From the NCBI GenBank assembly GCA_019054805.1, contig JAHQIY010000001.1, positions 11,174,501-11,238,500 on the forward strand: a stretch of DNA of 64,000 nucleotides. Direction: 5' to 3'. This document shows positions 1 through 64,000 of the stretch, in pieces. The position numbers were made by a program, and so were the translations under genes. The notes beneath the pieces were generated by a model, which did not search any database, was not told where the DNA came from, and was given only the letters and a program-made list of their open reading frames with translations. This DNA comes from Brachionus manjavacas. Taxonomy: Eukaryota > Rotifera > Eurotatoria > Ploima > Brachionidae. How positions within the stretch are numbered: position 1 is the first letter of the stretch; every line of letters begins with the position of its first letter.

Positions 1-2279
1 AAAAAATAGCAAAGTTTATATTAAGTGACCTTTTTGAATTATTTTAAAAGCAAGTTCAATACAGTTCGATCAAAAAGCGATTAATTCGCAAATATGTTAA
101 AATTTAACTTTTTTTTTTGTTTAGTTACAAATATTCTTTTTGTTATCCCGGTAAAAAAACAATTTGGCCAAAAACAAAACCTAGTTTACTTCCAAATAAT
201 GTTAAATTAGCATATTTTAGAGAGACTTCATTTCAAATTTTAGCTTGTACAGTATTGTTAATAGTTTCAGAATCACTACATTACTTTTGTCTTTTCAAAT
301 GTTAGTTTTGAATTATTAGTGTTTAAATTTTTGAAAATTTTTTTTTTTAATTTTGAAAAATAAATTATTAAAATATAAATTTATTGCTCTTAGAAAGAAT
401 TTTATAAACCTTGAAAATCACATTCATATTCATAAATAAATAGAGTATAATTTTACCAAGTAATTATTCAAGTGTAAAATGTTATCGAATTGATTTTAAA
501 ATTTTCGTTTTTTAAGCTATCAAAATTCAATTCAAAGAGTTTTTATTTATTAATTTTTAAAAGATTAATTTAGAATAAATTATATTTTAATTGAAAATTG
601 AAAACAAGTTTAAATTACAAATATGCTTAATTTTTTAACCAACTTTATTACATTCGGCAAGATTTTTATTTCATTAATAAATTTAAAGGGTATTTTTGAG
701 TAAAAATTTTATCTTTTTTAAATGTTTAAATTTTTAATTAAAAAAATTATTAATAAATAAATAATAATTTAAAAAAAAAAAAAATTTTACTCAAAAGAAT
801 ACCAAATAAATTTAAGGTAAAAAATGTATTAATGAAATAAAAATCATGCCATTAAAATCAAAATTAAAATTAAAATCAAACAACCATAACTAATGCTTTA
901 AAAATGGATAGTATTTGTTAATTTAGTAAGTAATAAAAAAAAACTTGCCTTGGGAAGCTCTTTTTCAGGGCAAATTTCGCATTGTGTTTAATTACTGTTT
1001 TTTTCCAAAAGGCAAAATTTTCGTTAAAATCTTTTTAAGTAACGTACTTTTAACTTAATTTCTAAAGATAATATTTTTTTATCATTAATTTGAATCTTTT
1101 AATCCAGTCTATAAATATAAAATTTAATTTGATAAAAAAATATTTATTGTTGTCTATGATTTAAAAAAAATAATTATCAATTTTATTGATTTTTTAATAA
1201 TTAAAAAAATTTTTGAAAATCTTGTAATTTATTTGGAATTATCAGGCAGCTATGATCAGAGTGACCGTGATCTTTTCTCGGCTCAGCAGTACATTCAGTT
1301 TGAACCTGAATTGATATTTTTACATGAAAAAGGACATTATTTAAAGTCATTATAGATGAAAATAAAAGTTAAACTGATTAGGGTTATTGAAATTGGAAAA
1401 GATTACCAAATGGAGTAATTACAAAGTAAAAAAATAAAAAATTAGATGATTTTTCGTACAGAAAAAATAAAACTTTAAATAATCTTTTTATATTTTCTTA
1501 TTTCGGCATCCATATTGAAACCCTTGAATTTCGCTCCACTGGATAATTACTTTTGGTTGCTTGTTTTTATTATCAATAGATTTATCAAATGCTTTGTTAT
1601 TTTATTGATCATTTTTCATAGAAAATTTTTTTAAAAAATATAATATATTGTTTTTTTGTAAAATATTTTAAAATTTAAATTATCGTAAAATTTTTCATTT
1701 TAAAATAAATCTTTTATACCTTAATAACAAAAATAAACCTTTAAAATAAATCTCGAAGCTAAGCTTCATACTAGCGAAATTGTTAATTTTGCTACAAAAG
1801 ATTGAATTTTTTTAAAAATTTTAAAAAAATGATTTTAAAGAGATTTGAAAAAAATGTTTGATCGCATCATCTTAATGTGCTAATGTCAAAATTCAATTTA
1901 AGACAAATGAGTTAACGTGAAGAATTACAAACTTTGTATGAGAAAGTTATAATCAAGAGAAATTGCAAACTGATCACATTTAGTAATTGCTTCCTATAAT
2001 TTCCTTTTATTTTCCTGAAGAGTTCAAAATTTGAAAAAGATGCACTTATCATTACTTAAATTTCCTTTATTTTATTTTTAATTTAATTTTTTTTTGTATT
2101 TTTATATCTTCGATTTTTATTTTTTTATTCCGAAAGAGCTTAAGCTTCTTATAGATAAAAATCAAATCTGAAAAATAAAAGTAGATTTTTTCTTTTTTTT
2201 GGCGTGATTATTGAAGAATTATCACGCAAAAGGATTCACCAAAAGTAAGCTTTTATTTTGAAAAATGTCAGAATTTAAA
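1..2279. other. AT-rich intergenic, no gene seen
   Basis: No coding region is recognisable. The stretch holds a foldback repeat at 656-850, a short AAAATT/AAAATC tandem near 860-890 and a small island of higher GC at about 1245-1315. That island has a weak GATCA/TGATC stem but no snRNA or tRNA signature that I can recognise. Confidence 0.6.
656..850. repeat. Foldback (inverted-repeat) element
   Basis: The left arm (656 to about 711) starts GGCAAGATTTTTATTTC. It is matched in reverse complement by the right arm (about 783-850), which starts GGCATGATTTTTATTTC read from the other strand. The arms share several blocks with a gap of about 15 bases, and the centre is poly-A/T. No flanking target duplication is visible. 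It is probably an old MITE-like element. Confidence 0.5.
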
Positions 2280-3390
2280 ATAGTAGAAGTAGTAGTATGT
2301 TGAACCGGTAATTGGTTCCATATGTTTACAACTCTATTAGTGAAAAAATGGAAACGCGAGGAACAGTTTTTTATCTGTTCACGACGTGGAGTCTTTGAAT
2401 GCCTTCTTAAGTCGTATACTTGACCGCTTTGACCATTGGTTAATCCTTTTTTAAACTCAATAACTGAATTTTATTAATTTTTTTGAACGACTGGATCAGA
2501 TCTCCTCTCAATCTTCTCGTTGCTAGGTCCGTCAGGCCGAAATTAGGTAAGCGTGTTGAGTAAGTCAGGTGCTTTAAATTTGGAACTAACATAGTAGCTC
2601 TACGTTGAATATTTTCTATCATATCGATATCTTTTTTTAAGGTAAGGGCACCAAGAGGTTATTGCAAATTCTAAGTGAGGTCTGACCATTGAAGTGTACA
2701 GTAGTTTAATGTTGTTAACATTGGGATATCTAAGCGATTTTTTCAACATACACAGAATCCTATTAGCTCTAGCTGTGACATAGTTTACTTGTGTGTCCCA
2801 TTTTAGCTCATTTTTGATATTTATTCCGAGATATCTTTCGCATTCTGATTTATTAAGTGGAAATGATTCAATTTTGTAATCATGTTTTGAGTTGTGATGA
2901 CCAAAATGGACAACTTTACATTTCTCGACATTAAGCTGAGCAGACCAGTCTCGTGACCACTTACATATATTATCAATGTCGAGTTGTAACTTATAATTAG
3001 AAGAAGAATCTACTATGGTGGTTATAATCTTGTTGTCATCAGCGTACGCTTTCGAGCTATTATGGATACTCTCAAATAAATCATTTATGTATATAATGAA
3101 TAAAATGGGACCAAGGACATAACTTTGAGGAACTCCACTTGTGACTTCAGCCCATTGACTTAGCTTCGCCAAGCACGACTTGTTGTGATCGTCCAGTTAG
3201 AAATGAACTTATCCAGTTTATGAAACGCTCGCTAAAACCATAAAATTTAAGTTTAAAGACTAGCTTTGTATGTGAAACCTTGTCAAAAGCTTTTGCAAAA
3301 TCTGTCTACATCACATCCACGGGGTAGCCATTTGTAATCAGGTCCAAAGTCTCAAGTAAATTTGTACTGCAGGATCTAAATTAGCTTACT
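2280..3390 (-). mobile_element. 5'-truncated CR1/Jockey-type LINE, RT fragment
   Basis: Read on the minus strand, conceptual translation gives the middle and end of a non-LTR reverse transcriptase: CSTNLLETLD, then DFAKAFDKV, GVPQ...LGPILFIIYINDL, the catalytic YADD box (about 3040-3050), KCKVVHFG, VRPHLEFA, QRRAT and the C-terminal RVVNIWNQLP close to 2300. The frame is broken: one shift lies near 3165 just before GVPQ, another near 2620, and there is an in-frame stop near 3305. There is no endonuclease domain, so the copy is 5' truncated and dead. The 3' end finishes in a CTACTACTTCTACTA tract, much like the copy at 4830-5640. Clade assignment is from motif style only. Confidence 0.85.
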
Positions 3391-4829
3391 TTTTCCTAAA
3401 TTTATAGATGACTATAAAATTTAAAAATTTACTAAATAAATTTTAAATTATCAATTAAATTAATTTATTTAACAAGCAACAAAAAAATCAATTCTGACAA
3501 TTGAACTTGACAAATTTGAATTTTTTTTAATTCTCAAATCTTTCTAAATTATTGAATTAAAATAAAAAATCTGCTCTTTTCTTTTCAAGATGATAACATA
3601 AATTAATTTGAAACAAATATCGATTCTGATCAAAAAAATGGCTAAAAAAGGAAATCTAATATCAAACATTTAAGAAAATTCAAATATTGTCAAATTCAAG
3701 CAAGTTAACTTTAAAAAAAACGAGAAAGACCATCAAAGGAATGTAAAATTGTTGAATTTTTAGAAAACTATTTTTATCGATTTTTTTTTCTATTTTTGCC
3801 GAGTAAAAAGGATACCCTACATTAAAAAAAGAATTTACAAATTTTTTGAAACTTTAAAATGGAGTATGAAAATCATTATTTACAGTTTAACCAAGTCACA
3901 AATCGTCAAAAATTTCACTTGGTATTATAAAAATGGAAGTTTAATATTTTCTTTAATTTCTAATTTTGAATTTTTTTCATAAGAATCGATCAAAGACTTT
4001 TTCAAACTTTTTTGATCAATTTAAAAATAAAAACATTTTGATGATTTAAAAAATCGTATCATTGACAAATTAAAAATTGCTCTTTTAATATTATTAACAA
4101 AAGTAAAAATTTGACTGAAATTTGCCAATTAATTGAAGAAATTTCAAAGTTGCAAAAGAATAAAGCCATAATGGCGATGAGGTGTTCAGGGGATTTTGAA
4201 TTATCTAAGTATTATTAATATCAAATTTAGAACGTTACCAAATACCTGGTACTATCTCTCGAGGTAAAAAGAATTTCAAATTTTTTTAATTTTAGTTTGC
4301 ACGAAGTGAATCATGACGCCAAAACATAACTAAGGTTTATAAACCAAAATAAAAAAAACAATAAAAAAATTGAAATTTAACTCAATAAACCAATTCTATG
4401 TTTACATAATTTTTTACTTTTTTACAGTTAAATAATGACATTAAATTTTTTTGTTTAATTCTAATTTAAAAATTCTCAAAAATTAATTGAGCCAGAGCAA
4501 AAACTAAGCAAGAATTCAGATTCTACGTATTCGATTCACCCTTTTCGGAAAATTTTGTTAAATGTTCTAGAGGGGTGGGTTGAGCTAAAAAATATTGGAT
4601 TATTTTTTGACTTTTTCATGAAAAATAAAATGATTAGGATAAAAGTTATGGGGGCATATCTAAGTATCTTTTTTCAGGTATCCAGTAAAAATGAATTTTG
4701 TGATAAAATTTAATTTTTTTTATTTCAAAAATTTAAACCTTCGTTAAATATTAAGATTTGTATCTTTATTTAGTTAAGTTAATAACAAAATAGGATCTAA
4801 TTATAGATAATATCTGATCAACACAGAAT
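3391..4829. other. AT-rich intergenic, no gene seen
   Basis: Nothing coding is recognised. Long A and T runs and short degenerate repeats only. Confidence 0.6.
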
Positions 4830-5640
4830 ATAAAATACAAATATTCTCTTCAACACATCAAAATGTGTGGTTATGCATTACGGTCATAAAAACAAAGAAT
4901 TCACTTATTCTATTAATGGTAAACAGTTATCAACGTCTGAAACCGAAAGAGATCTTGGAGTTATCTTCAATACAAATCTCAAATGGAAAAACCAAGTGAT
5001 AGAGGCTACAAACAAAGCAAATCAAATGTTGGGTCGCATCAGGAAATCATTCGCTCGTTTTGATTGTAAGTTATTTAGATCATTGTATTTAACTTTTGTT
5101 CGTCCTCTTTTGGAATTTGCTGTGCCAGTATGGTCTCCATTTCTTAAGTCGGATTGTGAGAATCTTGAGAGGATTCAACGCAGAGCTACGAAATTTGTTT
5201 CTTCAATTAGAAACAAAACGTATGAAAGCATATTGAAGGCTTTAAACATTCCAAATCTGGTGGAAAGAAGAAAAAGAGGTGATCTAATTCAATTATACAA
5301 GTTCATGCATGGAATAGAATTGGTTAAAAAAAGCAACAATTTTAATGTCACCAAAATCCAAGGAAGAGGTCACTGCTTCAAATATCACAAAGAAATTTCG
5401 AGGCTCCAACATAGAGATAACTTTTTTTTCAACAGAACCGCTAACATATGGAACTCACTGCCAAATCAAATAGTTGAAGCCCCTAATGTTAACAGCTTTA
5501 AAGCAGGCATTGATTGCTGGATGAGCAGCAATCAATCACATCAGCTGTCATAGTGTGCCTTATCAGCACACTCGCTGGTTAGCCAGCTACAGTCAAAACT
5601 ACTACTACTATTGCTACTACAAAACCCAAAAGGGCTTTAA
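4830..5640 (+). mobile_element. LINE 3' fragment: RT thumb/C-terminus plus 3' UTR
   Basis: An uninterrupted frame of about 240 codons (about 4834-5553) encodes the last third of a CR1/Jockey-type reverse transcriptase. It runs from FNTSKCVVMHYG through ERDLGVIF, VRPLLEFAVPVWSP, ERIQRRATKFV and RKRGDLIQLYK to NRTANIWNSLPNQIV, with a normal stop at 5551-5553. The catalytic palm (YADD) is missing, so the copy is 5' truncated. After the stop, a short 3' UTR carries an ACTACTACTACTATTGCTAC tract. The frame has no stops, so this is the youngest-looking LINE remnant here. No target duplication was found, as expected for CR1-like elements. Confidence 0.85.
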
Positions 5641-6373
5641 AAGGTAATTTAAAACTTGAAAAATTTTTCGATCAAATTTGATGTTTAATTTTAAATGAAA
5701 AAATATATTTGCGAACAATATATAAAATGAAAACCATTGCTGGCCTGATAAATTGATCCATAATTAGCCAAATAGTATGCATACTTGAATTGTAATTTTG
5801 ATTTTGATTTTTTGTTTTTTTTGGTGGCATAAATTCACTGTAAGAAGAAAATTTAAATTAAGAATTAAGATTGAAATAGTCAATTTTTCAATATAACAAA
5901 ACCAGTTTTTATCATCAATAAACTGAAAAAAAAACGACCATTTTTCATACAAATTTAATTTTTTCTAAATTTCAAAAGTTAATTAACTTTAAAGCTATAA
6001 AGTTAAGCTCAATCAAAAATTAAAAAAAATTCAAATTGGTACAAAGCATGCACATTAAATTAAAATCGCGCTCTTAAAAGAAGCTAATCAATTTAGCTCT
6101 CTCCATTCATTTATTGGAGAAAAAAAGTGGGAAAAAATGACTAATTTCCATTTATTAGTACAACATTCAATTCTAACTAAAGTTAATTTTGAATTCGGCT
6201 TTTAAAATGACATATACCAGCATGTATAACGTTAAGTTAAATTTTTTAAAATAAAATTCAAATTTTGTCAAATTAATCGCTATTATTTTCGCATTTAAAT
6301 TGATCAAAAATTCATTTGGCAATTACACTCTTTAGATACTCTATCCTGACTGCTAGGCAATTCAATCGGAAAA
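5641..6373. other. Upstream region of CDK1
   Basis: About 730 AT-rich bases between the LINE end and the CDK1 start. No gene is recognised. The CDK1 promoter and 5' UTR must lie here, but no core promoter motif stands out. Confidence 0.5.
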
Positions 6374-7345
6374 ATGATGGACCCAAAAATCAAATCAAAC
6401 AACATGTCAGGCAGTGGTCACCAAAGCTATTCATTATCTGATTATGTAAAAATAGAAAAAATAGGCGAAGGTACATATGGTGTTGTGTACAAAGGAAAAA
6501 ACAAAATAACAAATCAACTAGTTGCTTTGAAAAAAATCCGCTTGGAAAACGACGAAGAAGGCGTTCCGAGCACTGCCATCCGCGAAATTTCCCTCCTTCG
6601 CGAGCTCCAGCATCCAAACATTGTTTCATTGATGGATGTTCTTATGCAAGAGAACAAACTCTATCTGGTTTTTGAATTTTTATCTATGGATCTAAAAAAA
6701 TACATGGAAACTTTGCCACCTGGAAAACTGCTCGACCCGCAATTAGTCAAAAGCTATTTGCATCAAATTACGCAGGGTATTCTTTTCTGTCACCAAAGAC
6801 GCACTATGCATCGTGACTTGAAGCCTCAAAATTTGCTCATTGACAAAAATGGAGTCATCAAATTGGCTGATTTTGGATTAGCAAGAGCTTTCGGAATTCC
6901 AATCAGAGTCTATACCCATGAGGTGGTGACTCTGTGGTACAGAGCCCCTGAAGTTCTACTAGGCGCCCCAAGATATTCTTGTGCAATTGATATTTGGAGT
7001 ATTGGATGCATATTTTCCGAAATGGCCACACGCCGACCTCTTTTTCATGGTGATTCGGAAATAGATCAGTTATTTAAAATATTCAGAATATTGGCTACCC
7101 CAAATGAAGAGACTTGGCCTGGGGTTTCGGAACTGCCCGATTTTAAATCTTCTTTTCCAATGTGGCGCGGAAACAATTTAAAAGACTCTGTCAAAGTGCT
7201 AGATTCTCTTGGACTGGACTTGCTGCAGAAAATGCTTGTCTACATGCCTTCGCAAAGAATTAATGCCAAAGGTATCTTAAGGCACGCGTACTTTGATGAT
7301 TTGGACAAAAGAAGCTTACCAGCTCCAGTAGTTGAGGAATTATGA
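6374..7345 (+). CDS. CDK1: Cyclin-dependent kinase 1 (intronless)
   Basis: Serine/threonine kinase that, bound to cyclin A or B, drives entry into mitosis. The 323-aa protein has the full kinase fold: glycine loop GEGTYGVVY (about 31-39) with the inhibitory Thr34/Tyr35 pair, catalytic Lys53, the exact PSTAIRE helix (65-71), catalytic HRD (Asp148), DFG (Asp166) and the activation-loop Thr181 in [11 protein letters not shown]. Many blocks match animal CDK1, for example LSMDLKKY and [21 protein letters not shown], rather than CDK2 or CDK5. The frame begins 20 residues before the usual CDK1 start. An internal ATG at codon 11 is an alternative start, so the N-terminal tail (rich in S, N and G) is the least certain part. 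There are no introns, unlike several neighbours; retrocopy origin is possible, but the reading frame and key residues are intact. Confidence 0.95.
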
Positions 7346-7580
7346 TATCTATAGCAGTTAGTCTCTAAAAATATGTAAATTTTTAACAATTTATTTTGTA
7401 TCTAGACTTAATTTTTATATTGACTATTTTCTATGTATTTTGATTTAATTAACATGACTTTATCTAATTCGGTAATTTTGAGTCGCTTAAAGTCAATCGT
7501 TATAAATTGATATTTTATTCTTCAGGCTGTCTTAAATGACTTTTAACGTTAAACTTAAAATCAAATTGATTTAATTATGC

Positions 7581-7586
7581 AATAAA
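7581..7586 (+). promoter_or_regulatory. Polyadenylation signal, CDK1
   Basis: An AATAAA hexamer lies about 235 bases past the CDK1 stop in the sense direction and is followed by T-rich sequence. Inferred from position only. Confidence 0.4.
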
Positions 7587-7874
7587 TCATTTTTTATTTT
7601 CTATTGTTTTTCTCTTTAAATTTTGATTTTAGAAAAAATACCTGTTATTAGCACAAGATCTAAATTAACCAAATTTCTTAAGAAATTAACTTATACTATT
7701 TAGAAATCAAATTCAGATTTTTTTTATCAAATTTAAAATAAATTCTAAAATGGAAATGACAAATAGGTAGCTTCATTTTGCTGATCTATTTTTTTAGAAC
7801 AATAATAAAAATTTTTGTACAATATTTCAAAAATATATTTTCAAACTATAATAATTAATAATATTTGAGCATTT

Positions 7875-8012
7875 TTTTTATCATATTATAATTTGTCCCT
7901 TTTCTATCCAGGCTGATAAAAATAGAGGCGCTCATCTCCTTTTCCGGTTCCTTTTTGAGCAACGGCTCCGATCTGACACAGAGGTTGCTGCATCGAGTTG
8001 ATCATCTACCGC
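7875..8012 (-). mobile_element. SINE-like repeat, truncated copy
   Basis: The reverse complement of this segment matches about 130 bases of the insert at 28199-28437, including the block GATGATCAACTCGATGCAG (one base different), TCTGTGTCAGATCGGAGCC, GAGATGAGCGCC and GGATAGAA-AGGGACAA followed by an AT-rich tail. The matching block starts at GCGG, so this copy is shorter at its 5' end. It is clearly more GC-rich than its surroundings. No coding potential. Confidence 0.7.
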
Positions 8013-8420
8013 TAATAACTTAAATTATTAAATCTTTAATTAAATTGAAGTTTATTTATTTATATATTTAATAAATATTCTTCTAATTTAATGTATGCTT
8101 TAAATCTTATAATAAGATCTTACGAAATTTAATATAAATGCAGAACAAAAAGGATATCATTTAAAATCAAATAGCCTAAGCTACAATTTAATACACAAAA
8201 TTTGTTAGTTGTACAGGGTCAGTTTTTTGGGTTCCTCATTTTCTTACATTTTTAGTTTAGACGTTGATTATTATTTGAATTTTTTTTCCAAGAAAATTCG
8301 GTTGGCACTTATCTTTACTTCTACAATCATTTCTGCAATTAACAATGCTTTCAAACATTTTAAGTCACATTTGCTACACACGCTTATCATATACCTATTA
8401 TTAAAAAAAAAGCATGCAAA
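8013..8420. other. Intergenic, no gene seen
   Basis: AT-rich, between the SINE-like copy and the half MITE. Nothing recognised. Confidence 0.5.
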
Positions 8421-8526
8421 GGTAATTTGAAGTTCATGATCAATTTTTAGTGCTCACAATGATCAAATAAAGTTTAATTATGAAAAAATTGTTATTTCTT
8501 AATAGAATTAATGCAGAGATTTAGTA
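8421..8526 (+). mobile_element. Half copy of palindromic MITE family
   Basis: About 106 bases match the left arm of the elements at 49743-50119 and 53713-54053. The match begins GGTAATTTGAAG, then TTCATGATCAATTTTTAGTG, AATGATCAAAT, GTTTAATTATGAAA and TTGTTATTTCTTAATAGAA, ending near ATGCAGAG. The right arm is missing, so this is a decayed or truncated copy without visible target duplication. Confidence 0.65.
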
Positions 8527-9996
8527 ATTAACAAAATCGCTTGATTTTTTAAATTTCTATTTTGATTTGAGCTGTCATAGAATGGGTTAGGGTTATGACT
8601 TTAAAACAATTTTTTTTGGCCAAATTCTTTATTCTCTTAGATCAAAATTAAAAAAAATTCTGGGTTGAAATGACAATCCTTTCAGGCATTGTGAAATTTC
8701 ATACAAACCTTCTCAAAATTACAAAAAAAATTTCTTTTTCATTAATTTAAATTGACAAAATTGAGCTTTTTAAAATTTGATGATGAAACAATATAAAACA
8801 AAATATGTTTCACTAAATTCAACGAAAAATGATTAATTTCTATTAACAGGAAAATATTAATGATAAAACAATATTTTGGAATTTATTTATTTATTGTCTC
8901 TGTGATATATTCAAATCAGAATTTTTTTTTGCATTTTGTAAATTTATTTTATTTAAATATTAAATTACTGTCATCGTTAGAATTGTAAAAATCTTATTTT
9001 TCATTTCTAAGTTAACATCAATTTGATTAAATTAAGAATCATTAAGAATCAATTTATTGGGAAACTTTTATTAAATTTTTTTCTAAAGTTGAACTGTTAA
9101 ATGAAACATCGTTTGTTTCACCTTCATAAAATTACAAAAAAATCTGTTGTTCAAAAGCCATATTTTTATTAAGAATTTAAATATTGTTTTAGAATTGTTG
9201 TATGAAAATTCACAATGCCATCCGTTCATTTGTTTTTCTAACAAAACCGAGATTATCCAAATCATTCAATTTTTTTAATTGTGAAAAAGTCAAAAAATGG
9301 TTTAGATTTTTGTTTTTTTTCTACGACAAGCGCAATCCATCAAAAATATGTTTAATTTGGGACTCATATAAAATGAACCAAATGAACAAGTATTATTATA
9401 AAATGAACCTTTTGACATTTAAAAAATACTAATAACATAGGTCTAAACCACATATAAAGACTATATTTGATCGATTTAATCAAAAAAATTCATGCAACAA
9501 TCATATTTCAAATAAGATTGTTAATAAATAGAATTTATTAACTTTATTAGAGTAATTTTTATAATTTTAAAAAATAATCATAATAATGTTTCATACCAAA
9601 AAATCATTTTAAAATTTTTTTTTTCTTTAAATTAACATTATATTTTGCTGATACAATTAGATTTAATCGACTAAAATAGCACCAAAAATTAGTTTTGTAT
9701 TTTCTTATTGAATGCCAATTAGCTAAGTAAATAAGCGTGTGATTTTAAAAATTTTTGAACTATCAGTAAATTGGCTCTGCAGTATTTCAATGTATTTTTG
9801 TATCCAACCGCATCGACTTTTTCAAGGAAGTGTGAAAAAAAATAACACTAAATAAAATTTCTGATTATAATTTATTATAGGGAATTTTATTTTAAGTCAA
9901 TCATAAAAGTTAAAGTCTAATTTACATAATATATAAGTATTTGCAAAATACCAGTACTTCAACGTTGAGGAATTTCAATTCCATTTCACCACAACC
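8527..9996. other. AT-rich intergenic, no gene seen
   Basis: Only short chance reading frames on either strand. No motif or domain recognised. Confidence 0.5.
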
Positions 9997-10145
9997 ATAT
10001 TTGATAAAGTAAAATTGTAAAAAATATAAAATTTTCTTTTTTTTTTAATGGGGACTGAAAAGAAGGTCGAAACGACCGTTCGGAGCAATCCTGAGTTAAA
10101 CCCAAAAATATATTTTTTAATAAATAAAAAAATATTTGATAAAGT
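9997..10145 (+). mobile_element. Short retroposed insertion with 14-bp target duplication
   Basis: Two perfect copies of ATATTTGATAAAGT (9997-10010 and 10132-10145) flank 121 bases. The insert carries a relatively GC-rich core (GGGGACTGAAAAGAAGGTCG, then AAACGACCGTTCGG) with a small GGTCG-AAA-CGACC hairpin at 10065-10077, and ends in an A-rich tail. A long target duplication plus an A-rich 3' end is the signature of target-primed retroposition. The source is unknown; the GGTCGAAACGACC hairpin is reminiscent of sequences trailing Penelope-like elements, but that link is a guess. Confidence 0.6.
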
Positions 10146-11685
10146 TAAGATGATCACCCAAGTTAAGATTGATACCTAACTATTTCTTCTTTTTTCCCTG
10201 AATAATCAAACATTTAAAAATATGTCTCTGTAACTCTCTATTTCAATAAAGCTATTTTAATTTTCCTCTATTTTAATCTATTTTACTTTATTTTAATTAT
10301 ACTTTTACTTATTCTTTTTATTTTTTTTAATCTGAAGGAGCTATAGCTTGGTACAGAAAACAAAAAGATAATCACCAGTTGGTAGAGATTGGTAATTCCA
10401 AAGAACGACTGGTATTAACATTAAAAGCTATATTAAGTGAAGAATAACAATTAATATGATGAAAAAATAGAAGAATCAAAAGCTATTATATTAAACTCTG
10501 TACCAAATACACCTAAAGTAGCAGCATCATTTCTAACATAATAATTATGTTACAAACCAAAACCCAAAGATAAAGGTAAAGCTCTATTAATCACTGATTA
10601 ATAGATTAAATGCTGATTAATAGAGCTTTACCTTTTCGAGAAATCGGCACAAGTTTAAAACTCATTTTGACACTTATTTTTTTAATTATTTTATTTTTAA
10701 AATTTTCATTCAAATGCAAGTTCTTAGGTGTGAATAAAATGTTGAAACACCTTGATTCCTAGTAAATTATCTTTTTTACTGAAAATTTATATATATAATT
10801 TAATAAATTACTAAAACAATCAGTAAATTTTCATAAAAGTAAAATGAAATTAGATTTAGTTGGATTTCAGAAAATTGCTTCAAAAAATTAATTAATTTAG
10901 TTAAACAAATAAAAATTTTAAAATAAAAAATTAAAGACACGTATGTAAATTTAAAATAAAAAGTTTGTGTTTCAAAAATTAAAAACACGTTAATTTAAGA
11001 ATTATTTTTATCTCCGCAATCTCGACGAAAGATAAGAAGTTAGCTATATATTTTCAGTTTTTGGGTGTTAAGTATCCTTTATCTAAAAAGATCATATTTT
11101 TGTTCAAATGATTCAATTCCGAGCCAATTATCAATTATTTTTTTGAAAGTTATTAAGAAAATTTAAAGTTTGAAATTAGCCATAATTTTATTTGTTTTTT
11201 TAAGCATTATACAGATTAATTTTTTGATTTTTTTTACTATTTGCATTTCAGGTTCATTCTAATAATACTTGAACCAAAATATCATTTTGAAGATAGATTT
11301 CAGTTATCTCTTTAAGTCTGTTCTCTTTCCTTTATAGGATTTGGGTTTTTGAAGAGTATTCTAAATGAATTTCGCACAAATTTAAAAAGAATACCATTCA
11401 ATTAAAAGAAGCAAATTAAATTTATGTTTTAAGTTCGTGGTTGATTAGATTCAACCAAGAAAAAAAAATTGTAAAATTCTTTTATTAATCTTTTTTACTT
11501 GAATATGAAATAAAAAATAAAAATATTTTATAATTTTATTAATAAAATGTAAATCATGACAAACTTGACTAGTTTAAGATAAAATAAAAATTAGATTTTT
11601 ATTTTAAAAATTAGTTAAATTAAGCATGAAATACATTATTAACCTAAATAGACTAAAATAATTAAATATTAAAAGAGTTGGAAAT
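10146..11685. other. Intergenic with a hairpin and possible decayed coding sequence
   Basis: 10331-10447 reads for about 38 codons without a stop (EGAIAWYRKQKDNHQLVEIG...). A shifted frame from about 10465 reads EESKAIILNSVPNTPKVAAS. Both look more protein-like than the surrounding AT-rich DNA, but I do not recognise the family. A perfect hairpin follows at 10572-10635. The rest, to the NDP kinase 3' end, shows nothing. Confidence 0.4.
10572..10635. repeat. Perfect 22-bp inverted repeat (hairpin)
   Basis: AAAGGTAAAGCTCTATTAAT then CA at 10572-10593 is exactly reverse-complementary to 10614-10635, with a 20-base loop. It is not followed by a T-run typical of a Pol III terminator. It may be a miniature foldback element. 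Confidence 0.75.
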
Positions 11686-12141
11686 TTATTCGTAGACCCA
11701 ATTTTTTGAGTGGGATTCCCAGTTGACTAGTTCCTCTGGTTTGAACCACAAAGCAATTTCGCGTTCGGCACTTTCTACTGAATCAGAACCGTGGCAAATG
11801 TTGCGGCCAGTTTGGACACAGAAATCACCTCGAATGCTACCTGGTTTGCTGTCTTGTGGATTAGTTTCGCCCAACATGACACGACCGGCTTTGACGGCAT
11901 TCAAACCTGACCATACCATGGCAACTACTGGACCGCTAACCATGTATTGCATCAAGCTTGGGAAGAAAGGTCTGGCAGCCAAATCTTTGTAGTGTTCTCT
12001 CAGCAATTGTTCAGTTGGTTGGACCATTTTTAAAGCACACAAGTTATATCCTCGTTGCTCGAATCTTTTGATGATTTCTCCAACTAAATTTCGCTGGACA
12101 CCATCTGGTTTGATCATGATATAAGTTCTTTCTTGGGCCAT
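11686..12141 (-). CDS. NME: Nucleoside diphosphate kinase, group I (NM23-like)
   Basis: Cytosolic enzyme that transfers the gamma phosphate from ATP to other NDPs through a phosphohistidine, balancing NTP pools. The 151-aa protein is full length for group I NDP kinases. It starts [16 protein letters not shown], with Lys11 in the nucleotide site, has the Kpn-loop region around [11 protein letters not shown], and the active-site block [19 protein letters not shown], where His117 corresponds to human His118. It ends ...NWVYE like animal NM23. Both ends fit the family and no frameshift is present. The gene has no introns. On the minus strand an AATAAA overlaps the stop codon, and others lie about 150 bases downstream. 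Confidence 0.96.
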
Positions 12142-13184
12142 TTTTGATTTATTTTAAAATACGATTTCTAAAAAATAAATTTTATTTTAAAATTTTAATC
12201 TAATATTCATGAAGCATGTGGCGTTAAAATTTTTCATCCATTTAATATTTTGGAAAAATTAATTTGAATGAAATTTTTTTTATCATTGTCTTTTTATACT
12301 AGCTTATTTAAGCGTATTGCATTCGTCAACAAATTTGTTTTTTTATTTGCAATGCTTTATTCAAGAAAAAAACGTGCAACGCATCCAAATAATAGTTGAA
12401 TATTAATACAGCAATGTATATTAGAAGCTTTGTTCCTAATAATTAGCTTTTTAAACATTTACTCTTTTTAAGTCTTTATTAAATAGTTTGAAAATAATTT
12501 TATATCATTCATCAACAAACAAATTAACAAATTTGATAATTAAAAAAAATTTGTTTTTTGTAAATAGAACATGCCTAGCTCAGAAAGATTAATTCGATGA
12601 GCAAATATTTCTTACAATCCTTGGATAAGAAGAATAAAGAAATTTGTTTTTTTTTATTAATCTTGCTAAATGTAAAAAATAAAATAATATCAATTTTATT
12701 GTTTATTTGTTGCCGCCCTTGCTTGTTCGACTAATGATCATAATGATGCATCTTTTTAATCAATTCTTTTTATAAAATATATTTTTCGAATTTAAATTTT
12801 GAGAACTTTGCAAAAAGTTATTGTATTATTTTATTATTTTTACAAATGGTTTCAAATTTTATTTTTTTCAAAGCTAATTTAGTTATTAAAATGTGATTAA
12901 TACAATTGTTTTATATAAATATAATCTTTGACAATAAATGCTATTTATTGAAATAAGTGTGCTTTTTTATTATATCTTAATAAGTTTAAGCTAGAGCAGT
13001 GATAAAAATGTTCAAGTATCTCTAAAAATAAAAAGAAAAAAAAGAAAATTATTTTGTTTTTTCAAGGTAATTTTAAATTAAAAAAATCCGAAATTAATTG
13101 AAAATAATTAATTTTTATAGTATCAAATTTAATTACTAGATGTAATTTCTTATCTGTTAAATCATTCAAAATAATATTCAATTG
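12142..13184. other. AT-rich intergenic, no gene seen
   Basis: Upstream flank of NDP kinase and left flank of the LINE at 13185. No promoter motif or coding sequence recognised. Confidence 0.5.
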
Positions 13185-14790
13185 TTGATTATCATAGCTT
13201 TGCATTCTTTACATTTTAAATACGTTTTAAATAAATGCGCTTCAAGTTGCTCAAAAATACTATCATTAATATTTATCAAGTCCTTCAAAACTGGTGTTGT
13301 CCCACTAAAATAGAAAGAATCCGACATATCGCCAATCCCCAAATCAGGTAAAAAAACTGACCCATCCAAATATAGACCAATCGCCCTCACTTCCATAACT
13401 TGCAAAATAATGGAACGTCTAATAAAAAACACTACGATGAATCACTTATTTAATAACAATCTAATCACCAAACAACAGCATGGATTTGTGAAGTTAAAAT
13501 CTTGCGTTAAAAATCTAATTGAAACACTTGACTATATAACCGAGACTCTCAATCGTGGTTTTGCGGCTATTATAATATTTTTGGACTTTGCCAAAGCCTT
13601 TGACAAAGTAAATCACGCACAACTTATATACAAACTAAGTAGAATAGGCTTCAAAGGTGAAATAATTATATGGCTAACAAACTGGTTAACTGAGAGAAAA
13701 CAAAGAGTAATAATCGAAAATGAATACTCAGAATGGCTTGACGTCCTTTCTGGGGTGGCACAAGGAAGTGTTTTAGGACCCATACTATTTGTGATTTTCA
13801 TCAACGACATGCCAAACGTAATCCAAAGTATTTGTAAGCTCTTCGCAGATGACTATTAAGAGCAATTAGAAACTCAACCGACTTTGCCTTAGTCCAAAAA
13901 AATTTAGACGCCCTTGTCAAATGGTCAAAAGATTGGAACATGCTTTTTAATACTGAGAAATGTAAGATAATGTATATAGGTATCGGTAAAGGAAAAAATA
14001 AAATAAATTTTACAAACTATACATGTGAAATGGAGGATATAAAAACTGGAATAAGACACGCGCTAAAAGAAACAACTATTGAAAATGACCTAGGAATTTT
14101 AATCTCAAACGATCCAAAAATGTGCGAGCACTCAAAAAAGGCAGCTTCAAAAGCAAACTCTGTACTTGGTCAACTAAAAAGAACAATTAAAAAGTGGAAT
14201 GTAGCAACACTCAAGACTCTGTATACATCTTTTATAAGACCGCATTTAGAATATGCATCTGCAGTTTGCTCACCATATCGTCAAAAAGATATCAAGATAC
14301 TAGAACAGGTTCAAAGAAGGTCAACAAAACTTGTTTATGAATTAAGACATCTGCCTTATCTCGAAAGATTACAAAAGCTTAAGCTTACAACCTTAAAAGA
14401 GAGAAGAGAAAGAGGAGACGCTATTCAATTCTTCAAAATAGAAACTAAAATAAACGTAATTGATTGGTACCATCCTAATAGTATTGCACACTATGTTTGT
14501 GCTGATGGTCCAGCAAATAATATAAGAGGTAAAAAAATAGATACATGAGACAAATTACGAAAAATTGTGACCAAAGAGAGTTCTTTTTCTCCAACAGAAT
14601 AGTACCGATTTGGAATAATCTACCAATTGAAACTACAAATGTAACCAATGTTAACCTATTCAAGAACAACTACGACAAATTTAAGAAGCATAATAAATGA
14701 AATTTATAGCACATCTGCCATAGAGTGATGTCTATTGTTATCATTCTCCGCAGGAAACTTCGGTTCCTGTTGCCGACATATTTATTTTAA
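13185..14790 (+). mobile_element. CR1/Jockey-type LINE, 5'-truncated, frameshifted RT
   Basis: Translation gives most of a non-LTR reverse transcriptase in three frames. Frame one has FKTGVVPLK, PIPKSGKKTDPSKYRPIALTS, NLITKQQHGFVKLKSCVKNL, FLDFAKAFDKVNHA, GVAQGSVLGPILFVIFINDM and LFADD, then a stop at 13857-13859. A shift near 13856 continues as LLRAIRNSTDFALVQKNL, NTEKCKIMYIG and IRPHLEYASAVCSPYRQKDI. A second shift near 14540 leads to FFFSNRIVPIWNNLPIE and a stop at about 14700. An earlier in-frame stop sits at about 13310, where Trp would be expected (PLK*KESDISPIPK). There is no endonuclease domain. This is the longest RT remnant in the window and is non-functional. Confidence 0.88.
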
Positions 14791-16087
14791 ATACAAAACC
14801 ACTTTCATATATGGTAAAAATTAATTAAAACACAACAAAAAAAATTATGAGAACATTGAAAGCTAATGAAAATGAAAGATACATAATTTTATTCAAGTCA
14901 AAAGTCTTAAGTCAAATCAAGTCATTAAATTGTTATTTTGTTTTTTAAATTCAATCCACAAATTTATTTTTATAACCCTCTAGAACAAAAATTCATGTGA
15001 TCATAACCGCATGGAACAGTAAAAATCCAATTTTATATTAATTTTGACTTAAAAAGTCTAAATAAATATTTCAAATTAAAATTAATAAATATTACCTAAT
15101 ATTAATTGAGTCGAGTCATGGCTTAAACTTTTGACTCGAGTCTGGAAAGAAGAGTGCAATTATTATTTCAGTAAACACTTCTATGGTGATGAAAAAGATG
15201 TTTTGAAAAATCTTCTAAAAATACAGTACTGTTCCGGATTTTGAATTTTATCGTATTTCATCTAAATTTCTGTAAAAACATAAATGACCAAAACATAAAT
15301 GTTTTTTATTTTTTATTTGAACAAATAATCAAACAATTTTAGATTTTTTTTTATATAAGAAGCAATAATAAAACAATACAGGTGTTAAGTATTACTTTAT
15401 TCATGATTATTTTTATCCAAACTCAAAAAAATTATTACAATAAAATGAATTTGAAAAAATTTAAAATTTTTGGTCAAAATTAAAAAAAATAGTAATTTTC
15501 GAAAAGAAAATTATTATTTTTTTAGTAAATAGAAAAGAATAAAATGTTAACAAAAATATGGGAAAAATTTTGTGCAATCAGATATTATATATATTAACGA
15601 TATGTATTAAATATTTATTTTTTCCTCAAGACTTATAGGATAAGAAACATCATCTAATTTATTTTTTTAAATTTCAAAAACATTAATTTGCAATATTTAA
15701 TTAAATTATAATCAAGAAATTATTAATGACAGTTCCGAATAGTTTTCTTTATTAACGCAGCTACTTGGATTGTACTAAAAATTAGTAAATAGCGATTCCC
15801 GATTTTGTTACCATTAGAAGACAGATTACTTAGATTATTTCAAACAAGCTAAGATATGAATTACGTCAATAAATTCTTCAAATAATAATTGAAGTATTGT
15901 ACTCCTAATAGACAATTTGAATTTAAAAAATCTGGTAAAGTATACAATAAATACTTTTTTCTTTTGCTTAGACCAAAATTCATGATTATTCACAAATAAA
16001 AATTAAAATTTTTGATAATTTTATTATAAAAATTGAACACCACTTTAAACATAGGTCTAAAAAATTCAAAAATTATGAAAACAAAAA
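14791..16087. other. AT-rich intergenic, no gene seen
   Basis: Between the LINE end and the 3' end of the GPCR gene. Nothing recognised. Confidence 0.5.
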
Positions 16088-17842
16088 TTAAAAATATCCA
16101 CTCTCTTCATCCATTTCGATATCAAATTCATCTAATTGAATTCGCTCAGGATCGCTTTTTTTCGATTTTCTCCTAAACTTATTCAAACCTTGGAAACTAA
16201 ATCTGGAAAACGATTTCGTTGTAGGTATTACTTCAGCATTGACTATTTGATTATCAGTTCTAATCGAATCAATAACATATTTCTCCAAGTTGTTTCGATT
16301 ACTTATAAAATTGGACAACTCCGAGTCCGAGTCTTTATCCACATTTTTCTTTAAAGTTGCACTCTCACCGATATATCTTTTTCTGTTCAATATCCCCGCA
16401 GTCAAATTTACCGGCTTTACTGCATTGTTTTTATTTTTCACTGCCGGCTCGGTTTCAAAATTTAACTCTTGATTTCGTTTAAAAAATTTTACCACTGTTT
16501 TCTTTTCTCTAGGAGACTTCGCATCGCACTTTTTCAACTCGTGATGGTCATTGTGAGTAATAAACATGTTCTTGTAGTCATCCATCTGTTTCAAAAAGGC
16601 ATCAATGCAGAATAGACGGAGAAGTTCGCGCCTAAACTTGGTTCCAGTCATGCAGTACGAAATGAAGTTAATCACGTGATTGGTGTACATCATCAAGTTC
16701 ATTATGGTCCAAAAGAGCTCTATATACGGCCAAGTTGGGTGGATATAGGAGCCTTGTATTAAGCATATGAACAGTAGAATTGGAGCCTCTAGGACAAAAA
16801 ATATGACTGACACACTGACTATCATTATACACATTCCTTTTATTTTGCGCACTCTTTTCAAATTTTTTCCATTACTCTTGTTTTTGGTCAATAACACCTT
16901 GTGAATTATGTTTATATTGCATATGAGCATTATTATAAATGGAAGTATAACTTGGGCACTTGCGTCAATCCAAGTGAATATCTTGGAAAAAAAGTAACTG
17001 TACACAGGGCTGTTGGGCTTGATTAGACATTTTCTGTACACATAAGGGTTGACTGGTTCATCGGTCCGGTTAGCAACATATTTGGGAAGACTTATCTGGC
17101 TCTTGAAATCGTGTGTCTTTAAGTCACTGAATTGGTCGCCTTGATCTGTCAACCACAAATAACTGCTTGGACGATATTTAAGCTCGAGAATACTTGAATT
17201 GTTCTTCGAAGGCTTTGATCTAGTTGATGGATGCCTAGGTTTTCGGAGTGGGTCAGGGGCATAGCCTTTTGAGTCAACAAAATATAAAAAATGAGAATTG
17301 ATTATCAATAAAAATATGGCAAGATAAATGGAGACTTTGATTGCGGTTCTTGGAGTGCACCATGTTTTGGACAAACTCAAAAATGATGCAGCTATTAGAC
17401 GATCTATATTTACAGCCACTAGCAGCCAACTTGCCATGTGAAGAACAAAATAGAATGAAAATACGTGAAATTTACAAAGAATGTCACCGTTAATGTCCAA
17501 ATTGTATTTGTTAACTAGAAAATCGCGCAATAAACCAAAATATAGAACGAGAGTGTCGCATATAGCCAAGATGGTCAGATAGGTAAATGTGGAATGTATT
17601 CTCATTTTTCGTCTAAGTAAAACAAATAGTGATAAAATATTTCCAATGGTGCCAAATATTATCCACGCTAATGAAGTTTCTTGCTGCAAAAATTTTATCA
17701 ACACTTTGGTCACTGGTTTTTGTTCATGATGGTCAAAGTCATAGTACTTAATAAAATTGACTAAAGATGACGAATTCTCCAAGTCGATGCTTTGAGGGTC
17801 GATCAATGCGTCATCGGCGTATGACGGTCGCAATATTGACAT
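16088..17842 (-). CDS. Class A-like seven-transmembrane (peptide-type) GPCR
   Basis: A 584-aa intronless receptor. Predicted segments: TM1 about 57-77 with the GN motif (GTIGNILSLFVLL), TM2 88-108 (LAICD in place of LAxxD), TM3 122-146 opening with Cys123 and ending VNIDRLI in place of DRY, TM4 168-190, a long extracellular loop 2 (about 191-283) with Cys272 as likely disulphide partner, TM5 286-316, TM6 336-362 (FFVLEAPILLF, where FxxCWxP is usual) and TM7 372-398 (TNHVINFISYCMTG, in place of NPxxY). A cytoplasmic tail of about 185 residues rich in Lys and Ser follows, with KFRRELLRLFC after TM7. An N-glycosylation sequon (NSS, residue 23) lies in the N-terminus. The layout resembles invertebrate FMRFamide/peptide receptors, but the ligand cannot be told from sequence. 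The intact frame suggests an active gene. Confidence 0.88.
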   Translation of the reverse strand: MSILRPSYADDALIDPQSIDLENSSSLVNFIKYYDFDHHEQKPVTKVLIKFLQQETSLAWIIFGTIGNILSLFVLLRRKMRIHSTFTYLTILAICDTLVLYFGLLRDFLVNKYNLDINGDILCKFHVFSFYFVLHMASWLLVAVNIDRLIAASFLSLSKTWCTPRTAIKVSIYLAIFLLIINSHFLYFVDSKGYAPDPLRKPRHPSTRSKPSKNNSSILELKYRPSSYLWLTDQGDQFSDLKTHDFKSQISLPKYVANRTDEPVNPYVYRKCLIKPNSPVYSYFFSKIFTWIDASAQVILPFIIMLICNINIIHKVLLTKNKSNGKNLKRVRKIKGMCIMIVSVSVIFFVLEAPILLFICLIQGSYIHPTWPYIELFWTIMNLMMYTNHVINFISYCMTGTKFRRELLRLFCIDAFLKQMDDYKNMFITHNDHHELKKCDAKSPREKKTVVKFFKRNQELNFETEPAVKNKNNAVKPVNLTAGILNRKRYIGESATLKKNVDKDSDSELSNFISNRNNLEKYVIDSIRTDNQIVNAEVIPTTKSFSRFSFQGLNKFRRKSKKSDPERIQLDEFDIEMDEESGYF

Positions 17843-20800
17843 AATTTTAAAACATTTATATTTTTAAAAAATATATTTTTTTTCTAGTTTATTACTTTAT
17901 AACTCGATCTTAATTACATAATGAAAATTTCTAAATAATTCAAAGTAAAAAATGAATTAATCAAATTAAACTTGATTTAAGCCAAATGCTTAGGTTCAAT
18001 CAATTCGGAATAATTCAAAATTTAAACAATATTTTTTTAATCAATTTCAACCCATTCGGCTACCTGAATGTCTAAAGTAAATTGGCTTTTTGTTACTTAA
18101 GAATCATTTTTTTCCAACGCCCTAGAGGATTTTTTTGAGTAAATGATAAAAAAATAAAAAAAGATTGAAATAATTCAATTATATTAATTAATCAATGTTT
18201 TGTCTCGTCTTGTTCAAAATTTTGTGTACTAAAAAAATAAGTTTATCAGCTAAAATTATTTTTTCAGTCTGGAGTTACTAAAGAGATACTTTTTGTTAAT
18301 TAAATAGCTTTGAATTTTGTTTTTTTTATATCTGGTGCAAATAAATTAAGTGTCATTTTAATTTTGTGAATAAAGCTAAATTAATGTTTACATTTAACAG
18401 GCAATTCCTTCAGGATCTATGAATCAAATAGTCAAAAAAGAAGAATTTTTCTGAGTCTTACTAAATTAATTTTATGAAAAATTTTAACTTATTAATGTGT
18501 GTAGTAATAAACATTGAGTTTGTTATTTATTTAAAAAATACAACTTCCTGAAAAACGTGTTTTTTTCATAATTTAACTTTTAAAACCTGCTTTTAATCAG
18601 AAAAAACATCACCAAAAATAAATTAAAATTAACAATTAAAAAAAAATCAACAAAGTAAAATGAATTTTTCTTTTTATTCAAGTTTAAATACGAATTAAAG
18701 ATTTCTTTAATATATTTTTCAATCAAATAAAAAAATGTATTTTTTTAAATTTAAATAGACTTATGAATAATTAAACCTTGTCTATGTATTAATTATCAAT
18801 ATCTTTTCTGAATCATGCGAGAAAATTTTTATAATTTTAATTTACTTAGTAAAGATATTTAATTGAACCAATAATCATATTTTTATTTTCTAGTTTTTAC
18901 GATTTACTTTCTTATTTTTTGCTTAGCTAATACTAGCATTAGTGAATTATAAATTTACCAAAATTTGATTAAAATTACTTAAGTTTCGGTAATAAATCGG
19001 AAACCGTCAAAGTGACAAACAATTTTTATTAACCAAAATTTTGATAAAACCAAATAAGGTCAAATATGAAATCATTAATTTTTGAAAAATTTAATATCCT
19101 CTATAAAAAATTTCGAATAAAAAGGAACTCAAAATTTTTTATTTGAATTGAAATATTTAGTTTCTTGGTTTTTTATAAATCGAAATTTTTTCATTTTTCT
19201 TGTTTTTGTTTTTATACCGCTGGCTAAATCTTTATAAAAAATCTGTTTTTTTTTTAATATTAAAATCGACCTAAAGACAGTGGAAACATTTACTTCCTAC
19301 ATTTTTATTTGGTTTTATATCCAGAAATATTTTTAATAAACACATTGTTTTAAAATGTGTTGAAATTTTGAAATTTTTTTAAAAGTATCCTTAAATTATA
19401 TGACTGGATGGACGGTTTAGTAAGCGTCACGCTATTTATTATATAAAATCAAAATAATATGTTTACTCTTAAAGCCTTTACTAAAAAAATTATAAAAAAA
19501 TTAAGCGATTATTCAAACTACGGTGCTGCATTATTAAACAAATTAAACAAAATGCTTCGATTGAATTTTATTTGGCAACCAAGCATGTGATCCAGGAATA
19601 TTTCAATAACTGTTAATAAGAAAGATAATCAAAAATTAAGTAACTTTCTTGATTATATAAACTTCAACACCAGTTTGTTCAAATTTCACCAAAATTCGAT
19701 TTGATGTAAAATTTAAAGAGAAATAAAATATTAAATATCATTGTCAACAATAGATAATGAATTATATCTATCATTAGATATTTTCAACTTGTCAAATTTT
19801 TTCCAGTCGCTGAAAGCTAAAGCTAAACATACTTGTTAATTACAGCAAGAATAGGCAAATAGAATAGGCAAAAATAATTACAAAATAATTGTCTTAATGA
19901 AAAACTTATTAGCATTCAAATAGTAATCATTTTTCGAGCACTGCTTCAATTTCACACACTGACAGATCATAAACTCTTTTGAATCAAGGAGATATTTTTT
20001 TCGAATTTCCTATTCAAATTAAAAAATATCTTAATTTTGAAAATATTCTTTTTAGAAATGTATTGACCCAAATGTTCAATTCGGAACCTTTAACTTACTA
20101 AATAGATAAATTAGCGAAAGTTTACAAAAAATTAATATTTTTTAAAAGGTAAGGGAAATTTTTTCAGTTGATTTGGGGGGGAATCGATTTGACTTTTTTA
20201 GGAGTTAGTTTTCTACTTATCCCATAATAAATCGACTATTACTCTCATATATAAATAAAAAAATCTAACGATTTATTTAATCTGAGAATAACATGTCCTG
20301 TATTTCGAGATAAATCAATATAAGCGAAATGATTAATTAATTCTGCCTAAATTTCGCCTTTAATATCAAGTTCTTGTTTTTATTAGATTATAGATGAAAA
20401 AAGTCATACTATTATGTAAATTTTGGTTTATCATCGAACGAGTTCGAGTCTTCTTGTATCTATCTTACATTTAATTTCGGTATCAAATTTCTATCTGATT
20501 TCCAAATTAATTAAAAAAAGAGCTCATTTATTAAGACTATAGTTTCGTATCTTTATTTTCATCTTTTTATACTATTCCAAATACAAAGTAAATAAATTTT
20601 TTTAAATTTAATTCAATCATACTAATGTAGGAAGTTCTATCAAGATGTTATCTTTTTAGATAAACGAATAGTTTGCCTTTTCTAGCCCATTGTTTGCAAT
20701 TACTCAACTAAATTAATCTTGAGCTAAGATATTTTTTGTTTAGCTCAAGGATCTTGAACAAGTATACTAGGAAATCAGAGTTAGATTTCTATTTGAAAAA

Positions 20801-21289
20801 AGAAATTAAAATTTTTATTATTTAATCAGACCAAAGCCAAAAAAGTTTCAAGATATTTCAATTTTTATCTTAATCAAATCTTAATTAATATGATGTATAT
20901 CAATATACTGTGAGTACTTAAGCTAGTTTAGTTCGATTGTCTCAAAATGGCCCGATTGAAGATATAAGACAAACAAATTGATTAGAGAACTTTAAAAAAA
21001 TTTCTGCTTTTTCATCAAATTTTCACTTTAATGACGTTCAACTAAAATTCGAATCGAGAACACGTATCATAAAAAATCCATTCATTATTTACCTTATGAT
21101 TTAGTTTCCAGATATTCAACCTTGCAATCAATTTTTACAATAAATTACGAATATCCTCATTTGTTTTAATTTATCAAGCAATTTCAATTTGAAATATTAA
21201 TTGTAAAAATTGATTTTTTTGAATCATTTCTCTAACTTTTTAAAAATCAATTTTTCATTTCAATAGATAAAGTTGAACCGTCAACTATT
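17843..21289. other. AT-rich intergenic, no gene seen
   Basis: About 3.4 kb with only short chance frames. No coding motif, RNA gene or structured repeat recognised. Confidence 0.5.
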
Positions 21290-22799
21290 GACTCCCATTC
21301 TCAGAAATAATGCGAAATTCAGGTCCATTTTTTTGGAGATATCTCCATCTAAACTATGCTTCAAAGATTTTTAATTTTTTAATTATTTTAAGTTTAAATT
21401 TAGATTCTATCAATGATGTCCAATGTTCGGATTTTTTCTTATCAAAAATTAATTTTTATTTAAATAAATGAAACCTAGCTTGATTCTAAATTATTTTTTA
21501 AATATAATAATAACAATAATAAAGGATAATTAAAGTAAATGACCCATGTTCGGTCATTTACGAAACTTGAAGACAGTATACTCCTAGCTAAAGTACCTTA
21601 TATTGTCTGTGCTTTGTCAAACTTGTTTTTAAAACTATTAGCTGTTCTTGATTCACAAAATTGTTCTGGCTGTTTGCTCTATCTTTTCATCACTCTATTT
21701 GTGAAAAAGTTTTCTCTTTTTCTGAAATTTTTTCTCTGCTGCCTTAAAACATATGGGCCACCTCTATGGGACCCAGCCGCTTCAGTCTGCATTAACGAGT
21801 TGGCGGGTATGTTTTGATGAAACAAATTTACTTTATTGTAGCCTCTGACGAATTTAAACATCTGTATCATGTCTCCGCTCTCTCAGACAATTTTTGCAGC
21901 CTTAATTTTCTTAATCTCTCCTTATACGTCATATTCCTGAGATGATGTATTGATTTTGTAGCCCTTCTTTGTGCTATTTCTAGGCACTTGACATCCTTGC
22001 TATTGTAAGGACACCAGGATTGTACACCTTATTCCAAATGTGGTCGGACATGGCTCTTGTACAATGAGCTGAGCATTTTGACAGGCATTGATTTGAATCT
22101 CAGATTATGGGTCGCACATCTTGTATGATTCGACTTGATCATTTTTTTATAAAAATTGAAGACCATTCGCCACTCAGCAACCCATTCTACCAATTTATCC
22201 AATTCATCTTGCAGCATCTCTCTATCTGATTGTTCTTGAAATATGCTCTTAGTTTGCTATCATCGGCGAACAACTTGCAAAAGTGATACAGCTTTTCTGG
22301 CACATCATTAATTTATATTTGAAAAGTAGTGGTCCCAAGACTGAGCCTTGTGGAATACCGCTTTCCAGCTTCTTTCATTTTGTCAAGTATTCACCCATAG
22401 CTACTCTTTGGTGCTTATCTAACAAAAAGCTTTTTATCCAATTTGTACAAGAGCTCCTCATGCGGCACCGTGTCAAACGCCTTTGCAAAGCCTAACATCA
22501 CTAGTGTGGCCAAAAAGCCACGGTTTGTTGCTTCTGCTTCTGTTAGTATATTAATAGTTTTAAACGGATTCACAAGGCACAATTTGCCTCTAGTAAAGGC
22601 ATGTAGGTGGAAAATAATTCTAGAAATTTAATTTTTTTTTCTAATAAATTAAAGAAAATAAGTCGAACATTGGACATTACTAAACAGGAATCTAAATTTA
22701 AGTTAAATTCAATTTAAAAATCTTTGAAGCATAGTTTGGATGGAGATGAATCCAAAAAAAATGGACCTGAATTTCGCATTATTTCTTAAAACAGGAGTC
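21290..22799. repeat. Inverted repeat (about 140-bp arms) enclosing a decayed LINE
   Basis: The left arm 21290-21430 and right arm 22664-22799 are reverse complements with scattered mismatches. They share GAAATAATGCGAAATTCAGG, TCCATTTTTTTGG, AACTATGCTTCAAAGATTTT, TAAATTTAGATTC and GTCCAATGTTCG. Weaker similarity continues on both sides (about 21265-21470 and 22625-22830). The space between is mostly a minus-strand LINE fragment. Either the LINE inserted into a palindromic element, or the repeat arose around it. Confidence 0.75.
21540..22620 (-). mobile_element. Heavily decayed CR1/Jockey-type LINE RT fragment
   Basis: On the minus strand, pieces of a reverse transcriptase are legible through many stops and shifts: GFAKAFDTVPHEELLYKL (about 22500), YHFCKLFADDSKLRAYFKNN (about 22290-22240), LSSLYKSHVRPHLE (about 22030-22060), MIQMFKFVRG (about 21850) and FRKRENFFTNRV near the 3' end (about 21700). 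The order and spacing match the LINE copies at 2280 and 13185. The copy is far more degraded than those. Confidence 0.75.
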
Positions 22800-25700
22800 G
22801 ATTTTAACGATAATCAGCAATTTTTGACTCGTATAGTTGATAAAGATTAAAAAAATTAAACATATTCATTTTGGCAAGAAATGAGCTTAAAAAAACGAAA
22901 TTTTATTAAATTTTATTTGATCAATTTTATGAGTTATTAAAGAAAAAAAATATTTTTAACTTTTTTATCAAAATTGAATGCTCCCAACAATATTTGATTC
23001 CATTGTTTTAGATACTTTAGAAAATACTAATATATTCGCTATTTTGTCCCTGAATTAAGCTTAAAAAGATAATTTATATTTATCTTAGTTTGATTTATAT
23101 CTTAAGATAAAATTAGAAAAAATTAGATATTAAATGCTTAAAAAATAACTACTTGTAAATCTAATTACATATCTAATCAAACTTTAATCAAGAATAAATT
23201 TTTCTGTGATTTTATTTCAATAAATTCAACTATCTTTCTAAGAATTATGGCTGATCTTAAAGATAACATAAGCACATTTTTATTAAGTTGTGATTAAATT
23301 AGAGAAAATTTTCTGATAAAGAAAAAAACTAAATTTTAAATTTTAAAAAGATGTAAAAATACTTAAATCCATTTTTCTCAACAAAAAGATACATAATTAA
23401 GTAGTTTGGTAAATGTGTTATAACAATGTGCAATAATCATAAAAATCTTAGATCAAATTTAAATAAATTTTTTTTTCAAAGGCTCTTAATTTATAAGGAT
23501 AAAATTATATTCGAATAAAACTTATTATTATTAATTTAAAGTCTGTAAAGTTTCGTTTCAATTCAGTTTATTCTAATATTTTTAAATCGTTTTTTTTTAT
23601 TCAGAATAAAAATAGGCAACATTCAATTTGCATATGAAAACAAACTAATAAAATCAAGACTTTAAACTCAAAAAGCAGAGAAGAGAAACTCAAGTTCTAT
23701 TGAGCCTCAGATTAAACTGAAAATAGAAAAGAGCAAAAACCGTCTCAAAATCTATTTCTAATATATCACAAATTAATGCAAAATTGTATAGTTTGGTAAA
23801 AGCTGAGGAGTTGTATAATACATGATAAAAAATGGAACAGAAGAGTAGAATAGAGGTAATTTAACTGGCGATTTAATTAAGAGTCTAAGTCCCTAGCGAG
23901 ATTAAGCGACATAACCAAGCAAATTTGACACAAATAAACAACACAATTCTTAGAAAATAAAATTTAGGAAAAATAATTGTCATTGAATTCAAGGAGACTT
24001 GATACAGTTTTTCAATTTTATCATCAGAAAATATAAAACAGTTAACTTTAGCAATAGAACCAACAATGTTAACAATAATTAAATAACAAAAAATTTATTT
24101 AGATTGAGATGTCAGTGTACAGTAGGCTGTCATGCATTTGTTTTTAAGTAGTTGAATAATACCAAAATAGAATTAACTTCCAAAAATTATAGTTGTGGCT
24201 TAGAGTGCAAAAAGAACTTCGCTATTCTAATTACAAACTTAAATTTTAATTTAACTTTATATTTAAATTTTAAAATTGGTGAAATTTAGAGTTCAAAAAT
24301 AAAATTTAAACATAAAGGTTCATTAATTTGCTTCAGATTACATTAAAAATTTAGAAGTTTAATTCTAATTTCCTAATTCTTGCCTGTCTTTGACATTAAA
24401 AAAATCGGACTTTCTTAATGTCCGAGTCTTAATGTTGTAGTTAAACTTAAACTCCCTACTGCTACAGTATTCTCTTGCCAATAAGTACTCCCAAAATCAC
24501 ATTTTCATTGAAGAATTTAGGGTATAAGCTTTCTAAAAATTTACTTTAAATTTAAAATATCATGTGATCCGAGCATGATTTATTGGAAAAAGCAGATAAT
24601 AAATAAATCTCATGTTATTTTTTTTTTAAATAAGGTCTGAAGAGCGCACTATTTGCAAGGGAATCCAGTATCATTACTTAATAAGAAAGAGGTTATCAGG
24701 TTTGTCCTAAAAAGATTAACAATTTTTATTTGGATTAAAAAGTTTTTAATTGAAAAGAAAAATCAAAAAAAATTATTTTTTCAAGGTTTCGTAATTAACT
24801 ACGATTCATGAAATAATTTACTATCGAATAATTTTTTAAAGATAAAAATGAAAAGTTTAAAGTGGCTTAATGAAAAAAAAAGCTTTTTAATTAAAGATAA
24901 ATCTTATTAAGATACAAAATAAAATTCCAAATATTTTTCTCCTTATTTTTTATGTCTTAATTTTTCTCTAAGTGCTCAAGCAATAGTTTAAAAAAATTTT
25001 AAATTTCAAAATAAAAATAATTTTTTTTATTTTCTGACATTCGATTGTTTAAATTTAAAAATAGCTTTAATGAAAAGATAAACTTAAACAGCAGAAAAAC
25101 AGTTTCCAGTTTCTTCTAAATGTTTTCATGTTTTGAATGATTAAAAATAATTTTAAAATATTCTGAATAATAAAACTAATAATAATAAAAATAATAAAAG
25201 CTAGCCTATGGTAGCACATTGCGCTATACAAGGAAAATTACAGACAAAGAAGAACTTATAAGTTTTTAGAGTCAATGGACATTATTTATAGTGTAAAAAA
25301 ACTAAGAATAAATTTGTTTGTTAAATTAAAATTGTTATGCGGTATAAACTTGTTGGCTGATCATGACGACTTAAATAAACAAAATTTATTGAAAATAAAA
25401 AGCTTCAAAAATTTAGAAAATTATATCTGAATATATCTGAAAATTATATTATTCTAATTAAGGTTATTTGTTTTGTGAAAATGCTATAAGCTGTAAATAA
25501 ATTAAAGGAAATCTGGACCAGAGTTTCTTGAAACTTAAAAAAATCAAAATTGAAAATTCGACATAAAATTCTGTTTGAGACTCAGCTGTTTATATGTTTT
25601 TTATGTTGATGTGACATCAATGAAACAATCAATACTAATTTTATTACTAAAAATCTAATAATATCTTTAAATCTGAAATTAACTTATCTTGAACATGTAA

Positions 25701-27949
25701 AGATATTTTTTTAAGTCAACAAATTAGCATCATGTCTATTGAATGTAATTTTAATCTCATTTTTAATACTAAAATGAGTTTATAACTCTATTTTTGATTT
25801 TATTTTATTTTAAATTCAATTAATTTTAGATAAATGACTTAATTGAGGATTCATTCTCTTGGGTAAATTAGAAAATCCGACTATCAAATTCGTTTATTTT
25901 TTAAAAAAATCCTAAAATCCTAAGTGTTCCTTAGACACATGAAAACTCTTTAGTGTATTATTTATTTAAGCGCCTTTTTATTCTTGTTAAATTCAATTCC
26001 TTTGATAAATAAAATTAAGCCAGAAATAAAAAATTTGCGACTTAATTAATATTTTAGTTTTAGAATTTAACGGAACAACTGATCAAATTTTCATAAACTT
26101 TTTTCAAAATTATAAAAAATAATTTCACTCCGAAACAAAGAGTTTTTTTATTTTGATTTTTTTATTATTTGAAAGAATTTTAACTCTTTAATTATTCAAT
26201 ATAAATAATATTGCGAAATTGAAAAGTGTTTTTGCATGCTCTTTTTTTTTTTTTTATTAAATCAAAAAAACTTTTTTTTTTAGTTATAGACAATTGATAC
26301 TGGTTACTTTTTCAAAGTAACAAAATAATAAACTCAGTCAACATTTATAATTACCAAACTAAATTAAATTTAAACTTTTTTTAAGATGTAATCTTTTTTT
26401 TAGAAATTTTGAATTATTTAAAATTCTATCTTTCATTTTTGTTTATTCTTGTAACTTAAGAAGAGATTCATTAATCAAAATTTTCGTTTTTTCTTTTAAA
26501 TAATTCTCCTTTAGTTGACTGAATATCATTTTTATTCTAGTTGTATACATGATCAATACCTAAAGATTATTTTGAAAGGAACTGGCTTATGGGTGCCTCA
26601 CGAGATAAATTCTTTTCTTTTGAATAATATCTAAGAAATTTATTAGATTTAAAAGCTTTAAAAATTCTTAATTCATCAATTAGAAAACTGATGCTGATTC
26701 AAGTTTGATTGTTTAGATAACGGGTAAAAGCCTTGTGAGGCACAGTTTTAGGCATGGATTTTAAAGCTAACAAGAAATAAATTTAATTGAAAAACAGATT
26801 TTACTCAGTTTAATTAAAGTGGCTAATTAACAAGTAATAAAAAATTTATTTTACAAATCGATCACTTGACTTGTTTTTTTTGGTTTATTAAATAAAATCT
26901 AAGCTGGTTAAACCAATTTTTTAACCAATTCATATTTTTATTAGAAACTATGTTTTAATCATCTGGATTTAAGTTAATTTAATGTGATAGAATAGGAATT
27001 TTAAGTTTTTAGAGTAAATTATACGAGATTTTAAAAGATATCTGAAAAAACATTTAAGTTGAAGCATTGATTCAAAATGATTAATTTTTGAATATATGAT
27101 TAATACACATTTTAATATAGAAAACGTCTATTTACGACACTCTCGAGGTTGTTCTGTAGAAAGAACACATAAAAACTTTTGTATACGTTATACCAAACTA
27201 AGATAAGATTGATTATTTCTTAGTCGAGAATAAAAGTAAAAATATTTTCAATACTCAAATTACTCTAACTGATACCCATATTTATCATGCAAATGAAAAC
27301 TAACTTTTAAAAATAAACAATGAAATATAGTTGAACAAAATTGATTCTGATAAGTAAAAAAATCAAGTTAGGTATTGAACCATATGCTACACGAATTTTA
27401 CAAAATTCTAGTTTTTTTATTTATGGCAGAGTAGAAGTTTATTTGATTTCTACCATTGGGACTAAATCATGAATAATGAAAATAAAAAAATGTTCAAAAA
27501 AGCGATTTTCGAATTTTTTCTTAACTCCTATTTATTTTCAAAATTACTTTATGTTTTTTTATAATTATTTTTCGGAAAATTTTAAAAAAATCTAAAACAT
27601 TTGTATCTTAATTGATTTAAATAAGCTATTTAATACTCTTTGCTGGCGTAATTCTCTTGAATAATCTTTGATGTGAATTATAGCTTTAATAAGCTAGAAT
27701 CTCTAATATAGCAGAGCTCGATGAAAATATTAAAAAAAAATTTAATTATTAGCTTTTTAATAGAGTATTACTATTAATTAATAATATTTAAAAACTTGGA
27801 TTTACAATGTCATCTTTTTTGCAATTTTTTTGAAGAAAGTGTTATGCAAACTCGTGATATTAAATACTAAAAGCAACTTTATTTTTATTGTGAAAAAAAA
27901 TATTCCTTTAATTTCAAAAAATAGCAATAAAAATAAAGTAATGGTTTCG
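22800..27949. other. AT-rich intergenic, no gene seen
   Basis: About 5.1 kb of AT-rich DNA without a recognisable gene. At 26593-26604 and 26732-26743 there is a short inverted repeat (GTGCCTCACGAG / CTTGTGAGGCAC, one mismatch) about 130 bases apart, possibly the ends of a miniature element. Confidence 0.5.
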
Positions 27950-28680
27950 CTAGACTCAAACTAGCATGGAAGTCAACCAGCTACAGTAAGGAAACAAAAC
28001 TTAAACTATAAAACAGTGTAGTAAAAGCAACACTGATGTACGGAAGTGAATGTTGGGGTATGTGTGAATATGGGAAGCCTTCCACACGGGAAGCCTGCGG
28101 AGGATTCTCGGGATACACTGTCCTGAGACATTGTCGAATGCTGATCTATACAGAAGAACAGATTCAGAGCCATTAAGTCAATGCATTAAGAACAAAACCC
28201 GCTGAGGGTGAAAAATTTTCAAAATATCTCTGCAATACGGGGCGAATGTTTAAATCTCTTTCATCATAAAAATAGGGGGACCAGTTTCGACTGGGTAATA
28301 ATTGCGGGTTAAATGATCAACTCGATGCAGTAGCCTCTGTGTCAGATCGGAGCCGTTGCTCAAAAAGGTACTTGAAAACGAGATGAGCGCCCCCCATTAT
28401 CCACTAGGATAGAATAGGGACAATTATTAAAATTATTATTAAGAACAAGACTGCGATGGCTCGGGCATGTACTTAGAATGAAAGAATACCAAAAAAAGCC
28501 TTCAATGAACACCTCAAGGGCGACGTAAGGTAGAACGACCAGCAGTAACATGGAGGTCAACAATCACGAAAGAGCTCATCGAAATGGGAATGACATGGGG
28601 AGAAGCAAGGGTAAAAGCAAAAGATCGACTTGAGTGTAAATCAAAAGTAATGACCCTATGCTCCACAAGGAGTGAATAAG
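27950..28680 (+). mobile_element. RTE-like LINE 3' end, interrupted by a SINE-like insertion
   Basis: Two pieces of the same reverse-transcriptase C-terminus are separated by an insert. Left piece (about 27970-28198): WKSTSYSKETKLKL, NSVVKATLMYGSECWGM, then after a frameshift LRRILGIHCPETLSNADLY and RRTDSEPLSQCIKN. Right piece (from 28438): RLRWLGHVLRMKEYQ, then in another frame RPAVTWRSTITKELIEMGMT, WGEARVKAKDRLE and KVMTLCSTRSE with a stop at about 28680. This is the classic C-terminal tail of RTE-type or CFDP2-like elements (LGHVLRM...TWGEA...LCS). Several frame breaks make it non-functional. It is a different LINE type from the other copies in the window. Confidence 0.82.
28199..28437 (+). 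mobile_element. SINE-like retroposon, copy A, with 13/14 target duplication
   Basis: A 239-base block interrupts the RTE-like coding remnant exactly between ATTAAGAACAAAAC (28185-28198) and ATTAAGAACAAGAC (28438-28451), a 14-bp target duplication with one difference. It ends in an ATTATTAAAATTATT tail. Its 3' part matches the reverse strand of 7875-8012. A CCAG-TTTCGA-CTGG hairpin at about 28271-28285 resembles a tRNA T-arm/B-box loop, but no clear A box was found, so Pol III origin is unproven. Confidence 0.75.
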
Positions 28681-31183
28681 GAAAAAAAAATGCTTGATAA
28701 ATTTCAAATTCCTTATTTCTAAATGTTTGAAATAAATCTAAAAATCTAAAAACAAATTGATTAAAATTGAAAAATTTTTTAGTTGTAGAAAAATTAAAAT
28801 TTTAAAATGCTCTGATTTACCGAATGAATCTTTTTAGTTTCTTTCATTCAAAAAAAAAAGATGTTTAATTTTTAATATTTATTTGTTTATGAATAAATCA
28901 TTAATTTTTGTTTAAATAAAGTTAATAAAAAAATCTATTTATAAACAAAATTTTTAATTTAATTTTTTTATGTTACTTAAAAATTTTTTCTATAAAAATT
29001 TAAAATTAAAAAAATATATATACTATTTAAAATAACGATTGATTAATTCTTTTAAAAAATATAATTAATTAATTAAAATCATTTATTTAGGAAATAATTA
29101 TATTTTAATGACATTGAATCAAAGTTTGTTAATTTGAGTAAATACGATTGTTAATCTGAGAATCAATAATCGTTACTTTTTTGTTTCTATTACAAATTCT
29201 AGAAATTTTATTGATAGATATTTAATAATTAATACTGGCAGATTTTATCATTAATAAATAATGGTAATAAGGTAAATGATCTTTTTCGTCGATATAGTCA
29301 AATACAAATAAAAATTAAAATAACCCTATAAATAGCTATCTGAAATCAATTTTGAAAAAGATCTAGATTATGATCCGAGGTAGAAGGAATTAAATTTCCT
29401 TTGAAGATTGGCTGGCTTCCTTTTTTAACTTTGTGGCCTTCATTATTTCTGGTTTTGTCGAATCTAATAATAAAATCATTCAAAAATCTGCTTTTTTTTT
29501 TTTTAAATTTAAACCACTTAGATGATTTAAACAAGAAATATATAATTCAATTAAAATAAAAAATTTAATAAAAACATTTTTTTATTCATAATTTGATCGA
29601 TGCTTTGATAGAATTAGTTTTTAAGAAAGAAAGCATGTTTTAAATCAAATTGCATTCTATCCGATTGCTTGTTCCAAAAATTACTTCAAAAAAAAACAGA
29701 ATTTTAGATTAGCCATTTTCCAAACTAAAAACTGGAAATTGATTTTTTAATGAAAGAATGGCAAAAAAATTAATTAAATTTCCTTTTAAATTTAGTTTTT
29801 AAAAAACATGGATTGACAATGAGCTTTTTTTTAATACTAAAAATTTTTTTGTGTCTTTTTGTGTCCTTTTCTTAGAAAGCATAATATTTTGTCTTTTCTT
29901 GAGATATTTATTTTTGTTGAAAATATGTAAATCTCACCGCCCCTACTGATACCATCTGATGAGCTTCGATTCTACCATCTCGCTGTCTTGGATTGCGGTG
30001 ATCGGGCTCAGACGAAGAGTGCGAGCTAAATGGAACCCGGTATAGCTTTGGGAAAGCCAACATGCAACGGTTTATTTCGCTCATTATCATGGTCCACTGA
30101 ATACGATACGATTACGAATTGGCACTATCTCGGATGTCCATAATAAATCCGAATTTATTTTATTTTATTAAATAATAAATACGACTAGCCACTGGTCAGC
30201 CACATTTTTTAAGTTCACTTTTAAAGTCTTTTATTTGTTTTAATAGTACGTAATCAATGTGATTTTTTCTTTTTAAAATATTATGGTTACTAATTAAAGA
30301 ACTGAAAAGGACAAAAAAAATTAGGTATAAACACGCTCATTGTTAAAAGCGCAAAAGCTAAAATTGTCCCATGAGCATTTTTTTTGAAAAAAATTTGAAA
30401 ATATTGAATTTTTTTTCATACAAAAAAGGGAAAACACAAATCTACATTACTTTCACAATCGAATTCAAAATAAATCTTTGTCTTAAAATTTAAATTCAAT
30501 TTAACAAAATTCTCAATATAACATAAATTGGAATGCTCATTATTTATTAAAATTATGGAATTTCTATTATTATTTTTATATTTTTTTAAACAGTCCTTTC
30601 AATTGATTTATTACCAAATTCCACAAACAAAGAAATGAGAACGCAGTCGAAGGAAGAACTTACATTTTTACATTTTTCCTATGATTTTATTTTTACTAGG
30701 ATATCTTTTTCAATTTTTAAGTTAAAGTAGCTATAAATGAACAAAAGCACGCTTATTTTTAAATTGATCTAAAAATAGCAAAAAAATGAAATAGTAGCTT
30801 ATATTTTTTGCATGTTTTCGAGAGATTAAAAAAGGAAATTTCTAAATTAATGTTCATATTTTGCTTTAACTTTATTTATTCAAATATTAATCAATCACAA
30901 TATAATAATTTAATATCTTTCAAATATACAACTTTAAGAAATTTCAACTAATTTTGTTTTTAATTAAAAAGAGCGTTATTTTTGATATTCGCTTCATCCA
31001 GTCTGGAAATTATTAAGTATCTTTAAAATTCTTTAAATCAAATATTCAACTGTTACAGCTTTTTTAATTATCGCAAAATAAATGAATTTATATTTAATTT
31101 TTTTTGTTGGAATATAAAATAGTTTTTTTCAGAAGATCAGCTTATTTCAGAATTTATTTAGATTTTTCAAATTTTTTTTTAGG
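28681..31183. other. Intergenic with a GC-richer island
   Basis: No recognised gene. A small minus-strand frame (29346-29534) encodes 62 residues ending NLIPSTSDHNLDLFQN and has no known relative that I can name. 29920-30130 is a GC-richer island described separately. The rest is AT-rich filler. Confidence 0.45.
29920..30130 (-). repeat. GC-richer island, probable transposable-element remnant
   Basis: About 210 bases are clearly richer in G and C than the flanks. The minus strand has a 60-codon frame (29908-30090) containing SEPDHRNPRQRDGRIEAHQ, which does not look like random AT-rich DNA, and is followed by an A-rich stretch. No second copy is seen in the window. It may be a SINE or a LINE 3' end; I cannot assign a family. 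Confidence 0.35.
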
Positions 31184-31300
31184 TCTCGGATCAATTCACT
31201 TTCCAGAAAAATTTGATAAAAAATTCCTTTGGCAAAATTCAAGCCCCTATACTCTTGACCTATTGACAGCTGAGACTTACAGTGTTGTTGCGGGTTTAGT
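31184..31300 (+). pseudogene. Isolated exon-like segment, unknown
   Basis: A T-rich tract ending in TTTAG at about 31183 looks like a splice acceptor. The following about 39 codons (LGSIHFPEKFDKKFLWQNSS, then PYTLDLLTAETYSVVAGL) have a protein-like composition. No partner exon is found on either side, and the segment runs straight into the TTACGTAA-rich repeat. It could be a stray or captured exon, or chance. Low confidence. Confidence 0.2.
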
Positions 31301-31440
31301 AATTTACGATAATTTACGTAAAAAATAGTAAATTTACCGGATTTTACGTAATATATTGTAAATTTACTAGATTTTACGTAAAATTAGGTAATTTTCGATC
31401 ATTTTACGTAAATTTATGTAAAAAAAAAATGTCCAAAAAA
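31298..31440. repeat. TTACGTAAA-rich dispersed repeat, copy 1
   Basis: About 140 bases are built of variants of TAAATTTACCGGATTTTACG and TTTTACGTAAA, with several self-complementary TTACGTAA cores, ending in an A-rich stretch followed by TCCAAAAAA. A related copy is at about 57950-58065. Confidence 0.5.
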
Positions 31441-31537
31441 TTGAAATAATTTGGCACTTTAAAAAAAAAATGAATTTTTGTTATCCTTCAATATTTATAT
31501 TCAAAATTATGAGAAAAAAAATTTTACCATAATTTAC

Positions 31538-32577
31538 GTAAATTTTGGTAAGATGTAATCAATTTAATGGTAAAAAATGATTAATTAAAATTTTAAATTA
31601 ATTTGAAAAAAAATTTTTATTTACATTTTTTACGTTAAAAAAATATCTTAAATAGTTTTAATGCTTTTTAATTGTTTGACCAACCTCCTTGATTTTCTAT
31701 TTCTTTAATTAATATCTGGTTTAATTTTTTATGTTTGAATTATAAAATATATCCAATGTTGAAATAAAATTGAAAAAAGGCGATGTTTCAAATATTTTTT
31801 TCAGTTTCAAAAAAAAACAATTTTAAGTTAATATTGCAAAGATTGTCGTATTTGAAATTAAATTCTTTGGTGAAATAGAATGAGTTAAATTTTTGCTTGG
31901 AAATTTGAAAAAAAATATTGAAAATTCTCTTTTAACTTTTTAACAATTCATTTATCTATTTTTTACCAAGCAAATGCTCCATCAGAATAAAAACATATGA
32001 AAAAACTAAAAATAAAGTTAAATAATAAAAAAAAATAAATAAAAAAAATTCACTTAGATTAAAGTTTTTATTCAGTCGTTAAAAACTGGAACTTGTCGGT
32101 AAGGTGAATCACTTATTATCCGAAAAATTCTTGTTCTCAGATTTTGTGAGCTATTGGTTCATCCAATTTAAGGTGAACCAAAATAGAATAACACGAATAA
32201 TTTTTAGATTATGTGTACAAATTGAATAAAGCTGTTTAATAGAATGCTTAATTTTCGAAACTGATGTAAAAATTAATTAATAGTTTTTTAGGTTTTTTTT
32301 AATTTTTGAAGGAGCTTTAGAATTTGCTCTGATCTTTTTGACCTGGTATTTCTCTTTCAACAATTTCAAATACCCAAATGCGCTCTCTACTTAAATTTTT
32401 GCCTTTCAACAAAAATAATAATTTTTCACCCTTTAAGTGTTTGTTTTTATATTTTTTTAACGTAAAAAATGTAAATAAAATTTTTTTTTCAAATTAATTT
32501 AAAATTTTATTTAATCATTTTTTACCATTATTTACTATTTTTTACCATTAAATTGATTACATTTTACCAAAATTTAC
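31538..32577. repeat. About 1-kb element with 109/129-bp inverted terminal repeats
   Basis: 31538-31646 is matched in reverse complement by 32449-32577. Both arms start GTAAATTTTGGTAA and share TGTAATCAATTTAATGGTAA, AAATTTTAAATTAATTTGAA and TTTACATTTTTTACGTTAAA. The right arm has a 20-base duplication of the TAATGGTAAAAAAT block. The 800 bases between have no open frame. It looks like a non-autonomous DNA transposon; no target duplication is evident. Confidence 0.7.
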
Positions 32578-35500
32578 TGTATAAATATTCTTTAAAAGAA
32601 AGGATGTTCTTTTTAGAATTTAAAAAAATCTTCCTTTGGTAAGAAAGCGCATACTTTCTGTACTTTTTGCACTTAGTGCACTTTTTGATAATTATATTCT
32701 TTAGATTTCTTCCTTTTTGCGCTTTCAAACAAAAAAATAATTAAATTAATTGAAAAAAAATCTAAACTTTAAATTAACCTGAATCTTATATATAATACAT
32801 AAAAACTGAACAAAAAATGTAAATATAATATCTTTTTAAAAGTACAAAAAGTATAATCCTAGTTTTTCTTTTTCATTGTCAATAGATGAGACTAATGAAA
32901 AATGATTCAAAATTTTTTTAAAAGCTAAATGTATTATAATATATTTAGAGCTTGGCAGACTTGCAGAGTTTTTACAAATTTGGGTGGTAAAAATTTTGCA
33001 CCAGATGATACTTTAGCATAAACTAAATTTTTGTTTTGTTCTTTTGTTCGGAAATTCTCAATGCTGAATTAAAGATAATCGATTGTGATCTTAATGGTTG
33101 TAAATAATACAAGTTGCATTCATTCAAGCAAAAATTTTGAAATGGTTCTTCTAATATATTTTTATTATTATTTATAAAAAATATCTTTCTAGCAATAAAT
33201 ATATTATATCTTCAGATTAAAATATAAAATTTGAATTAAACTATGGCAAAAAAAAAAATAAATAAAAGTTAAAAAAATTAAACAATTACAAAAATTGATT
33301 TTTTCAACATCTACTTAACTCGCTACTTAACAAATTATAATATTAATTTAACTTTTCTGTTCTGATGAACTCTTTAGTCAGTTTTTTTTCAACATTTTAA
33401 TTTTATTGATAACCATTTCATTAAAAATTGCGAAAATTCTGTAAATTAAAATAAATTTAATTGCTGCTAATCTTGTTATTTAAAAAAATCTCTGTATGTA
33501 AGGAATAACTTTTTTTCTAGAATTTTAAATGGCTTTTAAAAGTAAATAAAACTTAACTTAACTTTGGAATATTAACTCTTTTTAAGGGTCAATTATAATT
33601 GACGAGATTATTCAGCTCTGAAAATCACCGTAAAAAAATATAAAATTTGATTTATAAAAAAAAGAAAATGATATAAATTCAGTTAAAAATTGACAAAATC
33701 TTCTTCCTATTCGTAATTGCAATCTTTTGTTTTTTTCTTTCTTGAACTGTCCAACATTCAAATCATTTTTTTAGGTATATTTTTTTTATTCTCATTTTTT
33801 TTCCATAAACATTTCGATTTTTTTCATCAATTTTAAAATATAATTATTTATTTTCAATATACGCCAAATCTGGCAAAGATATAAACGCTTTGAAAAATAT
33901 AACCCTGAGGCTGAGAATTCTTATCATCTGACTCTGTTCAATGAAAGAACACCTAATAAAAATTAGCTTTTTAAATGTTTTTTAATTGAACCATTTTCTT
34001 TAATTAATTGTACAATTGATATTTGTCAAAGCACCAATATTTTAGGATGTAACATTGCACGGATTAAAAGTCTTACTTTTACATTCACTTTTGAATTATT
34101 AAAAATAAACATAAGCTATTAACTTAGAATAAAAATTTTAAATGATTATTAAAAAAAATCTAAAATACAAATTTACATACTAAATACACTCTGAATAATC
34201 TGAATAACTTTGTTTAATCAAATTTTTCAAAATTTATTTAATATGATTCCTTTGAGTATATTATTATTAAAACCTTAAAAATTTATGTCAACCTTGGTCA
34301 TTTTTTATTTAGAATGCTAAACAATTATGTTATTAATTATCATCGAAAGATTTAAGCTTTTATTAATCAAATTCCTAATGAAAGCCCACATAATCAAAAG
34401 CTATGTGCATTTTGGTACAGAAATCAGAAGAAAAATGAAAAAATTTTGGAATATTTTTTTCAAGGGATTAAAATTTGTTCTGTAAATTGTATCAGTTGAT
34501 AAATTTAATGTGACACTTTGATCTAGCTATCTAAAAAAATCATAAAAATATTCTGAAATTAAATTTTCATACTTTTTAATTTATGTGAAATTTTTCGAAT
34601 TTTGTCATAGGGTAGTTTAAGGTGATACAAAGAAAGTATCAACTGGCAACTTTTTACAGAAAAAATTTGGATCCTTTAGAAAAAAAAATTCCAACATTTT
34701 TTAATTTTTCTAATTTTTAATTTCTAATTTTCATTTTTCTAAAAGTTCAAAAATGAGCACCGAATGATTAAATCACTAATCCCGTATTTTTTTAAAACTA
34801 GATTGTTAAGTTCATTTTTTTAAATTTTTTAATCGGGTGACAAAGCAATTGTCTGATTTTTTTAAGTTCATATTAACTAGTCCCGCGACTACTGTCAGAG
34901 GCACTGTAGCCATATTTAAATTCCTATTCACAGACTTGACAATTTATGATTTGGGGCTATACCACTTTTTTTGTTGCATTCAAAATTAATTTTTTTAGAA
35001 AATAGGAAAACATAATTTTCACACACAAAAATTATCCTAATTTTTTGTATCACAAATTTTATTTGATTTAATTTCTAATTTGATAATAAAATTTTTCGAA
35101 AAAACTAGAAATTTTAGAATAAAAAATTCAATTGCCAAAATTTTAAACTACTTTATTTGAATTACAAAAATTCCAAAAGTCAGTCTAGCTTCTAAAATAA
35201 AAAATACGGTTTTCTAAGAATTTAAGCTATTTGTATTAATTCAAAATTTGCCTAAAACTCTGCCAGTTAGCTAACAATTTAGATGGCTGATAATTGGAAG
35301 CAAACGAATGTTTTAGCAGATAGCACTGTATCATTCAGTTTATTGTTCATTTTAAAATCGTTTTATTGCTGATTTAAATTAAAATACAGTTCAATTAGTT
35401 TTAAGCAGTTTAGCTTAAGCTATTTTTTATAGGAAATGCCAATGAATTTGACAAGCCTTTCATGATTTTATAAATTTGGCGGTATTTGTTGCGCTTTAGC

Positions 35501-35859
35501 CGGTAGTATTTTGTTGAAATTTTTTAGACTCAATTAATAAATACTTAAGATTTATTTCTTCCAAGTTTTAAAACAATTTATTTTTTTTAAGATTATACAC
35601 ATGGTAACAGATTTTTTGTTTCAAGGTCGGTCACAAATTACCTGCTATTTATTATTATAAGTTATTACGAGTGCCATTTAGCTTAGTAGCTATTGATTTA
35701 GGTTGTTGCTGTTTATTTTCAGAAAAAATATGCTGCTTTTAATCAAAAAATTTAGAAATAAACAAACACTAAATTTTTTAATTATTTAAGTTTACTTAAA
35801 GTTAGAGACTGAATTTGAATTCGCTTTAGGATATAATAGTTAGCAATTTAAAATTTAAA
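32578..35859. other. AT-rich intergenic, no gene seen
   Basis: A short inverted repeat GAAAGCGCA / TGCGCTTTC lies at 32643-32651 and 32718-32726. Nothing else is recognised up to the three-exon gene at 35860, whose upstream control region must lie in the last part. Confidence 0.45.
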
Positions 35860-36735
35860 ATGGAAGTACCAGCCGAACAAAAGGCCCAGGAGAACACGGT
35901 GTACAAAATAAATCACTTTACCAATGATGGAATGTTGACTAGAAGAAAAGAGGCTAATGGTTTCCCATTCTCTGCTAGTAATGCCCCAAAAAATTTGAAT
36001 ATTTAATTAAATTAAAATTTATTTAAATTAAATCTTAATCTAGAGATGTCTGACGACTTTTACAAAATAATAGAGAGGAACGAAACCTCGAAGACGGTTC
36101 CCTATCGACCCATGACTTCAAATGCGTTCAGGGTTCCGTATAACTTGGGCGATCCTATCGGAGCATCGCACTACGACTCTGAATTCAGTCATAAAACAGT
36201 GAACAAAGAAGAGCCGTTTCGAACTGGAACCGCTAGTGGTTACCGTTCCAACAACCCTCATCCTTCAAAAGTACCTCTAGCTTTTTTTTTACTAAGTTAA
36301 TTTAAAGAAGGAAATTATTGCAAGGAATTTATGGTGTTCAGATTCAGACCTTTGAAATTGGAGAAAAATCCGATGAGTGACTGGTCACGTCCTTTAGGTG
36401 ATAAGCTAATTTCTCAGGTGATAAAAAATCAAATGAAATCGACATACGCCAGTGACTATGTAAATAATGTAGAAGAGAAAGCCAAGTTCGAAGAAAGAGC
36501 TCGACAGACAACAATTCCTTCAAGCTACATGCGTCAGTCTCAATTTAGATCACAGCGAGAATTGGACCAAAAGAGCTCTATTCCAGACTTTAAATACAAT
36601 GATCCATTTACCTATGAAAGTTCGTATATTAGTCCGTACAGATTTGCCTCTAATTTGCGTCATCAGGAACCCGCGGTCGGAGTAGTACCTGGTTGCTCGA
36701 GTTTTTGGAAAAATTTTGGAAGAACTAACAATTAG
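35860..36735 (+). CDS. Unrecognised protein, possibly an axonemal/sperm microtubule protein
   Basis: Three-exon model: 35860-35977, 36044-36270, 36325-36735, giving 251 residues with consistent phases and introns of 66 and 54 bp (GTAATG...CTAG and GTACCT...CAAG). The protein is polar, with no signal peptide or membrane segment. It has repeated short blocks of the kind GASHYDSEF, STYASDYV and ESSYISPYRF, plus a central GTASGYRSNNPHP motif followed by FMVFRFRPL. Repeated S/T-x-Y-x-S-x-Y/F patterns are common in small ciliary and sperm microtubule-associated proteins, so that role is a guess, not an identification. If intron 1 is not spliced, exon 1 stops after about 48 codons and translation could start at the ATG at 36046. 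Confidence 0.65.
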
Positions 36736-36771
36736 ACAAAAAACATTTTTTTATTTTATTTAAGCTAAATT

Positions 36772-36777
36772 AATAAA
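36772..36777 (+). promoter_or_regulatory. Polyadenylation signal
   Basis: AATAAA sits 36 bases after the stop of the three-exon gene, followed by T-rich sequence. Its position is typical. Confidence 0.55.
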
Positions 36778-36804
36778 GTTTTTGAGAATTTTTTTCTCGT
36801 TTAA

Positions 36805-36898
36805 TTAAATACTCAGACATCTACGGAAGGCTAAATGGAGTAATGGTCATCATTTTTTATAAGATTTAATGACCTCCATCTTTCATCACAGTATTTAA
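36805..36898 (-). ncRNA. C/D-box snoRNA candidate, U14-like guide
   Basis: On the minus strand: terminal stem TTAAATACT/AGTATTTAA (9 bp, perfect; 36890-36898 with 36805-36813), box C GTGATGA (36883-36889), box C' ATGATGA (36847-36853) and box D CTGA (36813-36816), about 94 nt in all. The bases just before box D read GCCTTCCGTAGATGT. From memory, vertebrate U14 (SNORD14) has CTTCCTTGGATGT directly before its box D, pairing with 18S rRNA at human C462, so this is a U14-type antisense element with two changes. The second U14 element (the 18S 83-95 pairing) is not seen. The candidate lies just past the 3' end of the neighbouring plus-strand gene. Confidence 0.7.
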
Positions 36899-39107
36899 AT
36901 TGAATTTTGGTTATAAAAAATATAAATGTTGTCCTATGAATGCATTTTTATACAGAAAAAAATGTGCTTAATTTTATACTTGAACTAACATTAACTGCAG
37001 TAATTTAATTTTGTAATTAAATTAACAAAATACTAGCAATAAGAAAAAAATAAATAATAAGTTTTTATTGAAAATTTGAACAAAAAATTTTCTTTCCAAA
37101 AAATATTTTCTTATTTTGCTAATTTGAAATTTAATAGTTTATTAAAAAAATTATATATTAAAATAAATAATTTTCAAAAAAAATAACTTTTTTTCTAAAA
37201 GTTTATAATAAATTATGTGAATGCAACATAGTGCAACATTCTCATTCATTAAAGAATTGTTTAGAAAAAAAGACCAATTTATTAACAAGCCTCAACAAGT
37301 AAAAAATATGCTGAAACATATCTCTTATTTTAGAATAGATTTTACATTATATTAGATTAGAGCAAAAAGGTTTGATATAAGAAATTTTTTTTTGAACAAT
37401 CAAAACAAATTTAATAAGATAAAGTTGCTTAAATTTCAATTACTTAAATTAAAATATTTTCCTAAAAATTAATTGCAATTGTTTTTTTTTCAATTTAAAA
37501 ATACTTTTAAAAAAATTCAAATTAAAAATTATAAAATCTTCAATTTTTCGAAAAAAATTAATGTCTTTAACTCTTGACTTTTACTGTTATAAATAAGGCG
37601 AAGATCAACTAACGTAGCAAAAATAAGCAAGTCTATAACTTTAACTCTATAAGAAACTTAAACTCTTTAACAAATAAGTCTTTAATTTATTAGACTTGCT
37701 TATTGAATAGAATTAAGTTAGAACTCAAAAAAATGACTTCATCCCCATTTTTCTAATTTTTGAGTTAATTGTGGAAATTTTTTTTTAAAATTAAATTTGT
37801 ATTTTGAATAGAATAAAGGCTAAAATTTGAAATTTTTATTAATTGAAAATAACCTAAATTTAAGTCTATGATAAATTTCTAAATAAAAATTAAACATGAT
37901 TTAAATGGTCAAAAAGAAATAAACTTTAAATTTCTAGACTTATTTCTAAGAGAAGTTAACGCTAATTAAAAATGACCAAAAGAGATTTACGTATTAAAAA
38001 TTTTGCTAATTAGGATCTTTTATCAAAATATGATTTTTTTCTAATGTAGAAAAAACAAGCAAAAACGAACTTATAAAGTAAAATTTATCTTTTGATTTTT
38101 ACGTCAATATCTAGAAAATACTACTGTCTAAGAATATTTAACAAATTAAGATATTTTAAAGAAATGATTCTTTGATATTAGACTACTTTTGATTAAAAAT
38201 TTAATATAATGATATACTAATTTTAGATCGATAAATACAACTTAAGTAAATTTTAATATTTTATTGAATCTAAAATAAATAAAAAACTAAAAGATCAAGG
38301 AATAAATGTTCTTTATTATTAAAAAAAAAATATTTTAAGTTTATTAAAAAGTAAAATAAATAGATAAAATCTTTGATTTTAAAATTTATCAAAAAATAAA
38401 TCAATTCATTCAATTGTTCGAATGCATTACAAATTTTATTCAAAATGATAGAAGAGCAGATAAATGAACTTTTTACCAAATTATGCTAAAAACTAAGCAT
38501 TTAAAACTTAATTACCAAAAAAATTAATAAAAAATTTGAATAAGGTAATTTATTTATAATTTTTAATATTTTTTTATTTTATTTTAATCTTTAATTAAGC
38601 ATTTTAGCTATCAAGATAGATTTTAACTGTTCGAATAATCCTGCGTAGAAAACTCTCTTAAACTTTCCGATCAAAAACATTATTAAAAGACAAAATTTAT
38701 TCCCTTTTAGTAATTCTTAACATACAATTATTTAAAAAATAAAGACTTGTTTTTTTTAATTGCAAAAAATTAATTTTTATTTTGTAAGTAGATAGAAAAA
38801 ATAAAGGACGAAATTTTTAAGAAAATTTTGCATATTTCGCTATTTTAATTTATAATAGGTTTTTCTCATAGATTAAATATCATTTTTCATACCTAAAAGT
38901 ATGAAAAATAGTAACCAAATATATTTATCATAGATATAATAATGAAGCTTCAAAAATCTATATCGTAAATATTTAATTTGAGATATTAAATTTTTCCTCA
39001 AAGAGAAATTAAAAAATTTTAATAATAAGCCTTTAAATTGAGATTGAATTTTTTCTCTAGAAAATACGTTTCAATAATAGAACAAATATTTAGAATTATT
39101 AAATTAA
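36899..39107. other. AT-rich intergenic, no gene seen
   Basis: No coding sequence. An 11-bp perfect hairpin with a 6-base loop (ATTTTTCATAC / GTATGAAAAAT) lies at 38882-38909. Otherwise nothing recognised. Confidence 0.5.
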
Positions 39108-39203
39108 ATTTGGTCATAATCAGCCTACGGAAGGCAATGGATGTTATTCATCATTAAAGTTAAGGCATGATAATTCCATTTTTTCATCATTTTACAACCA
39201 AAT
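39108..39203 (-). ncRNA. C/D-box snoRNA candidate, copy downstream of RPL21
   Basis: On the minus strand: box C ATGATGA (39184-39190), box C' ATGATGA (39148-39154) and box D CTGA (39120-39123). They are enclosed by TTTGGTTGTAA and TTATGACCAAA, which pair with wobble pairs. The sequence between C' and D is nearly identical to that of the RPL21-intron copy; the antisense block CATCCATTGCCTTCCGTAGG just before box D is the same. The part between C and C' has diverged, as expected for paralogues kept for the D guide. It lies about 100 bases past the RPL21 stop on the same strand. Confidence 0.75.
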
Positions 39204-39299
39204 TAATCTTTTTTCTAGTTAATAAGCTTAAACAAATTAAATCGAAAAAAAAGTTTCTTTTAAATATTTTATTTAATCGATCAATAGAAATTTATTGAT

Positions 39300-40033
39300 T
39301 TAGGCAATAAATTCATATGGGATCGGATTAACTGTTTGTGGTTCATTGTTTTTGGTGCTGACGAAATGAGCCGGTCTTGGTCCTAGTGGCTGAAATGAAA
39401 AAATTAGTTAAAATAATTTTCATTAAACTTATTTAAAAAATAAAATCTATTCTGGTTATGGTCAGCCTACGGAAGGCAATGGATGCTATTCATCATTAAA
39501 TATAAGACGTGAAAAATCCATTTTTTCATCATTTAATAACCAAATAAAATATTTTGCATCAGAATAAAATAAATTACTTTTCTCTTCAATTGACTTTGGT
39601 CCAATTTGATGTTCTTTTCCTTGGCATCCTTTTTCAACAATTCAATTTTTTTAACTCTGTTCAAAAAGTCCAATCTTGAGTTTGAATGCTTGACGTGCTC
39701 AATACGGACGTTGATTCTTTTCTGCAAAATTCTGTTTCGGACTTGTTTGTTGACAATAACACCAACAGCATGTGGAGTGACATTGAAAACTCTACCAGTT
39801 TTGCCATGGTAGAACTTATGTGGCAAGCCTTTTTGAATGGCACCATTACCCTAGTAAAAAATGCTGCGTTAATATCTTTATCGTCTGAGCTAGAAACTGC
39901 TTACTTTAATGTCGACGATGTCACCACGTTTGTACACTTTCATGTAGGTTGACAATGGTATGACACCATGTCTTCTGAATGGTCTAGCAAACAAGTATCT
40001 AGTACCACGTCTGTAACCCTTTGTGTTAGTCAT
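39300..40033 (-). CDS. RPL21: 60S ribosomal protein L21 (eL21)
   Basis: Component of the large ribosomal subunit. Three exons on the minus strand: 39905-40033, 39578-39850 and 39300-39389, with introns of 54 and 188 bp (GTAAGC...CTAG and GTAATT...TCAG), all in phase 0. The 163-residue product starts [20 protein letters not shown], continues with [30 protein letters not shown] and [15 protein letters not shown], and ends PHKF-type protein with PRPAHF and NPIPYEFIA, which agrees with animal RPL21 over its full length. Intron 2 hosts a C/D-box snoRNA candidate, a common arrangement in ribosomal protein genes. The start lies 704 bases from the divergent GlnRS start. Confidence 0.96.
39453..39542 (-). 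ncRNA. C/D-box snoRNA candidate inside RPL21 intron 2
   Basis: On the minus strand: terminal stem TGGTTAT/ATAACCA (7 bp; 39536-39542 with 39453-39459), box C ATGATGA (39526-39532), box C' ATGATGA (39490-39496) and box D CTGA (39462-39465), about 90 nt in all. It sits wholly within the 188-base intron, in the sense of the host gene, about 60 bases from the 3' splice site; intron-hosted snoRNAs typically have such spacing. The guide before box D (CATCCATTGCCTTCCGTAGG) is complementary to CCTACGGAAGGCAATGGATG. The CTACGGAAGGCA part closely resembles the 18S block around human position 462-472 (CCAAGGAAGGCA). Confidence 0.8.
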
Positions 40034-40737
40034 TTTTCAAAAGTCTAGACTCTAAAAAAATTACATTTAGTCACTGATTTAGTCAATTGATCGATTGAAA
40101 ATCGATGGCATAACAGTAAGTGGATAAAGCATGGAAAAAGCGAGATCAACAAAAAAATTCTAAATTACAATGCTTTTCGATCAACACGAGTAGCAAAAAC
40201 AAAACCCTCAACTCGTGTTTTATAAATTTTAAGTTCTGCAGTTAAAATTTTTTTATTGCATTCATTAGTTTAGATTTGGTTTGTTAGAAATTCAAAATTT
40301 TTTGCTAAAATAAATTTATTTTTATCTCGAAATAAAATTATAATTAAAAAATGTGATCAGTTTATTTTAAAGACTGTTTTTGAATTCAAATAAGTGTTAA
40401 AATGGAGCTTTTAATTTCGATTAAGCTAAAAAAATCAAAACTAAACCAAAGCTCAACTTTTATTCAAATAAATCTTAAACATCAAATTTCTTAGTAAATA
40501 AAAACATTTCTTTAAACTATTTTCAACTTTGAAATGCACCACGTAATTTTAGTTCTAAATCGTGTTGCCATATGCTTGAAATTTCGCTTGAAATCAAACT
40601 TAAATTTTGAACGTGTTTGAAAAATTTGTGTAAAATGATGCAATTGAAATAATAAATGATAAAATCAAAAATTTCTCAATTATTGAGTTTAAAAAGGAAA
40701 ATATTTTGATTAACTTTAGAATTTTGTCACTCAAAGA
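40034..40737. promoter_or_regulatory. Divergent intergenic region, RPL21 / GlnRS
   Basis: 704 bases separate the two start codons, which face away from each other, so both promoters must be here. A pyrimidine-rich TOP-like tract for RPL21 is not obvious. No TATA box can be distinguished in DNA this AT-rich. Confidence 0.45.
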
Positions 40738-43700
40738 ATGACAACTCCAGAAGAAAAAACCGAAGCTTTACGTTTTATTGGTTTGACTGATCAAAAAATT
40801 CAAGAAACACTCAAAAATGAGGCACTAACCAGTCTTTTGCTTGAAATTGTCAATCATGTAAGTGTTTGCACGCAATTTGCCATACACAATAAACAAAATT
40901 TAACTTTTAAGGCTAAAAAAGTGGTCAATGGTGTAACTTTGGAAAAATCATCAGCCAATTTGCTATATCAAACAGGCACCAAAATGAAATCTCAGATCAA
41001 AAATCGACTCCCTCTTTTGGTCGAAAGCGTTGTTAATAAAAATTTGACAACTGAACCTCAATTAAATGGTACACTCCCTAATTACTTAAATATTTGATTA
41101 TTTTTTTTCAATCCAGCTGCTTTCGAATATCTTATCTCACATCCGGGACAAGACTTGGATATCAAAAATTTCAATGAATCCTGCGGTGTCGGAGTTGTAG
41201 TCACGCCCGAACAAATAAAGCAAACTGTACAGGATGTCATTAATGAAAAAAAAAATGAAATAGTGGAAAAAAGATATAAATTTCCCATAGGATCTTTGCT
41301 TGGTAAATTGGATCATTTTTTTTGAATTTTTTTAAATTGAAATAATTAAGGTGAGTTGAGAAATCGAATAAAATGGGCTGATGGAAAATTGGTCAAAACA
41401 GAACTTGACGCTCAATTATTGAATCTATTAGGTCCCAAATCCGAACAAGATAATGTCAAAGAAAAAAAGGTAAATATCTTTTTTTTTTGTAATTTCAGTG
41501 ATAAAAAGGAAATGCTGATTAATTTATTAGTAATCATCCAAAAAAGAAAGAAATTTTTGATAAAGATCGGTTTGGTCAACACGATCTAAATTTAAATTAA
41601 ATTTTTTTACAAAAATTATATTTTGCAGTAATCGCACTGTATTGTTCAATACTGTCTTAAAAAATACATCAAAAATACTCTTTAATTAGACTCATATAGA
41701 TTCTGAAAATACTTAAACCAAAAAATAGACATTTTTGACCGGCATTACCTTTCTATCATCATCTATTGTAAATGAATTGTATAATTTTATAAAAGAAAGA
41801 AGAACAAAAGCCTAAAAAAGCTGCAGCTATGGAACGTAAGTTAAGTGAATAATAAATAAGTTTATTTTAATAATTTAGCAGAAGCTGAGCCGGAAAAAAT
41901 TCAATCGTTCATGGAAGTGGCTGGCGATGCCATAAATTTCCATAAACCAGGAGAAAACTACAAAACTGAGGGCTATGTAGTTACAGACAAAACGATGAGC
42001 TTGCTGAAAAATCACTTAAAAGAAACTGGTGGCAAAGTAGTCACTCGTTTTCCGCCAGAACCTAACGGCATTTTGCACATTGGTCATGCTAAAGCTATAA
42101 ACTTTAACTTTGGTTATGCTAAAGTGATTATTTTCCTGTTTTTTTTTAAAGTTTTAGAATTTTTTTATAGCATCAAAATGGAGTTTGTTATTTACGTTTT
42201 GATGACACCAATCCAGAAAAAGAGGAAGAAAAGTATTTCAAGGGTATCATTGAAATGGTTGATTGGCTTGGCTACAAGCCCTACAAAATAACCCATGCCT
42301 CGGACCAATTTGACAAGTTGTACGAATTTGCCAAAGAATTGATCAGACGTAACTTGGCTTATGTGTGTCACCAAAAAAATGAGGAAATAAAGGGTCACAA
42401 TCCACCGCCTTCACCTTGGAGAGAAAGACCCATCGAAGAATCATTGAAATTATTTGAAGTAGATTTATTTTTATTTTCTGTTATATTTTTTTCGCAACTT
42501 TATCTATATTAGGATATGAGAAAAGGAAAATTTGATGAAGGGGAAGTTAGTTTAAGAATGAAGTATACGATGGAAGATGGCAAGCAAGACCCGGTTGCGT
42601 ATCGCATCAAATACGCCCATCATGCTAAAACCGGTGATAAATGGTGCATTTATCCCACTTATGACTTTACTCATTGCTTGAACGATTCATTAGAAAACAT
42701 TACTCATTCATTGTGTACGAAAGAATTTCAGTCCAGAAGATCTGCTTATTACTGGTTGTGTAATTCGTTGGACGTCTATTGTCCAGTGCAATGGGAATAC
42801 GGAAGACTCAACCTTAATTATACTGTGGTTTCAAAGCGTAAATTAATGAAGCTTATTCAAGAAGGAATCTGCAAGTACTTGTTTACAAAAATTGACCATT
42901 CGGTCATTAATTTTTTTAAAGTGACTGGGACGACCCGAGACTTTACACTCTGTCAGCTTTAAGACGAAAAGGGTATCCACCAGAAGCCATTAACATGTTT
43001 TGTGGCAAAGTGATTTTATTTTCTTAATTTTTTAACTTAGTTAAAAAAAGCTAATCTAAGGTTGGTGTTACCATGGCTCAAACTACTATTGATCTCTCAT
43101 TATTAGAATCGTGTGTTCGAACAGTATTGAATATGACTGCTCCAAGAGCTATGGCTGTTTTAGAACCTCTCAGAGTCATTATCGAAAATTTTCCATTTGA
43201 ATCAAAAAGGGAAATTGATGTGCCAAACTTTCCTCAGGACGAATCGAAAGGAACTCATAAGATTGCCTTTGATCGAATTGTCTATTTAGATTCCTGTGAT
43301 TTTAATGAAGTAATTTAGAGTCATTTGTTGTTTTTTTTTCAACATTTCTTTTTCGCTTTAGAATCCGACAGATAAAGGTTATAAGCGTTTGAGTTTAACT
43401 CAACCAGTTGGATTAAGATACACTGGTTATCAATTGTCTGTAAAAGAAGTTGTCAAAAACGCAGATGGCTCTGTGAAAGAGTTGATTGCTTCATGCGCCA
43501 AAGTTGGTGAAAATGCAAAACCAAAAGGATTTATTCAATGGGTCTCAAATCCGGTCTATTTTGAAGCAAGACTTTATGAGAAATTGTAAATTTCTAAAAT
43601 TTTTGTTTGATTGCTTTAAATTTGACTTGATTTAGATTTAATCATGAGAATCCTGAAGATCTCAAAGAAGTTCCAAACGGCTGGCTAACTGACATCAACA

Positions 43701-43935
43701 AAAATGCGCTCAAAATAATCAAAAACGCAATGGTTGATACATCTGTTCTCGGAAGTAAAGTATTTGACAAATTTCAGTTTGAGAGAATTGGTTATTTTAG
43801 TGTGGATCCATATACTACTGAAGAAATGGTAATTTACATTGTTTGAATTCAAGAAAGCTTTATTTTTACTAATTTTTTTTGAAGATGGTTTTCAATAGAA
43901 CTGTTTCGCTTAAAGAAGATCACGAAAAAAAATAA
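40738..43935 (+). CDS. QARS1: Glutaminyl-tRNA synthetase, cytoplasmic
   Basis: Class I synthetase that charges tRNA-Gln. Thirteen exons: 40738-40857, 40912-41068, 41117-41302, 41351-41469, 41796-41835, 41882-42123, 42171-42458, 42513-42874, 42922-43009, 43061-43309, 43362-43585, 43636-43828, 43885-43935. All phases join to 772 residues, against about 775 in human. Introns are 46-56 bp except intron 4 (326 bp). Domains: the N-terminal non-specific RNA-binding region (1 to about 200), a Lys-rich linker, catalytic core from about 250 with the HIGH box ([14 protein letters not shown], about residue 273), the KMSKS-equivalent VVSKRK (about 490), then the C-terminal anticodon-binding barrels ([24 protein letters not shown]). 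Intron 1 is 54 bp with no in-frame stop. The exon 6 acceptor could also be 41879, adding one codon. Confidence 0.96.
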
Positions 43936-46469
43936 ATTCAAGAATATTTTTAATTAATTCGAACTTTAGTCTTTAAAATTAATATATTTTTTAGTTAAAT
44001 CGTTATCTTTTTCAATAAAAAATCGATCCAAACTTTTTTACTTGATAGAAAAAATCATCTAAATTATGAAAAAACAATTGAATATTTTTACTCAAGATTA
44101 ATAAACTTTTTTTAGAAAAAATGATCAATGTTGAAGTTTTCTACGTTTAAGCTTTCAATTTCCAATAATTTTAATTTAATTTATAAAGATTTTGTTTCAA
44201 AATTTGAATTATTTAACTTAAATAACTTGTCGTTAATTTTTTCAAATAAACATTAAATCAATGACTCTATTCAATTTTTTATAACCTTTTTTAAATTTAA
44301 TTATTTGTTTTTATAAATAAATTAAATAAACAGGGTTTTAATAAGTCTCTTGAGGCATGGGCACTAACCTGTTGATTAACCTTGAAATAAAAAAAAAAGA
44401 AAAAATCAATAAAATTATGAAGGTACAGTTCTTCGAAAAAAATACTCCGAATTATGTTATTTTACTAAATCTTACATTATTTTAAGTGAGCTTACGTAAT
44501 CTTATGAGAATGTTGGTTGGGAAGGATATGTAATTTAACAAAAAATTACGTAAGCTCACATTAAGAAACGTAATTTTTAGGAAGACCGTTCCAAAACGAT
44601 TACGGTAAAAAAATGAGGTTTGTTTTAAAAAAAAACAAAAATTTTTAAATTTTAATTGATTAATTTTATTATAAAAAAATAAAAAGATTTAAAAATTTCT
44701 AACCTTTTCTTACATAGTTATACATAAAATTACATATTTTTTGGTAAAATTTTGTAATGAAAATTTAACTCATCAAAGTAAAATTAAAAGTTAATTTAAT
44801 AGACTTAAAATTAAGAAATAATTAAGAGACCAGATTTTTTCACAAAGCAAAAAAATGTAAAACTATGTAGATTTACGGAAAACTACTTAATTTAGCCAAT
44901 TCTGTGCCTTTTATAGAAGGAGTGTAATTATTCGAATAAAATCTAAAATTAAAATAATTTGAGTTTAAAATGTTTTTTAAAAGCCAGTATTTATTTGGTA
45001 AGTATTTTTTTTAATTTCAATGTTTATGAGTTTATGTTAGGAGTTATGAACCGTTAGTTAATAAATTCAAATAATTGTTGTTAAAACTATTTATTTATCT
45101 AAATTTGTAAAAAATTAATGTTTGTATTTAAAATGAACTTCCAATTTATTATTTAATTTGTCAAAAAAAATTGAAATCTTTAGTTAATAAATTAAATGCT
45201 AATTTCTTTATTGGAAATTTGCTCATTAATAATTTTTTTTAACTTATTTTGATTGTATTTTAATTTAAATTCTCAACTTATATAACCAGTAGAATAACAT
45301 GGGCGATAATCTCATTAAAAAAATGTACTGATAAAAATAAATTTCTTTAAATTGTCTACCTATTATTATTATTATCAATTTTTATTTCAATTTACGTCAA
45401 TTCTGGCGATGATTAAATTCTAAAAAAAAAATAATTTTGTAAAAAAAAAAAAAAAATTTAATTAAAATAGAACGTTTTGTAATTTATTTCTGTGAGATAT
45501 TTAAAAAAAAAAATAAAAAATTATTATTTAAAAAAAAAGCTGTTGAGTTTTTCTTTTCAAAATTTAAAAACAAAATTTGAGTATCCTCTTAACTGAATGT
45601 CTTTATAAAGAAACTGTTTTTCTTTAAATTGTGTAAAAACTGATATAATGTATTAGCCATAGTTTAAAATGCAGTTCAAATAAAAAAGATTATTTAACGC
45701 ATTCCTTAACCTAGATCTAATTTCTTTTTTGGCTATGTTTGGTGTTAAAAAATTTTTACAATTTTTTTTGTAAACAAAAAATTGATAAATTAAGAATCGA
45801 TAGTAAAAATTCATTTGTTCAAAAAAATCTATATTTTCAAAAGAAATTTTCAATAATTAAAAATTCTTAAAAAAATTAAAAATAAAATTTAGCATTGAAT
45901 ATTTATTTTTAATTCGGGAAGACTAAGGCAACGTTTTTTGGAAGTTATTAAAGTATATAAAAAATAAAAATTTATATATATTTATTAGTTACCGAAATTT
46001 AAATTATAATCAACAACAACAAAAAAAAAACGAAAATACTAAAATAAATAAACTAACTATAACAATGATCCAAAATGCTTTGGTACTATAAAAGCAAGCT
46101 GACTCATCTTTTTTAAAAGAAGAACAAATTCTCTTAATGAAAATAAATAATTTTTTTTGGAACATTTAATTTTTGATTTATACTTAGAAAAAAAAAAAGA
46201 ATTTAATTACAAATTCAGTCGCTTAGCAAATCGGAGTTTTGCAAGCGACTTTTTTTATAAACAAAAAATGATAAAAGAAATTAACAATATAAAAATAACA
46301 AAAAAATACTTATAAACAGATAACACAATTTTTTTTTGTTTTTATAGCATTCTTTCGTTGATTTTTGAGGTTTTTTTGTTTTTTTTTTGTAATTTTAAGT
46401 TTTTAAAACTAAAATCCCAAACAAAAAATAAATGTATTTTTTTTGAATAAACTTTTTGTATAGCTAGTC
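43936..46469. other. AT-rich intergenic, no gene seen
   Basis: Between the convergent 3' ends of GlnRS and the cyclin gene. It contains a foldback at 44482-44565 and several short homopolymer and TTA tracts. No coding region recognised. Confidence 0.5.
44482..44565. repeat. Small foldback (TTACGTAA-containing)
   Basis: TTAAGTGAGCTTACGTAAT (44482-44500) pairs with ATTACGTAAGCTCACATTAA (44545-44564) with one bulge, around a 44-base loop. The same TTACGTAA core recurs in the dispersed repeats at 31298 and 57950. Confidence 0.6.
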
Positions 46470-47651
46470 CTAAATCTTTTCTTCAACACACGAATTTTCG
46501 GAAAGTTTACGTTTTTTAGGCGTATTAGCGGTCAAAATCTCGGCAAAACTAAGCGTTCCAAACTTAATACTATTGAAATAATTGTTGTTTTCAGTCTCTT
46601 TTCTGGTCACGTAGTCACAGCTTTCATCCATTTCCATCACGTAGTCTTCCTCTTCTTCTTCCTCTTTGATAGCATCAAGTTTAGAATTGACCGCGGCCAA
46701 TGGTGAGTAAAAAATTGACGATTGCTTCAAACTTTGCATGGCAATTTTATAAAACTCATCATCGTAAGTGTCGATCGGGTTCTTGTTGTCCACATTTGCC
46801 AAATAAGACCTCAATTGCTCTTTGCATTTATCCATTAATTCAAAGTTGATTTTACAGTATTGTTCAATAAGATCCATGCTCTTGTTCAGACCGGACTTTA
46901 TTTGCTCAGATTGAATGGATGCCAAGGTTTTCTCCAATTGAAGGCTCAGCAAACAGAATGAAAGAACATGCGGGTCATATACCCGGGTCAAATCGTAGCT
47001 GCAGAGACAGTTTTTAAGCTGTGACTCGATTTTTTCCAAAAAATCCAAATCAGCTGGCGCGCACCAACTGTCTTCGTTATCAGACTTTTTTGCATCAATT
47101 ACCTTCCATACTGTTTTGACATTTTGCGAATTTTTGGTCATTTCTTCGATTTTTTTGTACTCATTTACAAGGAGAGCGTAGAATATGTGCAAAAAATCTA
47201 CTACTGTGGTGTCATTTACGGACCATTCAAATTTTTTCAGCACCATTTTTTCCATCCTAAGCAACTCGGCTATGGAACATTTTGACTCACAGTCAAGCAA
47301 AAACTCAGATGTTATCGATATTCGCTCATCTTCTTCTTTAACTTTGCATGCTATGTACAAACAAGCCACCGACAGACATTCCACATAATCTGACTTGACT
47401 TTGTAAGTGGACAGTATGCGGTCTAAAAGAGAAGCAAAAAGAGCAAAAGTGTCCACATTCAGACCCATGTCTGGTCTGTCGCATGTCTCTAGCAAAAATG
47501 ACACGATCTCGTCTCGTTCGTGGGTCTTGACAAATTCTGTGTCATTTTCTGGAAATGGTTTTCGCCGGGTCCAGCAAATGGATGATTTCATGTAGGTTTC
47601 TTTAAGCAGCTCTAAAAGCCGTTCTGTGCTGATTTTTTTCAATTTAAGCAT
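46470..47651 (-). CDS. Cyclin of the cyclin G/I family (intronless)
   Basis: A 393-aa protein with one clear N-terminal cyclin box (about 40-170): HERDEIVSFLLETC, NVDTFALFASLLDRIL, CLYIACKVKEEDER (Lys103 at the CDK-contact position) and ELLRMEKMVLKKFEWSVND (Glu134), then DFLHIFYALL. The EEDER and LRMEKxxLxKxxW...DFLHIF combination is typical of cyclin I and cyclin G rather than A, B or D. A second, weaker cyclin fold (about 205-300) follows, then an acidic EEEEEED stretch and a basic TPKKRKL, a likely nuclear localisation signal. No destruction box is obvious near the N-terminus. The gene has no introns. A partner CDK cannot be inferred, and the CDK1 gene 40 kb away is not evidence of one. 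Confidence 0.85.
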   Translation of the reverse strand: MLKLKKISTERLLELLKETYMKSSICWTRRKPFPENDTEFVKTHERDEIVSFLLETCDRPDMGLNVDTFALFASLLDRILSTYKVKSDYVECLSVACLYIACKVKEEDERISITSEFLLDCESKCSIAELLRMEKMVLKKFEWSVNDTTVVDFLHIFYALLVNEYKKIEEMTKNSQNVKTVWKVIDAKKSDNEDSWCAPADLDFLEKIESQLKNCLCSYDLTRVYDPHVLSFCLLSLQLEKTLASIQSEQIKSGLNKSMDLIEQYCKINFELMDKCKEQLRSYLANVDNKNPIDTYDDEFYKIAMQSLKQSSIFYSPLAAVNSKLDAIKEEEEEEDYVMEMDESCDYVTRKETENNNYFNSIKFGTLSFAEILTANTPKKRKLSENSCVEEKI

Positions 47652-48615
47652 TTTATAAATGTGATCTAAAATAATTGAAATTTTATTTTTTTGAATTCTA
47701 AAACAAATAAAGTGTAAATACCTTGATTTTTAATTTTTAATATTTAATGTTTTAGTAATCTTTTTAATTGATGACTTTCTTTATATACTCATATTTTTTA
47801 ACACTAGGAAAAGAACGCAATTCGGTAAATGATTCGATTAAATGTGTTTATGGTCTATGTATTCCAAGAGATATTTTAAACCTTTAAGTTTTCAATATCG
47901 GTCTCTAAAATTTAAAATAAGAAATTTAAGAAATTATAATGAAAAATTGTAATTAAAGGTTTATTAGTCATTTAAATTCGATTTGGAAAGCACGCTTGCA
48001 AATAGTGCAACATAAGATTTTGAAGCAATTTCAAAAAACGTAAATTATATTACATGATTTGAAATTAGAGAGAAAATGTAAATGTTTTTTTTCTAAACTA
48101 CGCATAAAATTGGAAAAATTGTGTTTTTCTTTCCAAATCCAGGACTTTTCATTTCTAAATCTAAACTCGTTGTTGATAAAATATTTCTCTTTTAAACAGT
48201 TTGAATTTAATCAAGACTAGAAATACAATGAAGTCTCGTAATGCTAAAATCGTGCTCTACCAGTGATTTAAACTTAAAAAATATATAAAAAGATAAAAAT
48301 GATATTTAAGCTTTAAAATCATGAATAAATGATCACGCGAACACGATATGATCCAAGATAATGGTCTCTCATTGACCCGCAAAAAACCTTTTGCATTGAC
48401 AATTTAAAAATCACTTTGCTTAAATTTAAATACTCTTTTATTCAACTACAAAGAACATTCTCTTATCTATTCGAACATTCTAGTCATAAAATTGGCCAAT
48501 TTAGCTTACGAAAGCAAATGAAAAAATAAATTACATAATTTTCCAAAGCTTATTTTTTTCGGCTTAGTATAAAACTTGAACAAAAATTTTGGTCTAGTTT
48601 TATTCACTCTAATAA
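47652..48615. other. Divergent intergenic region, cyclin / fRMsr
   Basis: 964 AT-rich bases between two divergent start codons. No motif or RNA gene recognised. Confidence 0.45.
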
Positions 48616-49197
48616 ATGCCAGAAAGTATAAAAATAGCAGAAAATTCGAGCAAACAAACAAAATATTTTGAGCTCATACCTCAGATTAAAAGTTTGATCG
48701 AAAATGAAAAAAACCTGTACGCAAATTTAGCTAACATAAGTGCAGCACTCAAACAAGTGTTTAATTTTTGGTGGGTTGGATTTTACCTTGTCGACCAGGA
48801 GAATGAGCAAGAATTGGTCCTTGGACCATTTCAGGTTAGACATCCAAATCAGTCTTTATTTCTCTCTTAACCAATATTTCAAGGGTCCTATTGCATGCAC
48901 TAGGATCAAGTGCGGCAGAGGGGTATGTGGTGCTAGCTGGAAAGAGCAGAAAACAATTTTAGTACCTGATGTAGACAAATTTCCTGGGCATATTGGTAAA
49001 AATTAAACAAAAAGGTCCTATATATTATTTAGCTCTTTTAAGCCTGCAGTAGCTTATCGCGGTCTGAAATAGTGGTTCCAATTTTTGGAAAAAATGGAGT
49101 GGTCGGGGTCCTTGATGTAGATAGTGAACTTTTGGACAATTTTGACAGCATTGATCAACAGTATTTAGAAGAAATTTGCCGATTAATAAAATCCTAA
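48616..49197 (+). CDS. Free methionine-(R)-sulfoxide reductase (GAF-domain, fRMsr/MsrC)
   Basis: Predicted to reduce free L-methionine-(R)-sulfoxide with thioredoxin. Three exons: 48616-48834, 48884-48995, 49043-49197 (introns 49 and 47 bp), giving 161 residues, close to the 165-180 of bacterial and yeast enzymes. The single GAF domain contains FWWVGFYLVD, LGPFQGPIACTRI, GRGVCGASW, FPGHIACSS and SEIVVPIF...GVLDVDS. The three catalytic-set cysteines known from E. coli (84, 94, 118) correspond to Cys78, Cys88 and Cys112 with identical spacing (10 and 24), so activity is likely. Cys83 is an extra cysteine. From what I recall, this enzyme is typical of bacteria and unicellular eukaryotes and rare in animals. 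The small GT-AG introns show it is a resident host gene, not contamination. Confidence 0.92.
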
Positions 49198-49553
49198 ATT
49201 TTTGTTATAAATAAAATTTAAAGGTGTAGCAGAATTTTTTAAAATGGGCGTTCACAATCTTTTCGATAAAATATTTTAGGCTCTATTTTAGTGCATTTAA
49301 ATTTACTACTAATTAGATAAGAACCTTAAGATGTTATTAAAAATTCATTCTAATTGCGCATTTTTTTACAAAATTTAGATTTTTTGAACGTAGTTTAGAA
49401 AAAGTCTAAAATTAAGCCTGTTTAAACATTTTGATTAATCATGAGTATGTAATGTAAAAATTATTGTTCAAGGATTGTATCTGCATACTTTTGTCGTAAT
49501 ATTATCTTGAATTTATCCATGACTGATTTTAAAGTTGAAAAATTAAAATTATT

Positions 49554-51942
49554 ATGTTGATTATATTTATTGTCAGTTTTTTTGCTTGCTCAAGTGAATG
49601 CTTTGGTAAAACAATCTCCAATTACCATGTGGAATGCAAATATAAATGTAAAGATGGTAAAATTTTTAGATATCCTTTAAAAAATAATGATTATACTCCA
49701 AGCGCATTAGATTTTAATTTTCTAATAATATAGTTTTAAAAAGGCATTTTGAAGTTTATGATCAATTTTTGATGCTCAAAATGATCATTCTGAGTTTTAA
49801 TTATGAAATGAATTGTTATTTCTTAATATAATTAATGCAGAGGTTCATTTTTGGATGTAAAATTTTTTGTTAAATCTAAAGGTAACTTCTGCAATAACAA
49901 AACGCACATTGCAGAGTGACACCATCTAAAAGATGCTATTTTTAATTGAATAATTTTTTGCAGAATTATGCTGAATTTAGCTTTAAATTTAACAAAGTAT
50001 GTTAAATCCAAAAATGTACTTCTGCATTAATCCTATTAAGAAATAACAATTTATTTCATAATTAAAACTTAATATGATCATTTTGAGCATCAAATATTGA
50101 TCATAAACTTCAGAGTGCCTTTAAAAACTGATCTCCTAAACAATTTTTAAAAAATTAGATAAATATTCGAAAATAGCCACTTAACATTTTATATATTTTT
50201 TATTATAATAATAAAATATAAACAAGTTTAGAAAAAAAAAGAAATATTAATTTCCATGACTTAAGGCCTTAAAATTTAATACAGTGTTTAGAATTAAAAT
50301 TTCTGTATCAAATTATTTTATTTATTTCTGTTCACTAATGCATCGAAGAATTTTCTATCATTATTCAGATAACTCTAATAAAGGTAACATGAATGATAAA
50401 ATTTTCTTTATTTCCTTTTATGATCTAACAATTTTATTTTAAAGAGAATTTAGTAAATTAAAAATAATTTGTCGCTTATAATTTAAATTGCCTCGAAACT
50501 TAAAAAATAAAGTTAAAAAATTAGGTTTGGAGACATTTTTCGTATTAGGAATATTTTTTTTTCTTTCTAAAAACTAACAGTTGAATAACAAATCTTGGAT
50601 CAGACAGAGCTAAATATATTTTTAAAAAATTAATTGAATCAATGTTTGTATTCTAAAAAAAAGAATAACGAGCTTCTAAATGAACAATCAAGAATTTGTT
50701 GAATGCATAGAAATTCTAAAAACCATATTTTTTGTTTAAAATTAAATTTTTTATTCAGTTTAGTAGATCAAAAATACTCTACTGGCATATAAGAGAGAGA
50801 ATGTTTCTTTAAGTCCTAGTATCTTAAACAAAATTATTCAAATTATGCACTAAAATTTTCATTTTCATAAATTATTTTTTTTAATCATTATTTAAATAGC
50901 TTTTAAAAATTATTCCCTGTTTAACTTCATAAGTTTAAGAAACGAAACTACCAAAAATTTTAAAATGATTAATATTTTTATTATTAAAATTGGTATTGAA
51001 AGTCTATTTTTAGCTTAAATTTATTCTTAAATTTTTTGTTTTGTTAAATTTGTTGAAAGTTTTAAGGAAAGTTTCAAAAAAATGTTAACCTAAAATCTCT
51101 GAGCTAATATTTTTGTAAATTCACTATTTTTTATTAAATCATAAGCAATAATCAAGCATATTTTTAATTAAATATAGTTTGGGTAATACCCAGGCAGGTT
51201 GGAATGGATTTTATCCTTCCTTTCAGTCGTTTGTTAAAAAGGTTTCGATTTTTTTTCGATGTTGTTTTTTAAAAAAGAAGCAAATGATCTATAATTAAAT
51301 ACAAAATAATGAATAAACATATTAGTTTATAGTCTAATTAACTCGGTTAGACTTTATTAATAAAAAAAAATTTTTTTTAATTTTAGTTTAAAATCGTAAT
51401 GACGCCTAATTTAAAGCGTAATGTTAGACATTACAAAATAATGGCACTTAATACTAAATAAGATATTACTCTAAAAGCTAATTTTTAGTTCTGTTAAAGC
51501 AACAGGGATCTTCTAGATCATTTAAACAAAGAATTTTTTTTTAATGTTTCTATTTAATTTGAAGGTGAATTGCAAAAAAATAGCTCATATATTCCACTGG
51601 TAAATGGATGCGGAAGTGACAGTTTTAAAATTGATTTTTCAAACAAAGATTTCCATCTTTTTAACAAGTGTTGTAATGCACACGATTTGTGCTACGGAAC
51701 ATGCAGTACCAACAAAATAGATTGCGATTTAAATTTTAAAAATTGCTTGGAAAATGTTTGTGAATCGTTAAAAAAAAATTCGAAAGATGGTTTTATTTTT
51801 AAATTTATTTTAAACAAAAAAAATGAAATTAAAAAAAAATCTAGATTGCATTTTTTTTGGAAAAATGATGTATGGTCTGGTTTCAATATTTGGCTGTGAA
51901 AATTTCAAAGAAAGCCAAAATAGAGCTTGCATTTGCAAATGA
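49554..51942 (+). CDS. Secreted phospholipase A2, group XII-like
   Basis: Calcium-dependent lipase family of the secretory pathway. Three exons: 49554-49656, 51565-51789, 51845-51942, giving 141 residues with phases joining cleanly. Exon 1 encodes a signal peptide (MLIIFIVSFFACSS...) and a CKYKCKDG motif matching the CQYKCSDG of group XII enzymes. Exon 2 carries NGCGS and the active-site block KCCNAHDLCYGTC (His74-Asp75). Exon 3 restores the C-terminal pattern SIFGCENFKESQNRACIC. His and Asp are present, so catalysis is possible; group XII enzymes are generally weak. The vertebrate N-terminal extension of about 50 residues is absent. Intron 1 is 1908 bp against 55 bp for intron 2, and holds a MITE with target duplications. 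The gene is convergent with the telomere-protein gene, 147 bp apart. Confidence 0.88.
49743..50119. mobile_element. Palindromic MITE, copy 1, with 8-bp target duplication
   Basis: A 377-base element lies in intron 1 of the PLA2 gene, flanked by a perfect TTTAAAAA duplication (49735-49742 and 50120-50127). Its ends are GGCATTTTGAAGTTTATGAT and, from the other strand, GGCACTCTGAAGTTTATGAT. The arms pair over about 150 bases each. Each arm holds a TGATCA...TGATCA mini-palindrome. No coding capacity. A GG-start with 8-bp duplications fits the Merlin superfamily, while 8 bp alone also fits hAT or P. Confidence 0.88.
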
Positions 51943-52089
51943 CCAAATTTTATAGAAAAAAAAAATTTTCGACTTATTTACATTTATTTTATAGTGTAAA
52001 AAAAGTTTAAATCAAGTGAAACAATTAAATGGGTCAAAAATTAGCAAAGCGAACAAAATAATAATTTTTTAAAATTAATCTCGAAATTT

Positions 52090-55000
52090 TTATTTTTCAT
52101 AATTATTTTTTTGAATATAACTTTTGGCTATCTTACTATAGCGTTTAATCTCATCAGCTCGTTCTAAATTTCTGTACTTGTCTTTCAAATGAACAGAGTT
52201 GCGCGCCTTAAGCTGTTCATTGAAACGCTTCAAAATTTTTGCCCAATTTCCTTTACCATAAAGCTCCACACCAATAGCCAGATAAATTGTCTCGTTCTCA
52301 GTCCATCTTGTTCTTTGGTTTTGAGCAACACCTTTTTTTGTCTCGTGTGATGACTTTTTTTTAACATCTGAATCACTATCGGTATCAATTTCGGAAAGTT
52401 CTGAAGAGTCATCAACACGGAATTTTTTTTTGATGCTTTTTCTTCTTTTCTGGGCTGATTTATTTACCAATTCTTCCTTAGAACTACTTTCATAATTTTT
52501 TGAGCTTTTTTTTCTTGTTTTATTTCTGAATTCTACTGATGAGTCCGAGTCATTTGGCAAAGCTGATTCGGCATTTGCAAGTCTTGATGTAGTCGGTTTA
52601 GGACTAGAAGCAGATCTTTCTAATGCCAATTCTTTGCTTTTTCTGGTTTGCTTTGCTCTAGTGGTGAGATTGAAATTGAGCTCGTCATCGGAATCATCTT
52701 GGAATTGAGTAAAATCTTGTTGGATTCCATTCGGTTCAATTGATGAAACTCTAGTAGCTCTTAATTTAGACGCTGTCGGCTCTTCTAGGGCAATTGACAT
52801 TCGATTTTGAATGCCAATTACTGGACTAACTGGTCTTTCTTCATCATCATTATATTGAATATTCTAAATAATAAATTTTATTTAAAAATTAATTTTTTTT
52901 TTTAATTACCATTAATTCATCTGTATCTGAGTTAATCGTTGTTTTTTTTTGCATCGAAGTTTCTAGTTTAGGTTTTCTTTTTTCACTGGGTGATACATAA
53001 ATATCGATGCCATTTTTCATTGATTGGAATTTTTTAACTAAGTTCTCTTCCACATTTTCATTTTTTAGATCATGGAAATTTGAAATTTCAAAAAGGATGC
53101 TTGTATTCTTGTACTCAACTTTTTGACTAAATATTTCGCTCAGATCAGTATAAAAAGTCTCATTTGTGTAAGTCTATAAAAATTTTAAATTTTTCATTGT
53201 ACAAATAAATTAATTAGTAGATGGATAATCAATTTCCAGTTAAATTTACGGCAGATTTGATTATTATTGAAAAAAAATTTTGGCACAAAAAAATAAAGAT
53301 TATCTTTAAAAATTCAAGATTTTAAAATTTTAATTAAACATTCTTTAAATCTTAAAATAAAATCCCTTATTTGGTCTTTGGAATACCTTTGTTTGAAAAG
53401 CTACTTAGATGTTGCATTCTAATTTAAATGTAAAATTATTTTTATAATAAGACAATAATAATACTGGGACCATTATTGTTAACTATTTTTTTTAAATATG
53501 TAGCCAAATTATTTGGTGGATGATACTTAACAAATGAGAATAATGAGGAACCCAATGGACATATATTAGCTAGTAAATAAGGCAAAATATTTGGTGAATT
53601 TATTTGATGAAAAAAAAATTTATTTTCATTTTGGGTTCTGAAAAAAGGTACTGAATATAGATGAGTTTTGATACTCAATATAAGCTTATGATGCTTAAGA
53701 TCAGAATAGATTGGCATGTTGAAATTTATGATCAATTTTGATGCTCAAAATGATCAAATCAAGTTTTAATTATGAAATAAATAAAAATTTCTTAATAGAA
53801 TTAATGCAATGGTACATTTTTGGATTTAACATACTATGTTGAATAAAAAGATAGCTTTTGCAATATCCAAATGTACACTGCAAAGTGCACACCATCCATT
53901 TTTTGTAGGTTTTACCTTTAGATTTTAAAAAGTATGTTTAATCCAAAAATGTACCATTGCATCAATTCTATTGAGAAAAAAAATTCATTTAATAAGTAAA
54001 ACTTTGTTTGATCATTTTGAGCATCAAAAATTGATCATAAATTTCAAAATGCCAATAGATTAAATGCTTAAAAGTAAAACTGCTAGAAAATAGGGTAAAT
54101 TTTTGATCTTGATTATTCGGCTCAAGTATCTAAATACTGATCAATTTGAGTAATTGTCAATTGATACACTAGAAAGCTACTAAAATAAATGATTCAAGAA
54201 AAAAAAACAAATTATTTTATAACCTGTTCATTTTTTTTGTTAAATGGGTTGCTTTGTTACAAAAAAATTTTAATTTTATTATAGAATTTTCTCCTGTAAA
54301 ATAACGTAATCACCCGAATTGAGTGACATGTCTTTAAAATAGAGTACTCTATTTTAGTAACATGTTATTCAAAATTGAACATTACTCTCTTTAAAACGAG
54401 AGCTCATTTTTTAGTGACATGTCAATATTTGATTTATTAACATTTCACTAAATTCGGATAATAACGTTAGTATTAATTTAAAAATACAGTACTTTTTAAA
54501 CTTATCTTTAAAAAAACAGGATCTTTAATCTAATAACTAAATTCCAAATTAAAAATTAAAAAATTCTACATAACTCAAGTGCTTTCATAGGTCTTTTTAA
54601 TTTGATGATTTTTCCCGGAAATGATTTTTTTAATTCCATTACTATACAAATTTAAAGAACTGCTTTTTTTAAACCATCAAAGAGTAAGAAAATCATTACC
54701 TCATTTTCATTAGTATCATTGGCAAAAAACGGATCTTTCCGAATCAAGTCTTCTACTTTTTCTTCATGAATGTTAAAAAATTTTTCTCTCAAAAGAACTG
54801 ACGCCTTTCAAATAGAAAATTAAAATTGAAAATATCAAAATGTTAAAATTCACTTTTTTAAGCGTGATTGATCTTATCTCGGTGAGAATATCCAAAGTGA
54901 TAAATCTGTTTAAATTTTCATTGAACAAAGTTCCTAGAATCGAAAAGAAGGATTCTTCGTTTTTATTTTTAAAAAATGCGCCATATTGATTAATCAAATA

Positions 55001-55244
55001 GGAAAATGCTATTTTGAAGCGAATGTTTGCATAGGCATCATTTTGAATCAGCTTTATATCTTTGAACTAAAACTTAGATATTTTGAATAAAAATTTGGAA
55101 AATTTTACTTTCAATCGAACTTTTTAAAAGACCCAAATTTGACAGATCGTAGAAGCCGTTTTCGTTGTTTAAGAAGTCATCAATCGATTTGCAAAATAAA
55201 TAGCTGGATATTAGTTTGGAAAAATTAAGATTTTTATCGATCAT
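52090..55244 (-). CDS. TRF-like telomere repeat-binding protein
   Basis: Likely a double-stranded telomeric DNA-binding protein (shelterin TRF1/TRF2 type). Five exons on the minus strand: 55109-55244, 54854-55059, 54700-54804, 52910-53173, 52090-52863; all phases join to 494 residues. The C-terminus holds one Myb/SANT domain (about 422-478): RTRWTENETIYLAIGVELYG, KGNWAKIL and the telobox VHLKDKYRN (about 461-469), equivalent to VxLKDKWR of TRF proteins. The N-terminal about 170 residues are helical with NIRFKIAFSYLINQYGAFFK and LLREKFFNIHEEKVEDLIRK, as expected for a TRFH dimerisation domain, though similarity there is weak. Between them is a long Ser/Lys/Asp-rich linker (about 170-420). Intron 3, between 53174 and 54699, is 1.5 kb and contains two inserted repeats. 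Confidence 0.82.
53713..54053. mobile_element. Palindromic MITE, copy 2, with 8-bp target duplication
   Basis: A 341-base element lies in the long intron of the telomere-protein gene, flanked by a perfect AATAGATT duplication (53705-53712 and 54054-54061). The ends GGCATGTTGAAATTTATGAT and, reverse strand, GGCATTTTGAAATTTATGAT pair across the element. It shares the whole arm pattern (GATCAATTTTGATGCTCAAA, TTTTAATTATGAAATAA, TTTCTTAATAGAATTAATGC, CATTTTTGGATTTAACATA) with copy 1. Confidence 0.9.
54301..54468. repeat. Second foldback element in the telomere-protein intron
   Basis: TAACGTAATCACCCGAATTG, AGTGACATG (54302-54330) pairs imperfectly with the reverse complement of 54440-54468. Inside are three copies of AGTRACATGT and a perfect palindrome TAAAATAGAGTACTCTATTT,TA (54335-54356). 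No clear target duplication. A different family from the GGCA MITE. Confidence 0.6.
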
Positions 55245-55834
55245 TTACCGATTTTTTCTAAATTTATTCAATGATTTGGTTATTCTAAATTAGTTAAATT
55301 TTTGATATGAATAAAATGAATTTTTTTAATTTCTCAAAACTTGCCTGTTGATAGCTATTTTGTCTTTTTATACAAAAATGGCAACTTGTCTAAAAATACA
55401 ATAAATTATAATCTAAACATAACAATTAAAATCGTACTCTAATGAAATATAAACAAATAGTCGATTAATGTCTAAATAAACTATTTATTTCACAGATGAG
55501 ATACAAAGATAAGATACACGAATTAAAGCTTTTTTCTTCTAGTCATGAATTGTTAGCTTTTGAATTTTGGTGTAAAGTATGGAATATAGATTAAACTGGT
55601 GATTTTAAATTTTTTTTTCACCTAAATATTTTGAAAGGAGATAAAATAATTTAATATAAGATAGGTGTCAGTTTAGGTGTCAGGAAAAAATTATTCAAAA
55701 TAGGAAAAAATATTTAAAAGGTTAAAAAAAAAATTTTCAAGTTTTCTTAGTAAGAGGACAATTTTTATTTACAGATTTCAAATAAAATAAGACTTACAAT
55801 CACCACAATAAAAATATATTTTTTATAAAAATTA

Positions 55835-56008
55835 ATGGTTTTCAAAAAAGAATGGATGGATCCATTGATATATCTCTCGATGCAAGGAAATCAGCAGCAA
55901 CGAACAATTGTTTTAGTTTATTTTCTTTTGGAGCTTAACTCCTCAGCTCAAAGACTTTTAAGCTGCTGTTTAGATTATGACAGTGCATTATTTTTTTTTA
56001 ATTTTTAA
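55835..56008 (+). CDS. Small open frame, 57 codons, unknown
   Basis: An ATG-started frame reads MVFKKEWMDPLIYLSMQGNQ, then QQRTIVLVYFLLELNSSAQR and LLSCCLDYDSALFFF. Its composition (Q, S, C, D, W) is unlike translated AT-rich filler, so it may be an exon or small gene. No signal peptide, domain or splice partner is evident and no homologue is recognised. It could also be chance. Confidence 0.2.
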   Translation: MVFKKEWMDPLIYLSMQGNQQQRTIVLVYFLLELNSSAQRLLSCCLDYDSALFFFNF

Positions 56009-57949
56009 AAATTTTCATTATTTTCTCAAAAGAAATTTAAGGGAAAATTTGAAGCAAACTTATAAAAGATGTCGAAAATAAACAAATAAGTGATTCATTC
56101 ATTTAATTCTATTTCAAAATACAATAAAAAAAAACTGAAATATATTGAAATTAAGATACTACAAGGTTTTTCTCGTTGCTCCGATGCCCGTTTAAATAAA
56201 AAAGAGACATTTTTTATGATTATTAAATTAATTTTTTATTATATTGAAAAATTATTGTGAAAAATTTGTATAAAAAATATTTAAATAATTAAATTAAATG
56301 TCTTTAAAAGCACCATTTCTTGTAAGAAAAACTTGAATGATTGAACTTCGATGAATTTGAATTTTTTTTCTTTTCTTCAATTTTTTTTAAAATGATTTTT
56401 GTATTAATTTTACTTTTTACACTAATCAAATAATAATTGTAGTAACAATTCCATTTAAGGCAAAAAAAAATAGTAAATATTATGTCAAACAGGAGCCAAA
56501 AAATTTTTTTTTGTAGAATAAAAATAATAAAAAGAGCGCGAAAATATGGAAAAATAAATAACTATCAATTAATCAGCTTTAATAAGACTGAGTCTGAAGA
56601 AAGTCGTAACTATGATTATTCAAATACGAACGACAACTCTCTTTTTTGAAGCCTCGAAATTAAATTTTTCAGACGAAACTATACATTACCATATATTCTT
56701 CTTAGATTATTAATTAGTTATTACATCTCAAATTCTTTCTACTAATAAAAGAAAATAAACTATCTATTTAATAATCTGCTATTAAATAAAATTTAATTGC
56801 TACTAAAAGAAAAAAATTTTCGTCTAGAGAAAATATAAGCTATATTTTATTATTTATATAAAAATTAAGACAATTTTTAAAAGCATTATATTTAAATATT
56901 TAAGTTAATTATCGAAAGTATATTTATGAAGATTTTACTTTTTTTCACACATTTGGGTTTTAAATATTAAGATTTAATTGTAAGACGTAATTTTTTGGTA
57001 AAAATTTGAATTATCAATCATACTTAAACAATACAAATAGAAATTTATTACTATAAATTAAAATTTTTAGAGATCAAATTTAATGCTTTAATCATTAATT
57101 ATTTTATTATTAAGTCTCTAGATTTTATTATTGATATATTAGCAATGTAACGCATTCATGATTAATGAAATCTTCAAAACATTTCATAAAATCTTAAAAT
57201 TTTGACCAGATTGGAATAAAAAATTTAAAAATCTTTTCAATTCTAACATAACTTTTTTTCTTTAATAAGTTTTTTATTGAAAAACTGCATTTTATTTGGT
57301 GGATATACATCAATTATTTTAATCATATAAATTTTATAAAAAAACGCTTTTAAGGCTAAAGTAAAATATTTTTGAATATCTCAAATGAATGAGTTCCATT
57401 TTCTTTAAACTTACATTAATTTATTCTTATGACAATAAAAAATTCGATTAATAGATATATTAAATATTATTTAGATAACCTTGATGACTTTTTTAAATTC
57501 TGGATCTTTTTCAAAACAAACCTTTATGCTTGATTTTAAACACTTTTGAAAAAAATGAATTAAGAACATGAAAATGAACAAAATTATCCTGCTCCTAAAA
57601 GAATAGTAATTTTAACAAAAATTTTTATTTTTCAATAATTCAGTTAGGAGCTAAGAGAGAAAATCCTATATGAATAGAAAGTCTTTAGCTAAATGCGTTG
57701 TAAAGCCAATTCCCTCAAAATCTTAAATTCACAAGATAATAAAACTAATGAAACTTTAAAAAGACACAAAAAGCTTAAAGGAAATATTTTTATATTGAAC
57801 CGGGTGATAACGATAGCTTAAAAAATAGGATACGAACTCAGTAGTTTGTTAAGTTATTCCCTTCTTTACAATTATTTTCAAAAAAAAAGACTAACATATT
57901 AGAAAATTATAGCATTCTTTAATTATAGTATAGTACTACTGTGATTTTC

Positions 57950-58065
57950 TGTTTTTACGTAGTTTCACGTAAAATTACCAAAGTAACAAAAAAATAAAAT
58001 TACCGGATTTTATCTGAATTAACGTAAAATTACCGGAAATTACGTAAAATTTTGTAAAAAGTAAA
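57950..58065. repeat. TTACGTAAA-rich dispersed repeat, copy 2
   Basis: Contains AAATTACCGGATTTTAT, AACGTAAAATTACCGG, AAATTACGTAAAATTTTG and ends TTCCAAAAAAAT, paralleling the order of blocks at 31298-31440. Diverged copy of the same AT-rich family. Confidence 0.45.
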
Positions 58066-61000
58066 AATTCCAAAAAAATACTACTTTTTTTGACTTTTTT
58101 AAAATTTTTTGGGCCAGAATTCGAGAAAATTAAAATTTTAAGTGAAATTTTATTTGAAAATGGTAATTTTTAGAAAAAAAAAGAATAAAAAAGTAAATTT
58201 TAAACAATAAACAAAATCTCAAAATTAATAAATGTTCAATTACACACATCCCAATATAATTCAATGATTCGACTAATCTCCATTTTTTCTGTGACCACTT
58301 TAATTTATATTAGTATTTTTTTAAAGATTAAATTGAAAATAAAAACTAATAAAAACCCTTTTTCAATGATTTATATAATTTTGGCATTTTTCTTTCTCTA
58401 CTGTAGCATACTTTTTTTGGGCATGATTCCCCTACCCGATCATGCTTGTAGCTTGTTTGGTTCAAAAGTTATGTTTATTTGAAGCACAGCACTATTATCT
58501 TGATGGATTACTTTAGGGCCCAATTGCTATGACATTTTTAGAAATTATGAAACTCAGCTGGAAAGTAAATTTTTTGGTCTAATTTGAGAATGACGTCAGC
58601 TTTTAACGATGCTCTTCCTAAATTTTTCAGTTTTTGTGTTTAAAGTATCCTTTATTTTTCTACTTTTATTACATTTTAATAATACAATCATCATTATAAT
58701 TATTTATTTCAGTTAAAGCTGCTTGGGCTATACAAAAAAAAATAAAATTAAGTAAAATGTCATTTCTTTTTTAACCTTCTTATCATTCAATTAGAAAAGA
58801 AATATTAATTTTAAATTTTAATATTTTCGTAGAAAATTTAATTTAACTTTATAAATATTTCCTCAAAATTTATATTACCTCATTAATTATGATTAGTTCA
58901 GTACTTTCTTTTTTTGACGACATCGCCGCATATTTAAATCATAAGAAACAAGGTATTTAAATTTATTCAATAAACGCCACAAGAACGATCAGATAAAAGA
59001 AAAGTAGAATAAATAAATAAATTTTATAAATGAATAAAAATTAATATCAAATTTCTGGGTATAAATTGAATTTTACTTAAACGTTATAATTCAGGGATGA
59101 ATTCAAAATTAAGATTTTGGATTAGGTTAATAAAACTAATGATCTTATAAATTTTTCATTTAATCATAGAATTGATCGTATATAGGCTATCGAGTGTAAT
59201 CAATGCTCAAAAATTCCGTATTGTCAATTAAAGCTTAATTCTAGGATTAAAATTGTTTTTACAAATTTAAGATTAAAAAGGGGGTCCGTGGCTTAGTCCT
59301 AGGTTAGAGATTCGGGTTAAGGAAATTAGAGATATGTCTAATAATTAAGTCCAAATTTACTTACTTATTTTTAAGAATTAAACAATTTAAAAACCTATGA
59401 AATATTTTTTTATATATTTAAATCCTAAAAATAATCTTAACAGATTTTAATCACGGAACTGCCTCAAGCTAAAGACAAGATTTTAAATGAAGAATTTTTT
59501 ATCTGCAAAAATGAATTTAAAAAAAAATTTGAATAGAAAAAATCAAATTTGAAAATAAAATATTACATACAATGAAAGTGAAATATTTTTAAAAGTTTTA
59601 TTAGTAAAAAAAATAAAAAATTTGAAAATATAAATTGATTGAAATAAAACGAACTTATTTATCATTATAAAAGAAAATTCTCATTAGACAACAAAATTAA
59701 AAAAAATAAAATTTGCCAATGCTCAAATAAAATCCGAATGTAAAAACAATTTTATATTTTTTAAAGCATATTTTAAATTCTAAAAATATAATTGATATAT
59801 TTCATAAATTAAATTAATTTTTTTAATTTTGTATGTAAAAGTCTCTTATTTGGTTGTCATGAACTTTTTCTCCCCAAAAATACTACATAACTATGATTCA
59901 AAATTTTTTACACTTTATATGATCCTTTTAAATTTTAGAATACAATAATTTAAAGATTAAATTAGGGTTAATAACTTAGGGCACTTAAAAAAATTAGAAT
60001 ATTTTTATTCTAAATTAGAGCAAAATGAATTAAATTGCAAATTAGATTCTTTTGGAAAAAAATTTTTTTATTTTATTACACATTCGAATTTAAAAAAAAA
60101 CACTTTTAGGATTAACCATTATTAAACCTTTTTTATAAAGCTTATCCGGATCTTAATCCATTTATAATGATAAGCATATTGGATGTTTTTTTTCATTCAA
60201 CCAGTCAACTCAATTATCTTTATTTTTTTTAAGTAATTAATTCTCAAAAATTAATCAGCCATTTCTGAATCATTTTTATCCATGATTGATTTTTTTGAAA
60301 TAAATTTTCTCAAGCGTTCCAAGTCCTGCTATCAACGAACATTTATTTAATTTCTCAAAACACATGTTTAAAAAAAATAGACTTTTTTCAAGATTTTTTA
60401 AGACTTTTTTAAGAATTAACATTTATTTGTGAACAAGCGATATGACCAAAAATTTCTAATAATTAATATTAATTATGAAGTTTTTTTCCTATTTAATTAT
60501 TTGGATAATATGCATTTAAAAGCGCTTTAGAAACAAAATAAAGATCTAATTGAAAATACTAAATACCGGCCATAATTAAAATTTAGTATTTATTGATATA
60601 AAATAGAGGATTTATGTGAATAATTAAATTGCGCTCTAAATATATTGAAAAAATTGAAAAAATAAGGAAGAATTTTTGTTCAAGTAAGCATAATTAAGCC
60701 ATTAGGTTGTTGAAATATTTCGAATTTTTACCGGGCTGCATAGTCCTATTTTGTTCAAGTGAATTCGTTAATTATTAATTTAATAATTTGTTTGTGGTGA
60801 ATACCGGTCAGTGTTGGAGATCAGTTAACCACTCGGAACCATATGCCACCAAAAGCCATTAGATTTTGCGTTCAGCCTGAAAAACAAAAGAATTGTTTAC
60901 ATATTTTATTAATAGAAACTAAAAAAATTATGATTATTATCATGATACTTAGGCTGAAATAGCGAGATATGAAGAATTTCACTGCAAATTTATCATAATT

Positions 61001-61774
61001 AAAAAAATAATTTCAACTATGATTTTTCTCACTATCTATCTGAATTTATACAAGTAATTCAAAAACTAAATTGCTCAGGTTAGAGTAATAAAATTTTGTG
61101 GGGTAATTAGTTTTCATTTTTTAGCCAAAACACTCTATTTTTTTTCATTTCGAATGGATTCAAATCGAAACCTTATTAATCCAGATTAAAAATTAAAGAA
61201 GCCAAACATTAGAATTTTACGTCTGATTATGAATAAATTAAGTAGCAGTCGTTGATCAAACATGCCCTATACCAATTAAATTAATTAGTTTTTTTTAATT
61301 TCATAAAAAAATAAAATTATTCAAATCTTAAAATCAAATAGATTGACATATATTTTTCTTGTATGATCATTTTTTTTGTTGAATAAAAAAAATATTTTTT
61401 TTAATAAAATAAGCATTCAAGATTTAGACAAGACAAACTTGTTTTTTTTTTATACTTGGCAATGTGATATAACCTCCTAAAGTAGGATTTAAGATTAAGA
61501 GTTGTTTTTTTTTATATTTGAGTTTATTTTTAATGAATAGTTTGTTTATTATTATGTATGTAAAATTGGACTTTTTACAATTAAACTATTTGATTTGTGT
61601 TCAATAATCCTAACCATGGCAATATAAAAAATTATTTTTTTAGATAGAAAAAATAATGCTAGCAAAATGGTAATTTGGATTGGACACGTTTTTCGGACCC
61701 AAATTTAATAATCTTTTGTAATCATTTCTTGGGAATTATTTTTCACGATTATGAAATAAAAATCCAGTTGTGTG

Positions 61775-62345
61775 TTTTGTCTTTTTAAATTTTGAGTTTG
61801 ATTAAGAATTAAATTGGGATCTTTTTAATTGTGACAATTTTGATTCAATCTTTTATTTTAGATAAACATCAAGTGCAAATTGTTTCTTTGAATTTTTATT
61901 TTTATTTAATTTAGAAAATTCAAAATTACTTATGATTTAACTTAAGGTATTATAAAAAGTTATCTTATAAATTTTCTTACAAAAGTTTAAATAATTTTTT
62001 TAAGTACTGGTCATAAAAAAAATTTTCAAAATCACTGAGATATTAAATTCATAGCTTAGAAAAATGAGATTTTTGAAAATATTTAATTAGTTTTGGGAAC
62101 TAAATAAAAATTTGAAAATTTTAATAGTTTATACTCATTAATTGCCTTTTGTTAAGTTTGTTCAAATCTTTTTTTGTCTTAATTATTAATTTTGTCATTT
62201 TAAATTTTGAGTTTAGTAAAGAATTAAATTATTAAGAAAACTTTTTAAATGAGGCCTTTTTGTCAAATTTTTTTGATTTAAATTCATTTAGAAAATCCAA
62301 TAATACTCATGATTTAACTTGAGGTATTGCAAAATTTAAGAGCAA
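61775..62345. repeat. Diverged direct duplication, about 412-bp period
   Basis: Blocks TTTTAAATTTTGAGTTT, AAGAATTAAATT, TTTAGAAAAT and ATGATTTAACTT-AGGTATT occur in the same order at about 61783-61962 and 62197-62335. The two copies differ by many substitutions and small gaps. Non-coding. Confidence 0.5.
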
Positions 62346-62806
62346 CTGATCAAGTTATAAAAAGCGAAAACTAATAGGATTATGTTCAAAAAGATAAAAA
62401 AATGATTTTTGTTAGATGTCAAAATTCTTATTAAATAAATTCAACTTAGTTCATATCTAGTTTCAAATAATTTAAAATTATTTACCTGACCGTGTTTCTC
62501 AACCGTAAACTTAGAGTCTAAAAAATTTTTAAATTTTTTTTTCAAATTTTTTCATTCAAAAAATACTTATTTTAACTAATTATTTAATTCATAATTAGGT
62601 GTTTTTCTCAAAACAGCCGTGCTACTTAAATTATTCATGATTGCGTAACATCTTTTTTAAAAATTATATAAGACAAAATTGTGAACCCAAAATTGAATTT
62701 TATGTTGAAATATACATTAATCATTTAAATAAAATTTTTTGTATCAAAATTTAGATCGAAAATATGACGAAATTTTATGCATCAATTTAATCGTCATAGT
62801 TAGAAA

Positions 62807-63581
62807 ATGTTTTCATTTAACATATCGCACTTGGGCACAGTGGCCAAGTCGAAAATGCAAAACCATGCGGCGAATGTCAACCCCAAGAGCGAGCACCAAG
62901 TTTCTTTCGAAGTGTTCAAGGATCATTGGAAGCAAGTGCTGATGATATTTAACAAAAGTCTCATTAATGACGATGATATTCAAATAGTTAAGAATAATCT
63001 TAGCCAAATGGTCAATTTTCTAATCGTTGAATTGGACTTGGTTGCTAATCAGAAACTAAACTTGACCAAGAATTTAACTTTAGAAAGAAAATATGAGAAT
63101 TACCAAGGTCATGGTGAAATTTGGGACTTTGTTATAAAAAATAATATTTTTGAAAATATTTACTTATGGACTTTGAGCTACCCGGAATATTTGTTTGACC
63201 TTAAATACGAGCAATTGAAGTACTACGAGCTATTGATTAACCAAATGCAAGTAAATGAACAAACCAATTTAATTTTATTTAATCAATTCCATCGTCCCTT
63301 GTTTTCGTTGATCAATCATTGCTCGAACCATAACTCGGAGCTCATTGAAAAGCATATGATTTCGGTACTTAACCAACTGTGTGTATGTATGTGTAAAAAT
63401 TCAAATTTGTTAAATATTTTTTTTGAAAATGTATCCAATTCTCAAATGTTTTTGAGCAATGCAATAAACGAATTAGTTCTGGAAAGGAATTCTAATGAGC
63501 AGAAATTTAAATCGATCAATTCGTCCAAAGCGTTCATATTCACTCTTTTGATACCGTATATCCACCGAGAGGGAACATATG
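62807..63581 (+). CDS. FHIP (FTS/Hook-interacting) family protein, N-terminal exon
   Basis: Partial gene that runs off the window. FHIP (formerly FAM160) proteins join FTS and Hook to link dynein to endosomal cargo. The first exon starts at ATG 62807 (MFSFNISHLGTVAKSK) and reads about 258 residues to a GGAACATATG|GTAAGA donor at 63581. Family features: the early VFKDHWKQVLMIF block, GHGEIWDFVIKNNIFENIYL, LLINQMQVNE...RPLFSLINHC, and LLIPYIHREGTYG just before the donor, matching LIPxxHREG in animal FHIPs. The expected continuation (a QQARDALLL-type block) is not found in the last 419 bases, so exon 2 lies beyond the window. FHIP1-type versus FHIP2-type cannot be settled from this part. Confidence 0.78.
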
Positions 63582-64000
63582 GTAAGAATTTTTGGCTAGT
63601 TGCTTTTTTTAGACACTTTTATTTTAGAAAATACACAACCTTTTTTTGAATAATTTTTGATCATTATCTTAATTTAATCTATTAGGTTTAGACATCAATA
63701 AGATTACAATTTTTATTTTTTTTTTTTTAATTATATTTTAAATTTTTTATATTTTTTTAATGCTTTCAAGAATGCTTTGAAAAGAGGGCTAAGGCCACTC
63801 GGAACTGCCTTTGATTTCAAATCCAAATTATTTTTTTTTCACAAAAAAAATTCTTTGAAGATAACTTTTTCAAAAGAAGGCACAAATAATATTATGTATC
63901 ACAATAGTTCTTGAAAAAAATATAAAAAAAACTGCTACAATTTATATTTTGGTAAAAATGTTCAAATCAAAGAAAAAACGAAATCATAGAGTCTATTTTG
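63582..64000 (+). other. First intron of the FHIP gene (incomplete)
   Basis: AT-rich sequence after the donor. No exon with FHIP similarity is seen; a GC-richer patch at about 63780-63830 has no recognised identity. Confidence 0.5.

Follow-up and report, generated by a model that had tools for sequence, protein, structure and literature searches.

Three candidate small nucleolar RNA (snoRNA) units, here labelled U1, U2, and U3, lie on the minus strand in and around the RPL21 gene of Brachionus manjavacas, within a window of 64,000 nucleotides (the whole stretch of DNA that was analysed). The locus raises the question of which nucleotides of the 18S rRNA these units address, and how they stand to U14, the snoRNA whose methylation site lies in the same rRNA block. 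The sequence-only reading had described three minus-strand box C/D units with boxes C, C′, and D and terminal stems, and this description is confirmed: the boxes can be read directly (Table 1), and the stems comprise 8 (U1), 13 (U2), and 9 (U3) pairs, wobbles included. Each unit thereby combines a box C (RUGAUGA), a box D (CUGA), and a closing terminal stem, and directly 5′ of box D each carries at least 10 nt of complementarity to rRNA; alignment of the guides to the species' own 18S rRNA, a check proposed along with that reading, yielded 15 (U1), 12 (U2), and 12 (U3) perfect pairs. By their anatomy, U1, U2, and U3 are thus box C/D snoRNA candidates.

Table 1. Features of the RPL21 locus and of related guide and rRNA genes (window positions, unless a locus or contig handle is given)
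Feature	Position	Strand	Basis or remark
U1, box C/D snoRNA candidate	36805-36898	-	boxes, stem, 15 perfect pairs to own 18S
U1 boxes	C GTGATGA 36883-36889; C′ ATGATGA 36847-36853; D CTGA 36813-36816	-	
GCCTTCCGTAG of U1	36821-36831	-	with ATGT to 36817, a 15-nt antisense element
U2, box C/D snoRNA candidate directly downstream of RPL21	39108-39203	-	boxes, 13-pair stem, 12 perfect pairs
U2 boxes	C 39184-39190; C′ 39148-39154; D 39120-39123	-	
GCCTTCCGTAG of U2	39125-39135	-	1 base from box D
U3, box C/D snoRNA candidate in RPL21 coding intron 2	39453-39542	-	boxes, stem, D guide as in U2
U3 boxes	C 39526-39532; C′ 39490-39496; D 39462-39465	-	
GCCTTCCGTAG of U3	39467-39477	-	1 base from box D
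RPL21 coding region, ATG to stop, three coding exons	39300-40033	-	exon joining; Pfam Ribosomal_L21e
RPL21 coding intron 2 (GT...AG), host of U3	39390-39577	-	exon joining
U83-like guide for 18S A425 (human A468)	L027:1489-1591		contig C2, RPL3 intron; pattern search
Tandem U14 pair (U14a, U14b)	L018:1501-1699 (G000:C3:4000509-4000707)		contig C3
Own 18S rRNA	L026:112-1918		

The antisense element near box D is common to all three units, as had been claimed, in the form of the 11-mer GCCTTCCGTAG. In the 114-Mb assembly (25% GC), this 11-mer is found at 11 places, namely the three units, four 18S copies, and four others that, judged by eye, have no adjacent box D. The 10-mer CCTTCCGTAG occurs three times in the 64-kb window against 0.02 expected occurrences. 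A scan of the window for RTGATGA, CTGA, a stem, and 10 or more pairs to the own 18S or 5.8S rRNA in the D register returned U1, U2, and U3 only, and the reversed-rRNA control of the same scan gave a single weaker register of U1. The fold z-scores are −2.55 (U1), −3.21 (U2), and −1.84 (U3), with 3, 1, and 8 of 200 shuffles each, respectively, folding equally well or better. The covariance-model check was less favorable: in the Rfam run, none of the units reaches a gathering score, and the best matches (SNORD14 for U1 and snoU83D for U2, at 22–22.5 bits and E 0.7–0.9) are at chance level.

U2 and U3 show 82% identity along 116 nt, with the similarity ending little beyond the unit, and by this comparison they are duplicates. 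None of the differences between them affects the 31 positions of boxes and guide (0/31, versus 21/85 elsewhere; Fisher p 0.0009), a pattern that suggests selection on the guide. U1 likely belongs to the same series, short of proof, given its position and its 36-nt C-to-C′ spacing, which, together with the CTTA before C′, is as in U2 and U3. Its C-to-C′ stretch matches those of U2/U3 at 13 and 15 of 29 positions, and a match this good against both is reached by 3,810 of 200,000 random segments of the window. The shared GCCTTCCGTAG alone is no proof of common descent for U1, because the common target imposes the element; in DNA searches of the assembly, the U3 query finds U3 and U2 only, and the U1 query finds U1 only. 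The local duplication series of the earlier reading, with a conserved D guide and a diverged C–C′ part, therefore stands for U2 and U3 and is not demonstrated by sequence for U1. A further segment of the window (53615-53710, plus strand), which gave a weak hit with a model built on the three units (25.4 bits, E 0.021), was rejected as a fourth family member, as it has no D guide to 18S or 5.8S rRNA that passes the scan.

In box C/D guides, the methylated base pairs with the nucleotide five before box D (the D+5 rule), and the human 18S number corresponds here to the own position plus 43. The own 18S reads CACATCTACGGAAGGCAGCAG from position 414, contains ACATCTACGGAAGGCAG in all four rDNA copies found, and has CUACGG in the target block, where the Rfam consensus has CUAAGG. 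In the D+5 register, U1 points to C419 (human C462, the U14 site) through 15 contiguous Watson–Crick pairs (−28.4 kcal/mol), and for U2 as well as U3 the predicted target is C422 (about human 465), reached through 12 contiguous perfect pairs at guide positions −2 to −13. The guides had been predicted to face the 18S block near human 458–472, and the own 18S indeed carries the exact complement of GCCTTCCGTAG. The D guide had been regarded as shared, which is correct for the common element but not for the box D register, in which U1 differs from U2 and U3; hence, there are two targets, C419 and C422, rather than the three neighboring nucleotides that had been considered. For U2/U3, a further possible target at 18S position 1794 was discarded as weaker (10 pairs, including a wobble). 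The C-to-C′ stretch of U1 has no run of at least 7 contiguous pairs to the own 18S, the longest runs in U2 and U3 are 8 and 7, and no unit has a run of at least 7 to 5.8S rRNA, compared with up to 7 (U1), 9 (U2), and 7 (U3) in the reversed-18S control. Since this pairing is not above the control, no target of the candidate box D′ (CTTA in all three units) is seen in 18S or 5.8S rRNA. Folding of the short hairpin gave no stable structure, so no additional stability is claimed for the UACG loop of the own 18S.

The same block is faced by a fourth guide, located in an intron of RPL3, whose identity as host follows from a flanking exon (Pfam Ribosomal_L3, 1e-68). This U83-like locus makes 13 contiguous Watson–Crick pairs in its D register, with position −5 opposite A425 (human A468), and thus has A468 at box D+5, as in SNORD83/snR52. 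Against the Rfam U83 models, it remains below gathering (snoU83B, 24.5 bits versus 35; snoU83D, 26.1 versus 55). The pattern search for the A468 register returned one other place, on C55, which was rejected because it has no comparable pairing at 401–445 (−11.3 kcal/mol). The distance from C419 to A425 is six bases, matching the spacing of the U14 and U83/snR52 targets in chicken (C423 and A429; PMC2653536) and Neurospora (C411 and A417; PMC2780460). In U2 and U3, box D lies three bases further on than in U83/snR52, so that −5 pairs with C422, A425 pairs with −8, and the predicted target is C422; U2 and U3 are thereby excluded as A468 guides, the proper one residing in RPL3.

The assignment of U1 to C419 leads to the U14 genes found in this genome, and our reading, which we hold to be probable, is that U1, U2, and U3 guide 2′-O-methylation within one small 18S hairpin (H13–14 region), with the C462 job passed from U14 to U1. 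A tandem U14 pair is present on contig C3, and U14a and U14b match Rfam SNORD14 with 44.1 and 35.7 bits (gathering 64). The SNORD14 search gave 11 matches at E of at most 10, from 99 scored of 1464 candidates; the eight inspected comprise the two U14 genes, U1, and five without the U14 A domain. The exact U14 A-domain word, whose target in the own 18S lies at position 82, is found at seven places: in each of the two U14 genes, in four rDNA copies, and once in an 18S fragment. Locus L031 (G000:C9:3778729), judged by eye, is a fragment of 18S rRNA that lies off the main rDNA contig. U1 resembles U14 in its D guide for the C462 equivalent, in which the G at −5 pairs with C419, and lacks the A domain that would pair near 18S position 83 (no CATTCGCGGTTTC in U1). 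In the absence of this domain, U1–U3 are ruled out as simple U14 copies.

The D guides of the U14 pair fit the own 18S poorly. On 18S 401–445, U14a and U14b pair with −7.9 and −9.8 kcal/mol, compared with −28.4 for U1. The energies were also calculated on short blocks: U14a gives −8.2 on the own block, −14.7 on the human-type block, and −16.3 on the Rfam consensus block; U14b gives −10.7, −14.5, and −12.6, a gain of only 2–4 kcal/mol; and U1 gives −28.1, −19.1, and −18.3, respectively. The usual block is thus the better partner for U14, and the changed one for U1. Places within two mismatches of CTTCCGTRGATGTCTGA number four, with U1 as the sole exact match, and the other three lack a C box within 110 nt upstream. 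A relaxed search for human-type C462 guides returned 88 places versus 62 for the reversed pattern, which marks its output as noise; besides the window unit and the two U14 genes, seven of the remaining 85 places were examined, and none has boxes C and D placed on one strand. No good C462 guide besides U1 was found in these searches, and a further U14 or other C462 guide could exist, including in stretches of the assembly that read N, as the SNORD14 search scored 99 of the 1464 candidates. Judged by eye, U14a and U14b each have an upstream CCAAGG/CCTAGG that is able to pair with the core of the D guide, and one pair differs between the copies by a compensatory A–U to U–A change.

The main rival to a handover holds that U1–U3 are ordinary working C/D guides, that U14 still guides C419 by imperfect pairing, and that U1 is merely redundant. 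Both U14 copies keep the G at −5 opposite C419 together with several flanking pairs, U14b retains its −9.8 kcal/mol, and this weak pairing might still suffice in vivo. Nor has the guide diverged significantly more than its surroundings: between U14a and U14b, 4/13 D guide positions have changed versus 11/74 elsewhere (p 0.23) and 0/13 in the A domain. However, the core duplex is interrupted by mismatches at −3 and −8 in each of the two copies and by a further one at −7 in U14b (the register of U14a was written out by hand from the guide, and that of U14b was computed), whereas U1 makes 15 perfect pairs, and we regard mere redundancy as unlikely.

The three units differ in their position relative to RPL21. 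The three joined coding exons encode a 163-aa L21e protein (Pfam PF01157, 1.1e-47), and the placement that had been proposed, with one unit inside intron 2 and one about 100 bases past the stop, agrees with U3 in intron 2 and U2 starting 97 nt beyond the stop codon. U3 would be processed from the spliced-out RPL21 intron. U2 is located beyond both AATAAA signals (39296 and 39273), and U1 lies 2.2 kb further on, more than 2 kb from RPL21 and 70 nt past the stop (36733-36735) of a plus-strand reading frame for which no Pfam match was found with the two pieces tried; both may derive from RNA beyond the RPL21 poly(A) signals or from their own promoters. The window also contains reading frames at 2600-3196, 4834-5553, and 13314-14548 whose translations, by eye, resemble pieces of LINE-type reverse transcriptases. 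The locations outside introns would suit unexpressed snoRNA copies, most likely U2 or U1, yet U2 has the longest terminal stem and no changes versus U3 at the 31 box and guide positions, and U1 is the sole good C462 guide found, so that we consider one or more silent copies decidedly unlikely. We give the lowest probability to a mainly antisense role of U2 and U3, possibly also of U1, in helping the 18S hairpin to fold, without methylation of C422: two copies carry the identical guide, the hairpin, as depicted in the Rfam consensus, is covered by the paired stretch over its full length, searches of the chicken and Neurospora main texts under several spellings yielded no target equivalent to C422, and one study names U14 among C/D snoRNAs needing base pairing without methylation (PMC12645875), but box D of U2/U3 is at normal methylation-guide spacing, with perfect pairing from −2 to −13.

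U1, U2, and U3 are, most likely, working methylation guides. How the division of labor arose can be sketched tentatively: the H14 loop block of the 18S would have changed in this lineage, after which the two ancient jobs of U14 would have been split. The tandem pair would have kept its 18S 5′-end pairing role and let its D guide decay, and U1, as the U14 mismatches suggest, would have taken over methylation of C462 (Cm462). U2/U3 and the U83-like RPL3 guide would have followed the changed block, with U2/U3 adding a new methylation three bases away, at C422, so that four guide genes (U1, U2, U3, and U83-like) would now serve a 19-base stretch (18S 415–433). The order of these events is our inference from the present-day guides and rRNA. 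If true, this would illustrate clearly how guide RNAs keep pace, or fail to keep pace, with an altered rRNA target, and an animal with the two activities of U14 on separate genes would allow each to be tested apart. A review describes it as unclear whether U14-guided methylation is needed for processing (PMC7277114).

Among the papers listed in the literature searches, none was seen to describe a split U14 or a snoRNA survey in rotifers. C422 as a methylation site, three bases after the U14 site, is absent, under several spellings, from the two published tables and main texts that were searched (chicken, PMC2653536; Neurospora, PMC2780460). Yeast U14 contacts H6/6a and, through its B domain, H13–14, where it guides C414 (PMC6300602); for human U14, hybrids that would direct methylation of 18S-462 have been described (PMC12645875), and U14 is listed for the C462 equivalents in chicken (PMC2653536) and Neurospora (PMC2780460). 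U1 shares with U14/SNORD14 the D guide position, the target nucleotide, and the box D flank (GATGTCTGAG), but the A domain (CATTCGC...) is missing from U1 and is present in the two contig-C3 U14 genes, whose D guide is mismatched. U2 faces the 18S block of U83/SNORD83 and yeast snR52, and has TGCCTTCC and, by eye, an internal helix in common with the Rfam snoU83D alignment; however, the RPL3 intron locus is the better U83/SNORD83 counterpart. In mouse, a single differentially methylated DNA region carries the annotation of both Rpl3 and Snord83b (PMC12996923); the host labels in the chicken table are different ones (LOC771432 and chr1_11.94; PMC2653536). Vertebrate RPL21 genes also host snoRNAs (SNORD102/U102 and H/ACA snoRNAs), which, in chicken, lie within RPL21 introns as well (PMC2653536); U102 in that table guides 28S G3502 (PMC2653536), and thus differs from the guide found here.
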